From the NCBI RefSeq assembly GCF_026913205.2, contig NZ_CP168151.1, positions 496,001 through 560,000 of the forward strand: a stretch of 64,000 nucleotides of DNA, read 5' to 3'. The position numbers were made by a program, and so were the translations under genes. Position 1 is the stretch's first letter, and each line of letters starts with the position of its first letter. Of the stretch, positions 1 to 64,000 are shown piece by piece. The stretch comes from Lentilactobacillus sp. SPB1-3 (GTDB taxonomy: Bacteria > Bacillota > Bacilli > Lactobacillales > Lactobacillaceae). Below the pieces are notes generated by a model. It was not told the origin of the DNA and did no database searches. It saw only the letters and a program-made list of their open reading frames with translations.

Positions 1-68
1 GCAGACTAGCAAGATATATTAATAATGAGGAGTATTTTAATGAAAGATTAGCGATGAAATTGGCCTAA
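1..68 (+). CDS. 3' end of an unidentified gene (partial)
   Basis: The frame starting at base 3 is open to the window edge and stops with TAA at 66-68, leaving 21 visible residues that end in ERLAMKLA. They look helical and charged, as in an ordinary C-terminus. No family can be assigned from so short a tail. The pepN promoter begins immediately after the stop, so this is likely the previous transcription unit. The other two forward frames are closed in this stretch. Existence of the gene is an inference from the open frame only. Confidence 0.4.
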   Translation, partial: RLARYINNEEYFNERLAMKLA

Positions 69-71
69 AGT

Positions 72-100
72 TTAGCACTGTGATGAAATGTTGGTATAAT
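72..100 (+). promoter_or_regulatory. Promoter of pepN
   Basis: TTAGCA (72-77), a 17-bp spacer and TATAAT (95-100) preceded by TGG, an extended -10. Transcription would begin near 107, giving a leader of about 27 nt that carries the ribosome-binding site AAGGAGA. Confidence 0.6.
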
Positions 101-133
101 GAGGGTAATTCTAATAAAGCTAAGGAGATACTC

Positions 134-2668
134 ATGACTGCAATAACCCATTTTTATGAGACATTCCAACCAGAACATTACGACATTTATTTAGACATTA
201 ACCGGGGACAAAAACAATTTAGTGGTAAAACTACAATTGCCGGGGAAGCTAAATCAGAAAAAATTTCGATTCACCAAAAATTTCTAAACATCGAAGAAGT
301 CCAAGTCGATGGCAAGAGCGTTCAATTCACCAAGGATGATGACAACGATGCATTTTACGTTGAAGCTGGTAAAACCGGTGATATTAAGGTTACAATTTCT
401 TATAGTGCCAAATTGACTGACAGTATGATGGGGATTTATCCTTCATACTATGAAGTTGATGGTCAAAAGAAACAAATTATCGGTACTCAGTTTGAAACTA
501 CATTTGCTCGTCAAGCCTTTCCTTCAGTTGATGAACCAGAAGCCAAGGCCACTTTTGACCTAGCAATTAGGTTTGATGAACAACCTGGGGAAACAATTTT
601 GGCTAATATGCCTGAAGTCAAAGAAGAAAATGGTGTTCATTACTTTGATACCACAGTTAGAATGTCAACTTATCTAATTGCATTTGCTTTTGGTGATTTA
701 CAAAGTAAAACAACGACTACTAAGAGCGGAGTTAAGGTTGGCGTATTTGGTACAAAAGCACATAAAGCAAATGAACTAGACTTTGCCTTAGATATCGCCA
801 AACGGTCAATTGAATTTTATGAAGACTTCTATCAAACACCATATCCACTACCACATTCATGGCAATTAGCATTACCTGACTTCTCAGCTGGCGCCATGGA
901 AAACTGGGGCTTAGTAACTTACCGAGAAGCTTACCTATTACTAGACCCTGACAACACATCTCTAGAGACTAAACAAGTGGTTGCAACTGTGATTGCTCAC
1001 GAACTTGCTCACCAATGGTTCGGTGATTTAGTAACTATGAAGTGGTGGGATGATCTATGGTTGAATGAAAGTTTTGCTAACATGATGGAATATGTTTCAA
1101 TTGATGCAATTGAACCTGATTGGCACATTTGGGAATTATTCCAAACTTCAGATGCCCCAATGGCATTGCAACGTGACGCTACTGATGGTGTTCAACCAGT
1201 TCACGTGGAAGTTAATAATCCAGCAGAAATTGATGCTTTGTTTGATTCAGCAATTGTTTATGCTAAGGGTGCCAGAATGTTGGTTATGGTCCGCGCATTA
1301 TTAGGCGATGATAACCTAAGAAAAGGTTTGAAGAACTACTTTGCTGCTCATAAATTCGATAACGCTAAGGGGGCTGATCTATGGTCAGCACTTGGGGATG
1401 CTTCTGGATTAGACGTTGGTAGTATTATGAACTCATGGCTTGAACAACCTGGATACCCAGTTGTTGAAGCAAAAGTCGAAAACGGCGATTTAATTATTTC
1501 TCAACAACAATTCTTTATTGGTGAAGGTAAAGAAGCAGACCGACAATGGCAAATTCCACTTAATAGTAATTACGAAGTTGCTCCTGAAATTTTTGCCGAT
1601 AAGACAATTAATCTTGGCAATTATGAAGAACTTCGTCAACAAAATGGTAAACCATTCAGAGTTAACGTTGGCAACAATTCTCACTTTATCGTGAAGTACG
1701 ATGAAACATTGTTAAATGATATTTTGGCTAGTGTTACCGAGTTGGCCCCAATTGACCAACTCCAAGTATTACAAGACTTACGTTTATTAGCTGAAGGTCG
1801 CCAAATTTCATATGCAAGCATCGTGCCATTGCTAGGTAATTTTGCTGATAGCAAGTCTAATATCGTTAATGCAATCTTGTACTCAATTGCCGGCGATTTA
1901 CGTAAGTTCGTGACTCCGGGTTCTGCCGAAGAGGATACTTTGCGTAAGTTATACGATAAATTAAGCAACAAGCAAGTTGCTCGCCTAGGTTGGCAATTAA
2001 AAGCTGGGGAGTCTAATGATGATCAATTGACTCGACCATATGTTTTGAGTGCGTCATTGTACGCTAAGAATGCCGATTCAATTGAAACTGCGCACAAGCT
2101 GTTTGCAGATAATCGTAGTCAGTTAGATACTTTGCCAGCTGATGTTCGGGCCTTTGTATTGAGAAATGAAGTTAAAAACTATGGCAGTGAATCATTATTT
2201 GATGAGTTACTAAACACATATGTGCAAACTTCAGATGCAAGCTACAAGGCAGATATCAGAGCTGCATTGACTAGTACTTCAGATCAAAAGTTAATTGCTA
2301 AGTTAATTAGTAAGTTTGAAGACGCAGAAACTATTAAGCCTCAAGATCTTCGTGGTTGGTATGCTGGCGTCTTATCAAACGATGACGGCCAACAAGCCGC
2401 TTGGGATTGGATCAGAAGCGACTGGCAGTGGTTGGAAGATACTGTTGGTGGTGACATGGAATTTGCCACTTACATTACAGTAACTTCACGGGTGTTCAGA
2501 ACTCCTGAAAGACTTGCCGAATTTAAAGAATTTTTTGAACCAAAATTAAATACTCCAGGTTTAACTCGTGAAATCGAAATGGATATCCGTATCATTGAGA
2601 CCAGAGTCAACTTAGTGGAAGCTGAAAAATCAGCCGTTAATACAGCAGTTACCAATTCAGTTAAGTAA
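134..2668 (+). CDS. pepN: Aminopeptidase N (lysyl aminopeptidase)
   Basis: Cytoplasmic M1-family zinc metallopeptidase that removes N-terminal residues (preferably Lys/Arg/Leu) from peptides, a main step in casein-peptide use by lactic acid bacteria. The exopeptidase motif GAMEN is at residues 253-257, the zinc site HELAH at 289-293, and the third zinc ligand Glu at 312 in NESFA, with the spacing expected of the family. The ATG at 134 follows AAGGAGA by 5 nt and gives 844 residues, the usual PepN length. An in-frame ATG at 80 would overlap the promoter and is rejected. There is no signal peptide. It stands alone, with its own promoter and a strong terminator. Confidence 0.97.
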   Translation: MTAITHFYETFQPEHYDIYLDINRGQKQFSGKTTIAGEAKSEKISIHQKFLNIEEVQVDGKSVQFTKDDDNDAFYVEAGKTGDIKVTISYSAKLTDSMMGIYPSYYEVDGQKKQIIGTQFETTFARQAFPSVDEPEAKATFDLAIRFDEQPGETILANMPEVKEENGVHYFDTTVRMSTYLIAFAFGDLQSKTTTTKSGVKVGVFGTKAHKANELDFALDIAKRSIEFYEDFYQTPYPLPHSWQLALPDFSAGAMENWGLVTYREAYLLLDPDNTSLETKQVVATVIAHELAHQWFGDLVTMKWWDDLWLNESFANMMEYVSIDAIEPDWHIWELFQTSDAPMALQRDATDGVQPVHVEVNNPAEIDALFDSAIVYAKGARMLVMVRALLGDDNLRKGLKNYFAAHKFDNAKGADLWSALGDASGLDVGSIMNSWLEQPGYPVVEAKVENGDLIISQQQFFIGEGKEADRQWQIPLNSNYEVAPEIFADKTINLGNYEELRQQNGKPFRVNVGNNSHFIVKYDETLLNDILASVTELAPIDQLQVLQDLRLLAEGRQISYASIVPLLGNFADSKSNIVNAILYSIAGDLRKFVTPGSAEEDTLRKLYDKLSNKQVARLGWQLKAGESNDDQLTRPYVLSASLYAKNADSIETAHKLFADNRSQLDTLPADVRAFVLRNEVKNYGSESLFDELLNTYVQTSDASYKADIRAALTSTSDQKLIAKLISKFEDAETIKPQDLRGWYAGVLSNDDGQQAAWDWIRSDWQWLEDTVGGDMEFATYITVTSRVFRTPERLAEFKEFFEPKLNTPGLTREIEMDIRIIETRVNLVEAEKSAVNTAVTNSVK

Positions 2669-2681
2669 AATTATGCAATAC

Positions 2682-2716
2682 AAAAACTCCAAGTAGATTG
2701 TCTACTTGGAGTTTTT
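2682..2716. terminator. Bidirectional terminator between pepN and the SDR gene
   Basis: Stem ACTCCAAGTAGA / TCTACTTGGAGT with loop TTG, with an A-run before and a T-run after, so it can serve pepN on the plus strand and the convergent SDR gene on the minus strand. Confidence 0.9.
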
Positions 2717-2729
2717 ATTTACCTATGAA

Positions 2730-3461
2730 TTATGAATCTTGACGAGTAGCGGCGATATCTACTTCACGAATGTTAACTTCTTGAGGCATATCGTAAATGA
2801 ATTTAACTGATTCTGCAACGTGAACAGGATCAAGGGTAATTCCACCCATAGTGTCCTTCCAAGCCTCATAATCAGTCAAGGCTTTGTCATCAGTCACATG
2901 AGTTAATAATTCAGTTTCTGCAGCACCAGGAGCTACTAAAGAAATTCGGACATTGTTACCAGAGACTTCTTCTCGAATAGTTTCACTCAAACCATGCACG
3001 CCAAACTTAGAAGCAACGTAAGCAGCGTGGTTAACAAAGGTTTTCTTACCTGCCAATGATGACATGTTGATGATAGTTCCGTGTTCACGTGCTACCATGC
3101 CAGGAAGAACGATCTGGGTACCATTTAAAACACCCATTACATTAGTATCAAGCATTTGTTGCCATTCCTTAGGTGATTGCTTTTGAACGTTGCCTAACAA
3201 CATTACGCCGGCATTGTTAACTAGTAGATCAACTGGTCCAAATTTTTCTTCTGCCTTAGCAATGGCATCTTTAAACTGATCTTGTTCGGTAACGTCGACT
3301 GATGCGACCATTACTTGATCAAAATTTAATGGTAGAGCAGAAATTTTTTCTGTTCGGCGGCCTAATAATAATTCAGGATAACCAGCAGCGTTGAAAATTT
3401 TAGCGATTTCGGCGCCAAATCCTGAGCTGGCACCGGTAATTACGATTAATGGTTTTGTCAT
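2730..3461 (-). CDS. Short-chain dehydrogenase/reductase (SDR family)
   Basis: A 243-residue classical SDR, a soluble NAD(P)-dependent oxidoreductase of unknown substrate. It shows the Rossmann motif TGASSGFG (9-16), NNAG (82-85), the catalytic Ser near 134-135, and Tyr148-x3-Lys152 (YVASK). LGRR at 33-36 ends the second beta strand; a basic residue there usually favours NADP(H). It is transcribed divergently from a MerR regulator, and its promoter has the overlong spacer typical of MerR activation. This suggests a role in reducing reactive aldehydes or ketones when the regulator is triggered. The start follows AAAGGAG. The substrate is inference only. Confidence 0.9.
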   Translation of the reverse strand: MTKPLIVITGASSGFGAEIAKIFNAAGYPELLLGRRTEKISALPLNFDQVMVASVDVTEQDQFKDAIAKAEEKFGPVDLLVNNAGVMLLGNVQKQSPKEWQQMLDTNVMGVLNGTQIVLPGMVAREHGTIINMSSLAGKKTFVNHAAYVASKFGVHGLSETIREEVSGNNVRISLVAPGAAETELLTHVTDDKALTDYEAWKDTMGGITLDPVHVAESVKFIYDMPQEVNIREVDIAATRQDS

Positions 3462-3480
3462 AATAATTTCTCCTTTGATA

Positions 3481-3489
3481 TGATATAAT
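3481..3489 (+). promoter_or_regulatory. Extended -10 promoter of the merR-family gene
   Basis: TGATATAAT with no convincing -35. The start point would be near 3496, so the palindrome at 3502-3517 lies just downstream of it. That is a position where the bound regulator could block its own transcription. Confidence 0.5.
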
Positions 3490-3491
3490 GC

Positions 3492-3522
3492 ATTCTATCA
3501 GTTGGAGTTAACTCCAAGTCAA
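3492..3522 (-). promoter_or_regulatory. MerR-type promoter and operator for the SDR gene
   Basis: On the minus strand, TTGACT (3522-3517) and TAGAAT (3497-3492) are separated by 19 bp instead of 17. The 16-bp perfect palindrome TTGGAGTTAACTCCAA (3502-3517) fills the spacer. Overlong spacers of 19-20 bp with a centred palindrome are the hallmark of promoters that MerR-family activators untwist. Confidence 0.8.
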
Positions 3523-3531
3523 GGAGCAATC

Positions 3532-4002
3532 ATGAAAAAATATTCAGTAGGCGATATTGCTAAGCAAATGAATGTATCTGCTGATGCAATTCGTTATTAT
3601 GATAAAGAAGGATTATTACCGTTTGCCAAGCGTGATGACGCTGGTAGACGGCAGTTTACCGATGATGATTTAGGCTACATTGAAGTCATTAATTGTTTAA
3701 AGATGTCGGGAATTAAGATTAAAGAGATTGGCAAATTTATTGACTGGTGCATGGAAGGCGATTCAACACTTGATAAACGGTTGGCTTTTATGGAAGATCA
3801 AGAGTCCCAACTTGAACAACAAATCAAGGTTCTGGAAACTAACTTGGCTTTCTTGCGATGGAAGAAGTGGTACTACCAATCAGCTGCTGAAGCTGGAACT
3901 GAATCTATTCACTTTATGCCAGGAACAACCCAAGTGGATGCCAAAGTTCATGAGCGTTACCAAGAAGAGTTGGCCAAACAAACCTCAAATATTGATCAAT
4001 AA
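3532..4002 (+). CDS. MerR-family transcriptional regulator (AdhR/NmlR-like)
   Basis: A 156-residue regulator: winged helix-turn-helix at about residues 3-70 (SVGDIAKQMNVSADAIRYYD), then a dimerisation coiled coil at about 80-108. Cys55 in INCLKMSG sits where the AdhR/NmlR branch keeps its electrophile-sensing cysteine; a second cysteine is at 73. No metal-binding cysteine cluster is present at the C-terminus. The ATG at 3532 follows AAGGAG by 5 nt; an upstream in-frame start at 3502 would lie inside the operator and is rejected. It probably activates the divergent SDR gene and represses itself. The inducer is not shown by the sequence. Confidence 0.9.
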   Translation: MKKYSVGDIAKQMNVSADAIRYYDKEGLLPFAKRDDAGRRQFTDDDLGYIEVINCLKMSGIKIKEIGKFIDWCMEGDSTLDKRLAFMEDQESQLEQQIKVLETNLAFLRWKKWYYQSAAEAGTESIHFMPGTTQVDAKVHERYQEELAKQTSNIDQ

Positions 4003-4032
4003 AAAAGACCTGCCATTCGGCGGGCCTTTATT
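4001..4032 (+). terminator. Terminator after the merR-family gene
   Basis: CCTGCC / GGCGGG stem with loop ATTC, flanked by A- and T-rich arms with one mismatch, directly at the stop codon. Confidence 0.6.
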
Positions 4033-4156
4033 TATTTCTTCTAGATTGGATGGCTTCAACGACTCCAGATGCGAAGAGTGTTGTACCACCAGTTGCTAGT
4101 AAGACGCCACTGATAATATGTAGAACGGCAGTGGCGGTAGTAAGTTTATTTTTCAT
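4028..4156 (-). CDS. Small membrane protein, 42 residues, unknown function
   Basis: The ORF starts at ATG 4156 behind a near-perfect ribosome-binding site, TAGGAGG, with 7 nt spacing. It encodes 42 residues: a basic start (MKNKL), one hydrophobic segment at about 9-36 rich in Gly/Ala/Thr, and a basic tail ending SRRNK. This is the layout of a single-span membrane microprotein. An extended -10 (TGGTAAAAT) lies upstream on the minus strand at about 4185-4193. Its 3' end meets the terminator of the convergent merR gene. I do not recognise the family. Codon use and the start signal make it a probable real gene. Confidence 0.65.
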   Translation of the reverse strand: MKNKLTTATAVLHIISGVLLATGGTTLFASGVVEAIQSRRNK

Positions 4157-4197
4157 AATTTACCTCCTAATTTATTGATTGCCTAAATTTTACCACA

Positions 4198-4236
4198 CAA
4201 AAAAACGTCGATTGTTATGATTAACAATCGACGTTT
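4198..4236 (-). terminator. Terminator of the asnA-asnS operon
   Basis: A perfect 15-bp stem (4203-4217 with 4222-4236) and loop TGAT. On the minus strand a run of seven T follows, three bases beyond the asnS stop codon. Confidence 0.9.
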
Positions 4237-4238
4237 GA

Positions 4239-5534
4239 TTATGGATTTAAACGGTTCAACATTCTTGGGAATGGGATGACTTCTCGCAAATGATCTTGGA
4301 GGGTAATCCATGTTAGGAATCTCTCAAGTCCCATACCAAATCCAGAATGAGGAACTGCGCCATACCTGAGTAAATCAAGGTACCATTCATAGTTACTGAG
4401 GTCTTGGCCAGTTTCTTTTAACCGACCAAGGATGTAATCATAGTCGGCGGAACGTTCAGAACCACCAATGATTTCACCGTATCCTTCGGGTGCTAGTAGG
4501 TCTGCACAAACTACTAAATCGTCTCTAGTAGGGTGTGGTTGCATATAAAATGCCTTGATAGCTTTTGGATAATTCATTACGAATACTGGTTTGTCGAAAT
4601 GGTTGGCCAAGAAAGTTTCTTCGGGTGAACCAAAATCAATACCCCATTTGACATCAAAGCCGTTAGTTTGTAGTAGTTCGATCGCATCGTCATAAGAAAT
4701 ACGTGGGTATGGTAGTTGAGTGTATTTCTTGAGGACTTCAACGTCTCGATCCAAAATTTTTAATTCAGACTGACAATTATCAATTACGGCCTGAACCAGA
4801 TAAGCAATCATTTGTTCTTGCAGTTCCAAACTTTGGTCTTGATGCCACCAAGCCATTTCCGGTTCCAACTGCCAAAACTCAGTTAAATGACGACGAGTTT
4901 TTGATTTTTCGGCTCTAAAAGTTGGTCCGAGTGTATAAATCTTACCAAGTGCCATGGCACCAGCCTCACCATAAAGCTGACCGGTTTGAGAAAGATAGGC
5001 ATTTTTACCGAAATAATCTGTTTCGAATAATTCGGTGGTTCCTTCAGGAGCAGAACCAGTTAGAATAGGGGCATCAAACTTGGTGAATCCTTGTTGGTAA
5101 AAGAATTCGTTTGCTGCATGCAAAACTTCATTTCTAATCTTCATAATGGCGTTCGGCTTACTTGATCTTAACCATAGGTGGCGATGATCTAGTAGAAAGT
5201 CGATTCCATGTTCTTTTGGAGTGATGGGATAGTCTTCACTTTCACCAACGACTTCAAAATCAGTGATTTTAATTTCATATCCGAAGTGTGAACGACTATC
5301 TTCATGAATTTCACCAGTTACATATAGACTGGTTTCTTGGCGAAGTTCTTTTGCTTCAGTGAACTTTTCTTCGTCGATGCTGTTTTTTAAAACAACTCCT
5401 TGGAAAAATCCGCTTCCGTCACGGAGCTGAAGGAAGGCAATCTTTCCGCTACTGCGCTTGTTAGTTACCCAAACACCGATTCTAACGGTTTCGTTAACGT
5501 GTTTGGGTGAATCGATGATTCTGATGGTTTCCAA
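4239..5534 (-). CDS. asnS: Asparaginyl-tRNA synthetase
   Basis: Class IIb synthetase that charges tRNA-Asn with asparagine in the cytoplasm. The N-terminal OB-fold anticodon-binding domain is at about residues 15-100 ([20 protein letters not shown]). The flexible loop [16 protein letters not shown] (155-170) follows, then motif 2 starting FRAEKS (206) and motif 3 GFGMGLERF (398-406). The 431-residue length is normal for bacterial AsnRS. AsnRS is told from AspRS by the short length and absence of the bacterial GAD insertion. It starts 11 nt after asnA, so the two form one operon under an Asn-type T-box: one gene makes asparagine and the next uses it. Confidence 0.96.
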
Positions 5535-5545
5535 AAAAATTCCTC

Positions 5546-6553
5546 CTATAGAATATGAATTCCGGCAGCTTCACATTTTTCGATCATTTCATCGGGCCAA
5601 ACACTAGCTTGAACTTCACCGACGTGAGCCTTACCAAGTAGTAACATACATAAACGAGATTGGCCGATACCACCACCGATGGTGTAAGGGAGTTCTTTGT
5701 TCATCAATGCTTTGTGATATGGAAATTCTAAGCGATCTTCAGCGCCGGCCATTTTAAGCTGTTTAGCCATTGATTCTGGACTGACACGAATTCCCATACT
5801 TGAAACTTCAAGTGAACGTTGTAATGGTTCGTACCAGAACAAGATGTCACCGTTTAATTCCCAGTCATCATAGTCAGGTGCGCGACCATCATGCTTCTTA
5901 CCACTCTTCATAGGTCCACCAATCTTCATTAAGAAGACACAGCCAAGTTCTTTACAGATAGCATCTTCTCGTGATTGACGATCTAAATCAGGATAGCGAT
6001 CTTCTAGTTCTTGAGTTGTTACGAAGTGAATTTCATCTGGTAAGTGATGAACTGCTTCGGGGTATTTATACCAAACTTCGTGTTCCATATGTTTGATGAC
6101 TTTGAAGATTTGTCGAACAGTACTCTTTAAAGTTTCTTCGTTACGTTCTTCTTTTTTAATGATTTTTTCCCAATCCCATTGATCAACGTAGATTGAGTGG
6201 ACGTTATCTAAATCCTCATCCTTACGAATGGCGTTCATGTTAGTGTAAAGTCCAGTATGCATATCAAAGTTGAAACGTTTCAAAGCCCAGCGTTTCCACT
6301 TAGCAAGTGAGTGGACGATTTCAATAGTTTCGCCAGGAATTTCTTTCATGGTGAATGAAACAGGAGTTTCAACACCGTTTAAGTTGTCGTTCAATCCTGA
6401 TGATTTTTTGACCATCATTGGGGCAGATACTCTAGAAAGGTTCATTTGTTTTCCAAATTCATCTTGGAAAGTTTCTCGAATGTAGCGGATAGCTTCTTGA
6501 GTAGTCTTAACTGATAATTTAGGATCGTAATCTGTAGGAATAATTAATTGCAT
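5546..6553 (-). CDS. asnA: Aspartate-ammonia ligase (asparagine synthetase A)
   Basis: Makes asparagine from aspartate and ammonia with ATP cleavage to AMP. The protein is 335 residues and shares the class II synthetase fold. The core [14 protein letters not shown] (101-114) followed by [15 protein letters not shown] and the C-terminal [14 protein letters not shown] are characteristic of AsnA. Unlike AsnB it has no glutaminase domain, so free ammonia is the donor. It is the first gene of an operon with asnS, and the leader carries a T-box. Expression should therefore rise when uncharged tRNA-Asn accumulates. Confidence 0.97.
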
Positions 6554-6591
6554 AACGTGGTGCTCCTTTATTTTTTATTTTTTGGGAACAA

Positions 6592-6883
6592 AAAAAGCCT
6601 TTCATCCCCAGCCAAGGGACGAAAGACTTTTCGCGGTACCACCCAAGTTGCTTATCTAAAATAAGCCACCTCAATAAGAGTACTAACATACTCCACCGAG
6701 GGTAACGTTCCGGTTTTACGTCTGCTCCTACTTGAAGCCATTCCTGACTGGTTCAGAGAGAAACTAGAAAGTGTTTTTCAGATATTTCAAGAACTTATCA
6801 GGTTTCCACTAATCCCGACTCACTGGAAGGTTGAAATAACTTACTCGTCTTTCTTTGCGTTTTTTAATGTTTTCAAATTTACA
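6592..6883 (-). promoter_or_regulatory. T-box riboswitch (Asn) upstream of asnA-asnS
   Basis: On the minus strand the leader shows the T-box GGGTGGTACCGCG (6644-6632). It is followed by a strong terminator (arms about 6632-6617 and 6611-6596) with a T-run. In stem I the sequence TGAAAAACAC (6780-6771) places an AAC triplet at 6775-6773 where the specifier codon should be; AAC is an Asn codon, in agreement with the genes controlled. Binding of uncharged tRNA-Asn would stabilise the antiterminator. The family is certain from the T-box; the specifier is inferred from position. Confidence 0.92.
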
Positions 6884-6889
6884 AGTTAA

Positions 6890-6918
6890 AATTTAGCATA
6901 GTAATTTTGACTTGTAAA
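6890..6918 (-). promoter_or_regulatory. Promoter of the asnA-asnS T-box transcript
   Basis: TTTACA (6918-6913), a 17-bp spacer and TAAATT (6895-6890) with TGC just upstream of the -10, giving a start near 6883. Confidence 0.7.
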
Positions 6919-7238
6919 GCGAGAAAAATAAAAAAGGTGATTTTTTGAAATGATTTTAATAATAAAACCAGCAGGAAAGCCTTGATTCTAAAGGGAATTA
7001 AGAGTGATAAATAAATTTTTCTTTTTTTATCTAAATTAAGTTGAGTTTCAGAGGTTTATATTAATATTTTTGAACAAATTATCAATTTTTAATCAAATAA
7101 ATGAATACGTGAAGATCATTAAGTCACTAAAAACCAGGCTACTTAGCTTACATATCAGTATCCATTAATTTTTCTGGACCAATATATAGTAGACTTTTTT
7201 ATTAATGATTAGATTCTAAAAGCCTTTTATTAAAAGTA
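6919..7238. other. AT-rich intergenic stretch without a recognisable gene
   Basis: About 320 bases between the asnA leader promoter and the liv promoter. Only ORFs of a few codons without convincing ribosome-binding sites occur on either strand, and no strong hairpin or repeat was seen. It may hold upstream regulatory sites for the liv promoter, but nothing specific can be supported. Confidence 0.5.
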
Positions 7239-7267
7239 TTGACATTTAATTAGAACATCCATATACT
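7239..7267 (+). promoter_or_regulatory. Promoter of the liv operon leader
   Basis: TTGACA (7239-7244), a 17-bp spacer and TATACT (7262-7267): near-consensus, with a start expected near 7274. This leaves a 330-nt leader before livJ. Confidence 0.85.
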
Positions 7268-7307
7268 TGGCCTATCCAATTAAATCTTAGACGAGAAGGT
7301 TACCAAC

Positions 7308-7430
7308 ATGACTATTAATAATCAACGCAATTCATATTCATATAAGTATCAACCTGTGGTAATCTCTGCAGTCCAAGATTTAGCCTTATTATTAAAGATG
7401 AAGGACCCGACTTTGATTAGGGAATTGTAA
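7308..7430 (+). CDS. Candidate leader peptide of the liv operon (40 residues)
   Basis: The ATG at 7308 has GAGAAGG 8 nt upstream and opens a 40-codon ORF that ends at TAA 7428. Twelve residues are Leu, Ile or Val, with the cluster DLALLLK at 24-30 read from TTA codons (7386-7394 is TTA-TTA-TTA). The ORF lies between a strong promoter and a terminator, upstream of a branched-chain amino-acid transporter, as classical attenuation peptides do. The TTA run is the start of a 15-nt segment that can pair with 7469-7483. It has no signal peptide and resembles no protein I know. Function as a sensor of leucine supply is inference. Confidence 0.55.
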   Translation: MTINNQRNSYSYKYQPVVISAVQDLALLLKMKDPTLIREL

Positions 7431-7535
7431 CATTCCTAAATTAATCAAACAGTTGAGCCCTTATTTTGCATCTTTAATGATGAGGGCTCGCTGGAAAATA
7501 TCCAAACCTCATTCGTTAAAGAATGAGGTTTTTTT
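7386..7535 (+). promoter_or_regulatory. Putative attenuator of the liv operon
   Basis: There are four pairing segments. Segment 7386-7400, inside the leader ORF, is complementary to 7469-7483 (13 Watson-Crick and 2 G-U pairs). GAGCCCT (7455-7461) pairs with AGGGCTC (7483-7489). ATGAGG (7480-7485) can also pair with CCTCAT (7507-7512), the 5' arm of the terminator at 7505-7530. Mutually exclusive pairings of this kind are what a ribosome-dependent attenuator needs. No structure was computed; the model rests on visible complementarity. Confidence 0.45.
7505..7535 (+). terminator. Intrinsic terminator ahead of livJ
   Basis: AACCTCATTC / GAATGAGGTT, a perfect 10-bp stem with loop GTTAAA followed by T-rich sequence, between the liv promoter and livJ. 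Confidence 0.88.
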
Positions 7536-7603
7536 CTTGCCCAAAATTCAAAGGAGGGAAGATATTGGGCTTCCAAATTAAAAAATGAAAGTAGGAAGAT
7601 CAC

Positions 7604-8797
7604 ATGAAAAAGGCCGTTAAAAAAATTACTTACTTCGCTTCAGTAGCAGCAATCGCAGTTATTTTTGCAGGGTGTAGTACTGCAACAACAAGTAGCAAAG
7701 GTAACCCAGTCACAGACAATACCATCAAAATCGGTGAAAATATGGAATTATCTGGTGCAGCTGGTGGCTACGGTAATCAAATGAATCAAGGAATCAAGAT
7801 GGCAGTTAACGAAATCAATCAAGTAGGCGGGGTTAACGTCAATGGCAAAAAGCAAAAGTTCAAGCTAATCGTTAGAGATAACAAGACATCAACTAACACA
7901 TCTGCTTCAGTTGCAACTCAGTTGGTCAACAACGATAAAGTCAACGCAATCGTGGGTACCGCAACGACCAATGCTGGTACTGCACAAATTCCTAATATCA
8001 CAAAAGCTGCGGTTCCGGCGGTAAGCCCATCAGCAACCGATCCCAATTTCACACTTCAAAAAAATGGCAAGGTTCAACCATATGTATTTAGAGCCTGTTA
8101 TCAAAATAATTTCCAAGGTGGGATTGGCGCCAAGTTTACTTACAACAACTTGAAAGCTAGAAGAGTAGCTATCTTATACGATAATTCCACCGACTATGGA
8201 ACTGGTTTGGAGAAGGCGTTTAAAGATACTTTTAAAGGCAAGGTCGTGGATACGCAAGGATTCACTGAAGGCGACAAGGACTTTAATGCCATTCTAACTT
8301 CGTTCAAAAACAAAAAGGTGGATGCAATCTATGTTCCTGGTTATTACACTGAAGTTGGTTTGATTATTAAACAAGCTCGTCAGGCAGGAATCAATGTCCC
8401 AATTATCGGTACCGATGGAATGGCTGATCCTAAACTGGCACAAATTGCTGGTAATCAGAATTCAAATAAGATCTATTACACAACACCATTTTCAACAAAG
8501 GCTTCTGAAAGTAATCCCGTGGCCAAGAAGTTCATGGCCGATTACCAGAAAAAGTACCATACAGAAGCACCAACTTTCTCAGCGCTTGCTTATGATTCAG
8601 TTAACATGATCAAACAAGCAATTGAAGATGAAAAATCGGCTGATTCAACCAAGATTGCTGAAGGGCTAAGCAAAATCAAGAATTTCGATGGAGTTACTGG
8701 AAAGATTACGATCAACAAACAACATGATCCCGAAAAGCCAATCGCAATTGAACAATTGACGAATGGCAAAGTTTCTAATACTTATGAAATCAAATAA
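7604..8797 (+). CDS. livJ: Branched-chain amino-acid ABC transporter, substrate-binding lipoprotein
   Basis: Extracellular receptor of a Leu/Ile/Val (HAAT family) ABC transporter. The basic start MKKAVKK and hydrophobic stretch run up to the lipobox IFAGC, so Cys24 becomes lipidated and anchors the mature protein to the membrane. The body is a Peripla_BP_6 type I binding protein: TIKIGENMELSGAAGGYG near its start and EAPTFSALAYDSVNMI near its end are typical. The length of 397 is normal. The ribosome-binding site AGGAAG is modest, while a stronger AAGGAGGG lies 45 nt further upstream. It is the first gene of livJHMGF-CBS. Substrate preference within branched-chain or other aliphatic amino acids cannot be read directly. 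Confidence 0.93.
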   Translation: MKKAVKKITYFASVAAIAVIFAGCSTATTSSKGNPVTDNTIKIGENMELSGAAGGYGNQMNQGIKMAVNEINQVGGVNVNGKKQKFKLIVRDNKTSTNTSASVATQLVNNDKVNAIVGTATTNAGTAQIPNITKAAVPAVSPSATDPNFTLQKNGKVQPYVFRACYQNNFQGGIGAKFTYNNLKARRVAILYDNSTDYGTGLEKAFKDTFKGKVVDTQGFTEGDKDFNAILTSFKNKKVDAIYVPGYYTEVGLIIKQARQAGINVPIIGTDGMADPKLAQIAGNQNSNKIYYTTPFSTKASESNPVAKKFMADYQKKYHTEAPTFSALAYDSVNMIKQAIEDEKSADSTKIAEGLSKIKNFDGVTGKITINKQHDPEKPIAIEQLTNGKVSNTYEIK

Positions 8798-8835
8798 GCC
8801 GCTTAAATTTATCGGCATTCAAGGAGGAGAGAATA

Positions 8836-9714
8836 TTGCAGACATTTTTTCAGCAGGTTATTAATGGCTTATCACTCGGAAGCATCTATGCCTTGCTTGC
8901 CCTAGGCTACACGATGGTTTATGGCATCATCAAACTGATTAATTTTGCTCACGGTGACATCTATATGTTGGGAGCCTTTTGGGGATACTACTCTATCAAT
9001 ACTTGGCATTTTAGCTTTATTGAAGCTTTGTTAAGTTCAATGATCGTGGGTGCAATCAGTGGTGTCGTGATTGAATATTTCGCTTATCGACCTTTACGAC
9101 ATGCTCCTCGAATCACTGCGTTGATTACTGCAATTGGAGTTTCATTTTTGTTAGAGAACGGAATGTCTTACTTCTTTACTTCTGATACGCGGGACTTTCC
9201 CCAAATTATCACCCAGCATAATTACAACATCGGTGGTGTTTTGATCTCGAATATTCAAATCCTGATTTTGGTCACCGCATGTGTTTTGATGATTCTTCTC
9301 CAATTAATTATTAAACGCACCAAGATGGGCAAAGCGATGCGAGCTGTTTCAGTTGATTCTGATGCTGCTGAAATGGTGGGAATTAACATTAATCGGACTA
9401 TTTCATTCACATTTGCCTTGGGCTCCTCACTCGCTGGAGCAGCTGGAGTATTGATTGGACTTTACTACAATTCGATCGATCCATTGATGGGGATGACACC
9501 AGGAATCAAAGCATTCGTAGCTGCGGTGCTAGGAGGAATCGGTTCGGTTCCAGGAGCATCAGTCGGTGGCTTCTTGATTGGAATCCTTGAAACACTCTTT
9601 CAATCAATTGGATTATCCGCATATAAAGATGCGGTTGTGTACGGAGTTTTAATTATTATTCTCTTGGTATTACCAGCAGGAATTTTTGGTAAAAACATGA
9701 AGGAAAAAGTGTAG
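8836..9714 (+). CDS. livH: Branched-chain amino-acid ABC transporter permease
   Basis: Inner-membrane permease of the LivH type, 292 residues with about eight hydrophobic spans. The motifs LGYTMVYGIIKLINFAHGD (22-40) and GMTPGIKAFVAAVLGGIGS near residue 220 are typical of this half. The start codon is TTG at 8836, chosen because AAGGAGGAG lies 6 nt upstream and no ATG fits. It forms the translocation channel with LivM. It lies 38 nt after livJ and directly abuts livM. Confidence 0.95.
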   Translation: MQTFFQQVINGLSLGSIYALLALGYTMVYGIIKLINFAHGDIYMLGAFWGYYSINTWHFSFIEALLSSMIVGAISGVVIEYFAYRPLRHAPRITALITAIGVSFLLENGMSYFFTSDTRDFPQIITQHNYNIGGVLISNIQILILVTACVLMILLQLIIKRTKMGKAMRAVSVDSDAAEMVGININRTISFTFALGSSLAGAAGVLIGLYYNSIDPLMGMTPGIKAFVAAVLGGIGSVPGASVGGFLIGILETLFQSIGLSAYKDAVVYGVLIIILLVLPAGIFGKNMKEKV

Positions 9715-10677
9715 GTGAAACTGATGAAAATAAATTGGAAAACCAATCTGGCATGGTTAGTAATCATGGTTGCTGGCTTTTACTTGATGAATACGCTGAT
9801 TTTAGTGGGCGTCATCAATGCCTTTATTGAAAATATGCTGGTGATGATTGGTATCAACATTATTTTGGCGACAGGTTTGAACTTGATCATTGGTTTTGCT
9901 GGTCAATTCTCATTAGGTCATGCTGGGTTTATGGCTATCGGCGCATATGCGACGGCGATTATTACTAGTAGTGTTGAAACACCAGTTGGCTTTTACATTG
10001 CCTTAATCGTGGGCATTGTTTTGACGATCATAGTGGCACTGATCGTTGGTATCCCGACTTTGCGTTTGCGAGGCGATTACTTAGCAATTGCTACTATGGG
10101 TGCTGCTGAAATTATTCGCATCATCATTAACAACTTAAAAATCACAGGAGGGGCGGCAGGAATTTTCAATATTCCCGCACTAGCCAATTGGCCAACCGTT
10201 TATGTGATGGTTTGTCTCACAACAATCGTAATTTTGAACTTTATTCGAAGCCAAGGTGGCCGAGCAGTTAAGTCTGTTCGAGAAGATGAAATTGCCGCCG
10301 AATCTGTTGGTATCAATGTTTTTAAATGGAAACTATCTGCTTTTGTACTTGGAGCATCCACAGCCGCAATTGCCGGCTCACTTCGAGCATCTTATCTTCA
10401 GACGATCAGTCCGAATGATTTTAATATCATGGCATCTATTTCTGTACTGATTATTGTTGTCCTTGGTGGTGTTGGCAGTATTACAGGAACGTTTGTAGCT
10501 GCAGTTGTTCTGGGAGTTATTGACACAGTTTTACAAAATTTTGGCGCTTTGCGAATGGTCATTTACGCACTGGCCCTGATTTTGATTATGGTTTTCAAAC
10601 CATCAGGATTACTAGGGACATGGGAATTATCACTCGCCAAAATATTTAACCGAAAACCAAAGGAGGTGTCTGAATGA
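9715..10677 (+). CDS. livM: Branched-chain amino-acid ABC transporter permease
   Basis: Second permease subunit, LivM type, up to 320 residues with about eight to ten membrane spans. NLIIGFAGQFSLGHAGFMAI and LRLRGDYLAIATMGAAEIIR are the family signatures, the second being the cytoplasmic coupling loop. The annotated GTG at 9715 follows the livH stop at once. The ATG at 9724, with AGGTG upstream, is an equally good start and would shorten the protein by three residues. The 3' end overlaps livG by 4 nt (ATGA), so the two are probably translationally coupled. Confidence 0.94.
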   Translation: MKLMKINWKTNLAWLVIMVAGFYLMNTLILVGVINAFIENMLVMIGINIILATGLNLIIGFAGQFSLGHAGFMAIGAYATAIITSSVETPVGFYIALIVGIVLTIIVALIVGIPTLRLRGDYLAIATMGAAEIIRIIINNLKITGGAAGIFNIPALANWPTVYVMVCLTTIVILNFIRSQGGRAVKSVREDEIAAESVGINVFKWKLSAFVLGASTAAIAGSLRASYLQTISPNDFNIMASISVLIIVVLGGVGSITGTFVAAVVLGVIDTVLQNFGALRMVIYALALILIMVFKPSGLLGTWELSLAKIFNRKPKEVSE

Positions 10678-11453
10678 CAAACTTGCTGAAAGTTGATCAC
10701 TTAATTAAAAATTTTGGTGGTTTAACGGCCGTTTCAGATGTCTCGATGTATTTAGATAGTGATGAGTTAGTTGCCTTGATTGGACCTAATGGGGCCGGTA
10801 AAACCACACTGTTTACCTTACTGACAGGTGTGATTTCACCTTCGTCAGGTTCAATAGTTCTTACAGGAAAAAACGGCACCCAGTCTTTGAATAAGGTACC
10901 AGCATATAAAGTAGCGCAAATGGGAATGTCTCGAACATTTCAAAATATTCGGCTGTTCAAAGATTTATCAGTTTTAGACAATGTGATGATTGCAATGACT
11001 AGTCGATATAATGAAGGATTCATTCATTCAATCTTTAGAACACTGCATTTTTATAAGACTGAAGATGAAATGAAGCGAGAGGCGATTGAATTATTGGCGA
11101 TCTTTGATTTGACTGATCAATTAGATACTAAAGCCAAGAACTTACCATACGGAGTTCAACGGCGATTAGAAATCGTTCGTGCCTTAGCTACTAAACCAGA
11201 GATTTTATTTTTAGATGAACCAGCTGCAGGGATGAACCCTGAAGAAACTGCTGAATTAACTCGTTTAATCTTAAAGATTCAAAAAACATTTCATATTACG
11301 ATTCTATTGATCGAGCATGACATGTCATTAGTCATGAATGTGGCTCAGAGAATATATGTACTGAACCATGGCTCGTTGCTTGCTTCAGGTAGCCCGGAAT
11401 ATATTAAACACAATCAAGATGTTATTACCGCATACTTGGGAGAGGAAGGTTAA
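10674..11453 (+). CDS. livG: Branched-chain amino-acid ABC transporter ATPase
   Basis: Cytoplasmic ATPase of 259 residues. Walker A is GPNGAGKT (37-44), Walker B ILFLDEP (177-183), and the switch His is 215 in LIEHDM. The ABC signature is LPYGVQRRLEI rather than LSGGQ. LivG proteins usually read LPYGxQRRLEI, so this is a family trait and not damage. AAAGGAGG precedes the ATG, which overlaps the livM stop. It should form a heterodimer with LivF to energise LivHM. Confidence 0.96.
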   Translation: MTNLLKVDHLIKNFGGLTAVSDVSMYLDSDELVALIGPNGAGKTTLFTLLTGVISPSSGSIVLTGKNGTQSLNKVPAYKVAQMGMSRTFQNIRLFKDLSVLDNVMIAMTSRYNEGFIHSIFRTLHFYKTEDEMKREAIELLAIFDLTDQLDTKAKNLPYGVQRRLEIVRALATKPEILFLDEPAAGMNPEETAELTRLILKIQKTFHITILLIEHDMSLVMNVAQRIYVLNHGSLLASGSPEYIKHNQDVITAYLGEEG

Positions 11454-11455
11454 TC

Positions 11456-12160
11456 ATGCTGAAAGTAGATAATTTAAGCGTCAATTATGGCGTGATTAAC
11501 GCTGTTAAAGATGTTTCGTTTGAAGTCAATCAAGGAGAAATCGTTTCTTTGATTGGTGCTAATGGAGCTGGAAAAACCACCATTTTAAAAACTATTTCGG
11601 GTTTACTTAAAGCCAAGAGTGGCTCAATTACCTATCTCGGTAAGAATATTCAAAAGATAAGTGCTCCTAAAATTGTCGGTGCCGGAATTTCTCAAGTTCC
11701 AGAGGGACGGCACGTGTTTGCTGGATTATCAGTGATGGAAAACTTGCAAATGGGGGCTTTCTTAACTAAAGGTAAACAACAGGTTCAAAAGAATTATGCT
11801 CAGGTATTTGAGCGGTTCCCTATATTGAAGGAACGGATAAATCAAGATGCCGCGACGTTATCAGGTGGCGAACAACAAATGTTAGTTATGGGGCGTGCTC
11901 TGATGGCCAATCCGAAATTAATTTTGTTAGATGAGCCTTCAATGGGGTTAGCACCGATTTTTATTAATGAAATTTTCGATATTATCAAAGAGATTAATCA
12001 AGCTGGTACTACGGTGCTTCTGATTGAACAGAACGCTAAGAAAGCATTATCGATCTCTGATCGAGCTTACGTTGTAGCGACTGGTGAAATTCAATTGACC
12101 GGAACCGGTGACGAACTATTAGCTAATAGCGACGTTCAAAAAGCATACTTAGGAGGCTAA
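11456..12160 (+). CDS. livF: Branched-chain amino-acid ABC transporter ATPase
   Basis: Second ATPase, 234 residues, LivF type. Walker A is GANGAGKT (34-41), the signature LSGGEQQ is at 135-141, Walker B LILLDEP at 155-161, and the switch region reads LIEQN with Gln in place of the usual His, as is common in LivF. VPEGRHVF (81-88) is also a LivF trait. It starts 2 nt after the livG stop. The intact signature here complements the degenerate one in LivG, giving a normal asymmetric pair. Confidence 0.96.
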   Translation: MLKVDNLSVNYGVINAVKDVSFEVNQGEIVSLIGANGAGKTTILKTISGLLKAKSGSITYLGKNIQKISAPKIVGAGISQVPEGRHVFAGLSVMENLQMGAFLTKGKQQVQKNYAQVFERFPILKERINQDAATLSGGEQQMLVMGRALMANPKLILLDEPSMGLAPIFINEIFDIIKEINQAGTTVLLIEQNAKKALSISDRAYVVATGEIQLTGTGDELLANSDVQKAYLGG

Positions 12161-12164
12161 CAAG

Positions 12165-12824
12165 ATGAGTGTAGCGGATTTCATGACCAAAAAAGTTAGT
12201 ACAGTGACACCAGATACAAAAATCAACGTAGCAATTAGTATAATGAAGGAGCAAAACATTCATCGGTTACCAGTATTAAGTAGTGGCAAATTAGTGGGAA
12301 TTATTACTCAAAGAGACATTGAGAGGGCAACACCTTCAGAGGCTACGAGTTTGTCCATCTATGAAATAACGTATCTATTGAATAAGATGACAGTAGTGGA
12401 TGTGATGTCTAAAAATGTCAAAACAGTTAATCAAGACGCATTTTTAGAAGATGCAATTTACGTGATGAGACAATCTCAAATTGGGGTTCTGCCAGTTATG
12501 AATGATGATGAATTGGTTGGCATCATTACTAATAATGATATTTTAGATGCCTTTTTGGATGTCACTGACTATGCGGAGAACGCCACAGCCGTCCAAGTTT
12601 TTGTGGCTCAGGATCATCCCGGCATTATTTTTGAAATTGGCGAGATAATGAAAAACAATGACTTAAATATTCAAACTTTAATGGTTACCCATCAAGATGC
12701 TTTAAAAATCGTGGAAATTCATGTTGATCAAGTTGATGGTCAACAGGTAGTTAATAAGTTAAGCGAAGCGGGTTTCAAGGCTCAAGAAGCCAAGCATTAT
12801 AAAGAACAGGTATCAGATCTTTAA
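12165..12824 (+). CDS. CBS-ACT domain protein (AcuB-like)
   Basis: A 219-residue cytoplasmic protein with two CBS domains (about 6-57, starting VADFMTKKVSTVTPD, and about 76-133, VVDVMSKNVKTVNQD) and a C-terminal ACT-like domain (about 142-208). CBS pairs bind adenine nucleotides, and ACT domains commonly bind amino acids. It starts 4 nt after livF and is the last gene before the operon terminator, so it is made with the transporter. A role in sensing energy state or branched-chain amino acids to adjust uptake is attractive but is inference. The similarity to AcuB is in architecture; nothing shows a role in acetoin use. Confidence 0.85.
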   Translation: MSVADFMTKKVSTVTPDTKINVAISIMKEQNIHRLPVLSSGKLVGIITQRDIERATPSEATSLSIYEITYLLNKMTVVDVMSKNVKTVNQDAFLEDAIYVMRQSQIGVLPVMNDDELVGIITNNDILDAFLDVTDYAENATAVQVFVAQDHPGIIFEIGEIMKNNDLNIQTLMVTHQDALKIVEIHVDQVDGQQVVNKLSEAGFKAQEAKHYKEQVSDL

Positions 12825-12839
12825 TAACAGTCCAAAAGG

Positions 12840-12866
12840 CGTTCAGAAAAAATCTGGACGTTTTTT
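12840..12866 (+). terminator. Terminator of the liv operon
   Basis: CGTTCAGA / TCTGGACG stem (one G-U), loop of A, then six T, 15 nt after the CBS-ACT gene. Confidence 0.85.
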
Positions 12867-12892
12867 ATATCCTAGATTCTTTCTGAACTTGT

Positions 12893-12906
12893 CACATTAA
12901 TATGTG
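12893..12906. promoter_or_regulatory. Inverted repeat upstream of the MFS gene
   Basis: CACAT-TAAT-ATGTG, overlapping a possible -35 TTGTCA (12889-12894). It may be an operator; no convincing -10 was found at the right distance. Confidence 0.3.
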
Positions 12907-12984
12907 TGATGTTAAGCTTAGTCGTTAAGAGCAAAATCGATTAAGTTAATCAACAGAAAATGATTTAGGAGGTTCGTTTAGTTT

Positions 12985-14169
12985 ATGAGTAATTCACGTA
13001 AAGGCATCAATTTTACATTTATGATTTTCATGCTAGCCGCCAACTTAAGGCTAGCTATTACCGGCCTGCCACCATTGGTCAGTACGATTCAATCGTCCTT
13101 AAAATTAAGTAATGGTCAAATGGGAATATTAACCACCATTCCACTACTTTGTTTTGCAGGACTATCAATTCTAGTTTCTAAAATGATCGATCGAATTGGC
13201 ACTAGTATGACACTAAAAATTGCCTTGTTATTATTAGCAGTGGCAAACATTTTAAGAGTTTATACAACATGGAGTTTGTTTGCAGGGACCATTCTGGTTG
13301 GTGCGGCAATTTCAATGTTGAACGTGCTAATGCCAACCCTAATTGTTGAGTGGCATCCGGAACAATCGGCCAAGCTTAACGGAATTTACACTTCATCTTT
13401 AAGCTTATTATCGGCAGTTGCTGGAGCGATTGCTGTGCCAATTGCTAATTCACTGGGGTGGCAATTCACGATTCAATTATTTTCTATTCCTGCAATTATT
13501 GCTTTTGTTTGTTGGCTATTCGTGGGACAAAATCCCAATCAACAATCTAATGAATCAAAACGTGCTGAGTTCGGACAACAGCGTCCGAAGCATTGGAAAA
13601 AGCCAGAAATTTGGATGTTAGCTGGATTTATGGGGATGCAGTCATTTGTGTTTTATACATTAGTTGCCTGGGTACCTAGTGTGTTGACCGCAAACGGAAT
13701 TTCGACTTCTACCGCTGGTATCTTGTTTGGTGTCTTTCAGTTAACCGGAGTACCATTTGCTTACTTTGTACCTCGAGCAGCTGAAAGTCGCGGTAAGCTG
13801 GTAATGGTAATGACATTATTGCTTGCGGGATATCTATCCGGAATTGGTATTTTGACATTTGGTGGTAGCAATGTGATTTTACAAATAATCGCATGTGCCA
13901 TCATTGGAATTACCACATCCGCATCTTTTTCACTTTCATTAACCATGATTTCTGTGATTTCGGATACGCCACAAGACGCTGGTGCTATCGGAGGATTAGT
14001 TCAAGCAATCGGCTATTTATTGGCTAGTGTTGGCCCAACCTTAATTGGTATTCTTGAAGGAGTCTTCAATGGTTGGACAGTGACAATGTTGATTTTAATG
14101 GCAACAGCGGTAGTGACCGTGATGCTTGGGTTTGCAATGATCAGATCGGTTAGACACCGAATCTCATAA
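12985..14169 (+). CDS. MFS transporter, CynX/NimT-like
   Basis: A major facilitator of 394 residues with about twelve hydrophobic spans in two halves and a hydrophilic central loop at about 182-210. The N-terminus, where MLAANLRLAITGLPPLVSTI opens the first span, matches the CynX/NimT branch (cyanate or 2-nitroimidazole transporters), whose physiological substrates are mostly unknown. LVSKMIDRIG (about 65-74) is the loop 2-3 motif. The ATG follows TAGGAGG by 14 nt, a long spacing. It is monocistronic, between two terminators. The substrate cannot be inferred. Confidence 0.85.
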   Translation: MSNSRKGINFTFMIFMLAANLRLAITGLPPLVSTIQSSLKLSNGQMGILTTIPLLCFAGLSILVSKMIDRIGTSMTLKIALLLLAVANILRVYTTWSLFAGTILVGAAISMLNVLMPTLIVEWHPEQSAKLNGIYTSSLSLLSAVAGAIAVPIANSLGWQFTIQLFSIPAIIAFVCWLFVGQNPNQQSNESKRAEFGQQRPKHWKKPEIWMLAGFMGMQSFVFYTLVAWVPSVLTANGISTSTAGILFGVFQLTGVPFAYFVPRAAESRGKLVMVMTLLLAGYLSGIGILTFGGSNVILQIIACAIIGITTSASFSLSLTMISVISDTPQDAGAIGGLVQAIGYLLASVGPTLIGILEGVFNGWTVTMLILMATAVVTVMLGFAMIRSVRHRIS

Positions 14170-14173
14170 ACAA

Positions 14174-14210
14174 AAAAGACCCATTACAAAAAGTAATGGG
14201 TCTTTTAAAT
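14174..14210 (+). terminator. Terminator after the MFS gene
   Basis: AAAAGACCCATTAC / GTAATGGGTCTTTT, a perfect 14-bp stem with loop of five A, 4 nt after the stop codon. No clear promoter follows before the next gene, so the next gene may rely on read-through. Confidence 0.9.
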
Positions 14211-14231
14211 TGATTTGTAATGGGGAGATAG

Positions 14232-15311
14232 ATGATGAAGAAGATAATTAAATTGATCCTTGCTGTCGTGGTGGTTTTGTTACTGATTATTGGTGGTTAT
14301 GTGGGGTATGTGTTTGGGAGTTATCATCGAGTTCCAGATAATCAGAAGTTGGCCGTTGTTAATCGAAGTAACCAAGAGTTGCGGGTGGGTAAATCATATA
14401 AGGCGATGACCTTTAATATTGGCTATGGTTCGTATCCACACAATTACACCTTTTTTATGGACGGTGGGTATTATTCGCGCGCATTTAGTAAACGCAGTGT
14501 AGAGCAAGGCATGAACGCATTTGTGAGCGCCGTGAAATCAGAAAATCCTGATTTAATGCTCTTTCAAGAAGTTGATACTGACGGAGACCGTTCCCACCAT
14601 GTGAACGAATATCGGTGGTTGTCCCAAAACTTGCCAGCCTATTCACATGTTTTCGTCCAAAACTATGATTCGGCTTACTTATTCTATCCGATTACGCGAC
14701 CGATTGGCCGAGCCAAATCTGGTATTGTGACGTTAACCAAAACCAAAATGACTAACAGTACGCGGTATCAATTACCAATTGATACGAACCTCAGTAAAAT
14801 TGTTGATTTAGACCGGGCAATTTCGGTGACAAGAATACCAGTAAGTAATGGCAAAACATTATCATTGATCAATGTGCACTTGTCTGCCTTTACAAAGAAT
14901 CAAAAAGTCATGAATGCTCAATTAACCAAGGTTTTCAATCGTATGAAAACCGAAGCCAGAAATGGTAATTACGTTATTGTCGGCGGTGACTACAATCATG
15001 ACATGCTGCAAAATAGTCCCAGTGTATTTCATACCACGGCCAAACGTTTAAGCTGGACGCATCCGTTTCCGGTGGCCAAAATTCCTCATGAATTTAAGTT
15101 AGTAACTAAGGGTTTGCGACAGGCTGAAATTCCGTCAGTCAGAAATAACAACATGGTATACAGGCAGGGGAAAACATACGTTTCATTTGCTGATGGATTT
15201 ATCGTTTCTAAAAATGTGATTCCTGAAAAAGTTCACGTCAAAAATTTGCATTTTGCACATTCTGACCATAATCCTGTTGTTTTGAACTTTAAACTCGCTA
15301 ATAATAGATGA
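14232..15311 (+). CDS. Membrane-anchored endonuclease/exonuclease/phosphatase family protein
   Basis: 359 residues: one N-terminal membrane anchor (about 5-29), then an extracellular EEP-fold domain. All catalytic signatures are present: MTFNIGYG (59-66, Asn62), FQEVD (111-115, Glu113), NVHLSAF (about 217), GGDYNHD (about 252) and SDHNPV (about 344). The fold covers DNases, sphingomyelinases and phosphoinositide phosphatases; the substrate here is not determined. Placement outside the membrane suggests action on extracellular nucleic acid or phospholipid-like substrates. A second ATG lies at 14235, and GGGGAGA precedes both. Confidence 0.82.
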   Translation: MMKKIIKLILAVVVVLLLIIGGYVGYVFGSYHRVPDNQKLAVVNRSNQELRVGKSYKAMTFNIGYGSYPHNYTFFMDGGYYSRAFSKRSVEQGMNAFVSAVKSENPDLMLFQEVDTDGDRSHHVNEYRWLSQNLPAYSHVFVQNYDSAYLFYPITRPIGRAKSGIVTLTKTKMTNSTRYQLPIDTNLSKIVDLDRAISVTRIPVSNGKTLSLINVHLSAFTKNQKVMNAQLTKVFNRMKTEARNGNYVIVGGDYNHDMLQNSPSVFHTTAKRLSWTHPFPVAKIPHEFKLVTKGLRQAEIPSVRNNNMVYRQGKTYVSFADGFIVSKNVIPEKVHVKNLHFAHSDHNPVVLNFKLANNR

Positions 15312-15368
15312 CATTTTGCCACGAATCTGGCATTATGGTTCATAACATTCAGAAAAAGGGAGGACTAT

Positions 15369-15920
15369 ATGAGTCTTAAGTTAATTACCATTAATCGGCA
15401 ATCAACTGATTTTGCGAAGGTAAAGTATCTGTTTAAACATTCATTTCCTAAGGACGAGCAAATTCCACTATGGTACTTATTGAGAAAAGCTAAGCGGGAA
15501 AATTTAGATTTTTGGGGAATTTATGACGATAATCGTTGGGTCGGACTGACTTACTGCATTACGTATCAGCGTCTGACTTATGTATTTTTCTTAGCAATTG
15601 ACCCTAATAATCGTTCTAAAGGTTATGGTAGCCAAGCGTTAACAGCCATTAAGCAAAAATATGCTGGTAATAAACTGGCTTTAATAATTGAAGAAGTAAA
15701 AAAAGCCGCTCCCAATTACGAGCAACGGCTTAAACGAAAGCAATTTTATTTGAAAAATGAATTTATCCCGGCAGTCTTTACTCTTACAGAAGGTAAAACT
15801 GACTATGAATTACTAATGTACAACGGAAATGTTGATTCAAAGGAATATGTTGAATTGATGGCCAATTATGGTGGGGTGATATTCCGTTGGTATATCAAAA
15901 CTCGAATTCATCCTAAATAG
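15369..15920 (+). CDS. GNAT-family N-acetyltransferase
   Basis: A 183-residue acetyl-CoA-dependent acetyltransferase. The acetyl-CoA-binding motif A is visible as AIDPNNRSKGYGSQAL, preceded by a beta strand (LTYVFFLAI). The C-terminal 45 residues are less typical. GGGAGG lies 7 nt before the ATG. Its last 8 bases overlap the 3' end of the convergent fluoride-channel gene on the other strand. The substrate is unknown. A short inverted repeat (TGCCA / TGGCA) lies about 40-55 nt upstream of the start. Confidence 0.85.
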   Translation: MSLKLITINRQSTDFAKVKYLFKHSFPKDEQIPLWYLLRKAKRENLDFWGIYDDNRWVGLTYCITYQRLTYVFFLAIDPNNRSKGYGSQALTAIKQKYAGNKLALIIEEVKKAAPNYEQRLKRKQFYLKNEFIPAVFTLTEGKTDYELLMYNGNVDSKEYVELMANYGGVIFRWYIKTRIHPK

Positions 15921-16263
15921 CAAGACCGATTGCTGCAAGGCTTACTCCGCCGACTATTGTGAGTGCTAAATACCAGCCTAATGATCGATACGAGTGTTGT
16001 TGCAACAACGTTAGACACTCATTGGCCATTGTAGAAAAAGTCGTGAAGCCACCACAAAATCCGGTTCCTAATAATGTTAACCAGTTGGGATTATTTATCA
16101 GCATGGTGGTCAAAACGCCGATAATAAATGAGCCCAGAAGATTGATGGTAAGAGTGGCAGTTGGAAATTCTGTTTCAAATTTTCGGTTGATAGCTTTGGT
16201 AACGTCGTAACGGGTAACTGCACCAATAGCAGCTCCCAATCCAATCAATAGATACAGATTCAT
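15913..16263 (-). CDS. crcB: Fluoride channel Fluc, second subunit
   Basis: A small four-span membrane protein of 116 residues that exports F-. The conserved pore segment GTGFCGGFTTFSTMANE and an N-terminal LIGLGAAIGAVTRYD are characteristic. Its ATG shares the final A of the upstream subunit's stop codon (TAATG), so translation is coupled. In species with two crcB copies the proteins form an antiparallel heterodimer. The coupling here points that way, but homodimers are also possible. Confidence 0.94.
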   Translation of the reverse strand: MNLYLLIGLGAAIGAVTRYDVTKAINRKFETEFPTATLTINLLGSFIIGVLTTMLINNPNWLTLLGTGFCGGFTTFSTMANECLTLLQQHSYRSLGWYLALTIVGGVSLAAIGLAI

Positions 16264-16652
16264 TACTGATCACCTCGCATTTTTTGTGAGGTGATTTTTT
16301 TACCGATAAAATCACCCAACCAAGCCATTATAATTCCGAGGACGATGCTGACGATTAGGTACACAGCTGCAACGAATAAATGATGGTTAATGATTAGTTT
16401 GACAATTTCTAAGCTGAAGGTTGAAAAAGTAGTAAAGGCACCAATCATTCCCGTTCCCATAGCCAAAGATAACTGGGCGGGAAACTTCTGGGAAATTGCA
16501 ATGGTGGCGTTAATGAAGGCAAGTAAAAAACAGCCAATTAAATTGATGAGCATTGTGGGTACTGGAAAAACTGCGATTGGCAGTAAAGTATCAATACCCA
16601 GTCTTGCCATCCCACCGAAGATGGCAAACAATGCAATTAATAATTCGTCCAT
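16263..16652 (-). CDS. crcB: Fluoride channel Fluc, first subunit
   Basis: 129 residues with four membrane spans and the Fluc signature GTGMIGAFTTFSTFSLE. The ATG at 16652 was chosen because AAGGAG lies 6 nt before it and the protein then begins in the first span (MDELLIALFAIFGGMARLGI). A longer in-frame version would add 20 non-conserved residues. The NPT(M/L)-type segment FPVPTMLINLIGCF is present. No fluoride riboswitch could be recognised in the short leader, so control must differ from the common crcB-riboswitch arrangement or be constitutive. Confidence 0.94.
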   Translation of the reverse strand: MDELLIALFAIFGGMARLGIDTLLPIAVFPVPTMLINLIGCFLLAFINATIAISQKFPAQLSLAMGTGMIGAFTTFSTFSLEIVKLIINHHLFVAAVYLIVSIVLGIIMAWLGDFIGKKITSQKMRGDQ

Positions 16653-16730
16653 AGTAAAACTCCTTGTAAATATGCTATCTTTAACCATACTATAGATTAA
16701 TCTCAGATACATCCCGAATTGCTAGTTAAA

Positions 16731-16766
16731 ACAAAAAACGTCTCCCATATTTATGGGGGACGTTTT
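16731..16766 (-). terminator. Terminator of ybjQ-like gene
   Basis: On the minus strand, AAAACGTCCCCCAT / ATGGGAGACGTTTT (one G-U) with loop AAAT, then more T, 13 nt after the stop. Confidence 0.88.
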
Positions 16767-16779
16767 AATAACTGATTGT

Positions 16780-17103
16780 TTATTTGAATTTAACTGCGGT
16801 ACCATATGCAGCCACTGACTGCATATCTGTGCCGATTGAGCCGGAATCAAAGCGCATCATGACCACTGCATCGGCCCCCATATTTTTAGCATTATCCTTT
16901 AATCTATCCACGGCGACATTTCGGGCATCATCCAACATTTCGGTGTAAGCTTTGATTTCCCCACCAACAATGTTTTTAAGATTAGCACCCAAGTTACGAA
17001 CGACGTTTTTAGATTGAGTGGTGAGACCAAATACTTCGCCGATGATCTCGTAATTTTTGCCAGGGATGTTTTCAGTTGTAGTTACGATAAAATTGTCTGC
17101 CAT
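16780..17103 (-). CDS. YbjQ-family (UPF0145) protein
   Basis: A 107-residue soluble protein of the YbjQ/UPF0145 family, also described as heavy-metal-binding by similarity but without proven function. The family core is clear: [19 protein letters not shown] at the start, [20 protein letters not shown] in the middle, and [13 protein letters not shown] near the end. The fold forms pentameric rings in solved members. AAGGAG precedes the ATG. It sits alone between the nox terminator and its own terminator. The true role is unknown. Confidence 0.88.
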
Positions 17104-17129
17104 ATGAATTCTCCTTAGAATTTAGTTTT

Positions 17130-17173
17130 AAATAAAACCCCATCAACCTAAACAAATAGAATGATTGATGGGG
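17130..17173 (-). terminator. Terminator downstream of nox
   Basis: On the minus strand, CCCCATCAA / TTGATGGGG with an 18-nt loop, followed by a T-rich run, about 90 nt after the nox stop codon. Confidence 0.7.
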
Positions 17174-17263
17174 CCCAAAGCTTTTCAATAAGATGATCAA
17201 CTTTGGCTGAAATTCAATTGAATTATATCATTTTCTGTTGTGACTTACTCATTGAAAGCCTGA

Positions 17264-18601
17264 TTATTTGTCAGCTTGAGTTTGAGCAGCCTGTGCCAAG
17301 ATGTTGAGATAGTTGAATGGTCGGTCAAATTGTGGCTGGAAGAGCATGTCGACCATGGCTAATTCATCAATGGTGTCACCATCTTGGATACATACAGACA
17401 AGGTGTTAGCTGATTGAGAAATATCGTAGGTACTCATTAATGAACCACCGAGAATTTTACGACTGTCTTTATCATAAACTAATGACATTAAGACTTCTGC
17501 AGTTGTAGGCATAAATTCTGGACGATAATTATCTTTAACGATAACTCGGTCGGCATTGATGCCAGCTTTCTTGGCAGAATCAAGTGTCAATCCAGTTGAA
17601 ACCATGATGTTATCGTAAAGCTTCAAACCTGATGATGATTGAGTACCAATGTATTTAACTGTTGGTGTTTCAATGTTTTTACCAACTAGGATACCTTGAC
17701 GAACCGCATTAGTAGCTAGTGGAATGTAAGCTAAACCATGAGTAGGGTTGTAATGAACAGCAACACTATCACCGGCAGCGTAAATATCAGGATTTGATGT
17801 CTGCATGTAATCATTAGTGATCAATGCGCCATTGTCAGTGGTATCTAATTTGCCTTTCACTAAATCATTATTTGGTCTGAAGCCGACACAAAGAACTACT
17901 AAGTCAGCTTCATAAGTGTTTTTATCAGTTTTAACTGTGGCAACGTCATCACCGGAAATTTCTTGAACTTTTTCGCCTAGACCTAAGGTTACTCCGTGGT
18001 CTCTGAAATCTTTTTCAATGACGTCAGTGAATTCACTGTCAAAGTATTTTGGCATTACACGATCGGCACCATCAAGCAAGGTAACTTCGTGGTCAGTCTT
18101 ACTGTATGCTTCAGCCAGCTCTGCACCAATGTAACCAGCACCGATGACAATGATTCTTTTAGCATCTTTAGCTCTTTCGAAGAGTGCTTTAGCATGACCG
18201 TAGTTTTTGCAAAGGTAAACATTTTTATTATCTACTCCAGGAATTGGAGGAATAACTGGCCATGAACCGCTGGTAACAACTAATTTATCGTAGGTATCAG
18301 TAAATTCAGTGTTATCTTCAAGATTTTTAACAGTTAATTCCTTTTTGTCAGGATCAACATTTTCAACGGAGTGTTGCATCTTAACGGTTGCACCTAATTT
18401 ACTAAGTTCTTCAGGACTTGAATAGAACAATCCTTGTGGATCCTTAACCTCTCCCCCGAGATAAAGGGCGATACCACATGAAAGAAATGAAATGTTATCA
18501 TTTTTTTCATAAACTGTGACTTCAGCATCAGGATGCTCTGCCAATACCGTTTTTATTGCGAATGTTCCAGCGTGAGTACATCCGATTACAGCGATTTTCA
18601 T
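17264..18601 (-). CDS. nox: NADH oxidase (flavoprotein, water-forming type)
   Basis: A 445-residue FAD enzyme of the peroxide-reductase class that reoxidises NADH with O2, important for redox balance and oxygen tolerance in lactic acid bacteria. It shows an N-terminal FAD site, IGCTHAG (6-12). The single redox cysteine is Cys42 in FLSCGIALYLGG, as in NADH oxidases and peroxidases. The NAD site is GAGYIGAE (154-161) and the second FAD motif NPDIYAAGDS. The C-terminal half is the dimerisation domain. NADH peroxidase and CoA-disulfide reductase share these motifs; water-forming oxidase is the most likely assignment in this group. The promoter region carries a Rex-like site. Confidence 0.9.
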   Translation of the reverse strand: MKIAVIGCTHAGTFAIKTVLAEHPDAEVTVYEKNDNISFLSCGIALYLGGEVKDPQGLFYSSPEELSKLGATVKMQHSVENVDPDKKELTVKNLEDNTEFTDTYDKLVVTSGSWPVIPPIPGVDNKNVYLCKNYGHAKALFERAKDAKRIIVIGAGYIGAELAEAYSKTDHEVTLLDGADRVMPKYFDSEFTDVIEKDFRDHGVTLGLGEKVQEISGDDVATVKTDKNTYEADLVVLCVGFRPNNDLVKGKLDTTDNGALITNDYMQTSNPDIYAAGDSVAVHYNPTHGLAYIPLATNAVRQGILVGKNIETPTVKYIGTQSSSGLKLYDNIMVSTGLTLDSAKKAGINADRVIVKDNYRPEFMPTTAEVLMSLVYDKDSRKILGGSLMSTYDISQSANTLSVCIQDGDTIDELAMVDMLFQPQFDRPFNYLNILAQAAQTQADK

Positions 18602-18633
18602 ATTAAATTCCTCCCCAAAATAAGTAAATAACT

Positions 18634-18665
18634 AGTTCACAAGGTGAACTTGTAATTTCATTATA
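18634..18665 (-). promoter_or_regulatory. Proximal nox promoter with palindromic operator
   Basis: On the minus strand TATAAT (18665-18660), with a weak TTTAAT 17 bp upstream. Just after the expected start lies the palindrome AGTTCAC-AAG-GTGAACT (18634-18650), which could bind a repressor or fold in the mRNA leader. Confidence 0.55.
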
Positions 18666-18691
18666 TCCCAGAATGTAAGCGCATTAAAGGG

Positions 18692-18730
18692 TTAATATTG
18701 GGAATTTTTACTTTGTGAATATATTTACAC
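18692..18730 (-). promoter_or_regulatory. Distal nox promoter overlapping a Rex-like site
   Basis: On the minus strand TTCACA (18719-18714), a 16-bp spacer and TATTAA (18697-18692). The -35 is part of TTGTGAA-TATA-TTTACAC (18713-18730, plus strand), which matches the Rex consensus TTGTGAA-N4-TTCACAA at 12 of 14 arm positions. Confidence 0.45.
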
Positions 18731-18833
18731 TACTAAACCCTAAGCTCATCAACGAAAAGGGCATTAAAAAAAGAATTGTGCACAATAATATTTTTTGCTT
18801 TGATTCCTGACAAAATTTAAAAATCATGAATAT

Positions 18834-18841
18834 GATATAAT
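18834..18841 (+). promoter_or_regulatory. Extended -10 promoter of the pseudouridine synthase gene
   Basis: TGATATAAT (18833-18841), with the nearest -35-like CTGACA 22 bp upstream; a start near 18848 is expected. The rest of the 300-base gap between nox and this gene holds the nox promoters and nothing else recognised. Confidence 0.5.
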
Positions 18842-18907
18842 TACGCACGCAATTAAATAATTGAAAATAAATTTAAATCAAAGCCAGTGAGCGAGGAAAA
18901 ATAATCG

Positions 18908-19783
18908 ATGAAGATTGATTTTGAATATAATGAAGGACCGACAGAACCATTAAAGAAATTTTTAAACAGCGTCGGAGTCAGTCACAGGATGTATAAAGAT
19001 CTGCGAGATGGGGAAGGTAGCTTCTACCTTAATCATCAATTGGTTACTGATGTGAGAGTTAGCGAGGGGGATGTTGTTACTGTGGAGTTTCCACCAGAAC
19101 AAAGTGATCCTAATATTGCAGCCAGTGACGGTGAATTGACGATTATGTATGAAGATCAGAATTGGTTACTGGTTAATAAACCCGCCGGATTAACAGTCGT
19201 TCCCGGACCTGCCAATCGAGATGATACTTTAGTTAATAGAATTAAAGGTCACTGGTTGTCTAATAATGAAGAAAATTTAGTTCCCCATATTATTACTAGA
19301 TTAGATCGATTCACTAGTGGAGTCGTTTTGATTGCTAAACACCGACTAGCTAATAGTCTTGCCAATCAGTTGATGGAGGATAACCAGCTTTTCAAGGAGT
19401 ATGTCGCTGTTGCTTCCGGTACCGGACTAGCTGATCACGCGGAAATTAATAAGCCAATTGGTAAGCGAGAAACTGGTTTTGGACAAACCATTTCACCTGA
19501 TGGTAAGTTTGCTCGTACTGAATATTGGAAGATTCAGGATCACGAAAGTTACACGACAGTGAGAGTTGTGATACATACCGGAAGGACGCATCAAATTAGA
19601 GTGCATTTTGCATCGATTGATCATCCATTATTAGGCGATGAATTATATTCAGGACCGATGGATCTTGGAATTCAGCGTCAGGCACTGCATGCTGGTAGAT
19701 TGTCTTTTGACAATCCGTTTTCTGGTGAGAAATTGGCAGTTGAGGCGGACGTTCCAGCTGACATGAAACAATATTTTGATTAG
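18908..19783 (+). CDS. RluA-family pseudouridine synthase
   Basis: Converts selected uridines in rRNA or tRNA to pseudouridine. It has 291 residues with a short N-terminal S4-like region (about 12-60) and the catalytic domain from about 78. The catalytic Asp is 133 in RLDRFTSG, and VNKPAGLTVVPG (89-100) and GRTHQIRVHF are further family motifs. The order resembles the RluD/YlyB-type enzymes, but the exact rRNA position cannot be told. GCGAGGAAAAATAATCG before the ATG holds a moderate ribosome-binding site. It is not in an evident operon. Confidence 0.9.
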   Translation: MKIDFEYNEGPTEPLKKFLNSVGVSHRMYKDLRDGEGSFYLNHQLVTDVRVSEGDVVTVEFPPEQSDPNIAASDGELTIMYEDQNWLLVNKPAGLTVVPGPANRDDTLVNRIKGHWLSNNEENLVPHIITRLDRFTSGVVLIAKHRLANSLANQLMEDNQLFKEYVAVASGTGLADHAEINKPIGKRETGFGQTISPDGKFARTEYWKIQDHESYTTVRVVIHTGRTHQIRVHFASIDHPLLGDELYSGPMDLGIQRQALHAGRLSFDNPFSGEKLAVEADVPADMKQYFD

Positions 19784-19933
19784 TAAGTTTCTCATTTAAG
19801 ACTTGATAGGTAAGGGACTTTATTGCCGACTTTGTGAAAAAATTATAAATAGATGAAAAGACGGTTCGTTCTGTTGAGATTAACTGTTATTTCGGTTATG
19901 ATAACGTTATCAAATATTAGGAGGACACTAGAT

Positions 19934-20110
19934 ATGTCTACCAATGGAGAATCTGAACAGGCCATTCAAAAAATTATTGCTGAAATGGAAACTAACTTAA
20001 GCGTGTTAACTTGGATGAATTCATCCAAGCAAAACGAGGAAACTGCAGAACACATTCGAGCTTTAAAGACCGCTCTTCTAGATGCCAAAAGAGATTTTGT
20101 CAAAGCATAG
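19934..20110 (+). CDS. Small hypothetical protein, 58 residues
   Basis: A 58-residue soluble, largely helical, charged protein (starting MSTNGESEQAIQKII). The ATG at 19934 lies 9 nt behind TAGGAGG and was preferred to an upstream in-frame start at 19853 that lacks a ribosome-binding site and would read through it. I do not recognise the family. Its neighbours, a pseudouridine synthase and a DUF1003 protein, give no clue, and a terminator separates it from the latter. Confidence 0.6.
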   Translation: MSTNGESEQAIQKIIAEMETNLSVLTWMNSSKQNEETAEHIRALKTALLDAKRDFVKA

Positions 20111-20164
20111 TTAACGGTTAAGCTGTTGGAGATTACCCAGTTTTTAAAATTTAAATTAATAATG

Positions 20165-20200
20165 AAGTCTTACTGATATAATGTTGGTAAGACTTTTTTT
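20165..20200 (+). terminator. Terminator with a promoter in its loop
   Basis: AAGTCTTAC / GTAAGACTT stem and T-run. The 13-nt loop contains the extended -10 TGATATAAT (20174-20182). Transcripts from upstream would end here while new ones for the DUF1003 gene could start here. Confidence 0.7.
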
Positions 20201-20224
20201 ATTGAATTTTTAGGAGGAAATTTG

Positions 20225-20950
20225 ATGGCACAAGAACAACAAGTTACATGTATCGTTGATCACCGTGCTCATCTAATCACAGATGGGCGATTGCTTAGGG
20301 AACTAGACCCAGCTGTTAGAAATTTAATTAAGGGTGAGTATCCTGAAGCAAAGGTTACTGATTTTATTTGTGATCACCATTTGCTTAAGTATCAGTTAAT
20401 GCGGGTGGATGGATTGATCAATGCAGATGTTAAGCAAACTAATAAAATTAATCGTCGTTTGACAAAGGCGATGCAAAGTGACGACTATGACATCATTGAT
20501 GTGAATGATACTTTGAATAAAAGTTTGACTGTTGGGCAAAGGGTTTCTGATGCTGTGGCGCGATTCGGTGGTAGCTGGGGATTTATTTTGATATTCTCAC
20601 TTGTCCTGATTGTCTGGATGCTGATTAATGGCCTAAGTTTATTTGGCGTTCACTTTGATCCGTTTCCTTTTATCTTACTTAATTTGGCACTGAGCTGTAT
20701 TGCAGCGATTCAAGCTCCTATCATTATGATGAGTCAGAATCGAGCTGCAGATCGTGATCGAATGAATTCAGAAAATGATTATCACGTAAACTTGAAATCA
20801 GAGCATGAGCTAAGAATTTTGCACGCTAAGTTAGATAATCTGGCTCAGAACCAAATCCCACATACTTTGGAGATTCAAAAGCTTGAAATTGAGATTCTCG
20901 GGCAGATCAGAAACGAAGTAGATAGTTTGCAAAAGGATAAAGAAATATAA
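20225..20950 (+). CDS. DUF1003 family membrane protein
   Basis: 241 residues. The N-terminal 110 residues are soluble and contain two cysteines. The DUF1003 core follows: SVGQ-like TVGQRVSDAVARFGGSWGFI, two membrane spans (about 116-137 and 147-171), then a soluble helical tail of about 70 residues (SEHELRILHAKLDNL). The core sequence NLALSCIAAIQAPIIMMSQNR is highly characteristic. The biological function of the family is unknown. AGGAGG lies 7 nt before the ATG at 20225; a TTG three bases upstream is not needed. It has its own promoter embedded in the preceding terminator. Confidence 0.88.
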   Translation: MAQEQQVTCIVDHRAHLITDGRLLRELDPAVRNLIKGEYPEAKVTDFICDHHLLKYQLMRVDGLINADVKQTNKINRRLTKAMQSDDYDIIDVNDTLNKSLTVGQRVSDAVARFGGSWGFILIFSLVLIVWMLINGLSLFGVHFDPFPFILLNLALSCIAAIQAPIIMMSQNRAADRDRMNSENDYHVNLKSEHELRILHAKLDNLAQNQIPHTLEIQKLEIEILGQIRNEVDSLQKDKEI

Positions 20951-20966
20951 TAATCGACCGAAGGCT

Positions 20967-20995
20967 TTGACAAATTCTGTGATTATAGGTATCCT
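20967..20995 (+). promoter_or_regulatory. Promoter of the acetyltransferase gene at 21041
   Basis: TTGACA (20967-20972), a 17-bp spacer and TATCCT (20990-20995). Confidence 0.6.
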
Positions 20996-21040
20996 TTTGC
21001 TTATGAATATGATGAATGATTTAATTTTAGGAGGATTTTT

Positions 21041-21631
21041 TTGATAACCATTAGAGAAGCACAGCAAGATGACGCAGGCCAGATAGCGCCGCTGATAGAT
21101 ATTATTTTTGATGAGATGGAATTAAGCGAACTTGAAGACGTTCCCGAACCTGGATTAGAGAAGGTCATCACGGGGGCTTATCAAACAGATGAATATCTGG
21201 GAGATAAAGCAACTACTGTGGTGGCCGAGGCCGATGGTCAAGTTGTGGGAGTGGCATTTGGTTATCCAAGCGATAACGAAGATGCGGTTAATCAAGTTTT
21301 GTACGACTTATCTAAAAGCTGTGCTGAATTTGACCAACCATTGATTTCTGACTCAGAAACTAATTCTAATGAATGGTATTTGGATTCGATCGCGGTCGAT
21401 CCAGAGTATCAAGGAATGGGAATTGGTTCGAAATTATTGAATGCTGTTCCAGAGATGGCACAAAATGATGGTGAATCAGTGATTGGTTTAAATGTTGATT
21501 TTGAAAATCCCAATGCAAAGAAATTGTACGAACGAAAAGGATTTAAGGATGTTGGTGTTCAAATGATCGGTGATCATCAATATTATCATATGCAGAAACC
21601 TGCTGTGGTACCGGACCTTTCGTTTGCTTAA
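21041..21631 (+). CDS. GNAT-family N-acetyltransferase
   Basis: A 196-residue acetyltransferase. Motif A is well preserved: WYLDSIAVDPEYQGMGIGSK, followed by a helix and LNVDFENPNAKKLYERKGF (motif B). The start is TTG at 21041, six nt after AGGAGG; no ATG is available near the conserved N-terminus ITIREAQ. The substrate is unknown, though this type often acetylates small metabolites or protein N-termini. It has its own promoter and a terminator after it. Confidence 0.88.
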   Translation: MITIREAQQDDAGQIAPLIDIIFDEMELSELEDVPEPGLEKVITGAYQTDEYLGDKATTVVAEADGQVVGVAFGYPSDNEDAVNQVLYDLSKSCAEFDQPLISDSETNSNEWYLDSIAVDPEYQGMGIGSKLLNAVPEMAQNDGESVIGLNVDFENPNAKKLYERKGFKDVGVQMIGDHQYYHMQKPAVVPDLSFA

Positions 21632-21647
21632 ACTAATAGATATGAGA

Positions 21648-21685
21648 GTGAAAAGATTAAGTAATTGAATCTTTTCACCCTTTTT
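21648..21685 (+). terminator. Terminator after the acetyltransferase gene
   Basis: GTGAAAAGATT / AATCTTTTCAC, a perfect 11-bp stem followed by CCTTTTT. Confidence 0.88.
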
Positions 21686-21707
21686 AATTTGAAAGGATGA
21701 ATCAATT

Positions 21708-22103
21708 ATGCAAGATGATATTAAAATGGGTGATCCAGCGTTTGCCAAAATGATGTTCGTACTTGATAAAAAAATCACTAAGAAAAACCATCGTGATTAT
21801 CGATATGAAAATGAAGAATTAGTTGAAATTGCTGATGGTATTTGGGCAATGCCAGCTTATATGAAGGAAGACGATGATTTTAGTCTCTTCTTTATTATTA
21901 CTGAAATTGAGGATGGCAATACTGTTATGGCCTTCTCAACAGGTAACCAATCCAATGATGGCTTTTCACTCAGTGAGCCAATGATAACTGGTGAAGGATT
22001 GAATATTTTAAATGAACATAACGAAACTAGGGCCAAGAGTGTTCTACATTTTTTGAATCAAATTTCTAAGGCTGCTGAAGGAAATTGGAGAATGATTGAA
22101 TAA
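21708..22103 (+). CDS. Hypothetical protein, 131 residues
   Basis: A soluble acidic protein of 131 residues with alternating strands and helices. It has a run of acidic residues (MKEDDDFSLFFIITEIEDG) in the middle and no membrane span or signal peptide. I do not recognise a family. GAAAGGATG precedes the ATG at 21708. It is followed, after 64 nt, by a small MerR-like gene, but a promoter-like sequence lies between them, so the two need not be co-transcribed. Confidence 0.7.
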   Translation: MQDDIKMGDPAFAKMMFVLDKKITKKNHRDYRYENEELVEIADGIWAMPAYMKEDDDFSLFFIITEIEDGNTVMAFSTGNQSNDGFSLSEPMITGEGLNILNEHNETRAKSVLHFLNQISKAAEGNWRMIE

Positions 22104-22167
22104 GGGATTGATTTTTGTTCCAAATTTGTTAAGATATTCTGGTATTTTAAAATTTGGAGAAGAAGAC

Positions 22168-22389
22168 ATGGAACTATCAATTAGTGAATTTGCACATCGT
22201 TATAATGTTGAACTGGCTGCTGTTGAGGCGTATGCCAAGAATGGTTTGATCGGTCATTTAACAGCTGAAACTCAAGCTGTTGTCCTTGATGATACTGATC
22301 GCTTTTGGCTTAATACAATTGATAGCTTTCTAGAGACTGGGACTTCAATGTCTGAATTAAAAACAGTTCTCAAACGTTGTCATCCTTAA
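22168..22389 (+). CDS. Small MerR-like DNA-binding protein
   Basis: 73 residues. LSISEFAHRYNVELAAVEAYAKNGLI resembles the MerR helix-turn-helix and first wing strand, and TGTSMSELKTVLKR resembles the following helix pair. The coiled coil and effector domain of full-length MerR proteins are absent, so it may act as a stand-alone DNA-binding unit. The ATG at 22168 was chosen over a TTG at 22096 that overlaps the previous gene; GGAG lies about 10 nt before it. TTGATT and TAAGAT upstream (16-bp spacer) could be its promoter. The assignment is by pattern only. Confidence 0.55.
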   Translation: MELSISEFAHRYNVELAAVEAYAKNGLIGHLTAETQAVVLDDTDRFWLNTIDSFLETGTSMSELKTVLKRCHP

Positions 22390-22400
22390 GAGCATTTCAA

Positions 22401-22429
22401 TTGTTAATTTAGATTGGTAATGCTAATCT
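22401..22429 (+). promoter_or_regulatory. Promoter of the structured RNA
   Basis: TTGTTA (22401-22406), a 17-bp spacer and TAATCT (22424-22429) preceded by TGC. The start is expected at about 22436. Confidence 0.65.
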
Positions 22430-22435
22430 AGCAGT

Positions 22436-22665
22436 AGGGGGAACCTTACACCATCATTGTTGAATTAATTGGATTGTCGTTTGTAGACTGATGTTAGATT
22501 GTAACTTTTTAAGAACATGATAATGTGTAGCGTGCGAGCAAGGCACTTTGAGTACTCAGCTAAAGCTGAGTCAGGATTCGATTATAAACGAAGTGTAATT
22601 TGATTAAAAAGCAAGGTGTAAGATTCCCTCCAAGGAAGGCAAGGACGAATGTCCTTGCCTTTTTT
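22436..22665 (+). ncRNA. Structured non-coding RNA, 6S-like candidate
   Basis: This is a 230-nt unit with its own promoter and intrinsic terminator and no plausible ORF. The ends pair: GGGGGAA-CCTTACACC (22437-22452) with GGTGTAAG-A-TTCCCTC (22615-22630), a long closing stem. Inside, GCACTTTG / CGAAGTG flank the perfect hairpin ACTCAGC-TAAA-GCTGAGT (22554-22571), and the rest is a large AT-rich unpaired region. Size, closing stem and central bubble match 6S RNA (SsrS), the sigma-70 RNA polymerase inhibitor. tmRNA and RNase P landmarks are missing. The 6S identity is inference; a family search would settle it. Confidence 0.6.
22636..22665 (+). terminator. Terminator of the structured RNA
   Basis: AAGGCAAGGAC / GTCCTTGCCTT with loop GAAT and a T-run. 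Confidence 0.92.
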
Positions 22666-22704
22666 GTTTGTTGTAATTATTAATACTGAGTGTGGAATTG
22701 TCTG

Positions 22705-22727
22705 GTCATCAATGAGATAATGATGAC
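22705..22727. promoter_or_regulatory. Inverted repeat ahead of the CDF gene
   Basis: GTCATCA-N9-TGATGAC, ending 18 bp before the start codon. It is placed where a repressor of the cation exporter could bind. No known operator family is assigned. Confidence 0.4.
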
Positions 22728-22745
22728 TAGATTGGAGTGATTAAT

Positions 22746-23654
22746 ATGAATGAACATAGTCACAATCACGAAGATATGTCCAGAAGCAGGTTTTTTGTTG
22801 TCACAGTTTTAAATGTGTTGATAACGATCGCCGAGTTTATTGGTGGAGTTTTCTCTGGAAGTTTATCGTTGATTTCTGATGCCTTTCATAATTTAGGAGA
22901 TAGTTTGTCCATTGTCATAAGCTACGTGGCTAGTCGAATTAGTTTGAGAAATCAGGATGAAAGTAATACATATGGTTATAAACGAGCGCAGATCATTACG
23001 GCGTTTTTAAACTCGATTGCCTTGGTAATCATCTGTGTTATTTTGATTGTTGAGGCGGTAAGACGTTTTTCACATCCTGAACCAATTGACGGACCATTGA
23101 TGTTGACCGTTGCCGTTATTGGTTTACTGGCAAACGCTGTGTCAGCTTTATTACTGAACGCTGGAGCTAAGCATAATCTGAACATGAAGGCGACGTATCT
23201 ACATATCATGAGCGATGCCTTATCGTCAGTTGCCATTATTGTTGGTGGAATTTTGATTCAAATTTTTCATTGGAACTGGGTTGATCCGTTAGTTACGATT
23301 TTAGTAGCTGGGTATATTGCATATGAATCCTGGCCAATTATTCGTCAGACCAACCGAATTTTGATGGAAGGGGCGCCAAAACTTGATTACGAACAGATTA
23401 AGTCTGATTTGTTAGAAATCGATGGGGTCTACAACGTCCACCATGTTCACGCTTGGTTGATCGATGAGCATAATATAGTTTTCTCGGCCCATGTAAATTT
23501 ACATGATATGAAGATCAGTGAGGCTGAGCCAATTTATCGAGAAATTGAAGCTTTATTGCACCAGAACTATGGGATTTGCCACGTAACTATACAAGCGGAA
23601 GCAAATCGTGGTAAGGATGAAGATATTATTTATGATCAGGGTGAAGATATTTAA
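22746..23654 (+). CDS. Cation diffusion facilitator (zinc exporter, CzcD-like)
   Basis: 302 residues: a His-containing N-terminus (NEHSHNHED), six membrane spans and a C-terminal cytoplasmic domain (about 205-290) with VYNVHHVHAWLID. The transport site is visible as SDAFHNLGD in the second span and HIMSDALSS in the fifth, giving the HxxxD arrangement of zinc-transporting members. It exchanges Zn2+ (possibly Cd2+/Co2+) for protons. The ATG at 22746 follows GGAG by 8 nt; a GTG at 22737 overlaps that site. An inverted repeat upstream may be a metal-responsive operator. Confidence 0.93.
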   Translation: MNEHSHNHEDMSRSRFFVVTVLNVLITIAEFIGGVFSGSLSLISDAFHNLGDSLSIVISYVASRISLRNQDESNTYGYKRAQIITAFLNSIALVIICVILIVEAVRRFSHPEPIDGPLMLTVAVIGLLANAVSALLLNAGAKHNLNMKATYLHIMSDALSSVAIIVGGILIQIFHWNWVDPLVTILVAGYIAYESWPIIRQTNRILMEGAPKLDYEQIKSDLLEIDGVYNVHHVHAWLIDEHNIVFSAHVNLHDMKISEAEPIYREIEALLHQNYGICHVTIQAEANRGKDEDIIYDQGEDI

Positions 23655-23677
23655 ACCCGAATAATGGAGAATATAAT

Positions 23678-24433
23678 TTGGCAGAATTTGATGAATTTGA
23701 ACAACGAGTAATTGATACCTGCGTTCTAGCTGGGACTATCATGATTGAAAGTGGCTCTGAGATGAACCGGGTCAATGACACCATCAATCGTATCGCTACC
23801 AATGCTGGTTTACCCGATGTGGCAGCCTACGTAACCCTAACTGGGATTATTATGTCCGGAAGTAATGGTGCAGGGGCTAAGGTTGGTCAAATTGAAAAAC
23901 GTGAATTTGATATGGAAAAAGTAGCGAAAGTTAATGAGTTATCGCGTGATTTTGCACAGCAAAAAATTGATATCGATGATTTTAATTTCCAATTGAAACA
24001 TATCGATGAAATAATTAATCGGTTTCCTATCTGGTTGCAAATGCTCGGAGCGGCCTTAATTTCAGGACCATTAGTTGTGGTTTTTAGAAATGATCCCCAG
24101 GATCTGATAACCACCGGAGTTATTGGCATGATTGGCTGGTCGATCTATTACTTTTTGAGTATCTATATTCGTATTCGTTTTCTTAGTGAATTTTTAGCGG
24201 CTGTTGTCATTGCTGGAACCGCCATTATGTCCGTTAAATTGGGATTGGGATTTCATTCAGATGATATTATCATTGGTGCCATGATGCCATTAGTGCCTGG
24301 GATTCCGATTACTAATGCTGTTAGGGATGCGTTGTCTGGTAATTTGATTAGTGGCCCTGCCCGTGGTATTGAAGCGCTGATTAGTGCTTGTGCCTTGGGA
24401 TTTGGGGTGGCAATTGGCCTACATTTTTTCTGA
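23678..24433 (+). CDS. Threonine/serine exporter family, large (ThrE N-terminal) subunit
   Basis: 251 residues, DUF1212/ThrE N-terminal domain. The cytoplasmic start holds the family motif AGTIMIESGSEMNRVNDTIN, and four to five membrane spans follow from about residue 125. The C-terminus includes MPLVPGIPITNAVRD, also typical. Start TTG at 23678, 9 nt after TGGAG. With the next gene it reconstitutes the two halves that are fused in Corynebacterium ThrE. Export of Thr/Ser is the family role and is not shown here. Confidence 0.88.
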   Translation: MAEFDEFEQRVIDTCVLAGTIMIESGSEMNRVNDTINRIATNAGLPDVAAYVTLTGIIMSGSNGAGAKVGQIEKREFDMEKVAKVNELSRDFAQQKIDIDDFNFQLKHIDEIINRFPIWLQMLGAALISGPLVVVFRNDPQDLITTGVIGMIGWSIYYFLSIYIRIRFLSEFLAAVVIAGTAIMSVKLGLGFHSDDIIIGAMMPLVPGIPITNAVRDALSGNLISGPARGIEALISACALGFGVAIGLHFF

Positions 24434-24443
24434 GGAGTAGCAA

Positions 24444-24908
24444 ATGACATATTTTATCATTAAAGTAATATGCGTTTATCTAGCCTCGGTGGGCTTTGGG
24501 ATTATTGTCAACTTACCTCATCGGGCCCTAAACGTGGCTGGAATCGATGGCGTTATTGGCTGGCTGATCTACTATATGATGATGCAGGCCAATGGTGGTA
24601 TCGGATCGGCTAATTTTCTCGGTGGATTAGGAATTGGAATTTGTTCCATTATTTTTGCCAGGTTTAAGAAAATGCCAGCGATTTTGTTTGATGTTCCAGG
24701 ATTAGTACCGTTGGTTCCAGGTGGTCAGGCATATAATGCAATCAAGAGTTTTGCGACTGGCCATTATCAAGCTGCATTTTCATATTTGTCTGAAGTTATT
24801 TGGATAGCGGGAGCAATTGCACTAGGGTTCATCGTTGCTGAATTGTGTTTGAAAATTGATAATAAGATTCGAAGAAGCATTCGCTTAAAGCGAGTTAGTC
24901 GTAAATAA
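24444..24908 (+). CDS. Threonine/serine exporter family, small (ThrE C-terminal) subunit
   Basis: 154 residues, four to five membrane spans, DUF3815/ThrE_2 type. The motif VPGLVPLVPGGQAYNAIKSF mirrors the PLVPGIP motif of its partner. It starts 10 nt after the larger subunit behind GAGGAG, and a terminator closes the two-gene operon. The C-terminus is a basic tail (RRSIRLKRVSRK) expected in the cytoplasm. Confidence 0.88.
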   Translation: MTYFIIKVICVYLASVGFGIIVNLPHRALNVAGIDGVIGWLIYYMMMQANGGIGSANFLGGLGIGICSIIFARFKKMPAILFDVPGLVPLVPGGQAYNAIKSFATGHYQAAFSYLSEVIWIAGAIALGFIVAELCLKIDNKIRRSIRLKRVSRK

Positions 24909-24920
24909 TTTATTAGCAAA

Positions 24921-24950
24921 AGGGTGAGACATTCGTCTCACTCTTTTTTT
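24921..24950 (+). terminator. Terminator of the thrE-like operon
   Basis: AGGGTGAGAC / GTCTCACTCT with loop ATTC and seven T. Confidence 0.92.
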
Positions 24951-24953
24951 GTG

Positions 24954-24982
24954 TTGACGGTTTGAAAATTAGTATGTATGAT
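24954..24982 (+). promoter_or_regulatory. Promoter of the padR operon
   Basis: TTGACG (24954-24959), a 17-bp spacer and TATGAT (24977-24982). ATGAT (24978-24982) and ATCAT (24992-24996) form an inverted repeat over the -10 and start, a likely PadR autoregulatory site. Confidence 0.6.
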
Positions 24983-25030
24983 ATATGAGAAATCATGTTA
25001 TATGGCATATAGTATTGTAGAGGTGATAGT

Positions 25031-25342
25031 ATGGCTATTCAAATAACGTCTGAATTACTGGATGGGAGCGTGCTGGCTTTGCTCAGCAAAGCCGATTATT
25101 ATGGTTATTCATTGACTCAAAAAGTGCAGGAGTACCTGCCAGTTTCTGAATCGACAATGTATCCGGTGCTCCGAAGATTAACTAAGAACAATTTTTTAGA
25201 GACCTATGATGAGCCATATCAAGGAAGAAATCGACGGTATTACAGAATTACTGATCAAGGTAGAGACCAATTTAAAAAAATAAAGGATGAATGGACAACT
25301 TTTAAAACCCAAGTTGATCTGTTAATTGGGGGGAATGATTAA
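25031..25342 (+). CDS. PadR-family transcriptional regulator
   Basis: 103 residues, small PadR (subfamily 1). Winged helix with LLSKADYYGYSLTQKVQEYL, then the diagnostic VSESTMYPVLRRLTKNNFLE and the wing RNRRYYRITDQGRDQFK. It lacks the long C-terminal dimerisation helices of larger PadRs. It leads a three-gene operon with a HAAS-domain and a DUF4097 protein. This order is common in Firmicutes, where the regulator represses its own operon and responds to envelope stress or small hydrophobic compounds. The ligand is unknown. AGAGGTG precedes the ATG. Confidence 0.93.
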   Translation: MAIQITSELLDGSVLALLSKADYYGYSLTQKVQEYLPVSESTMYPVLRRLTKNNFLETYDEPYQGRNRRYYRITDQGRDQFKKIKDEWTTFKTQVDLLIGGND

Positions 25343-25344
25343 GC

Positions 25345-25950
25345 ATGGACAGATATATTGACGAGTTAACAGTATATTTACGTGATTTGAACGATGAAGA
25401 ACGACAAGACGCCGTTGATTTTTATTCTGAGTATTTACAGGATGGTAATTTGACTGGTTATGATGAAGCGGTTAACGAGTTAGGACAGCCGAAACAACTG
25501 GCCAGAAAGATTTTAGCCGATTATTCAATTAAGGAAAACGATGCTGTTGCCGATAGCAAACAGGCGAACAAAAAACCTAAGTCAGATGCAAAAACTATCT
25601 GGCTAATTACCGGTGCGCTGCTATCAACGCCAGTTACGATTCCAATCGCCATTGCACTGGTAGCAACCGGAATCGGTCTTTTGATTGCAGTTCTCGGAAT
25701 TGCACTTGGTTTGGCACTATTATTAATTGGTTTGTTAATCGCTGCTGCTGCATCCGTTTTTGCTGGAATTACTTTGATTCCAACTAACGGATGGATTGGA
25801 ATGTACTATCTAGGAATCGGATTGGTAATCTTTGGAATCTTTACGATTGCGATTCCATTAGGGAAATGGATCGTTGATTGGATAGTGCACTTAATGTCCA
25901 AACTTTCAAAATGGGTGTACAGCAAAGTTGTTTCAAAGCGTCGAGCATAA
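25345..25950 (+). CDS. HAAS/DUF1700 membrane protein
   Basis: 201 residues. The N-terminal helical HAAS domain (about 1-65; YLRDLNDEERQDAVDFYSEYL with NELGQPKQLARKIL) is followed by a charged linker and three or more hydrophobic segments (about 85-175). HAAS domains are thought to act with PadR-type regulators as membrane sensors. It starts 2 nt after padR and its 3' end lies 16 nt before the DUF4097 gene. The function is not proven; the operon suggests envelope-stress signalling. Confidence 0.88.
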   Translation: MDRYIDELTVYLRDLNDEERQDAVDFYSEYLQDGNLTGYDEAVNELGQPKQLARKILADYSIKENDAVADSKQANKKPKSDAKTIWLITGALLSTPVTIPIAIALVATGIGLLIAVLGIALGLALLLIGLLIAAAASVFAGITLIPTNGWIGMYYLGIGLVIFGIFTIAIPLGKWIVDWIVHLMSKLSKWVYSKVVSKRRA

Positions 25951-25966
25951 AATGGGAGGATTTTCG

Positions 25967-26899
25967 ATGAAAAAGACACTAATTACTGGGGTGATTCTGT
26001 TAGCTGCAGGAGCCTTGTTATTTGGAATTGGAATCGCCAAAGGGGGCAATAAGAATGTCTACTGGAAAGACGGCGGTTTTAAAATTGATGATGGCAAAAA
26101 TGTGACGAAGAATTTTGCCGATGTTAATTCGATCAAACTTAGATCAGAAGACCCTGTCATTATTAAAAGGGGTTCTGTGAGGCACGTGCGAGTTAATTAT
26201 TATACAAGCACACAGGTTCATAAAAATGTCGCCCAAAAAACTTTGGAAATTAACGACAACGATAACGAAAAATATTCCACTGGATTTGAAATACGGCCTG
26301 GAGTGGATAACCATAAAACTTTGGTCCAAATTACAGTCCCAGAGAAGATGGTCCTAAAATCTGTATCAGGAGTTTCGACTGATTCGATTTCGTTAAAAGA
26401 TTTAAATATTAACCGAGTTAATATTGGCGGTGACGCTAAAATTACTTTGAATAAGGTGAATGTTAAACAAAAGTTGTCTTTTGCTAACGGCAGTGACTTG
26501 AACTTGATTCGGACAACTGCACCGATGCTTACAACGAATATGACGTACGGTAATATTTACGCGGAAAATAGCAAGTTTACTAGCAAAAATAGTTCATTGA
26601 CCTCTAAGAGCGGGAATGTTGATATCAAACAATCGACATTCAGAAGCCTTCGAGTATCAAGTACCGACGGTGATATCACGATCAATAAGGTTAATCCTGG
26701 TAGAAAAATATCTGCTAGTTCTAATGAAGGTGATATTTTAGTTGTCGGCGCAAGCCCTAAACAAATTAATGTTAATGCAGCCAGTTCCACAGGCCATTTG
26801 TTTATTTTTGGTAAACAGAATGGCCATCACCAGAGTGAATACGCAAAAAGCTCATACAATTTAACTTCTGATAATGGTGATGTCACAGTTAAAAAATAA
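25967..26899 (+). CDS. DUF4097 beta-strand repeat protein, membrane anchored
   Basis: 310 residues. One N-terminal membrane segment (about 5-22) is followed by an extracellular region of short beta repeats (SLTSKSGNVDIKQ, VSSTDGDITINKV, ASSNEGDILVVG, LTSDNGDVTVKK), the DUF4097/LiaG-like right-handed solenoid. Each repeat places Gly-Asp in the turn. The ATG at 25967 lies 6 nt after GGGAGG; an upstream start at 25928 overlaps the previous gene. As the last gene of the padR operon it is the likely surface-exposed output or sensor. No lipobox or LPXTG motif. Confidence 0.87.
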   Translation: MKKTLITGVILLAAGALLFGIGIAKGGNKNVYWKDGGFKIDDGKNVTKNFADVNSIKLRSEDPVIIKRGSVRHVRVNYYTSTQVHKNVAQKTLEINDNDNEKYSTGFEIRPGVDNHKTLVQITVPEKMVLKSVSGVSTDSISLKDLNINRVNIGGDAKITLNKVNVKQKLSFANGSDLNLIRTTAPMLTTNMTYGNIYAENSKFTSKNSSLTSKSGNVDIKQSTFRSLRVSSTDGDITINKVNPGRKISASSNEGDILVVGASPKQINVNAASSTGHLFIFGKQNGHHQSEYAKSSYNLTSDNGDVTVKK

Positions 26900-26984
26900 T
26901 TTAAGCTGATTTAGTTTATGTGGTTTAAGATGCCTGTTTATTTTTAGTTGATTTAATTATAAAGTGATAAAGTTCATTTTGAAT

Positions 26985-27016
26985 TTGACTAAAACTCGTG
27001 CTAACTGTGATATACT
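26985..27016 (+). promoter_or_regulatory. Promoter of the PAP2 gene
   Basis: Extended -10 TGATATACT (27008-27016). TTGACT (26985-26990) lies 20 bp upstream, longer than ideal. Confidence 0.5.
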
Positions 27017-27053
27017 CAATTTTAGTATTAAGTTAAGAGAGGATTGTTTTTAA

Positions 27054-27740
27054 ATGTATGACGAAGATTATATGTTTATCGAACCTGATCATAATCGATG
27101 GGCTAAGTTAATTGTTAGCTTTTTGTTAACAGCATTTATCACAGTTTCAGTATCAATGAATTTTGATTATCTTCAATTTATTGACTCAATGATCACCACG
27201 GCAATTCAAGGCAAAGCAGTTAGTCAACCCTTGGAAGGCTTTTATACACTGATTTCGTTTATTGCCAGTCCGAAGTTGGATATTTTTTGGATTTTAGTAA
27301 TCGCATTCTTCTTATGGGGCTTCAAATACAAGATTCCAGCACTGTTTTCTATCATCACTCTACTTGGTGCTGATGTAATTGGATTCTTGATCAAGAACGT
27401 TGTCAAACGTGATCGACCACCGTTACATATGGCTTCTGATGATGGATACAGTTTCCCAAGTGGGCATGTGCTAGGTGCGTTTATTGTAATTGCGATTATC
27501 TGGATTTTCGTGGTGCCAATTATTGGTAATGCGACACTGAGAATCGTAGTGAGAACCTTGTTGATTATTGGATTAGCATTGGTCATGTTTTCACGAGTGT
27601 ATTTAAATGCCCATTACCCAACAGATACTATTGGAGCTGCTTTTGTGGCATATACTTGGTTACAGTTAGCTGAGATATTGTACGCAATGTATGCTCCTAG
27701 ACTAAAACAAATTAATTTTCTTTCGAATTCAATTATCTAA
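27054..27740 (+). CDS. PAP2-family membrane phosphatase
   Basis: 228 residues, about six spans. All three signature blocks are intact: KRDRPP (118-123), PSGH (135-138) and SRVYLNAHYPTD (180-191), with His138 and His187 the catalytic pair. Family members remove phosphate from undecaprenyl pyrophosphate, phosphatidic acid or phosphatidylglycerol phosphate at the outer membrane face. Recycling of the lipid carrier is the most common role, but the substrate cannot be read here. GAGAGG lies upstream of the ATG. Monocistronic, with a tight terminator. Confidence 0.92.
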   Translation: MYDEDYMFIEPDHNRWAKLIVSFLLTAFITVSVSMNFDYLQFIDSMITTAIQGKAVSQPLEGFYTLISFIASPKLDIFWILVIAFFLWGFKYKIPALFSIITLLGADVIGFLIKNVVKRDRPPLHMASDDGYSFPSGHVLGAFIVIAIIWIFVVPIIGNATLRIVVRTLLIIGLALVMFSRVYLNAHYPTDTIGAAFVAYTWLQLAEILYAMYAPRLKQINFLSNSII

Positions 27741-27767
27741 AAGAGGCGGATACCGTCTCTTTTTTTA
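27741..27767 (+). terminator. Terminator after the PAP2 gene
   Basis: GAGGCGG-ATA-CCGTCTC, one G-U, then eight T. Confidence 0.85.
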
Positions 27768-27784
27768 TAGGAGTGAGATCATCA

Positions 27785-28288
27785 ATGGTTGCTGAATTTC
27801 AATTTAATAATCTTTTAGTCAGACCGATGCATGACAAGGATCAAGAGGCAGTGATAGCTTTGCGCAGTGAGAAAGAAATTATGGCAGGATTAGGTGAGTC
27901 CAGTGGACAGTACTCCCAAGCAGAATTTTTATTGGAGCTGGCTAATTCAGATGAGTATGTGATCACGTCATCAGCGCATGTGATTGGTGGAGTGATGTTA
28001 AATGAAATGGCTGCTAGTGATGGAGAAATTGACTTAACAGGTCGAGAATTCAGTTATTACTTGTCGCCTTTATATTGGGGACAAGGAATTATGACTAACG
28101 TCTTGAAGAAATTGATCGATTGGATTTTAGATGATGGGATCGACCATTTACAAGCTGAAGTATTTGTGAATAATCAGCGTTCGATGAACTTATTGAAACG
28201 GATTGGATTTACTAAAGATATAGAATTGTTTGATCCGATATCTCAAAAAAATAAGGCCATTTGGTCATTTTCAGCATTAAATGAGTAG
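27785..28288 (+). CDS. GNAT-family N-acetyltransferase (RimJ/RimL-like)
   Basis: 167 residues. The motif YYLSPLYWGQGIMTNVLKKLIDW and the following VNNQRSMNLLKRIGF are typical of the RimJ/RimL-like branch that acetylates N-termini or small amines. The ATG at 27785 has AGGAG 11 nt upstream, a rather long spacing. A GTG at 27773 lies right after the terminator T-run and is less likely. No separate promoter was found, so expression may depend on read-through of the PAP2 terminator. Confidence 0.83.
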   Translation: MVAEFQFNNLLVRPMHDKDQEAVIALRSEKEIMAGLGESSGQYSQAEFLLELANSDEYVITSSAHVIGGVMLNEMAASDGEIDLTGREFSYYLSPLYWGQGIMTNVLKKLIDWILDDGIDHLQAEVFVNNQRSMNLLKRIGFTKDIELFDPISQKNKAIWSFSALNE

Positions 28289-28314
28289 ATTCATTACTGA
28301 AAGCTTGATTAAAT

Positions 28315-28344
28315 TTGTCAAAACTTGATTTAAGTAGTAGACTC
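28315..28344 (+). promoter_or_regulatory. Promoter of the lysine riboswitch transcript
   Basis: TTGTCA (28315-28320), an 18-bp spacer and TAGACT (28339-28344); start near 28351. Confidence 0.65.
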
Positions 28345-28380
28345 ATCCTTGTAATAAAATTTAATAATAAATATTCGAAG

Positions 28381-28598
28381 TAGAGGCGCGAACATTAAGA
28401 GTAACTTTCAGGAGCTGGAATAGAAGCGATGACTGAAAGTGAAAGGGATGTTCGCCGAAATTGATAATTGTCTTTCCATTTATCAATTGGGGCTTAACTC
28501 AATAAGTTAAGAACTGTCGTAGTTTTGATACTACGGGGTGCTATCAAGATGTTGAAATTAAGGGACCTTCTTCAATATTCTTGAGGAAGGTCTTTTTT
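28381..28598 (+). promoter_or_regulatory. Lysine riboswitch (L box) with terminator
   Basis: The conserved L-box core is present in order: AGAGGCGCG (28383), AAGAGTAACTTTCAGGAG (28398-28415), GAAAGGGATGTTCGCCGAA (28442-28460), GGGGCTTAACTC (28490-28501) and GAACTGTCGTAG near 28512-28523. The intrinsic terminator ACCTTCTTCAA / TTGAGGAAGGT (28565-28591) with six T completes it. Lysine binding should favour the terminator and shut off the permease gene downstream. It explains the whole 355-base gap between the two genes. Confidence 0.95.
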
Positions 28599-28644
28599 GT
28601 ACTTGAAACTCTATGATACTTTGAAGGATTGGGAGAGAGTTTTT

Positions 28645-30120
28645 ATGAGTGATAATGCTAATGATCAGGTTCAACGGGGGTTAAAGTCACGACATGTGTC
28701 GATGATCGCTCTAGGAGGATGTATTGGAACTGGATTGTTTGTTGCCAGTGGTTCGGCAATTAGTGTTGCGGGGCCTGGAGGCGCATTGGTAGCCTACGGT
28801 TTGATGGGGATGATGGTTTATTTCCTAATGACTAGTCTGGGTGAAATGGCCACCAACATGCCGATTTCAGGTTCTTTTGCCGCTTATTCTGCCAAGTATG
28901 TTGATCCAGCATTGGGATTTGCCATGGGCTGGAATTATTGGTTTAACTGGGCAATTACTGTTGCAGTCGATGTTAGTACCGTAGCGTTAGTTATGAAGTT
29001 TTGGTTGCCAAATGTGCCTTCCTGGATTTGGAGTGGGGTAGCATTAGCGCTGATTTTCTTGATCAACGCAATGTCGGTTAAAACGTTTGGTGAAACTGAA
29101 TTTTGGATGTCATTGATCAAAGTGGTCACGATTATTATCTTTTTGGTAATTGGATTATTAACTATTTTTGGTATTATGGGTGGCCATTTTATCGGCCTTA
29201 GAAACTTTTCAATTAAAGATGCCCCATTTGTTGGCGGAATTCCACCAATCATTTCCGTTTTCGTAGTTGCTGGTTTTTCATTTCAAGGAACTGAATTAGT
29301 TGGTATTACTGCTGGTGAATCACAAGATCCGTCACACAGTGTTCCTAAGGCCATCAATGAAGTTTTCTGGAGAATCATTTTGTTCTATATTTTAGCCATT
29401 GCTGTGATCGCTGCTATCTTGCCATACACTAGCCACTCACTATTAGGTTCTAGTGCTAGTGATATTGCCATCAGTCCATTTACGTTAGTATTTCAACGGG
29501 CTGGTTTAGCAGCAGCGGCCAGTGTCATGAATGCAGTTATCTTAACTTCCGTTATTTCTTCCGCTAATTCCGGAATGTATGCCTCAACTAGAATGCTCTA
29601 CTCACTTTCAAATAGTGGTTATGCACCAAAAACTCTTGGTAAGACTGGTTCAAATGGTATTCCTTACAACGCTTTGTTGGTGACAACATTCGTTTCACTA
29701 TTGACATTTGTTTCTAGTATTGCCGGACCACAAATTTACATGTGGTTAGTTGCCGCATCAGGATTAACTGGATTTATTGCTTGGTTTGGAATCGCGATTT
29801 CACATTATCGATTTAGACGAGCATTCATCAAGCAAGGACATGATTTATCTGAATTGAAGTATCATGCTAAGTGGTTCCCATTTGGTCCAGTACTATGTTT
29901 GATTTTGTGTTTATTAGTTATTATTGGTCAAAATCCACAAGCATTTGCTAACTTTGATTGGACGCAGATTTTGGTCACATATATGAGTGTTCCATTAGTG
30001 GTCATTCTATATTTGGTATACAAAATCAAGCATCACACGAAGCTTATTCCACTAGATAAGGTTGATGTTAGTCCATCACATGAAGAACAAAACCTTTCAG
30101 AATTAAACAATGAAAATTAA
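28645..30120 (+). CDS. lysP: Lysine-specific permease (amino-acid/polyamine/cation superfamily)
   Basis: 491 residues, twelve spans, AAT family. The first span carries IALGGCIGTGLFVASGSAI, and later FSFQGTELVGITAGES and NSGMYASTRMLYSLSNSGYAPK are family signatures. Specificity for lysine is inferred from the lysine riboswitch in its leader, which is strong indirect evidence. The ATG at 28645 lies behind GGGAGAG; a longer in-frame version would start inside the terminator and is rejected. Imports lysine with protons. Monocistronic. Confidence 0.93.
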   Translation: MSDNANDQVQRGLKSRHVSMIALGGCIGTGLFVASGSAISVAGPGGALVAYGLMGMMVYFLMTSLGEMATNMPISGSFAAYSAKYVDPALGFAMGWNYWFNWAITVAVDVSTVALVMKFWLPNVPSWIWSGVALALIFLINAMSVKTFGETEFWMSLIKVVTIIIFLVIGLLTIFGIMGGHFIGLRNFSIKDAPFVGGIPPIISVFVVAGFSFQGTELVGITAGESQDPSHSVPKAINEVFWRIILFYILAIAVIAAILPYTSHSLLGSSASDIAISPFTLVFQRAGLAAAASVMNAVILTSVISSANSGMYASTRMLYSLSNSGYAPKTLGKTGSNGIPYNALLVTTFVSLLTFVSSIAGPQIYMWLVAASGLTGFIAWFGIAISHYRFRRAFIKQGHDLSELKYHAKWFPFGPVLCLILCLLVIIGQNPQAFANFDWTQILVTYMSVPLVVILYLVYKIKHHTKLIPLDKVDVSPSHEEQNLSELNNEN

Positions 30121-30135
30121 TTAATTGTTAAAACT

Positions 30136-30166
30136 GGTCTATTCCATATTGGAATAGGCCTTTTTT
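30136..30166 (+). terminator. Terminator of lysP
   Basis: GGTCTATTCC / GGAATAGGCC with loop ATATT and six T. Confidence 0.9.
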
Positions 30167-30185
30167 AATTTATAGGTTGTTGTGA

Positions 30186-30214
30186 TTGACGTTTGGAATC
30201 TCATTATGTATTAT
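30186..30214 (+). promoter_or_regulatory. Promoter of the aldolase gene
   Basis: TTGACG (30186-30191), a 17-bp spacer and TATTAT (30209-30214) preceded by TG one base removed. Confidence 0.7.
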
Positions 30215-30256
30215 TAGTAACAATTGGTATATATAATAATGAAAGCGGGGATGTAT

Positions 30257-31300
30257 ATGAAAAAGTATATTTCAAAAGGTAAGTACGATCGCATGTTGAA
30301 ACTTACCAACGATAATGGGGTAATTGATGCTCTGGCAATTGATCAACGAGGATCACTAGTTAAGGCAACACAAAAGGCCGCTGAAGAAGCAGGCAAAACA
30401 TGGTCCATGGACATGGTCTATGATTTTAAGGAGATAGTTTCGAAATATCTAAGTCCTTTGAGTTCGGCAATTCTCTTGGATGAACAGATGGGCTTTAAGG
30501 GTATTCAAACCAAGTCAGCTGATACTGGTTTAATCATGTCTTATGAAAAAACTGGCTATGATGCAGACACTCCAGGTCGCCAACCAGCTTTGATACCAGA
30601 ACAATCGGCTCAGATTATGATTGAAAAAGGTGCCGATGCTCTTAAGGTGTTGGTATATTACAATCCTAATGATCCTGATGAAGTCAATGACGCTAAGCGA
30701 GCATTTGCTGAACGGTATGGCACTGAAGCTATGGCTGCCGAAGTACCAACGTTCTTTGAAGTGGTTACTTATGATGACAGATTTGCACCAGACTCACTAG
30801 AATTCGCTAAGATCAAGCCTGAGTTGGTTATCAAATCTATCAAAGAATTTACACAAGATAAGTACCACATTGACGTTTTAAAAATGGAAGTTCCGTTCAA
30901 TCCGAAGTACGTTAAGGAATGGAATTCAGACCTAACTGAAGCAGCTTATGCTGAAACTGAAGCCCAAGAATATTTAAAAACTATGGGTGAGGCTGCCACC
31001 AGACCATTTATTTTCTTGAGTGCTGGTGTCCCAATGGCAACATTCCAAAGAGAGCTCAAGCTTGCTGGCAAAGCTAACGTACCGTTCTCTGGTGTTTTAA
31101 GTGGTCGGGCAACTTGGATCGACGGAATTGAGATCTTTGTTAAAGAGGGTTCAGATGCCTTGATTGAATGGCTTAAGGATCAAGGAACTAAAAACATTAC
31201 GGGATTAACTTCGATTCTTAACGAAACAGCTATCCCTTGGTATGAAGTATATGGTGGCAAAGACAATCTTGAGATAGTTGAATCTGAGGGCTTAAAATAA
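30257..31300 (+). CDS. lacD: Tagatose 1,6-bisphosphate aldolase
   Basis: 347 residues, class I Schiff-base aldolase of the LacD family, splitting tagatose 1,6-bisphosphate into glyceraldehyde 3-phosphate and dihydroxyacetone phosphate. Family landmarks are ALAIDQRGSL, SSAILLDEQMGF, GADALKVLVYYNP, DVLKMEVPFNP (with the Schiff-base-type Lys) and SAGVPMATFQREL. LacD enzymes also accept fructose 1,6-bisphosphate. The other lacABC genes are absent here, so it stands alone with its own promoter. The start at 30257 has only a weak GCGGGG upstream; ATG 30239 is an alternative. Confidence 0.92.
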   Translation: MKKYISKGKYDRMLKLTNDNGVIDALAIDQRGSLVKATQKAAEEAGKTWSMDMVYDFKEIVSKYLSPLSSAILLDEQMGFKGIQTKSADTGLIMSYEKTGYDADTPGRQPALIPEQSAQIMIEKGADALKVLVYYNPNDPDEVNDAKRAFAERYGTEAMAAEVPTFFEVVTYDDRFAPDSLEFAKIKPELVIKSIKEFTQDKYHIDVLKMEVPFNPKYVKEWNSDLTEAAYAETEAQEYLKTMGEAATRPFIFLSAGVPMATFQRELKLAGKANVPFSGVLSGRATWIDGIEIFVKEGSDALIEWLKDQGTKNITGLTSILNETAIPWYEVYGGKDNLEIVESEGLK

Positions 31301-31314
31301 GTTACTACTAGATA

Positions 31315-31343
31315 TTGATAACCACATTTGAAGATAGTACAAT
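31315..31343 (+). promoter_or_regulatory. Promoter of the deoxynucleoside kinase gene
   Basis: TTGATA (31315-31320), a 17-bp spacer and TACAAT (31338-31343). Confidence 0.65.
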
Positions 31344-31384
31344 ATATAGTGTTAATTAATAATATCAAATGAGGGGTACTAATA

Positions 31385-32023
31385 ATGCTAGTATTAGCTG
31401 GAACCATCGGAGCAGGGAAGACATCTCTGACACAAATGTTGTCAGATCATCTCAGCACACCTGCTTATTACGAGTCTGTTGATAATAATAAAATCTTGCC
31501 ACTGTTTTATGAGAATCCTAAGAAGTATGCATTCCTACTTCAAATCGATTTCTTAAATCGTCGTATGGATGACATTAAACAGGCTTGGAAGGTCGGTCAA
31601 AGTGTAATGGATCGTTCGATTTTCGAAGATTCATTACTATTTCATTTGAATGCAGACTTGGGTCGTTCAACTGATACTGAAGTACAAATTTATGATTCGT
31701 TGCTTCAAAATATGATGCAAGAAATGCCTAGTTCAGAGCATTCTAAAAATCCTGATTTATTGATTCATATCAACATTTCGTTTGACACCATGCTTGAAAG
31801 AATCAAGAAACGTGGCCGTCCATACGAACAAATCGATACTGATCCTAGCTTGTTTGAATACTATAAAGATTTGAATTCTAGATATTCTAGTTGGTATGAT
31901 AGCTATGATAAATCACCAAAAATTCAAATTGATGGTGATCGTTACGACTTTGTCGAAAGTGAAAGCGATCGTAAACAAGTTATTAGTTTGATCGATGATA
32001 AAATCAATGAATTAGCCATTTAA
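31385..32023 (+). CDS. Deoxynucleoside kinase (dAK/dGK type)
   Basis: 212 residues. P-loop GTIGAGKTSL near the start, then YYESVDNN (base-binding Glu), QAWKVGQSVMDRSIFEDSLLF with the DRS-type catalytic motif, and the LID arginines in RIKKRGRPYEQ. It phosphorylates salvaged deoxyadenosine/deoxyguanosine (possibly deoxycytidine); lactobacilli often carry paired dAK/dGK subunits, and only one gene is seen here. GAGGGG lies upstream of the ATG. Monocistronic, followed by the serS leader. Confidence 0.92.
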   Translation: MLVLAGTIGAGKTSLTQMLSDHLSTPAYYESVDNNKILPLFYENPKKYAFLLQIDFLNRRMDDIKQAWKVGQSVMDRSIFEDSLLFHLNADLGRSTDTEVQIYDSLLQNMMQEMPSSEHSKNPDLLIHINISFDTMLERIKKRGRPYEQIDTDPSLFEYYKDLNSRYSSWYDSYDKSPKIQIDGDRYDFVESESDRKQVISLIDDKINELAI

Positions 32024-32026
32024 TGA

Positions 32027-32055
32027 TTGCAGTCTAGTCTTTGATTGGTTATACT
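32027..32055 (+). promoter_or_regulatory. Promoter of the serS T-box transcript
   Basis: TTGCAG (32027-32032), a 17-bp spacer and TATACT (32050-32055); start near 32062. Confidence 0.7.
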
Positions 32056-32061
32056 TTAGTC

Positions 32062-32275
32062 AATAAAAACGTTTCGTACCTTTAAGTAGATTTCAGAGAG
32101 ACAATGGTTGGTGAGAATTGTCATCGAAAATTCCAGTACGAGTAAACGGGCAGGTAATGCTGCACGGTTGTATACCGTTACCATACTTAGAGTGTTTAGT
32201 CTTAATATGGACTAAAAACATGGGTGGCACCGCGAAAAGGATCCTTCGTCCCAATGACGAGGGGTCCTTTTTTAT
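32062..32275 (+). promoter_or_regulatory. T-box riboswitch (Ser) upstream of serS
   Basis: The T-box TGGGTGGCACCGCG lies at 32221-32234, followed by a terminator (arms 32236-32250 and 32256-32270, then T). Stem I elements AGAGAG and GGTTGGTGAGA are present, and a TCC triplet at 32132-32134 (AATTCCAGTACGAG) sits in the specifier position. TCC is a Ser codon, in agreement with serS. Confidence 0.93.
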
Positions 32276-32298
32276 ACTTTCGGAGGGATGGATATAAT

Positions 32299-33588
32299 AT
32301 GTTAGATATTAAGTTGATTAGAAAAGATCCACAATTTTTTAAAGATAAGTTGGCAACCAGAAACATCAAACCAGAAAAGATTGATGAGTTATTAACTTAT
32401 GATGCCAAACGTAGAGAGTTGATCGTTCAGTCAGAATCACTCAAAGCTAAACGAAATGAAGTATCAGAACAAATTTCTCAACTTAAGAGAAATAAAGAAG
32501 ATGCTTCATCTGCTATTAATGACATGAAAGAAGTTGGGGCTGAAATCAAGGGCCTCGATGAACAACTTCGTCAAATCGAAGCTGATCAAAATGATTTGAT
32601 TGCGCACTTACCTAACGTGCCTGCTGATGATGTTCCAGTTAGTTTGACTGAAGAAGGTTCTGTGGAACTTAGAAAAGTTGGCGAAATTCCTAGCTATGAT
32701 TTTGTGCCAAAAGAACATTTTGAAATTGGTGAAGATCTCGGCATTTTAGATTTCGAACGCGCAGCTAAGGTTTCTGGTAGTCGATTTGTATACTATGTTG
32801 GTGATGGTGCTTTACTTGAACGTGCCGTTTATAATTTCTTCCTTGATGAAAATACCAAGGCTGGATACCAAGAAATGCTAACACCATACATGGTTGGTGA
32901 AGATGCAATGTTTGGTACAGGTCAATTTCCAAAGTTTAAGGAAAATAAATCTGGTTACGAAACTATGGATGGTGATCGTGAGTACACACTTATTCCAACC
33001 GCTGAAGTTCCATTGGTTAATTACCATCGAGAAGAAGTTTTACCTGCTGATAAACTTCCTATGTCATTAACTGCATTGTCACCAGCATTCCGTTCTGAAG
33101 CTGGTAGTGCTGGTAAAGACACTAGAGGATTGATCAGACTTCATCAATTCAATAAGGTAGAAATGGTCAAGTTCACGAAACCAGAACAATCATGGGATGC
33201 TCTTGAAGATTTAACTCATCAAGCAGAATCGTTACTTCAAAAATTAGGCTTGGCATATCACGTAATCACGCTCACAACTAGTGATATGAGTTTCACTGCT
33301 GCCAAAACTAATGATTTGGAAGTTTGGTTCCCAGCCCAAAATCGTTACCGTGAAATCTCTAGTTGTTCAAATACAACGGATTTCCAAGCTCGTCGTGCAC
33401 ACATCCAATATCGAGATGAAGACGGCAAACTTCAATTTATTCACACTTTGAATGGATCTGGACTTGCAGTAGGACGCGCAGTTGCCGCTATTTTGGAAAA
33501 CTATCAAAATGCTGACGGAACTGTCACAGTACCAGATGTCTTAGTTCCTTACATGCATGGAAAAACAAAAATTGAAAAGCAAAATTAA
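32299..33588 (+). CDS. serS: Seryl-tRNA synthetase
   Basis: Class II synthetase charging tRNA-Ser (and tRNA-Sec where present). 429 residues: an N-terminal antiparallel coiled coil (about 30-105, tRNA-Ser long-arm binding), then the catalytic domain with motif 2 [17 protein letters not shown] and motif 3 [19 protein letters not shown]. The start at 32299 follows GGAGGG; an in-frame extension upstream would run through the T-box terminator and is rejected. Regulated by tRNA-Ser charging through the leader. Confidence 0.97.
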
Positions 33589-33596
33589 AGTATGCT

Positions 33597-33643
33597 AAAG
33601 CGTTGATCAATAAGGGGTTATCCGTTGTTGATCGGCGCTTTTT
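33597..33643 (+). terminator. Terminator of serS
   Basis: AAGCGTTGATCAA / TTGATCGGCGCTT stem (G-U pairs) with a 17-nt loop and T-run. Confidence 0.8.
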
Positions 33644-33668
33644 GTATGTCTAGGGAGGTTTTTAAACG

Positions 33669-33728
33669 GTGCCGAAGCATCAAAGAGTGAATAAAAAATC
33701 AAAAAAATTAAAAAAAGGCTTTCCTTAA
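33669..33728 (+). CDS. Possible 19-residue lysine-rich micro-ORF
   Basis: A GTG at 33669 lies 10 nt after AGGGAGG and opens 19 codons, of which nine are lysine. The strong ribosome-binding site has no other start to serve, which is the main reason to report it. It lies between the serS terminator and the tRNA promoters, with no promoter of its own clearly visible. I do not recognise it, and it may be chance in an A-rich stretch. Confidence 0.3.
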   Translation: MPKHQRVNKKSKKLKKGFP

Positions 33729-33802
33729 CTAGCAGGATACGCTATAATAATTCTTGTCGAAAAATTGGAATCGCGACTTGATAAATTGTTTTAAATTAGT
33801 TA

Positions 33803-33831
33803 TTGACGCTGTTTACAAGCGATGATATAAT
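33803..33831 (+). promoter_or_regulatory. Promoter of the tRNA cluster
   Basis: TTGACG (33803-33808), a 17-bp spacer and TATAAT (33826-33831) with TG upstream; start near 33838. A second TATAAT at about 33752-33757 with a weak TTCCTT 16 bp upstream may add to it. Confidence 0.8.
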
Positions 33832-33884
33832 TTAATAGTTGCGTTGATGAGATGTCTCTATCATCCATTTTTAAAACGTATCAT

Positions 33885-33957
33885 GGAGGATTAGCTCAGC
33901 TGGGAGAGCATCTGCCTTACAAGCAGGAGGTCACAGGTTCGATCCCTGTATCCTCCA
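33885..33957 (+). tRNA. tRNA-Val (anticodon TAC)
   Basis: Full cloverleaf of 73 nt: acceptor GGAGGAT / ATCCTCC, anticodon stem CTGCC / GGCAG-type around loop CTTACAA, T-loop TTCGATC. The 3' CCA is not encoded. First of the eight-gene cluster. Confidence 0.96.
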
Positions 33958-33960
33958 TAT

Positions 33961-34033
33961 GAGCCGTTAGCTCAGTTGGTAGAGCATCTGACTTTTAATC
34001 AGAGGGTCGGCAGTTCGAGACTGCCACGGCTCA
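33961..34033 (+). tRNA. tRNA-Lys (anticodon TTT)
   Basis: 73 nt, acceptor GAGCCGT / ACGGCTC, anticodon loop CTTTTAA, T-loop TTCGAGA. It begins 3 nt after tRNA-Val. Confidence 0.96.
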
Positions 34034-34053
34034 TTGCCGGTTTTTCGAAGTAT

Positions 34054-34135
34054 GCGGGCGTGGCGGAACTGGCAGACGCGCTAGATTTAGGTTCTAGTGT
34101 CTATTGACGTGGGGGTTCGAATCCCTTCGCCCGCA
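34054..34135 (+). tRNA. tRNA-Leu (anticodon TAG)
   Basis: 82 nt with the long variable arm of class II tRNAs; acceptor GCGGGCG / CGCCCGC, anticodon loop ATTTAGG. Confidence 0.95.
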
Positions 34136-34152
34136 GTTGTTCCATTTTTTAT

Positions 34153-34226
34153 GCCGACTTAGCTCAGTTGGTTAGAGCGCTTCACTAGTAATGAAGAGGT
34201 CGGGCGTTCGAATCGTCTAGTCGGCA
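34153..34226 (+). tRNA. tRNA-Thr (anticodon AGT)
   Basis: 74 nt, acceptor GCCGACT / AGTCGGC, anticodon stem CTTCA / TGAAG around CTAGTAA. A34 would need deamination to inosine to read ACC. The T stem GGGCG / CGTCT contains two G-U pairs. Confidence 0.94.
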
Positions 34227-34230
34227 TTTT

Positions 34231-34302
34231 GCGGAAGTAGTTCAGTGGTAGAACATCACCTTGCCATGGTGGGGGTCGCGGGTTCGAATCCCGTCTTCCG
34301 CT
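34231..34302 (+). tRNA. tRNA-Gly (anticodon GCC)
   Basis: 72 nt, acceptor GCGGAAG / CTTCCGC, anticodon loop TTGCCAT, T-loop TTCGAAT. Confidence 0.95.
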
Positions 34303-34345
34303 TCCGTCCTTCGACGGTAGCAACTTACATTTATATATTTATTTT

Positions 34346-34419
34346 GCACCCATAGCGCAACTGGATAGAGTGTCTGACTACGAATCAGAAGGTTGTAGGT
34401 TCGACTCCTACTGGGTGCA
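34346..34419 (+). tRNA. tRNA-Arg (anticodon ACG)
   Basis: 74 nt, acceptor GCACCCA / TGGGTGC, anticodon loop CTACGAA; A34 is the usual inosine site for Arg CGN codons, frequent in the highly expressed genes nearby. Confidence 0.95.
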
Positions 34420-34447
34420 TTTTTTATACCGTTTTTTAGGTATATTT

Positions 34448-34521
34448 CGGGAAGTAGCTCAGCTTGGTAGAGCACCTGGTTTGGGACCAGGGGGTCGCAG
34501 GTTCGAATCCTGTCTTCCCGA
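34448..34521 (+). tRNA. tRNA-Pro (anticodon TGG)
   Basis: 74 nt, acceptor CGGGAAG / CTTCCCG, anticodon stem CTGGT / ACCAG around TTTGGGA. Last gene before the cluster terminator. Confidence 0.95.
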
Positions 34522-34575
34522 TAGTGCATAAGTCAACCTGAACAGATTGAATTGATCTTGATGGTTGTTAATACG

Positions 34576-34619
34576 AACAGGACATGAGGCTTTAAGCCTT
34601 GTGTCCTGTTTCCTTTTTT
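34576..34619 (+). terminator. Terminator of the seven-gene tRNA operon
   Basis: AACAGGACA / TGTCCTGTT with an inner GGC-TTTAA-GCC hairpin, followed by TCCTTTTTT. Confidence 0.88.
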
Positions 34620-34626
34620 GCTTAAA

Positions 34627-34655
34627 TTAGAGATATATGATTGTGCTACTACAAT
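34627..34655 (+). promoter_or_regulatory. Promoter of the second tRNA-Pro gene
   Basis: TTAGAG (34627-34632), a 17-bp spacer and TACAAT (34650-34655), lying after the cluster terminator. Confidence 0.5.
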
Positions 34656-34682
34656 AGGTAGTGATTAAATATTTTTAGTTTA

Positions 34683-34756
34683 CGGGAAGTAGCTCAGCTT
34701 GGTAGAGCACTACGTTCGGGACGTAGGGGTCGCAAGTTCAAATCTTGTTTTCCCGA
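34683..34756 (+). tRNA. tRNA-Pro (anticodon CGG)
   Basis: 74 nt, nearly the same body as the preceding tRNA-Pro but with anticodon stem CTACG / CGTAG around TTCGGGA and changes in the T arm (CAAGTTCAAATCTTG). The acceptor has a G-U pair at its inner end. It is a separate unit, probably a diverged duplicate. Confidence 0.93.
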
Positions 34757-34779
34757 TTTTTTAGTTTGAGAGATATTAA

Positions 34780-34807
34780 TTGCAATTTGAATCTGAGTTT
34801 GTATAAT
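34780..34807 (+). promoter_or_regulatory. Promoter of ctsR-clpC
   Basis: TTGCAA (34780-34785), a 16-bp spacer and TATAAT (34802-34807). Confidence 0.75.
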
Positions 34808-34810
34808 AAT

Positions 34811-34827
34811 AGTCAGTATTAGTCAAA
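34811..34827 (+). promoter_or_regulatory. CtsR operator
   Basis: AGTCAGT-ATT-AGTCAAA: two directly repeated heptamers with 3-nt spacing, matching the CtsR box (RGTCAAA-N3-RGTCAAA) at all but two positions, placed at the transcription start. It indicates autoregulation of ctsR-clpC. Confidence 0.85.
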
Positions 34828-34841
34828 GATTGGGTGATTAT

Positions 34842-35309
34842 ATGGCTGACGAAAACATTTCAGATTTGATTGAGAAGTATTTGAAAAAGATTCTAGCGGA
34901 AAATGAGACTGTAAAGATTCGTCGCTCGGAAATCGCCGGTTTATTTGACGTTGTACCTTCACAAATAAACTATGTGATTAATACACGATTTACTATTCAA
35001 AATGGTTATATCGTTGAGAGTAAACGTGGCGGTGGGGGTTACATTCGAATCGAAAAGGTTAATCTGCTAGATGACATTGATATTTTAGATTCATTAATTA
35101 ACGCAATTGGCAACGGAATCTCTAAAAGAGATAGTGAAACGATCGTTTCCACGTTATATAATAATGAATTAATCAATCGTAAAGAGGCAACTATAATCCT
35201 CTCTGCGATCGATAAGAGTGCAATTGACTTGAACAATAGTGAATTAACGGATATACTTCGAGCCAATATAATGATTTCTATTTTAAATCGGCTCAAGTAT
35301 GACCGCTAG
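34842..35309 (+). CDS. ctsR: Transcriptional repressor CtsR
   Basis: 155-residue repressor of class III heat-shock genes. N-terminal winged helix at about 1-70 with RRSEIAGLFDVVPSQINYVI and the Gly-rich tetraglycine wing ESKRGGGGYIRI, the thermosensing element of CtsR. The C-terminal helical domain (NRKEATIILSAID) is the part recognised by McsB/ClpC in other species. The ATG at 34842 lacks a strong ribosome-binding site; translation may be modest. mcsA and mcsB are missing between ctsR and clpC, as is usual in lactobacilli. Confidence 0.95.
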   Translation: MADENISDLIEKYLKKILAENETVKIRRSEIAGLFDVVPSQINYVINTRFTIQNGYIVESKRGGGGYIRIEKVNLLDDIDILDSLINAIGNGISKRDSETIVSTLYNNELINRKEATIILSAIDKSAIDLNNSELTDILRANIMISILNRLKYDR

Positions 35310-35324
35310 AAAGCGAGGGTATTT

Positions 35325-37817
35325 ATGGATAATTTATTCACACCAAGCGCAAAGAACGTTCTTTCTATAGCTCAACAGCAGGCAAAGCGTTTCAAACACC
35401 AAGCAATTGGAACGGAACACTTGCTATTAGGATTGTTAATGGAAACAAATGGGATTGCTTACAAGGCACTTTCTCAGTTTTCAGTGACATCTGAAGATAT
35501 TGCTGAAGAAGTAGAACGATTTGCTGGATATGGTACTTTAAAGAATCTTGATTCGAATGATTATTTACCGTACTCTCCGAAGGCCAAAGAGGTTCTGGCT
35601 CAGGCCGGTGATTTTGCAAAAAGAAATGGCGTTCCGAAGGTTGGAACTGAACATATCTTACTAGCATTGTTGACAGATGAAGAAGCACTTTCTTCAAGAA
35701 TTCTGACTAATCTGGGATTAGATTTAGCGCAAATTAGAAAAGTAACTTTACGTAAAATGGGAGTAAGTGGTAATTCGATGTCTCCTAACAATAAAAATAA
35801 TCGTCGTCAAAATGGGCAATCTTCTAATAAACAAGATGGTTCTGCGACACCTACCATTGATTCATTAGCACGTGATTTAACTGAATTAGCACGTGAAGAC
35901 AAGCTAGATCCTACAATTGGTAGAGATTTAGAAGTTAAGCGAGTTATTCAAATTCTTGCCCGTAGAACCAAAAATAATCCAGTGTTGATCGGTGAACCAG
36001 GAGTTGGTAAAACTGCGATTGCTGAAGGACTTGCTCAAAAAATTGTCAATGGTGAAGTGCCGTCTGATATGACAGACAAACGATTGATGATGTTAGACAT
36101 GGGTTCTTTAGTGGCTGGAACTAAGTACCGTGGTGAGTTTGAAGATCGTTTAAAGAAAGTTATTGAAGAAATTTATCAAGATGGACAAATTATTTTATTC
36201 ATCGATGAATTGCACACATTGATTGGTGCTGGTGGTGCTGAAGGTGCTATCGATGCATCTAATATTTTGAAACCTGCCTTGGCGCGTGGTGAACTACAAT
36301 TGATCGGTGCCACGACGCTTGATGAGTATCAAAAGTATATTGAATCAGATTCAGCATTGGAACGTCGTTTCGCTAAAGTTAACGTCAACGAACCAACTGC
36401 TGATGAAACTTTGGAAATTATCAAGGGATTACGTCCTAAATACGAAGCTCACCACCAAGTTGAAATCACTGATGGTGCCTTGGAAGCAGCTGTATCACTT
36501 TCTAATCGGTACATCTCTGATCGATTCTTACCTGACAAAGCTATTGATTTAATGGATGAAGCAGCAGCCAAGGTTAGAATTGACAAGCTGGAGACTGGCA
36601 AGGTCAAAACTGATCATCAAAAAGTTTCAGAACTATATAGTGAATTAAATGAAGCTTTGTTGTCTCAGGACTATGAAGCAGCCGCTAAACTTAGAAAACA
36701 AGTTAACGACTTGGAAACTAAGTTAGCTCAAAGTTCAGATGCCAATGAAGACCATAATTACAAGGCTAAGGAAACTGCAGATGATGTCGCTGATGTTGTT
36801 TCTGAATGGACTGGAATTCCAGTCACTCAAATGACCCAAACTGAAGCGGATCGATTAGTTAACTTGGAAAGTGTATTGCATAAACGAGTTATTGGCCAAG
36901 AAGAAGCAGTTTCAGCGGTGTCACGTTCAATCAGACGTGCCCGCAGTGGCTTGAAGGATCCTAATCGTCCAATCGGCTCATTTATGTTCCTTGGACCTAC
37001 TGGTGTCGGTAAAACGGAATTGGCTAAGGCGGTTGCTGAAGCTGTCTTTGGCTCCGAAGACGATATCATCCGGGTGGATATGAGTGAATTCATGGAGAAG
37101 TATTCAACTAGTCGTTTGATCGGTTCTGCACCAGGATATGTTGGCTATGACGAGGGTGGTCAATTGACTGAAAAGGTTCGTCAAAAACCATATTCCGTTG
37201 TCCTATTTGATGAAGTTGAAAAGGCGCATCCAGATGTATTTAACTTGTTATTACAAGTGCTCGATGATGGCTATTTATCAGATTCAAAGGGTCGTAAGAT
37301 CGACTTTAGAAATACAGTTATCATTATGACTTCTAACCTAGGTGCAACAACTCTTCGCGACAAGAAGACTGTTGGTTTCGGTGCTGATGAAGCAACCGAA
37401 GATTACGAGGCAATGAAGTCAACTATCCAAGAAGCCCTTAAGCAAAACTTCAGACCTGAGTTTTTGAATCGAATTGACGAAACAGTTATCTTCCATTCAT
37501 TAACTAAGGATGAACTTGCTAAGATTGTTACATTAATGACTAAGCCAGTTGTTAATCGGATTCATGAGCAGGGAATCGATATTAAGGTCACAAAGACTGC
37601 TATTAATATCATTGCCAAAAATGGTTATGATCCTGAGTATGGTGCTCGACCAATTAGAAGAGCTATCCAAACTCAACTCGAGGATAGTTTGAGTGCTAAA
37701 TTATTAGCTAAAGAAATTGTTCCTGGAGATTCAGTTACTGTTGGTGGTCGAAATGATCAAATTACAATTTCAGTAAAGAAACCAGAACGAAAAGATTTAG
37801 TTAAAGGTAAAAAGTAG
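35325..37817 (+). CDS. clpC: ATP-dependent Clp protease ATP-binding subunit ClpC
   Basis: 830-residue AAA+ unfoldase that feeds proteins to ClpP or acts as a chaperone. Clp_N repeats (about 3-145), then the first AAA domain with Walker A GEPGVGKT (223-230), a UVR/coiled-coil middle domain (about 425-465, [20 protein letters not shown]), and the second AAA domain with GPTGVGKT (about 557-564). The presence of a UVR-containing M-domain identifies ClpC rather than ClpB or ClpE. Co-transcribed with ctsR (15-nt gap) under a CtsR box. No separate terminator is found before the rpoB promoter. Confidence 0.97.
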
Positions 37818-37842
37818 AATATTTTTCGAGGCAGGCAAATTA

Positions 37843-37871
37843 TTGACATTGATTAAATAAGTTGTTATATT
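37843..37871 (+). promoter_or_regulatory. Promoter of rpoB-rpoC
   Basis: TTGACA (37843-37848), a 17-bp spacer and TATATT (37866-37871): strong, with a start near 37878 and a leader of nearly 190 nt. Confidence 0.85.
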
Positions 37872-37877
37872 AATTGT

Positions 37878-38050
37878 TGTATTTGTTGTGAATCGAAATG
37901 GTCAGCGCGATCTATTGTCCGGGTTGACCTGCATAAAAACCAAAAGCAAGTCGTAGCTTGTTTTTGGATTTTTTTTGCTTAAAATCCGGAGATTTTGCTC
38001 AAAACAGCAAAATGTAATCAAACTGTAACATTTCGATTCGGGAATTTTTG
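37878..38050 (+). promoter_or_regulatory. Structured rpoB leader with internal terminator
   Basis: The leader contains GGTCA / TGACC (37900-37904 with 37925-37929). An intrinsic terminator follows, CCAAAAGCAAG / CTTGTTTTTGG (37940-37950 with 37957-37967) with eight T. Then comes a TTTTGCT / AGCAAAA hairpin near 37994-38012. A conserved Lacto-rpoB RNA motif is known upstream of rpoB in Lactobacillales; this leader is a candidate member, which I could not test. Confidence 0.55.
37936..37976 (+). terminator. Terminator within the rpoB leader
   Basis: An 11-bp stem with loop TCGTAG and a long T-run, lying between the only strong rpoB promoter and rpoB. It may end clpC transcripts and also attenuate rpoB. 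Confidence 0.8.
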
Positions 38051-38065
38051 TGAGAGGTGAAAAAC

Positions 38066-41000
38066 TTGGCAGGACATTTAGTTAAATATGGAAAACACCG
38101 CACCCGTCGAAGTTATGCACGAATTAAAGAAGTGCTTGATTTACCTAATCTGATTGAAATCCAAAGCGATTCATATAATTGGTTTTTGGATGACGGATTA
38201 AGGGAAACATTTGACGGCATTATGCCAATTGACGATTTCCAAGGAAAGTTATCCTTAGAGTTTGTTGATTATCAACTTTTGGAACCAAAATATACCGTTG
38301 ATGAGGCTCGCGAACATGAGGCCAACTATTCAGCTCCATTACACATTACTTTGAAATTGACTAACCACGAAACTGGCGAAATCAAGACTCAGGATGTGTT
38401 CTTTGGAGACTTCCCATTAATGACTAATCAAGGTACTTTTATCATTAATGGTGCAGAACGAGTTATTGTTTCACAATTAGTTCGTTCTCCTGGAGTTTAC
38501 TACCACGAAGAAAACGATAAGAACGGTAAGGTTTCCTTCGGTACAACTATCATCCCTAACCGTGGTGCATGGTTGGAATTTGAAACTGATGCAAAGGGCG
38601 TTTCTTATGTACGAATCGACCGGACTCGTAAGATTCCGTTAACAGAATTAGTACGTGCCTTAGGTTTCGGAGCAGATTCAGAAATCAATGAGATCTTTGG
38701 TGATAACGATAGCCTGGAACTTACTCTTGAAAAAGATGTTCATAAAGATACTGACGATTCACGTGTTGAAGAGTCATTAAAGGACATATACGAGCGTTTA
38801 CGGCCAGGTGAACCTAAGACTGCTGACTCATCAAGAAGTTTGTTAACTGCCCGTTTCTTTGATCCAAAGCGTTACGACATGGCACCAGTAGGTCGTTACA
38901 AAACTAATAAGAAACTAAGTTTGAAGACTCGTTTATTAGGTCTTACTCTTGCTGAAACATTAGCTGACCCAGATACTGGTGAAGTTATTGCACAAAAGGG
39001 AACTTTAATTACTAAAGATGTAATGAAGGACTTAACTCCTTACCTTGATAATAAAGATTTCAAGGCTTACACATTCAACCCTTCTGAAGAAGCTGTAGTT
39101 ACTGAACCAATGACTGTTCAAATCATTAAGGTTCAATCTGAAAACGATCCTGAAAGAGTTGTTCCAGTTATTGGTAATGACAATATCAGCCTCGACTTCA
39201 AACACATTACTCCTGCTGACATTATCGCCTCAATGAACTACTTCTTTAACTTACAAGAAGGTATTGGTTCAACAGACGATATCGATCACTTGGGTAATCG
39301 TAGAATTCGTTCAGTTGGTGAATTATTACAAAACCAATTTAGAATTGGTCTTTCAAGAATGGAACGTGTTGTTCGTGAAAGAATGTCAATTCAAGATTCT
39401 GCAACTGTTACTCCACAACAATTGATCAACATTCGACCAGTTGTGGCTTCAATTAAAGAATTCTTTGGTTCATCACAACTTTCTCAATTCATGGATCAAA
39501 CTAACCCACTGGGTGAATTGACTCATAAACGTCGTTTATCAGCCCTTGGACCTGGTGGTTTGACCCGTGATCGTGCCGGATATGAAGTTCGTGACGTTCA
39601 CTATACCCACTATGGCCGTATGTGTCCTATCGAAACACCTGAAGGACCTAACATCGGTTTGATTAACAGTTTATCTAGTTATGCTCGAATCAACCGCTAT
39701 GGTTTTATTGAAACTCCATACCGACGTGTTGACTGGACTACTCATAAGGTTACTGACCGAATTGACTATTTAACTGCTGATGAAGAAGATAACTTTGTAA
39801 TCGCTCAGGCTAACTCACCATTGAATGACGATGGTTCATTCGTAAATGATGTTGTTATGGCTCGTTCACAATCAAACAATATCGAAACCAACATCGATAA
39901 CATTGACTACATGGATGTTTCACCAAAGCAAGTAGTTGCCGTTGCCACTGCATGTATTCCTTTCTTGGAAAACGATGATTCTAACCGTGCCTTGATGGGT
40001 GCTAACATGCAACGACAGGCCGTTCCTTTGGTTGATCCTCATGCACCATTGATCGGTACTGGTATCGAATATAAAGCTGCCCATGATTCTGGGGTTGCAT
40101 TGATCTGTAAGTATGATGGAACTGTTGAATACGTTGATTCTCGTGAAATCCGAGTTCGTCGCGAAGACGGTACCTTAGATAATTACAAATTAATGAAATT
40201 CCATCGTTCAAACGGTGGTAAGAACTACAACCAACGTCCAATCGTTAAGGTTGGCGACAAAGTTGATGCTGACGAAATCTTAGCTGATGGTCCATCAATG
40301 GAAGGCGGAGAGCTTGCTCTTGGCCAAAACCCAGTTGTTGCCTTCATGACTTGGCAAGGATATAACTTCGAAGATGCCATCGCTATTAACGAGCGATTGG
40401 TTAAGGACGATGTTTATACTTCTATTCATATTGAAGAATACGAATCAGAAACTCGGGATACTAAATTAGGACCTGAAGAAATGACTCGCGAATTGCCAAA
40501 CGTTGGTGAAGATGCTCTTAAGAACCTTGATGAAAACGGTACTGTTATGATTGGTGCCGAAGTTCATGATGGTGACATCTTGGTTGGTAAGGTAACACCT
40601 AAGGGAGTTACAGAATTATCAGCTGAAGAAAGATTGCTACATGCCATCTTTGGTGAAAAATCACGTGAAGTTCGTGACACATCATTGAGAGTTCCTCATG
40701 GTGGTGGCGGTACAGTTCAAGACGTTAAAGTGTTTACTAGAGAAAATGGTGATGAATTGTCACCTGGTGTTAACAAGATGATTCGTGTTTACATCGCTCA
40801 AAAACGTAAACTTCAAGTTGGTGACAAGATGGCCGGTCGTCATGGTAACAAGGGTACTGTTTCAGTAGTTATCCCTGAAGAGGATATGCCTTACTTACCA
40901 GATGGAACACCAATTGACATCATGCTTAGTCCCATGGGTGTGCCTTCACGTATGAACATTGGTCAAGTGTTGGAAATCCATTTAGGAATGGCTGCTAAGA

Positions 41001-41653
41001 AATTAGGCATCCACATTGCTACACCTGTTTTTGATGGTGCCCGTGATAGTGATATTTGGGACGCTGTTAAAGAAGCTGGTATGGCTAGCGATGGTAAGAC
41101 AATTGTTTATGATGGTCGAACTGGTGAACCATTCGACAAACGAATCGCCGTAGGGGTTATGCATTACATGAAACTTGCCCACATGGTTGATGATAAAATT
41201 CATGCACGTTCAATTGGACCTTACTCATTAGTTACTCAACAACCACTTGGTGGTAAAGCACAATTTGGTGGACAGCGTTTCGGTGAAATGGAAGTTTGGG
41301 CACTTGAAGCTTATGGTGCTGCTTACACATTGCAAGAAATCTTAACTTACAAGTCTGATGATGTTACTGGACGTGTAAAGACTTACGAAGCAATCGTTAA
41401 AGGCGAACCAATTCCTAAGCCAGGTGTTCCTGAATCATTCCGAGTTCTTGTTAAAGAACTTCAATCACTTGGACTTGATATGAAAGTGCTTGATAGTAGC
41501 AAGAAAGAAATTGAACTTCGTGACTTAGACGAAGAAGACGACGTTTTAAATGTTGACGCAATTAGCAAGATGGCTGAGCAAAAAGCTCAACAAGAAGCTG
41601 CTGCCAAGCCAGCATCACAAACTGAATCTACGCAAACGAACAACGAACAGTAA
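38066..41653 (+). CDS. rpoB: DNA-directed RNA polymerase subunit beta
   Basis: Beta subunit of RNA polymerase, 1195 residues from the TTG at 38066, which follows GAGAGGTG and yields the family N-terminus [23 protein letters not shown] at 38057 is within that binding site and is rejected. The rifampicin region reads [20 protein letters not shown] with wild-type residues, so sensitivity is expected. GRHGNKG and the C-terminal [20 protein letters not shown], which contacts beta', are intact. The tail beyond about residue 1165 is Gln/Ala/Thr-rich and not conserved. It starts after a leader with a terminator. Confidence 0.97.
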
Positions 41654-41668
41654 TGGGAGGTTGAACTA

Positions 41669-44600
41669 GTGGTCGATGTTAACAAATTCGAAAGTATGCA
41701 GATTGGTCTAGCATCTCCTGATAAGATCCGTAGTTGGTCATATGGTGAAGTTAAGAAGCCAGAAACAATCAACTATCGGACTTTAAAGCCTGAAAAAGAT
41801 GGGCTTTTTGATGAAAGAATTTTTGGACCTACCAAGGACTGGGAATGTGCTTGTGGTAAGTACAAGCGTATTCGTTACAAGGGAATTGTCTGTGACCGAT
41901 GTGGTGTTGAAGTGACTCGTTCAAAAGTTCGTCGTGAACGAATGGGTCATATCGAATTAGCTGCACCAGTAACTCACATTTGGTACTTCAAAGGAATTCC
42001 TAGCCGAATGGGACTTGTACTTGATATGAGCCCTCGTGCCCTTGAAGAAATTATTTACTTTGCTTCATACGTTGTTACTGACTCAGGTAACACACCAATG
42101 GAAAACAAACAATTGCTTTCAGAACGTGAATACCGCGATAAGAAGCAAGAGTATGGTCCTCGTTTCGAGGCTCAAATTGGTGCCGAAGCAATTAAGACAT
42201 TATTGAAGAATGTTGATGTTAAAAAAGAAGTTGAAGAACTTAAAGAAGAACTTAAAGATGCAACCGGTCAGAAACGAACTCGTGCTGTAAGACGTTTGGA
42301 CATCTTGGAAGCTTTCGTTAATTCAAATAACGATCTTTCATGGATGGTAATGGATACAGTACCAGTTATTCCGCCTGACTTACGTCCAATGGTTCAACTT
42401 GAAGGTGGTCGGTTTGCTACTTCTGACTTGAACGATTTATATCGTCGAGTTATTAACCGTAACAACCGTCTTAAGAGATTACTTGATCTTAATGCTCCTG
42501 GAATTATCGTTCAAAACGAAAAGCGGATGTTACAAGAAGCCGTTGATGCTTTGATTGATAATGGTCGTCGTGGCCGTCCAGTTGCTGGTCCTGGTAACCG
42601 TCCACTTAAGTCACTTTCACACATGCTTAAAGGTAAGCAAGGACGTTTCCGTCAAAACTTACTTGGTAAGCGTGTTGACTATTCAGGTCGTTCAGTTATT
42701 GATGTTGGACCTAACTTGAAGATGAACCAAATGGGTCTTCCAGTGCCTATGGCTATGGAATTATTCAAACCTTTCATTATGAAAGAGTTGGTTGGTCGTA
42801 ATTTAGCTTCTAACATTAAAAATGCCAAGCGAAAGATCGAACGTCAAGATGACGATGTATTTAGTGTCTTAGAGGACGTTATTAAAGAACATCCAGTTCT
42901 ATTAAACCGGGCCCCTACACTTCACCGTTTAGGTATTCAAGCATTCGAACCAGTTCTAGTATCTGGTAAAGCAATGCGTTTGCATCCACTTGTGTGTGAA
43001 GCTTATAATGCCGATTTTGATGGTGACCAAATGGCCATTCACGTTCCTTTATCTGATGAAGCTCAAGCTGAATCTCGCTTGTTAATGCTTGCTGCTGGCC
43101 ACATCCTTGCTCCTAATGATGGAAAACCAGTGGTTGTTCCTTCACAAGATATGGTTATCGGTAACTACTATCTTACGATGGAAGAAGTTAACAAGATTGG
43201 TGAGGGAATGATCTTTAATTCTCCTGCTGAAGCTGATTTAGCATTCAGAAATGGATTAGTTCATTGGCATACTAGAGTTGGTATCAAAGTTGCTGCTTAC
43301 CCTAACAAGCCATTTACTGATGATCAAAAAGATAAGATTATGGTTACATCTGTTGGTAAGATTTTATTTAACCAAATCTTGCCAGAAGGTTTCCCATACT
43401 TGAATGAACCAACTGATACTAATATCAGTGGTTACATTGATGACAAGTATTTCTTGGAACCAGGCGAAGATATTCATGAGCATCTTAAGGATGCTGAAAT
43501 AGTTCTTCCATTTAAGAAGGGCTTCCTAAGTGATGTTATCGCTGAAGTTTACAAGCAATACAAAGTTACCGAAACTTCACTTCTTCTTGATAGAATGAAG
43601 GACTTAGGTTACGATGACTCTACTAAATCAGGTCTTACTGTCGGAATCGTGGATGTTACTGAACTTCCCGACAAGCAAGAAATCATTGATGACGCACATA
43701 AGAAGGTTGGCATGGTTACTAAACAATTCCGTCGTGGATTGATTACTGACCAAGAACGTTATGAACGAGTAATTGGTATCTGGAATGATGCTAAGGATGA
43801 CATTCAAGACCGTCTTATGAAGAACTTCGATCCACAAAACCCTATCTATATGATGAGTGATTCTGGAGCTCGTGGTAACGTTTCTAACTTTACTCAGCTT
43901 GCCGGAATGCGTGGATTGATGGCTGCTCCTAATGGTGAAATCATGGAATTACCTATCACTGCGAACTTCCGTGAGGGACTTTCTGTTTTGGAAATGTTCA
44001 TTTCTACCCATGGTGCTCGTAAAGGTATGACTGATACGGCCCTTAAGACTGCCAACTCTGGTTACTTGACTCGTCGTCTAGTTGATGTGGCTCAAGACGT
44101 TATTGTTCGTGAAAAAGACTGTGGTACCGATCGTGGTCTTACTATCAGTGAAATTACTGATGGTAACGAATTAATTGAATCATTGTATGACCGAATCGTT
44201 GGTCGTTATGCATTGAAGTCTGTTAAGAACCCTAAGACAGGCGATGTAATCGTTCCTGCTGGTGTGATGATTGATGAAGCAATGGGACAAGCAATTGTCG
44301 ATGCTGGAATCAAAGAAGTTACTATTCGTTCTGCATTTACTTGTAACACTGTTCATGGTGTCTGTGAGAAATGTTATGGTCGTAACATGGCTACTGGTGA
44401 CGAGGTTGAAGTTGGTGAAGCAGTTGGTACTGTTGCTGCTCAATCAATCGGTGAACCTGGTACTCAATTAACCATGCGTAACTTCCATACCGGTGGTGTT
44501 GCTGGTAACGCTGATATTACCCAAGGACTTCCTCGAGTTCAAGAAATTGTTGAAGCTCGTAACCCTAAAGGTAAAGCAGAGATTACTGAAGTTACTGGTA

Positions 44601-45316
44601 CAGTTGAGTCAATTGAAGAAAATCCTGCCGAAAGAACTAAAGAGATTACTATTAAGGGTGAATCTGATACCAGAACTTACACTGTTCCTATGACTGCTCG
44701 AATGAGAGTGGCCGAAGGTGATTACATTCACCGTGGTGCAGCACTTAATGAAGGTTCAATTGATCCTAAGGAACTTCTTAAAGTTCGGGACGTTCTTTCT
44801 ACTGAAAACTACTTGCTCCATGAAGTTCAAAATGTCTACCGTAAACAAGGTGTGGAAGTTTCTGATAAGCATGTGGAAATCATGGTTAGACAGATGCTTC
44901 GTAAGGTTAGAATCATGGATCCTGGTGATACTGACGTTCTTCCTGGTACTTTGATGGACATTAATGACTTTAAGGAAAGCAACGCAGATGCAGTTATTTC
45001 TGGTGCAGTTCCAGCTACTGCTAGACCTGTTCTTCTTGGTATTACTAAGGCCGCTCTTGAAACTAATAGTTTCTTGTCAGCTGCTTCATTCCAGGAAACA
45101 ACTAGAGTTCTTACTGATGCTGCTATTCGTGGTAAGAATGATCCACTTGTTGGACTTAAAGAAAATGTTATCATTGGTAAGCTAATTCCTGCCGGAACTG
45201 GTATGGGAGATTACCGTGGTATTAAACCTGAAGAAACTGGTGATTCATCAACTGATGGTGTTTATTCAATCAGTGAACTTGAAGAAAAAATGAAAGCCGA
45301 AGAACAAGGTAAGTAA
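41669..45316 (+). CDS. rpoC: DNA-directed RNA polymerase subunit beta'
   Basis: Beta' subunit, 1215 residues, start GTG at 41669 with GGGAGG upstream. The N-terminal zinc site [20 protein letters not shown] and the catalytic magnesium loop NADFDGD (about 447-453) are present. The second zinc site is formed by CGTDRG and [13 protein letters not shown]. The trigger-loop region includes [20 protein letters not shown]. It follows rpoB by 15 nt and is closed by a strong terminator. The length is typical of Lactobacillales, lacking the large insertions of proteobacteria. Confidence 0.97.
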
Positions 45317-45334
45317 TTTATAAAGTGCTTCTTA

Positions 45335-45368
45335 AAAAAGGTATCGAGTTAATCTCGATACCTTTTTT
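45335..45368. terminator. Bidirectional terminator after rpoC and comC
   Basis: GGTATCGAG / CTCGATACC flanked by A6 and T6, usable in both directions by the convergent genes. Confidence 0.93.
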
Positions 45369-45377
45369 GTTTGGTTT

Positions 45378-46064
45378 TTATTTTATGAAACAATGGAATA
45401 GATGACTGATCCAGTAAGCGAATGCTAGAAAAGGTATGAAAGCCAGCTTCATTTGATAATTGTTATGGATTAGAAGGTAAAATAAAGCCATGACGCATGC
45501 TATAAAAACCACGATAATGGTGGAATTGACTCCAATTAATATAACTAAGGCACCACAAAATTCTATATCGGCATTGCCGATGGACTTTTCTTGATGATTT
45601 ATTAGCAGTAAAACAAGTGTTAGTACAATGGTTATTACGAGATATAGAAGCCTAGGGTGTCCAAGGATGATGCAAATCACACTAAAAAATATTAAGAAAC
45701 AACGACTGACCTGCGTATCCTCTAAATCATCTAAACTGAGATATAACATGTTTATGCCTATTACTATTTCATCGAGCGGGGAGGGCTGAAATGCTGCAAT
45801 CACAAATAAACAACCTAGAAAAATCTCTGAAATAAAACTTGTCCGATCTATCAATTCATGACAATGTTTACATTTACCTTTTAAAAAGATGTAACTGAAT
45901 ATCGGAATCAACTCTATAAATTCCAAGTAGTTTTTACAGTTGTCACAGTGAGATTTGGGATAAATTATTGATTCACTACGATGACTCCGAACGGTAACTA
46001 CAGATAAAAAAGATGCTGATGAACTGCCCAGCATAAATAAAATTATTAAGTAAAAAACATTCAT
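45378..46064 (-). CDS. comC: Prepilin peptidase (A24 family, ComC-like)
   Basis: A 228-residue membrane aspartic protease that would cleave and methylate competence pilins. The N-terminal domain carries the zinc-binding pairs Cys40-x2-Cys43 and Cys65-x2-Cys68; about six spans follow. The candidate catalytic Asp are in LDDLEDT (112-116) and GNAD (163-166). The family norm is GxGD, so the first glycine pair is altered (Ala165 for Gly). Two-domain organisation and the start SSSASFLSVVTVRSHRSES support the assignment. It sits on the minus strand between rpoC and rpsL, interrupting the polymerase-to-str order. GGAGGGA precedes the ATG. Confidence 0.88.
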   Translation of the reverse strand: MNVFYLIILFMLGSSSASFLSVVTVRSHRSESIIYPKSHCDNCKNYLEFIELIPIFSYIFLKGKCKHCHELIDRTSFISEIFLGCLFVIAAFQPSPLDEIVIGINMLYLSLDDLEDTQVSRCFLIFFSVICIILGHPRLLYLVITIVLTLVLLLINHQEKSIGNADIEFCGALVILIGVNSTIIVVFIACVMALFYLLIHNNYQMKLAFIPFLAFAYWISHLFHCFIK

Positions 46065-46215
46065 GTAAAGTCCCTCCGTTAGTTAATTACGGAAGAAAAC
46101 AAAAATGTATTCTATATTGACATAAATCAATCCACATGATAAATTATACAAGGTGCTTTTTGTAACAGGTTTCTGAATTGATCAGACATGCTGACTGTTC
46201 TGGCAAAAAGTGTTG

Positions 46216-46253
46216 GGCGGTACACATTCTTTTTTACATAAAAAAGAACCGCC
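46216..46253. repeat. Inverted repeat upstream of rpsL
   Basis: TTCTTTTTT-ACAT-AAAAAAGAA (46227-46248) within outer arms GGCGG / CCGCC. The stem is long but has no T-run after it on the plus strand. It lies just before a -10-like TATACT (46267-46272) and may be a leader structure or regulatory site. Confidence 0.5.
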
Positions 46254-46304
46254 TGGATGTGTGGACTATACTATAAATGATATTTGTGAAAGGAGACTTT
46301 TTAG

Positions 46305-46718
46305 ATGCCTACAATTAACCAATTGGTTCGTAAAGGACGTAAATCTAGAAGTTCTAAATCAGATGCACCAGCTTTAAACTATGCTTATAACTCTTACAAG
46401 AAGAAGCAAGTTAACGTACCTGCTCCTCAAAAGCGTGGGGTTGCTACCCGTGTCGGTACTATGACACCAAAGAAGCCTAACTCTGCTTTACGTAAGTATG
46501 CTCGTGTTCGTCTATCAAACTTGATCGAAGTTACTGCTTATATTCCAGGTATTGGACACAACTTGCAAGAACATAGTGTTGTTCTTATTCGTGGAGGCCG
46601 TGTTAAAGATTTACCTGGTGTTCGTTATCACGTTATTCGTGGTGCCCTCGATACTGCCGGTGTTACAGATCGTCGTAAGAGTCGTTCTAAATACGGTACA
46701 AAGAAGCCTAAAGAATAA
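46305..46718 (+). CDS. rpsL: 30S ribosomal protein S12 (uS12)
   Basis: Decoding-centre protein, 137 residues. [15 protein letters not shown] carries the wild-type lysine equivalent to position 43 of E. coli, and [14 protein letters not shown] the lysine equivalent to 88; both are the streptomycin-sensitive form. AAAGGAG precedes the ATG. First gene of the str operon (rpsL-rpsG-fusA). tuf is not part of this operon. Confidence 0.98.
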
Positions 46719-46772
46719 TATCTATTCGATTAATTCAAATTAAGTTCTATCTATTAATAGGAGGATAACGAA

Positions 46773-47243
46773 ATGCCTAGAAAAGGAAATGTTCAAAAGA
46801 GAGAAGTACTTCCAGATCCAATGTACAACTCTAAATTGGTTACTCGCTTGATTAACCGTATGATGTTAGACGGTAAGCGAGGAACTTCTGCAAAGATTCT
46901 ATATGCAGCGTTCGATATGATTAAAGAAGAAACTGGTAACGAACCAGTTGAAGTGTTTGAAGAAGCTATGAAGAACGTTATGCCTGTACTTGAAGTTAAG
47001 GCACGTCGTGTTGGTGGATCAAACTACCAAGTTCCAATCGAAGTTCGTCCAGATCGTCGTACTACACTTGGTCTTCGTTGGATCGTTAACTATGCTCGTC
47101 TTCGTGGCGAACATACTATGACTGAACGTCTTGCACGTGAAATCATGGATGCTGCTAACAATACTGGTGCAGCTGTTAAGAAACGTGAAGATACTCATAA
47201 GATGGCTGAAGCCAACCGTGCATTCGCACATTACCGTTGGTAA
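46773..47243 (+). CDS. rpsG: 30S ribosomal protein S7 (uS7)
   Basis: Primary 16S rRNA-binding protein that nucleates the 30S head, 156 residues, the standard length. [19 protein letters not shown] and the C-terminal [21 protein letters not shown] are diagnostic. TAGGAGG lies 9 nt before the ATG. It follows rpsL after 54 nt. In E. coli S7 represses the str operon; no S7 target is obvious here. Confidence 0.98.
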
Positions 47244-47274
47244 TAATCACATACCATTGCTAATATTTTTTAGG

Positions 47275-47297
47275 ACGGCGGTCGCTAGGCCGTTTTT
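47275..47297 (+). terminator. Weak terminator-like hairpin between rpsG and fusA
   Basis: ACGGC / GCCGT with an 9-nt loop and five T. It may lower fusA transcription relative to the ribosomal proteins or simply be an mRNA processing structure. Confidence 0.4.
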
Positions 47298-47334
47298 CCT
47301 GTAAATACGCACGATTTTCGAAAGGAGTTACACA

Positions 47335-49437
47335 ATGGCAAACAAACGAGAGTTTCCGCTAGAAAGAACTCGTAACATCGGTATCATGGCGCATATCGAT
47401 GCTGGTAAAACAACAACTACTGAACGCATCTTGTACTATACCGGTAAAATTCACAAAATTGGTGAAACCCATGACGGTGCTTCACAAATGGACTGGATGG
47501 ACCAAGAACAAGAACGTGGTATCACTATTACATCTGCCGCAACAACTGCTGCATGGAAAGACCACCGTATCAACATTATTGATACCCCAGGACACGTGGA
47601 CTTCACTATTGAAGTTGAACGTTCACTTCGTGTTCTTGATGGTGCCGTAGCTGTTCTTGATGCACAAGCTGGTGTCGAACCTCAAACTGAAACTGTTTGG
47701 CGTCAAGCATCAGATTACAGTGTTCCAAGAATTGTTTTTGCAAACAAGATGGACAAGATGGGTGCTGACTTTGACTTTTCTGTTCAATCACTTCGTGACC
47801 GTTTACAAGCTAACGCTTTGGCAATTCAAATGCCTATCGGTGCTGAAGATGACTTTGAAGGAGTTATTGACCTTGTTGAAATGAAGGCTGATATCTACGA
47901 CGAAGACGAACTTGGTTCAGAATGGGATACTGTTGATATTCCTGATGAATACAAAGAAGAAGCTGAAAAGCGTCGTGCACAAATGTTAGAACAATTAGCT
48001 GACATTGACGATGACATTATGGAAAAGTACTTGGATGGTAAGGAAATTTCAGAAGATGAAATTAAAGCTGCTATCCGTAAGGGTACTTTAAGCTTGGAAT
48101 TGTTCCCAGTTCTTGCTGGTTCAGCATTTAAGAACAAGGGTGTTCAAATGATGCTTGATGCAGTTGTTGATTACTTGCCATCACCATTAGATGTTAAGCC
48201 ATACAACGCTACTGATCCTACAACTGATGAAACAGTTGAATTGGTTGCCGGTGACGACAAACCATTCGCTGCCTTAGCATTTAAGGTTGCTACTGATCCT
48301 TTCGTTGGTCGTTTAACATTTATCCGTGTATATCAAGGTACTCTTGAATCAGGATCATATGTTCTTAACTCAACTAAGGACAAACGTGAACGTGTTGGTC
48401 GTTTGCTACAAATGCATTCAAACCAACGTCAAGAAATTCCTGAAGTATTCTCAGGTGATATTGCCGCTGCCATTGGTTTGAAGAATACCACTACTGGTGA
48501 TTCTTTAACTGATCCAGATCATCCACTTCACTTGGAATCAATGGAATTCCCTGACCCAGTTATCCAGGTAGCCGTTGAACCTAAGTCAAAGGCTGACCAA
48601 GATAAGATGGATGTTGCTCTTCAAAAGCTTGCTGAAGAAGATCCTTCATTCCATGCTGAAACTAACCCTGAAACTGGTGAAACTATTATCGCCGGAATGG
48701 GTGAACTTCATTTGGATATCATCGTTGACCGTATGAAACGTGAATTTAACGTTGAAGCTACTATCGGTGCTCCACAAGTTTCTTATCGTGAAGCCTTCAC
48801 TAAGGATGTTCAAGCTCAAGGTAAGTTTGTTCGTCAATCTGGTGGTAAAGGTCAATATGGTGATGTTTGGGTTGAATTCTCACCTAACGAAGAAGGAAAA
48901 GGATTCGAGTTCGAAGATGCCATCGTTGGTGGTGTTGTTCCTCGTGAATACATTCCTTCAGTTGAACAAGGTTTGAGAGAAGCTATGAACAATGGTGTTC
49001 TTGCCGGATATCCATTGGTAGACTTGAAAGCCAAATTGTATGATGGTAGTTACCATGATGTCGATTCTAGTGAAGCTGCCTTTAAGGTTGCTGCTTCAAT
49101 CGCATTGCGTGAAGCTGCTAAGAAAGCTGCTCCAGTTATTCTTGAACCAATCATGAAGGTTGAAGTTCGTGTACCAGAAGAGTACATGGGTGATATCATG
49201 GGTCAAATTACTGCACGTCGTGGTCGTGTTGAAGGTATGGAAGCTGTTGCTGGTTCAGAAGAAATTCATGCTTTTGTTCCTCTTTCAGAAATGTTTGGTT
49301 ATGCAACTACTTTACGTTCTGCATCACAAGGTCGTGGTACATTTACTATGACATTTGATCATTACGAAGCAGTTCCTAAGAGCATTCAAGAAGAAATCAT
49401 CAAGAAGAATGGCGGAAACGCATCTTCAGAAGATTAA
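47335..49437 (+). CDS. fusA: Elongation factor G
   Basis: Translocase GTPase, 700 residues. G1 AHIDAGKTT (19-27), switch [13 protein letters not shown]3 DTPGHVD, G4 NKMDK; domain IV contains [14 protein letters not shown] and the C-terminus [13 protein letters not shown]. Fusidic-acid contact regions appear ordinary. GAAAGGAG lies upstream of the ATG. Last gene of the str operon, followed by a strong terminator. Confidence 0.98.
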
Positions 49438-49444
49438 TTTTTCT

Positions 49445-49475
49445 AAAACGATGGGCTTTGTGCCCATCGTTTTTT
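49445..49475 (+). terminator. Terminator of the str operon
   Basis: AACGATGGGC / GCCCATCGTT with loop TTTGT and six T. Confidence 0.93.
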
Positions 49476-49524
49476 ATTTGCGATGACAAAAATATTACAA
49501 ATTGTATTTTATCAATAATAAGCC

Positions 49525-49553
49525 TTGTCAGAAGGCAGGTTTTCTTGTACACT
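49525..49553 (+). promoter_or_regulatory. Promoter of the S10-spc-alpha operon
   Basis: TTGTCA (49525-49530), a 17-bp spacer and TACACT (49548-49553). The start near 49560 gives a leader of about 150 nt that contains GC-rich segments (GGATGCTTTGCCATGGATGC) and could be a ribosomal-protein-binding leader. Confidence 0.7.
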
Positions 49554-49712
49554 ATTCAAGTAATTGTTTTTAACGGGTTACTATGCTCAAAAAATGATAC
49601 ATGATAGCTTTGATGTGAAAGGTTGCGACACACCCGGATGCTTTGCCATGGATGCGGCGGTAATTTTCACGGAGTTAGTCATATTTTTAAAATAGACGAA
49701 GGAGGGAACACA

Positions 49713-50021
49713 ATGGCAAAACAAAAGATTCGTATTCGCTTAAAGGCATATGAACATCGTATTTTAGATCAATCAGCAGAAAAGATCGTTGCTACGGCAG
49801 AAAGAACTGGAGCTACAATTTCAGGTCCAATTCCATTGCCAACAGAACGTACTATCTATACTGTTTTAAGTTCACCACATAAGTTTAAAGATGCTCGTGA
49901 ACAATTTGAAATCTTGACGCATAAGCGTTTAATCGATATTACAAATCCAACACCAAAGACAGTTGACTCATTAATGAAGCTTGACTTACCTAGTGGTGTG
50001 GATATTGAAATTAAGCTATAA
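49713..50021 (+). CDS. rpsJ: 30S ribosomal protein S10 (uS10)
   Basis: 102 residues, normal length, also the antitermination factor NusE. The family start [19 protein letters not shown] is clear. The ATG at 49713 follows GAAGGAGGG; a longer in-frame ORF upstream encodes non-conserved residues in the leader and is rejected. First gene of a block of 28 genes reaching rplQ. Confidence 0.98.
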
Positions 50022-50049
50022 AAATTATATTTAAATTGGAGGTGTACTC

Positions 50050-50682
50050 ATGACCAAAAAAGGAATCTTAGGAAAGAAAGTTGGAATGACCCAAGTATTC
50101 ACAGACAATGGTGAATTAGTTCCCGTTACAGTTGTTGAAGTTAGTCCTAACGTTGTTATGCAAGTTAAGACTGCCGAAACTGACGGTTACGATGCTATTC
50201 AATTGGGTTATGCAGACAAACGCGCTGTGCTTGCAAACAATCCAGCAGAAGGTCATGCAAAGAAGGCAAAAACTACTCCTAAGCGCTTCATGAAAGAAAT
50301 CAGAGATGTTGAGCTAGGAGATTACGAATTATCAGGTGAAGTTAAGGCTGACATCTTTGAACCAGGAGACATCGTTGATGTAACTGGTATTACTAAGGGT
50401 CATGGATACCAAGGTAACGTTCATAAAGATGGTCAACGTCGTGGACCTGAAACTCATGGTTCTCGTTATCACCGTCGTCCAGGTTCATTAGGACCAATCA
50501 TTAACCGTGTTGCACCAGGTATGAAACTTCCAGGTAGAATGGGTAACAAGACTGTTACTATTCAAAACCTTGAAGTTGTTCGCACTGATGTAGACAACAA
50601 TGTGATCTTGATCAAAGGTAACGTACCTGGAGCAAACAAGTCATACATTACAATTAAGACCGCTGCCCGCGGTACAAAATAA
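50050..50682 (+). CDS. rplC: 50S ribosomal protein L3 (uL3)
   Basis: 210 residues. The N-terminus [25 protein letters not shown] and the central loop reaching the peptidyl transferase centre ([19 protein letters not shown]) are conserved. Early-assembling 23S rRNA protein. Start 28 nt after rpsJ with GGAGGTG upstream. Confidence 0.98.
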
Positions 50683-50702
50683 TTGAAGGGAGGCAACCAT
50701 AA

Positions 50703-51326
50703 ATGACTGATGTAGCATTATATAAACAAGATGGAAGTAAGAACGGTAATGTTTCATTAAACGACGCTATCTTTGGTATTGAACCAAACGAAAACGTAGT
50801 TTTTGATACAATCTTAATGCAACGTGCTTCAATGCGCCAAGGAACTCACGCTGTTAAGAACCGTTCAGCCGTTCGCGGTGGTGGTAAGAAGCCATGGCGT
50901 CAAAAAGGTACTGGTAGAGCTCGTCAAGGATCAATTCGTTCACCACAATGGCGTGGCGGTGGAATTGTCTTTGGACCTACTCCACGTTCATACGCATACC
51001 ATTTACCACGTAAAGTAACTCGTTTGGCATTGAAGTCAGTATTATCTGCAAAAGTTGCAGATGACAAATTCTTAGTTCTTGATGCTCTTGCATTTGATGC
51101 ACCAAAGACAAAGGAATTCGCTGAAATGTTAAACAAGTTGGAAGTTGCAACTAAGACATTGGTAGTTTTGGAAGACGACAACGAAAAAGCATTGTTATCT
51201 GCTCGCAATCTTAAAAACGTTAAAGTCGTTCCTGCAAAGGGAGTTAACGTACTTGATGTTGCTAACAGCGACAAAGTCGTTATTACAAAAGCTGCCCTTT
51301 CTCAAGTAGAGGAGGTGCTCGCATAA
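50703..51326 (+). CDS. rplD: 50S ribosomal protein L4 (uL4)
   Basis: 207 residues. The extended loop lining the exit tunnel, [21 protein letters not shown], is wild-type in appearance, so no macrolide-resistance insertion is seen. In E. coli L4 represses its own operon through the S10 leader. GGGAGG precedes the ATG, and the stop codon overlaps the rplW start (TAATG). Confidence 0.98.
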
Positions 51327-51613
51327 TGGAATCACGTGATATTATTTTACGTCCCGTTATTACCGAAGAATCAACAAGTAAGATGGATGACAAAAAGTAC
51401 ACTTTCGACGTTGATGTACGAGCAACTAAGACCCAAGTGAAAAAAGCTATCGAAGATATTTTTGATGTTAAGGTTACTAAAGTTAACATTATGAATGTTA
51501 AAGGTAAGGAAAAACGCCAAGGTAGATACGTTGGATTCACTAAAAAGCGTCGTAAAGCAATCGTTAAGTTAACTGACGATTCAAAAGAAATTCAATTATT
51601 CGGTGAAGAATAA
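51326..51613 (+). CDS. rplW: 50S ribosomal protein L23 (uL23)
   Basis: 95 residues at the tunnel exit, docking site for SRP and trigger factor. [13 protein letters not shown] at the start and [20 protein letters not shown] are family features. Its ATG shares one base with the rplD stop, and GGAGGTG lies within rplD. Confidence 0.97.
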
Positions 51614-51641
51614 AAAATACTTAATATAGGAGGGAAACATC

Positions 51642-52481
51642 TTGGGTATTAAGACATACAAGCCAACCAGTAATGGTAGACGTAACATGACTAGTCTTGA
51701 CTACAGTGATATCACTAAGTCAAAACCTGAAAAGTCATTGCTTGAATCAAAGAGCAAGACTGCTGGCCGTAACAACTATGGTCATATGACTGTTCGTCAC
51801 CGTGGTGGCGGAAATAAGAATCAATATCGTATTATTGATTTCAAACGTAATAAAGATGATATTACAGCTACTGTAAAAGCTATTGAATATGATCCAAACA
51901 GAACTGCTAACATTGCCCTTATCGTGTATGAAGATGGTATCAAAGCATACATCATCGCACCTAAAGGCTTGAAGGTAGGAGACAAAGTTGAATCAGGTCC
52001 TAATGCAGATATTAAGACTGGTAACACATTGCCACTTACTAACATTCCAGTTGGTTCAATTATTCATAACATCGAGCTTAAGCCTGGTAAGGGTGGACAA
52101 CTTGTTCGTTCTGCTGGTACATCAGCTCAATTATTAGGTCGTGACGGTAAATACGTTCTTGTTAGATTATCATCAGGTGAAGTTCGTATGATTCTTTCTG
52201 TTAACCGTGCCACAATTGGTGCAGTTGGTAATGAAGAACATGAACTTGTTAATGTTGGTAAAGCTGGACGTACTCGTTACAAGGGCCAACGTCCACACGT
52301 TCGTGGATCTGTAATGAACCCTAACGATCACCCTCATGGTGGTGGTGAAGGTAAAGCTCCAGTTGGTCTTCCATCACCATTATCACCATGGGGTAAGAAG
52401 ACAGTTGGTAAGAAGACTCGTTCTAAGAAGGCACGTTCAGATAAATTTATCGTTCGTCGTCGTAAAGGATCGAAGATGTAA
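51642..52481 (+). CDS. rplB: 50S ribosomal protein L2 (uL2)
   Basis: 279 residues. It contains [21 protein letters not shown] and, near the C-terminus, [18 protein letters not shown] with the conserved histidine implicated in peptidyl transfer. Starts with TTG at 51642 behind TAGGAGGG. Confidence 0.98.
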
Positions 52482-52521
52482 TAATTAGCATTTAATGCAT
52501 GTCAACAGAGGAGGTCACAAA

Positions 52522-52797
52522 ATGAGTCGTAGCTTAAAAAAGGGACCATTCGCTGACGAGCACCTACTTAAGAAGGTTGATGCTCAGAAGGACCAAGAAA
52601 AGAAGTCTGTAATTAAGACTTGGTCTCGTCGTTCAACGATTTTCCCAAGTTTTATTGGATATACATTCGCAGTTTATGATGGACGTAAACATGTCCCAGT
52701 GTATGTTCAAGAAGACATGGTTGGTCATAAACTCGGTGAGTTTGTTCCAACACGTACTTTCCATGGTCACAGTGGTGACGATAAGAAAACTAAGTAA
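52522..52797 (+). CDS. rpsS: 30S ribosomal protein S19 (uS19)
   Basis: 91 residues, 30S head protein near the A site. [17 protein letters not shown] and [13 protein letters not shown] are typical. The ATG at 52522 lies 8 nt after AGGAGG; the upstream in-frame ATG at 52495 adds nine residues across that site and is rejected. Confidence 0.97.
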
Positions 52798-52814
52798 AGC
52801 AAGGAGGATAACTA

Positions 52815-53171
52815 ATGGCTGAACAAGTTACATCAGCACAAGCAACTGCTAAAACTGTTCGTATTGCCGCTCGTAAGGTCCGCCTTGTAGTTGATCTTAT
52901 TAGAGGCAAGAATGTTGCTGAAGCAGCAGCTATCTTGGACTTCACACCTCGTGGAGCTTCACCAGTAGTAGCAAAAGTTTTAAAGTCTGCCGTTGCTAAT
53001 GCAGAAAACAATTTTGATTTAGACAGTGACAACTTGTATGTAAGTGAAGTCTTTGTCAACGAAGGACCTACGCTTAAGCGTTTCCGTCCTCGTGCCAAAG
53101 GATCTGCTTCACCAATCAACAAACGTACTAGTCACATTACGATCGTAGTTTCAGAAAAAGAGGAGGGATAA
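52815..53171 (+). CDS. rplV: 50S ribosomal protein L22 (uL22)
   Basis: 118 residues. The tunnel hairpin [20 protein letters not shown] is of ordinary length, so no macrolide-resistance duplication. AAGGAGG lies 7 nt before the ATG; 17 nt after rpsS. Confidence 0.97.
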
Positions 53172-53174
53172 CAC

Positions 53175-53840
53175 GTGGGACAAAAAATTAATCCTAATGG
53201 ATTCCGAGTAGGTGTTATTCGCGACTGGGAAGCTAAATGGTACGCTGATAAAGAATATGCAGCATACTTGCGTGAAGACCTACAAATCCGTAAATTTATT
53301 GAAAAGCGTCTTGCTAGTGCATCAGTTTCAACTGTTGAAATTGAACGTGCTGCAAACCGGGTTAACGTTTCTATCCATACTGCCAAACCAGGAATGGTTA
53401 TTGGTAAGGGTGGTTCAGAAGTTGAAAACCTTCGTAAAGAACTTAACAGCCTAACAGGCAAGAGAGTTCACATCAACATCATCGAAATCAAGAAACCTGA
53501 TTTAGATGCTAAATTAGTTGGTGAAAACATTGCTCGTCAACTTGAAGGTCGTGTGGCTTTCCGTCGTGCAATGCGTCAAGCAATGCAAAGAACAATGCGT
53601 TCTGGTGCAAAAGGTATTAAGACTCAATCAGCTGGTCGTTTGAACGGTGCCGACATGGCTCGTATCGAAACTTACTCAGATGGTACAGTTCCTTTGCATA
53701 CACTTAGAGCTGACATTGACTATGCATGGGTAGAAGCTCACACAACATACGGTTCAATCGGAGTTAAAACTTGGATCTACCGTGGTGAAATTCTTCCTGC
53801 AAAAAAGAACAACGAGAATGATGACAAAGGAGGGAAATAA
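53175..53840 (+). CDS. rpsC: 30S ribosomal protein S3 (uS3)
   Basis: 221 residues. N-terminal [21 protein letters not shown], then a KH domain with [16 protein letters not shown], and the C-terminal mRNA-entry domain. GTG start at 53175, 3 nt after rplV, with GAGGAGGG inside the rplV end. Confidence 0.97.
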
Positions 53841-53842
53841 AC

Positions 53843-54277
53843 ATGTTAGTACCAAAACGTGTTAAGCATCGTCGTGAACATCGTGGTAAGCTCCGTGGGC
53901 AAGCCAAAGGTGGTAAGCAAGTAAGCTTCGGCGATTACGGTTTGCAAGCTTTGGATTCAAAATGGATCACAAACAGACAAATCGAAGCCGCTCGTATAGC
54001 AATGACTCGTTATATGAAGCGTGGTGGAAAAGTTTGGATTAAGATTTTCCCTCACAAGTCATATACCGAAAAGGGTGTCGGAGTTCGAATGGGTAATGGT
54101 AAAGGTACACCTGCTGGATGGGTTGCACCTGTAAAGCGGGGCAAGGTACTTTTTGAAGTCGGTGGCGTTACTGAAGAAGTCGCTAACGAAGCATTAAGAC
54201 TTGCATCAATGAAACTTCCCGTTAGAACTAAGATTTTAAAACGTGAGGAAGTAGGTGGCGAATCCAATGAAGGCTAA
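53843..54277 (+). CDS. rplP: 50S ribosomal protein L16 (uL16)
   Basis: 144 residues. [20 protein letters not shown] and the A-site contact region [20 protein letters not shown] are clear. AGGAGGG precedes the ATG by 7 nt, inside the rpsC end. The last 11 nt overlap rpmC. Confidence 0.97.
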
Positions 54278-54461
54278 AGAAATTAATGAATTAACCACTG
54301 CTCAAATGATCGAAAAAGAACAAGATTACAAAGACGAATTATTCAATCTTCGTTTCCAATTGGCCACTGGTCAACTTGAAAACACTGCTCGTCTAAAGCA
54401 AGTTCGTAAGAACATTGCTCGTATCAAGACAGCACTTCGTCAACAAGAACTTAACAAGTAG
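54267..54461 (+). CDS. rpmC: 50S ribosomal protein L29 (uL29)
   Basis: 64 residues, two helices around the tunnel exit; [23 protein letters not shown] is diagnostic. The ATG at 54267 gives the family N-terminus MKAKEI and overlaps rplP. A GTG at 54255 would add four residues. Confidence 0.96.
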
Positions 54462-54487
54462 AATACGATAAAGGAGGTAACTGTTTA

Positions 54488-54754
54488 ATGGCTGAAGAAC
54501 GCAACCAACGTAAGGTATACCAAGGACGAGTAGTTTCTGCTAAGAGTGATAAGACTATTACTGTCGTTGTTGAAACATACAAGACTCACCCTGTATACGG
54601 TAAGCGCGTTAAGTATTCTAAGAAATACACTGCTCATGATGAAAACAATGAAGCAAAGGTTAATGATGTTGTACGTATTATGGAAACTCGTCCATTATCT
54701 AAGACAAAGCGTTTCCGTCTACTAGACATTGTTGAAAAAGCGGTTATTATTTAA
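54488..54754 (+). CDS. rpsQ: 30S ribosomal protein S17 (uS17)
   Basis: 88 residues, OB-fold 16S rRNA-binding protein. [20 protein letters not shown] and [16 protein letters not shown]-like sequence at the end are typical. AAAGGAGG precedes the ATG. A 61-nt AT-rich gap follows. Confidence 0.97.
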
Positions 54755-54815
54755 TACAAATTTTTATCATTTTTTATCGTGTTCTGATCTTAAAAAATGA
54801 AGGGAGGATATACCT

Positions 54816-55184
54816 TTGATTCAACAAGAAAGCCGTTTAAAAGTTGCTGACAACTCAGGCGCAAGAGAAATTTTAACAATCAAGGTCTTAGGTGGCTCAA
54901 CTAGAAGATATGCCGGAATCGGTGATACTATCGTTGCTACTGTTAAACAAGCAACGCCAGGTGGCGTTGTCAAAAAAGGTGACGTTGTTAAAGCAGTTGT
55001 TGTCCGTACAAAGGCAGTTACACGTCGTACCGACGGTTCATACATCCGTTTCGACGAAAATGCTGCTGTATTGATTCGTGATGATAAAAGCCCTCAAGGT
55101 ACTCGTATCTTTGGCCCGGTTGCTCGTGAATTGCGTGATCACAACTTCATGAAGATCGTTTCATTGGCCCCAGAAGTACTTTAA
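54816..55184 (+). CDS. rplN: 50S ribosomal protein L14 (uL14)
   Basis: 122 residues, the exact family length. [21 protein letters not shown] and the C-terminal [14 protein letters not shown] are near universal. TTG start at 54816 with GGGAGG upstream. It opens the spc part of the cluster (S8 target region in E. coli), but no separate promoter is seen here. Confidence 0.98.
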
Positions 55185-55215
55185 TTTCAACCCAAGGATA
55201 TAAGGAGGTGCCGTT

Positions 55216-55524
55216 ATGTTCATTAAAACTGGTGACAAAGTTCGAGTTATTAGTGGTAAGGACAAAGGTAAAGAAGGAACAGTTAAAAAGACTATTGCTT
55301 CAAAAGACCGTGTTATCGTCGAAGGCGTTAACATGATTAAGAAACATGCCAAAGCTTCAACTACCAACCCACAAGGTGGAATCGTTGATACTGAAGCCGC
55401 TATTCATGTTTCAAACGTAATGCTTATTGATCCATCTACCAATGAACCAACTCGTGTTGGTTTCAAAATTGAAGATGGTAAAAAGGTTCGTTTTTCTAAG
55501 AAATCACAAAAAGCAATCGATTAA
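55216..55524 (+). CDS. rplX: 50S ribosomal protein L24 (uL24)
   Basis: 102 residues with the KOW motif [20 protein letters not shown], an assembly initiator of the large subunit. AAGGAGGTG lies 6 nt before the ATG. Confidence 0.97.
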
Positions 55525-55553
55525 TTTATAAGCGAAAGGAGGATACCTTTTAA

Positions 55554-56096
55554 ATGTCAAGTCGTTTACGAGAAAAATTTGATAGTGAAATCAAATCACA
55601 CATGATGGAAAAATTCAATTACAGCTCAACTATGCAAGCTCCAAAGATTGAGAAGATTGTGTTGAACATGGGTGTTGGTGATGCAGTTACTAACGCCAAG
55701 AACTTGGATGAAGCAGTTGCAGAACTTGCTTTGATCTCAGGTCAAAAGCCATTAGTTACAAAAGCTAAGAAATCTATTGCCGGTTTCAGACTCCGTGAAG
55801 GAATGTCAATCGGTGCCAAAGTTACCCTTCGTGGTGACAGAATGTACGATTTCTTGGACAAGTTGATCAATGTATCATTGCCACGTGTTCGTGACTTCCA
55901 TGGTGTTAGTAACCGTGCCTTTGATGGCCGTGGTAACTATACCTTAGGTGTTAGAGAACAATTGATTTTCCCTGAAATTGATTACGATGATGTTAACCGT
56001 GTTAGAGGTTTAGACATTGTAGTCGTAACTACAGCAAATACTGATGAAGAATCACGTGAATTGTTGACTCAATTCGGTATGCCATTTGCCAAATAA
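55554..56096 (+). CDS. rplE: 50S ribosomal protein L5 (uL5)
   Basis: 180 residues, binds 5S rRNA and contacts the 30S head. [16 protein letters not shown] and SFRGREN-like [18 protein letters not shown] are diagnostic. AAAGGAGG upstream. Confidence 0.97.
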
Positions 56097-56111
56097 TGAG
56101 GAGGTTTCACA

Positions 56112-56297
56112 TTGGCTAAAAAATCATTAATTGTAAAAAGTGAACGCCCTGCTAAATTCTCAACTCAAAACTACACACGTTGCGAACGATGCGGACGACC
56201 TCATTCAGTTTACAAAAAATTCCATTTATGCCGTTTGTGTGTCCGTGAACTTGCCCATGCGGGTCAAATTCCAGGCATGAAAAAAGCTAGCTGGTAA
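56112..56297 (+). CDS. rpsZ: 30S ribosomal protein S14, zinc-binding type (uS14)
   Basis: 61 residues, the short C+ form with the zinc ribbon CERCGRP...CRLC (Cys-x2-Cys-x12-Cys-x2-Cys). Starts at TTG 56112 behind GAGGAGG. A zinc-free paralogue elsewhere in the genome is common in lactobacilli but cannot be seen here. Confidence 0.97.
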
Positions 56298-56324
56298 TAT
56301 TTTAAAAAAGGAGGTTGTACGTTA

Positions 56325-56723
56325 ATGTCTATGACTGACCCAATTGCAGACTTTTTAACTCGCATTCGTAATGCAAACATGGTTTACCATGAAACAGTTG
56401 AAGTTCCTGCATCAAAGATTAAACGTGATATCGCAGAAATCCTTAAACGAGAAGGTTTCATTCGCGATGTTGAATATATTGAAGATGATAAACAAGGCGT
56501 GATCCGCGTATTTCTTAAATACGGTAAGGACAAGCAACGTGTTATCACAGGTTTAAAGAGAATTTCAAAGCCCGGTTTACGTTCATACGTCAAGGCTGAT
56601 TCAGTTCCTAAGGTCCTTAACGGTCTTGGAATCGCAATCATTTCTACTTCAAATGGAGTTGTAACTGACAAAGAAGCTCGCGCTCAAAAAGTCGGTGGAG
56701 AAGTATTAGCTTACATTTGGTAA
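56325..56723 (+). CDS. rpsH: 30S ribosomal protein S8 (uS8)
   Basis: 132 residues. [17 protein letters not shown] at the start and [20 protein letters not shown] near the C-terminus are typical. The ATG at 56325 follows GGAGG; the ATG at 56331 is an equally usual start. S8 is the spc-operon repressor in E. coli. Confidence 0.97.
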
Positions 56724-56753
56724 AAATTTCAAAAAATTGGAGGTGTAATTTCA

Positions 56754-57293
56754 ATGAGTCGTATTGGTTATAAAACTGTTACTATTCCTGAAGGTGTAGA
56801 AATTAAATCTGAAGGGAATGTCGTAACTGTTAAAGGTTCTAAAGGATCTTTGACCCGTGAACTTTCATCTGATATTAAGATGAACGTTAACGGAAACGAA
56901 GTTACCTTTGAACCAATTGGTGCATACAACAACCGTGTTCGTGCCCTTCATGGTACAACACGTGCAAACTTCAACAACATGGTTGAAGGTGTTACAAACG
57001 GATTTGCAAAGACCCTTAAGCTTGTCGGTGTTGGATACCGTGCTCAATTGAAAGGAAAGACATTAACTCTTAATGTTGGTTATTCTAACCCGGTTGACAT
57101 GACCGTTCCTGAAGATTTGACTGTTGAAGTTCCTGACAACACTACTATTAAGATTAGTGGTATCAACAAGCAACACGTTGGTGACTTAGCTGCCGATATT
57201 CGTGCCGTTCGTTCACCAGAACCATACAAGGGTAAAGGTATTCGTTATGAAAATGAACACATTATCCGTAAAGAAGGAAAGACTGGTAAGTAA
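56754..57293 (+). CDS. rplF: 50S ribosomal protein L6 (uL6)
   Basis: 179 residues, two related domains near the factor-binding site. [17 protein letters not shown] and the C-terminal [25 protein letters not shown] are characteristic. GGAGGTG upstream. Confidence 0.97.
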
Positions 57294-57329
57294 TACTTAC
57301 TAGTTCAAATTAAATTTGAGGTGACTATT

Positions 57330-57683
57330 TTGATTTCTAAACCAGATAAGAACAAGAACCGGAAACGTCGTCATAGTCGTGTCCGTAGTAAAATTTCTGG
57401 TACTGCCGAGCGCCCACGCTTAAATGTTTTCCGTTCAAACAAAAACATCTACGCTCAAGTAATTGATGACGTAGAGGGTGTAACGCTTGTTAGTGCCTCA
57501 ACACTTGATACTGCAGACAGTGGAAACAAGACTGAACAAGCAGCTAGTGTTGGTAAGTTAGTAGCAGAACGTGCTAACGAAAAGAACATTAAGAATGTTG
57601 TTTTTGATCGTGGAGGATACATCTACCATGGTCGTGTTCAAGCTCTTGCAGATGCTGCTCGTGAAAATGGACTAGAATTTTAA
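57330..57683 (+). CDS. rplR: 50S ribosomal protein L18 (uL18)
   Basis: 117 residues, 5S rRNA-binding. The TTG at 57330 follows GAGGTG by 6 nt and gives the usual start [20 protein letters not shown]; a GTG at 57321 lies inside that binding site. [20 protein letters not shown] closes the protein. Confidence 0.96.
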
Positions 57684-57704
57684 AAAAAGGAGGAATAACC
57701 GCAC

Positions 57705-58208
57705 ATGAAGAAGTTTATTGATCCAGATAAGTTAGAGCTTGAAGATACTGTCGTTTCAATCAACCGGATCACAAAGGTTGTTAAAGGTGGACGTCGTCTT
57801 CGTTTCGCAGCTTTGGTTGTTGTTGGCGACAAACAAGGTCATGTTGGATTTGGTACTGGTAAAGCTCAAGAAGTTCCTGAAGCTATTCGTAAAGCTGTCG
57901 AAGCCGCTCGCAAGAACTTGATTGAGGTTCCGATTGTTGGTACAACAATTCCTCATGAAATTATTGGAACTTTCGGTGGTGGTAGAATTTTACTTAAGCC
58001 TGCTGCTGAAGGTTCTGGAGTTGCTGCTGGTGGTGCCGTACGTAATGTTATGGAACTTGCTGGTATCGACGATGTTACAAGTAAGCGTTTGGGATCAAAC
58101 ACTCCGGTCAATGTTATTAGAGCCACTTTTGAAGGCTTGAAAGCTTTGAGAAATGCTGATGAAGTTTCAGCTTTACGTGGTGTTTCAGCCCAACATTTAG
58201 CTGAATAA
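57705..58208 (+). CDS. rpsE: 30S ribosomal protein S5 (uS5)
   Basis: 167 residues. The N-terminal loop [11 protein letters not shown], site of spectinomycin resistance changes, looks wild-type. [20 protein letters not shown] and [20 protein letters not shown] follow. AAAGGAGG lies upstream. Confidence 0.97.
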
Positions 58209-58221
58209 GGAGGTTATTGTA

Positions 58222-58407
58222 ATGGCTCAATTAAAGGTTACATTAATTCGTAGTGCTGCACATCGCCTCCCAAAGCAACGTAAAATTGTGAAGGCTCTTG
58301 GATTAAACAGAGTTAACAGCTCAGTTGTAAAGCCCGACAATGAAGCAACTCGGGGTGCACTTTTCCAAATTGCACACTTAATTGATGTAGAAGAAGTTAA
58401 AGATTAA
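58222..58407 (+). CDS. rpmD: 50S ribosomal protein L30 (uL30)
   Basis: 61 residues. [19 protein letters not shown] and [19 protein letters not shown] are typical. 13 nt after rpsE, with AAGGAGG overlapping the rpsE stop. Confidence 0.97.
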
Positions 58408-58436
58408 TTATTATTTTGTAAGGAGGTGCTAATTTC

Positions 58437-58871
58437 ATGGAAATGAACGAATTGAAAGCCGCTGAAGGTTCTCGTTCACTACGTACTCGTAAGGGACGTG
58501 GTCGTTCAGCTGGTAAGGGTAAGACTGCTGGTCGTGGCCAAAAAGGTCAAAAGGCTCGTAGTAAGACACGTATCGGTTTTGAAGGTGGCCAAATGCCACT
58601 TTACCGTCGTATTCCAAAACGTGGTTTTAATAACATTAACCGCAAGGAATATGCAGTAGTCAACGTTGCCAAGTTAGATGCATTTGATAACGACACTGAG
58701 GTAACTCCTGAATTGCTAGTTGAATCAGGAATTGTTAAGAGTGTTAAGTCAGGTATCAAGATTCTTGGTGAAGGTGAGTTATCAAAGAAGTTAACTGTTA
58801 AAGCTAACAAATTCTCTAAGACAGCTCAATCAACTATTGAAAATGCGGGCGGTAAAATCGAGGTGATCTAA
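58437..58871 (+). CDS. rplO: 50S ribosomal protein L15 (uL15)
   Basis: 144 residues. The long basic Gly-rich N-terminal arm ([20 protein letters not shown]) threads into 23S rRNA. AAGGAGGTG upstream. The stop codon overlaps the secY start (TAATG), coupling their translation. Confidence 0.97.
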
Positions 58872-60187
58872 TGCTCTCAACATTAAAGAGTGCATTTCAA
58901 GTTAAGGAAATAAGAAACAAACTCCTATTTACGTTAGGTGTACTGATTATCTTCCGCTTAGGTGCCTATATTACGGTTCCTGGAATTAATGCGAAAGCAC
59001 TTCAATCTGTTGCATCATCTGGACTAGTTAGTATCTTAAACACATTTAGTGGTGGTGGATTAACTAACTACTCGATATTTGCGATGGGAGTATCACCATA
59101 CATCACTGCTCAAATCATCGTTCAATTGTTACAAATGGATATCGTTCCCAGATTCGTCGAATGGGGTAAACAAGGTGAAGTCGGTAGACGTAAACTTAAT
59201 CAATGGACACGGTATTTAACCGTGATTCTTGGTTTTCTTCAATCTATTGGTATCACTGCTGGTTTTAACCAATTAAGTAGTTTGAATCTAGTTTCGCATC
59301 CTAATGCACAAACTTTCATTATGATCGGAGTTATCCTTACTGGTGGTACAATGCTTACCACTTGGATGGGTGACATGATCACTGAAAGAGGTATTGGGAA
59401 CGGAATTTCAATGATTATCTTTGCCGGAATTATTGCTAGACTTCCTGTTGGTCTTCAAAAACTTTACCAAGAAAATTTTGTTGGTGTAAGTGGGACTGAC
59501 TTCTGGTTAGCAATTGGATTCGGTATTGTATTGTTAATTGTTGTGTTAGCTATTGTTACTTTCGTAACTTGGGTTCAACAAGCAGAACGAAGAGTTCCTA
59601 TTCAATATACTCGTCGTGTTGCGGGAGCTTCTGAGAGTAGTTATCTGCCATTAAAAGTTAACGTTGCTGGAGTTATTCCAGTAATCTTTGCCAGTTCGTT
59701 TATTGCGACTCCGCAAACAATTTTGATGGCATTTACTGCTAATCACTCACAAGATACTTGGTATCAAGTACTTTCTGATATATTTAACATGCAGACACCA
59801 ACTGGTGCAACTTTGTACACTGTGCTGATTGTTCTTTTCACTTTCTTCTATGCTTTTGTTCAGGTTAATCCAGAGAAGCTTTCTGAGAACTTACAAAAAC
59901 AAGGAAGTTACATTCCAGGTGTTTGGCCTGGTCATGAAACTCAATCATATGTGTCAAGTTTACTAATGAAGCTAAGTACAGTTGGATCGGTTTTCTTGGG
60001 TATTGTTGCTTTAATTCCATTAATTGCTCAGAACGTGTGGAATTTAGATGAATCAATCGGTTTAGGTGGAACTAGTTTGTTAATTGTTGTTGGTGTTGCT
60101 ATTGAAACAATTCGTCAAATCAGAGGTTTGATGATGAAGAGACAATACGTTGGGTTCATTAAAGACCCAGAATCAACCACAGATTAA
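58871..60187 (+). CDS. secY: Preprotein translocase subunit SecY
   Basis: Channel subunit of the Sec translocon, 438 residues and ten membrane spans. The plug region follows the first span ([13 protein letters not shown]), and [10 protein letters not shown]-type sequence ([20 protein letters not shown]) lies before the ninth span. The C-terminal loop [17 protein letters not shown] contacts SecA and the ribosome. Its start shares one base with the rplO stop. No accessory secY2 is seen. Confidence 0.98.
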
Positions 60188-60219
60188 TAAAAACCTATAC
60201 TCGAGGAGGAATTCTAATA

Positions 60220-60876
60220 ATGTCATTAAATCTAATTTTAATGGGACTACCAGGAGCAGGAAAAGGTACACAAGCTCAGTTCATCGTTGATAAGTATCAA
60301 ATCCCTCATATTTCCACTGGAGATATGTTCAGAGAAGCTATCTCGAACGAAACTCCAATGGGATTGAAGGCCAAGGAATACACTGACAAAGGGAACTTGG
60401 TTCCTGATGAAGTAACTAATGGAATCGTTAAGGATCGTCTTGCAAAAGGTGATACCAAAGATGGTTTCCTTCTGGATGGTTATCCAAGAACTTTAGAACA
60501 AGCTGACGCTTTGTCAGATATGTCTGAAGAATTAGCTAAACCATTGGATGCAGTTATTAATATCGATGTTGATCCTAAGATACTTACTGATCGGTTAACT
60601 GGTCGGTTCATTTGTAAGAACTGTGGTGCTACTTATCATAAGATTTATCACATGCCAAAGGTTGAGAACACTTGCGACGTGTGTGGCCATCACGAGTTCT
60701 ATCAACGTGAGGATGACAAGCCTGAAGCTGTTAAAAATCGTCTCGATGTAAACATCAAAATGAATACGCCATTAATTTCTTACTACAAAGATAGAGACTT
60801 GCTATTTAATGTTGATGGTAACAAGGATATCAATGAAGTTTGGGCTGATTTAGACAAAATTCTTGCTTCTCTATAA
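60220..60876 (+). CDS. adk: Adenylate kinase
   Basis: Catalyses ATP + AMP = 2 ADP. 218 residues; P-loop GLPGAGKGT (9-17), DGYPRT (86-91), and a LID with four cysteines (132, 135, 152, 155) that bind zinc, as in Gram-positive enzymes. AGGAGG lies 8 nt before the ATG. Standard place after secY; a fresh promoter follows it. Confidence 0.98.
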
Positions 60877-60895
60877 TTCGTAAGAATGCGTTAGA

Positions 60896-60924
60896 TTGAA
60901 GATTTTGGTTTATTGTGGTAGACT
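60896..60924 (+). promoter_or_regulatory. Internal promoter before infA
   Basis: TTGAAG (60896-60901), a 17-bp spacer and TAGACT (60919-60924) with TGG directly before the -10. It would allow infA to rplQ to be transcribed independently of the rest of the cluster. Confidence 0.65.
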
Positions 60925-60989
60925 ATCGTTTGGCTATTACATCATATTTGAACAAATAATCTAACATTAATGGTTGGAGGTGTTTTTTA

Positions 60990-61208
60990 TTGGCAAAAGA
61001 TAATGTCATTGAAGTTGAAGGAAAAGTCATCGAAACGTTGCCTAATGCGATGTTTAGAGTCGAATTAGAGAACGGACATGAAATTTTGGCACACGTTTCT
61101 GGTAAGATCAGAATGCATTATATTCGAATTCTTCCAGGTGATAAAGTTACTGTTGAAATGTCGCCTTACGATTTAAGTAAGGGTAGAATTACTTATCGTT
61201 TTAAGTAA
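60990..61208 (+). CDS. infA: Translation initiation factor IF-1
   Basis: 72 residues, S1/OB fold, binds the 30S A site. [21 protein letters not shown] and [21 protein letters not shown] are universal. TTG start at 60990 behind GGAGGTG. Confidence 0.98.
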
Positions 61209-61241
61209 TAATGTCTTCATTTCTGTCAAGGAGGGTTAATG

Positions 61242-61361
61242 ATGAAGGTAAGACCATCTGTAAAACCAATGTGTGAACATTGTAAAGTTATTAAGCGTAA
61301 GGGTCGAGTAATGATTATTTGCTCTGCAAACCCTAAGCATAAACAACGTCAAGGTAAATAA
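61242..61361 (+). CDS. rpmJ: 50S ribosomal protein L36 (bL36)
   Basis: 39 residues, a zinc-ribbon protein: [20 protein letters not shown] with Cys11 and Cys14, then Cys27 and His33. The ATG at 61242 is the second of two adjacent ATG codons and matches the family start; GGAGGG lies 6 nt before it. The gene is easily missed because of its size. It sits between infA and rpsM as usual. Confidence 0.97.
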
Positions 61362-61386
61362 TTTATTAAATAGGAGGTGCTGTTAA

Positions 61387-61752
61387 ATGGCTCGTATTGC
61401 CGGAATTGATTTGCCACGTGACAAGCGTATTGTCATTGGCTTAACATACATTTTTGGTATTGGTAATACCACTGCACAAAAGATCTTAGCTGATGCAGGC
61501 GTATCAGAAGATATTCGTGTTCGTGATTTAACACCAGATCAAGAAGATAAAATTCGTGCAGTTGTCGGCGATTTAAAAATCGAAGGTGACTTACGTCGTG
61601 AAGTAAGCATGAACATCAAGCGTCTTCAAGAAATTGGCTCATACCGTGGTATGCGTCACCGTCGTGGTTTGCCCGTTCGTGGACAACACACAAAGAACAA
61701 TGCCCGTACTCGTAAGGGTAAAAAAGCTGCTATTGCAGGTAAGAAAAAATAA
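61387..61752 (+). CDS. rpsM: 30S ribosomal protein S13 (uS13)
   Basis: 121 residues, head protein bridging to the 50[21 protein letters not shown] and [20 protein letters not shown] are diagnostic. AGGAGGTG upstream. Confidence 0.98.
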
Positions 61753-61777
61753 TTAAAAAGGGAGGTCGTATGCTTTT

Positions 61778-62167
61778 ATGGTAAACAAGAAGACAAGTCG
61801 TAAGCGTCGTGTCAAGAAGAATATTGAATCAGGTGTTGCACATATTCACTCAACTTTCAATAACACTCTTGTGATGATTACTGACGTACAAGGTAATGCT
61901 GTTTCATGGTCATCTGCTGGTGCATTAGGTTTCCGTGGTAGTCGTAAGTCAACACCTTTTGCTGCTCAAATGGCTGCTGAAGCTGCTGCTAAAGCATCAA
62001 TGGAACATGGCATGAAGTCTGTTGAAGTTGCTGTTAAGGGACCAGGTTCTGGTCGTGAAGCTGCAATTCGTGCACTTCAAGCAACTGGTTTGGAAGTTAC
62101 AGCTATTAGAGATGTTACTCCAGTGCCTCACAACGGATCTCGTCCTCCAAAGCGTCGTCGAGTTTAG
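61778..62167 (+). CDS. rpsK: 30S ribosomal protein S11 (uS11)
   Basis: 129 residues, platform protein near the E site. [20 protein letters not shown] and the C-terminal [13 protein letters not shown] are typical. GGGAGGT precedes the ATG by about 12 nt. A 98-nt gap to rpoA follows with nothing recognisable. Confidence 0.98.
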
Positions 62168-62265
62168 TATTTTGCGCACTCAATTCATTAAGTGGAATAT
62201 GTACCCGCATATTTACAAATTGTACGAACAAGACTCACGCGTTTTGAAAGGGGTTAATGATAAGA

Positions 62266-63216
62266 ATGATTGAATTTGAAAAGCCTAACATTCACAAGAT
62301 AGAAGAAAACGATAACTATGGTGAAGTTGTTGTTGAACCACTAGAAAGAGGATATGGGACTACTCTTGGTAACTCACTAAGAAGAACCCTATTGTCTTCT
62401 CTACCTGGCGCAGCAGTTACTAGTATCCAAATTGATAATGTCCTTCATGAGTTCTCAACCATTAAGGGTGTTGTCGAAGATGTCACTCAGATTATCTTAA
62501 ATGTTAAGAAAATTTCATTAAAATTAGATGGACCTGAAGACGAAGAAGAGAACTTAGAGATTGATGTTATTGGACCTGCTGATGTTACAGCTGGTGATAT
62601 TGTTGGGGATAGCGACGTAACTGTTTTAAATCCTGATCTTCATATCGCTACGGTTGCTGAGGGAACTAATTTCCATATGCGACTAACTGCTAACAGAGGC
62701 CGTGGGTATGTTTCTGCCGTTGAAAACAAACAACGTAGCTCAGAGATGCCTATTGGTGTACTTCCCGTCGATTCTATTTATACCCCAATTGAACGTGTCA
62801 ACTATCAAGTTGAGAGTACCCGGGTTGGTCAACGTGATGACTTTGATAAGCTTACTTTAGATGTTTGGACTAATGGTTCAATCACTCCAAGTGAGGCTGT
62901 TAGTTTAGCTGCTAAGATTCTAACTGAACATCTTGAGATGTTTGTTGATCTTACTGATGAAGCTAAGAATACAGAGATCATGGTCGAAAAAGAAGAAACA
63001 CACAAAGAAAAGATGCTCGAAATGACTATTGAAGAACTTGATTTATCAGTTCGTTCATATAATTGTCTTAAGCGTGCAGGCATTAATACTGTTCAAGAGT
63101 TAACTGAAAAATCTGAACCTGACATGATGAAAGTTCGTAACTTAGGACGTAAGTCATTGGAAGAGGTTAAAGAGAAACTCGGTGCTTTAGGTTTATCACT
63201 TCGTAAAGAAGACTAA
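62266..63216 (+). CDS. rpoA: DNA-directed RNA polymerase subunit alpha
   Basis: 316 residues. The N-terminal dimerisation domain has [29 protein letters not shown]; the C-terminal domain for UP elements and activators (from about 245) has [21 protein letters not shown] and the [15 protein letters not shown] helices. ATG at 62266 gives the family start [14 protein letters not shown] lies about 12 nt upstream. An ATG at 62257 is too close to that site. Confidence 0.97.
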
Positions 63217-63238
63217 ATAAAGGAGGATATCTAAACTT

Positions 63239-63622
63239 ATGCGTAATCGTAAATTACAACGTACTAGTGAACATCGTCGTTCAATGCTTCGTAACTTGAC
63301 TACTGAATTGATTATTCATGGTCAAATCATTACTACTGAAGCTAGAGCTAAGGAAGTTCGCTCAACTACCGACAAAATGATTTCACTTGGTAAGCGCGGT
63401 GACCTACATGCTCGTCGTCAAGCTGCTGCATACATTCGTGATGTTGTTGCTGATGTTAAAGAAGATGGTGATGATATTACTGTTACCACTGCTTTACAAA
63501 AATTGTTCGGTGACTTAGCTACTCAATACGCTGACCGTAATGGTGGATATACCCGAATCTACAAGACTATGCCACGTCGTGGTGATGGTGCTGAGATGGT
63601 TATCCTACAATTGGTTGACTAA
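63239..63622 (+). CDS. rplQ: 50S ribosomal protein L17 (bL17)
   Basis: 127 residues, near the tunnel exit. [19 protein letters not shown] at the start and [20 protein letters not shown] at the end are family features. AAAGGAGG lies upstream. Last gene of the ribosomal block; followed by an AATTATC / GATAATT inverted repeat and, 115 nt on, a terminator. Confidence 0.98.
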
Positions 63623-63737
63623 TTATCATAGATAATTAACATAGTTTTACGAGAATCACTCAAGTTTTCGGTATAGAACGTTATGATGGTGGATTATTCC
63701 TAGTCTAGTTTGAATGTGGGCTTTTGCTCAAGCACTG

Positions 63738-63759
63738 ATTACTTGTAAGTGATTTTTTT
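63738..63759 (+). terminator. Terminator after rplQ
   Basis: ATTACTT-GT-AAGTGAT followed by seven T. The loop is very small, so only the inner four to five pairs plus a larger loop may form; the T-run supports it. Confidence 0.55.
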
Positions 63760-63788
63760 GTACATAAATTTAATTTAGGACTGTTAAT

Positions 63789-64000
63789 ATGGAAAATATA
63801 ATTGAGATCAATAATCTTTCATTTAAATACCCAGAACAAGACAGCTTGTTTAGTTCGCTCGATTTGTCAATTGCAGCTAATCAATGGATCGCGATTGTTG
63901 GTCAAAATGGTAGCGGTAAGAGTACATTAGCTAGATTGATAGATAGATTGTTAGTACCTGACAGTGGAGATATTCATGTTGCAGGTGTTGCTTTGAATGA
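63789..64000 (+). CDS. ecfA1: Energy-coupling factor transporter ATPase EcfA1 (partial, runs off window)
   Basis: The first 70 residues of an ABC ATPase. MENIIEINNLSFKYPEQDS opens it and the Walker A is GQNGSGKST (39-47). Position directly after rplQ matches the conserved ecfA1-ecfA2-ecfT operon that powers vitamin and metal uptake through exchangeable S components. TTTAGGA lies 8 nt before the ATG. The signature and Walker B lie beyond the window, so integrity is not known. Confidence 0.92.
   Translation, partial: MENIIEINNLSFKYPEQDSLFSSLDLSIAANQWIAIVGQNGSGKSTLARLIDRLLVPDSGDIHVAGVALN

Follow-up and report, generated by a model that had tools for sequence, protein, structure and literature searches.

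The leader that precedes the livJHMGF operon of Lentilactobacillus sp. SPB1-3 is, judging from comparative sequence analysis, very probably a ribosome-mediated transcription attenuator that reads the leucine supply. We have analyzed a stretch of 64,000 nucleotides of this genome (contig NZ_CP168151.1, positions 496,001 to 560,000; hereafter the window), for which an earlier note had proposed such a control before livJ. Comparison with related leaders establishes a leader ORF with a run of Leu codons, helices that compete with each other, a terminator and leucine-related genes downstream; from these we infer the steps taken by the ribosome. The features are collected in Table 1. The succession of promoter, ORF, terminator and livJ described in the earlier note was found correct in its coordinates by sequence checks.

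Table 1. Features of the liv leader and operon, in positions of the window
Feature	Position	Strand	Basis
Sigma-70 type promoter	7239-7267	+	TTGACA-17-TATACT, 11/12 consensus bases
Ribosome-binding site AGAAGG of the leader ORF	7294-7299	+	Sequence
Leader peptide ORF	7308-7430	+	ATG, 40 codons, MTINNQRNSYSYKYQPVVISAVQDLALLLKMKDPTLIREL
Regulatory Leu codons TTA GCC TTA TTA TTA	7380-7394	+	Sequence
Strand A, within the ORF, partner of B when free of the ribosome	7382-7400	+	Fold, co-variation
Strand P (AAGGACCCGAC), partner of C	7401-7411	+	Co-variation
Central hairpin between P and C (approximate ends), stop codon in the loop	7412-7448	+	Fold
Strand C (GTTGAGCCCTTATT), partner of P or B	7452-7465	+	Co-variation; C:B unsupported in A4 fixed columns
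Strand B, core 7479-7487 (GATGAGGGC), contested by A, C and T1	7469-7490	+	Co-variation
Intrinsic terminator	stem 7504-7531, with T run to 7535	+	Terminator scan
Strand T1, 5' arm of the terminator and antiterminator partner of B	7506-7514	+	Co-variation
Strand T2, 3' arm of the terminator	7521-7529	+	Terminator scan, co-variation
livJ, branched-chain amino acid ABC transporter substrate-binding protein	7604-8797	+	Pfam PF13458
livH permease	8836-9714	+	PF02653
livM permease	9715-10677	+	PF02653
livG ATPase	10674-11453	+	PF00005, PF12399
livF ATPase	11456-12160	+	PF00005

The leader DNA matched 16 of the 60 genomes searched, its own included, and the core motif was present in 14. A 28-base pattern gave 11 loci of named genera, nine of Lentilactobacillus and two of Paucilactobacillus. 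We built an RNA covariance model (R1) from 14 loci (alignment A1), which matched 105 of 397 Lactobacillaceae genomes at E<=0.01, the weak matches being partly spurious. From these, 90 R1 loci were taken, leaving out weaker or antisense places, and L117 and L119-L123 were dropped by eye before counting because they lack the strands and the frame encoding Leu-Leu-Leu (LLL). The 84 loci kept, from 72 genomes, were aligned with MAFFT and fitted to no structure (alignment A4). When R1 was run on 395 genomes of the order there were 12 matches at E<=1e-5, all of them in the own family (the search output does not show what share of this set came from outside it).

Around the leader, the TTGAC of the first promoter hexamer is invariant across A1, and the AGAAGG of the window is weaker than AGGAGG, found at the same place in 11 of the 14 loci. 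The terminator scan returned two terminator-like sites where shuffles lead to expect 0.5, and both are the two strands of a single hairpin; a T run (at least four T within eight bases past the stem) follows in all 84 kept loci. The product of livJ had its best NCBIfam match in NF011933, under the cut-off of that model, and the names livH, livM, livG and livF were assigned from gene order. Four bases past livF starts a gene (12165-12824) for a CBS-domain protein with a sub-cut-off ACT match, and it may form part of the operon.

Taken alone, a 40-codon ORF with a run of TTA would count for little; its conservation over 84 loci together with the co-variation described below takes it well past chance. 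In all 84 kept loci the Leu run is read in a frame that begins from a start codon with a ribosome-binding-like site, and the same test gave 0 and 2 loci for the two other frames. The run (TTA at 7380-7382 and TTATTATTA at 7386-7394 in the window) begins 14 to 26 codons after the ORF start. Three adjacent codons read Leu-Leu-Leu in 83 of the 84, written in eight different triples (TTATTATTA in 56, TTGTTGTTG in 13, CTACTACTA in 8, plus five rarer ones); the single exception, L118, encodes Val-Leu-Ile. The N-terminal part of the peptide is variable, as expected if the codon run alone matters. In L050 and L053 the frame changes just past LLL, giving the peptide another end, and most bases of P are retained. 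By this comparison the leader ORF behaves as coding sequence, and the leader ORF proposed in the earlier note passes this test, the frame through the run being open in every kept locus and altered only behind it.

The RNA from 7274 to 7540 is predicted to fold at -79.1 kcal/mol against -48.5 in shuffles (z -7.5, none of the 200 shuffles as low). Its strands compete for one another: A:B, C:B and B:T1 over B, P:C and C:B over C, and B:T1 and T1:T2 over T1. Strand B is purine-rich and its rivals A, C and T1 are pyrimidine-rich. The two complementarities listed in the earlier note (7386-7400 with 7469-7483, and 7480-7485 with 7507-7512) are correct and the core of its three-strand model holds, but it had missed P and C, both of which co-vary. 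P and C pair together, C also pairs with the antiterminator strand B, and in the class of leaders found before leuA, described below, they carry the switching logic. The central hairpin differs in sequence among relatives and, by eye, appears refolded.

Our analysis of co-variation on A4 gave paired cells of 86.0% for A:B, 94.1% for P:C, 98.5% for B:T1 and 99.2% for T1:T2. The corresponding scores were.344,.330,.189 and.268, against.243,.233,.155 and.140 in shuffled alignments. None of 500 shuffles reached the score in any of the four cases, and all four scores also exceed every slid control. Two coarser measures (both-side changes and further pair types) were level with shuffles for A:B, P:C and B:T1 and stood out for T1:T2 only. 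The three pairings named in the earlier note, A:B, B:T1 and T1:T2, are thus co-varying by score, but the first two of them fail on the coarsest measures.

The case of C:B is different. In the fixed columns of A4 it was paired in 81.9% of cells and its score of.168 was reached by 497 of 500 shuffles and topped by one slid control. Strand B contains G runs two to four bases long, and by eye the register of C:B shifts by one base. We have used a register-free test, in which the duplex of each strand with its own partner is compared with the duplexes formed with partners from other groups (15 genus-and-target groups). No permutation among 5000 was as good for A:B, P:C, C:B or T1:T2, and 6 were for B:T1, with the reservation, valid also for the shuffles, that relatedness is not wholly removed. 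For pairs outside the model the numbers were 824 (P:B), 2174 (A:C), 323 (P:T1), 3870 (C:T2) and 936 (A:T2) of 5000. The native duplex was better than the swapped ones in 77 (A:B), 78 (P:C), 72 (C:B), 83 (T1:T2) and 40 (B:T1) of the 84 rows, B:T1 being slightly worse than swapped in the genus of the window. Despite the failure in fixed columns, C:B finds support in this test and in the alignment of the leuA class (below).

The mechanism that we propose would work as follows. When charged leucyl-tRNA is short, the ribosome would halt in the UUA run, covering A and leaving P free. P could then pair with C, leaving B to T1, so that the terminator would be blocked and the RNA polymerase would enter livJ (ON). 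With plentiful leucine the ribosome would reach the stop codon, where it would be off A in the liv class and covering P in the leuA class; C, or the uncovered A, would take B, and T1:T2 would form (OFF). Without translation the window's leader would be OFF by default, A:B enclosing P:C with the terminator intact, and the predicted ribosome-free fold has indeed A:B around P:C and the terminator formed.

Predicted folds with a masked ribosome agree with these steps in the leuA-class loci. The assumed footprint takes in the first base of the P-site codon with 14 bases on its 5' side and 15 on its 3' side, and B:T1 was scored as formed with at least four pairs. In the 14 leuA-class loci of A4, B:T1 was formed in 14, 13 and 6 with the ribosome on the first, second and third Leu codon respectively, in 3 with it at the stop and in 8 with no ribosome. 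In the 70 other loci, which include L075 (before an oligopeptide-binding protein) and L011 (at a contig end), the numbers were 31, 21, 13, 7 and 14, in the same order. From the first Leu codon to the stop, B:T1 loses more than half a pair in 38 of these 70, with no locus showing a rise; for the leuA class there are 12 such losses and one rise among the 14. Since B:T1 forms without ribosome in 8 of the 14 leuA-class loci, the default OFF state would not be general.

The window's own leader is less clear-cut. With a stalled ribosome its equilibrium fold prefers C:B and B:T1 is absent. When the ON state is forced, it lies 3.5 kcal/mol above the preferred fold as long as T2 has yet to be transcribed (-31.0 vs -34.5), and 8.3 above it once T2 is there. 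Either the energies are off, or P:C is held kinetically, or the choice between A:B and B:T1 alone decides. The reading of leucine attenuation put forward in the earlier note is supported by comparison, but the equilibrium fold of the window alone does not give the ON state. The third of these options would mean that, in the window's genus, a switch of three strands (A:B against B:T1) suffices and that P:C and C:B are side products. We regard this as a minority possibility that deserves some weight: native A:B and C:B duplexes in the genus are about equal (-19.5 and -19.9 kcal/mol), and a ribosome at the stop codon (assumed footprint 7411-7440) would hardly cover P, most of which lies outside. 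What speaks against side products is that P:C and C:B co-vary across groups and that within the genus of the window both native duplexes are stronger than the swapped ones. The attenuator with P and C as working strands is the reading that we keep.

Of the 84 A4 loci, 14 sit before leuA. There the stop codon comes directly after the Leu run, and P, though no longer inside the ORF, is retained together with C, B, T1 and T2. With the stop in this position the switch would have to tell a stalled ribosome from a finishing one within about three codons. A model built from leuA-class leaders alone (R2) matched 59 of the 397 family genomes at E<=1e-4. Of the 52 new loci read, 51 have an ORF that carries a ribosome-binding-like site and terminates at the expected place, and in 46 the ORF closes with LLL followed by the stop. 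In the resulting alignment A6 (65 loci, with L141 left out, 63 of them distinct and 14 shared with A4), C:B was paired in 94.5% of cells, B:T1 in 94.6% and P:C in 91.7%, and none of 500 shuffles reached the score of any of the three; for P:C on A6 both coarser measures (counts of pairs or of pair types) were level with shuffles. R2 also finds the leader of the window (7410-7546, E 4.8e-5), which links the livJ and leuA classes. As for leuA in the window's own genome, a single search run without positive control gave no match, and we place no weight on it.

Both searches used the RNA only. The nearest recognised gene in 136 loci was livJ in 68, leuA in 49 and leuB in 11, that is, one of these three in 128 of the 134 loci with a readable target. 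The others were an MFS transporter (2), a family-3 solute-binding protein (2), an oligopeptide-binding protein (1) and a PEP-mutase-like protein (1), besides two contig ends. With livH called at E<=1e-40, 110 of the 397 family genomes have the gene, and 69 of these 110 carry a livJ-type leader (one cut by a contig end), so that the remark of the earlier note that such a control would be unusual for a lactobacillus does not hold.

Of the 41 genomes left, 19 were sampled, and together with G112 they gave 20 more livH regions for inspection. A weaker R1 match lies in place in 7 of them (E<=4e-4), and in 11 no such leader was recognised; one of these 11, L196, has an ORF with LLLNLLLI. In two regions of another genus (L193 and L194) there is a livJ-like gene preceded by AGGAGG and an ORF ending in QALLLLLML, with no R1 match better than E 0.8; these are perhaps independent or strongly diverged leucine attenuators. 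Besides, in another genus two liv leaders are preceded, at a distance of about 400 bases, by a match to Rfam RF02840 (Ref68, Lacto-3 RNA; L203:1096-1200 and L204:1952-2060).

A few leaders of the same kind carry Ile or Val codons (ILAVILI, VLII or LIII in L181, L188, L118 and L205) and stand before a family-3 solute-binding protein or livJ; in both loci before the former the leader ends in ILAVILI. The specificity for the amino acid seems to drift among these few members, a possible drift that we draw from their codons. The leucine leader of L075 precedes an oligopeptide-binding protein (best NCBIfam match Opp4A, under cut-off), and in that genome peptide uptake may be under leucine control.

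The peptide itself, and not its codons, could be what stops the ribosome, its conserved end LALLLKMKDPT arresting on a small molecule. The stretch QDLALLLKMKDPTL is almost fixed within the genus of the window, as such an arrest would have it. This fixation is, though, explained by the pairing of A and P. In L050 and L053 the frame shifts behind LLL and the RNA stays, with most P bases in place, the leuA class stops directly after LLL, and the N-terminal parts differ while the Leu run begins after anything from 14 to 26 codons. Nascent-chain arrest is for these reasons mostly rejected, and we consider it quite improbable. Slightly less credible still is a leader that senses a general slowing of translation and not leucine specifically. 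Any stall within the Leu run would cover A, and the leader reported to act in this way on a Bacillus subtilis ABC multidrug transporter provides a precedent (PMC4191407); the persistence of LLL in all kept loci but one and the predominance of leuA, leuB or livJ as the next gene point to leucine. Stalling at empty Leu codons remains our preferred reading.

A metabolite-binding or tRNA-binding leader with an incidental ORF is the least plausible of all: a T-box and a lysine riboswitch do exist elsewhere in the window, but no Rfam family passes its cut-off at this locus and the Leu frame with its start is kept without exception. The Rfam search at the window's leader was run with gathering and with permissive thresholds, and on the leaders of 11 relatives it gave no match up to E 0.1. 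The permissive matches at this leader were discarded, all being under their cut-offs; the best was an antisense plant microRNA model (E 0.00028). The T-box reads the tRNA directly, without an ORF. As proposed for the present leaders, it acts by antitermination ahead of amino acid genes and responds to the charging of tRNA. In lactobacilli, some transporters of branched-chain amino acids are under the control of T-box leaders (RF00230; PMC2494555). There is none at 7200-7640 up to E 10. A single T-box in the window exceeds the cut-off, at 6612-6866 on the minus strand (112.7 bits), and it reads towards the genes at 5546-6553 and 4239-5534, which from their protein sequences we take to be asnA-like and asnS-like. 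The lysine riboswitch is at 28373-28551 (132.3 bits), and a weak S10 ribosomal protein leader of the Clostridia type lies at 49602-49699 (36.8 bits, cut-off 35.1).

The leuL attenuator is a classical switch of this sort, with a leader peptide of Leu codons, alternative hairpins, a terminator and leuA downstream. Leu_leader (RF00512), which describes leuL of leuABCD in Escherichia coli and Salmonella, shares the first three with our leaders (PMC6123439), and leuA downstream with one class of them. It differs in that the commonest target here is a transporter operon and that the stop of the leuA class comes directly after the Leu run. RF00512 gave nothing over its cut-off in 8 family genomes and no weak match at these leaders; in the same search one of 14 control genomes passed the cut-off (which one is not shown), and Escherichia coli was among the 8 that responded. 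Another family of peptide-leader type is leu-phe_leader (RF01743). This element, too, comes from a lactic acid bacterium, and PMC2864571 tabulates it for Lactococcus lactis only. In the 8 family genomes RF01743 had no match at these leaders and its sole match elsewhere was at E 0.72; again one of 14 control genomes was over the cut-off (not shown which), Lactococcus lactis being among the 3 that responded.

A further comparison is the ilvD attenuator of Staphylococcus aureus, also of a Firmicute, with a leader peptide of Leu and Ile codons, a terminator and an antiterminator, whose response to leucine has experimental support. Compared by its description in PMC5794164, it differs in serving a biosynthetic operon and in mixing Ile with Leu codons. 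There are known or proposed cases of leader-peptide attenuation of branched-chain biosynthesis in enterobacteria, Staphylococcus aureus, Listeria, Lactococcus, Corynebacterium and Streptococcus (PMC5794164 and PMC6123439), the latter source also placing CodY together with attenuation on biosynthesis in other Gram positives. A survey of 2013 based on Rfam only suggested a gamma-proteobacterial origin for amino acid attenuators (PMC3766115). Our literature search, which left subscription papers mostly outside, found no leader-peptide attenuator before liv or leu genes of Lactobacillaceae, judged by titles and the openings of abstracts, and an older report is possible. The family of leaders is apparently undescribed, its kind of switch is already known and its distribution is wider than the earlier note supposed.

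Taken together, we lean towards the following view, with some reserve. An undescribed leucine leader family of the Lactobacillaceae would tie uptake (liv, sometimes oligopeptide-binding, MFS and amino acid ABC genes) and synthesis (leuA, leuB) to the charging of leucyl-tRNA through strand B, contested by A, C and T1. In its leuA class the separation of stalled from finishing ribosomes would be as narrow as stated above, and the amino acid read seems to drift while the RNA framework stays fixed. Such a family would merit an Rfam entry. Its many natural sequences, once aligned, show a single strand co-varying with three rivals and are well suited to tests of co-transcriptional folding, and the natural variants in stop position and from Leu to Ile or Val codons to tests of attenuator sensitivity. 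Many lactobacilli import branched-chain amino acids instead of making them. If our reading is true, an additional translation-based sensor of leucine would act on liv, leuA and leuB throughout the family, with relevance to growth in food fermentations.
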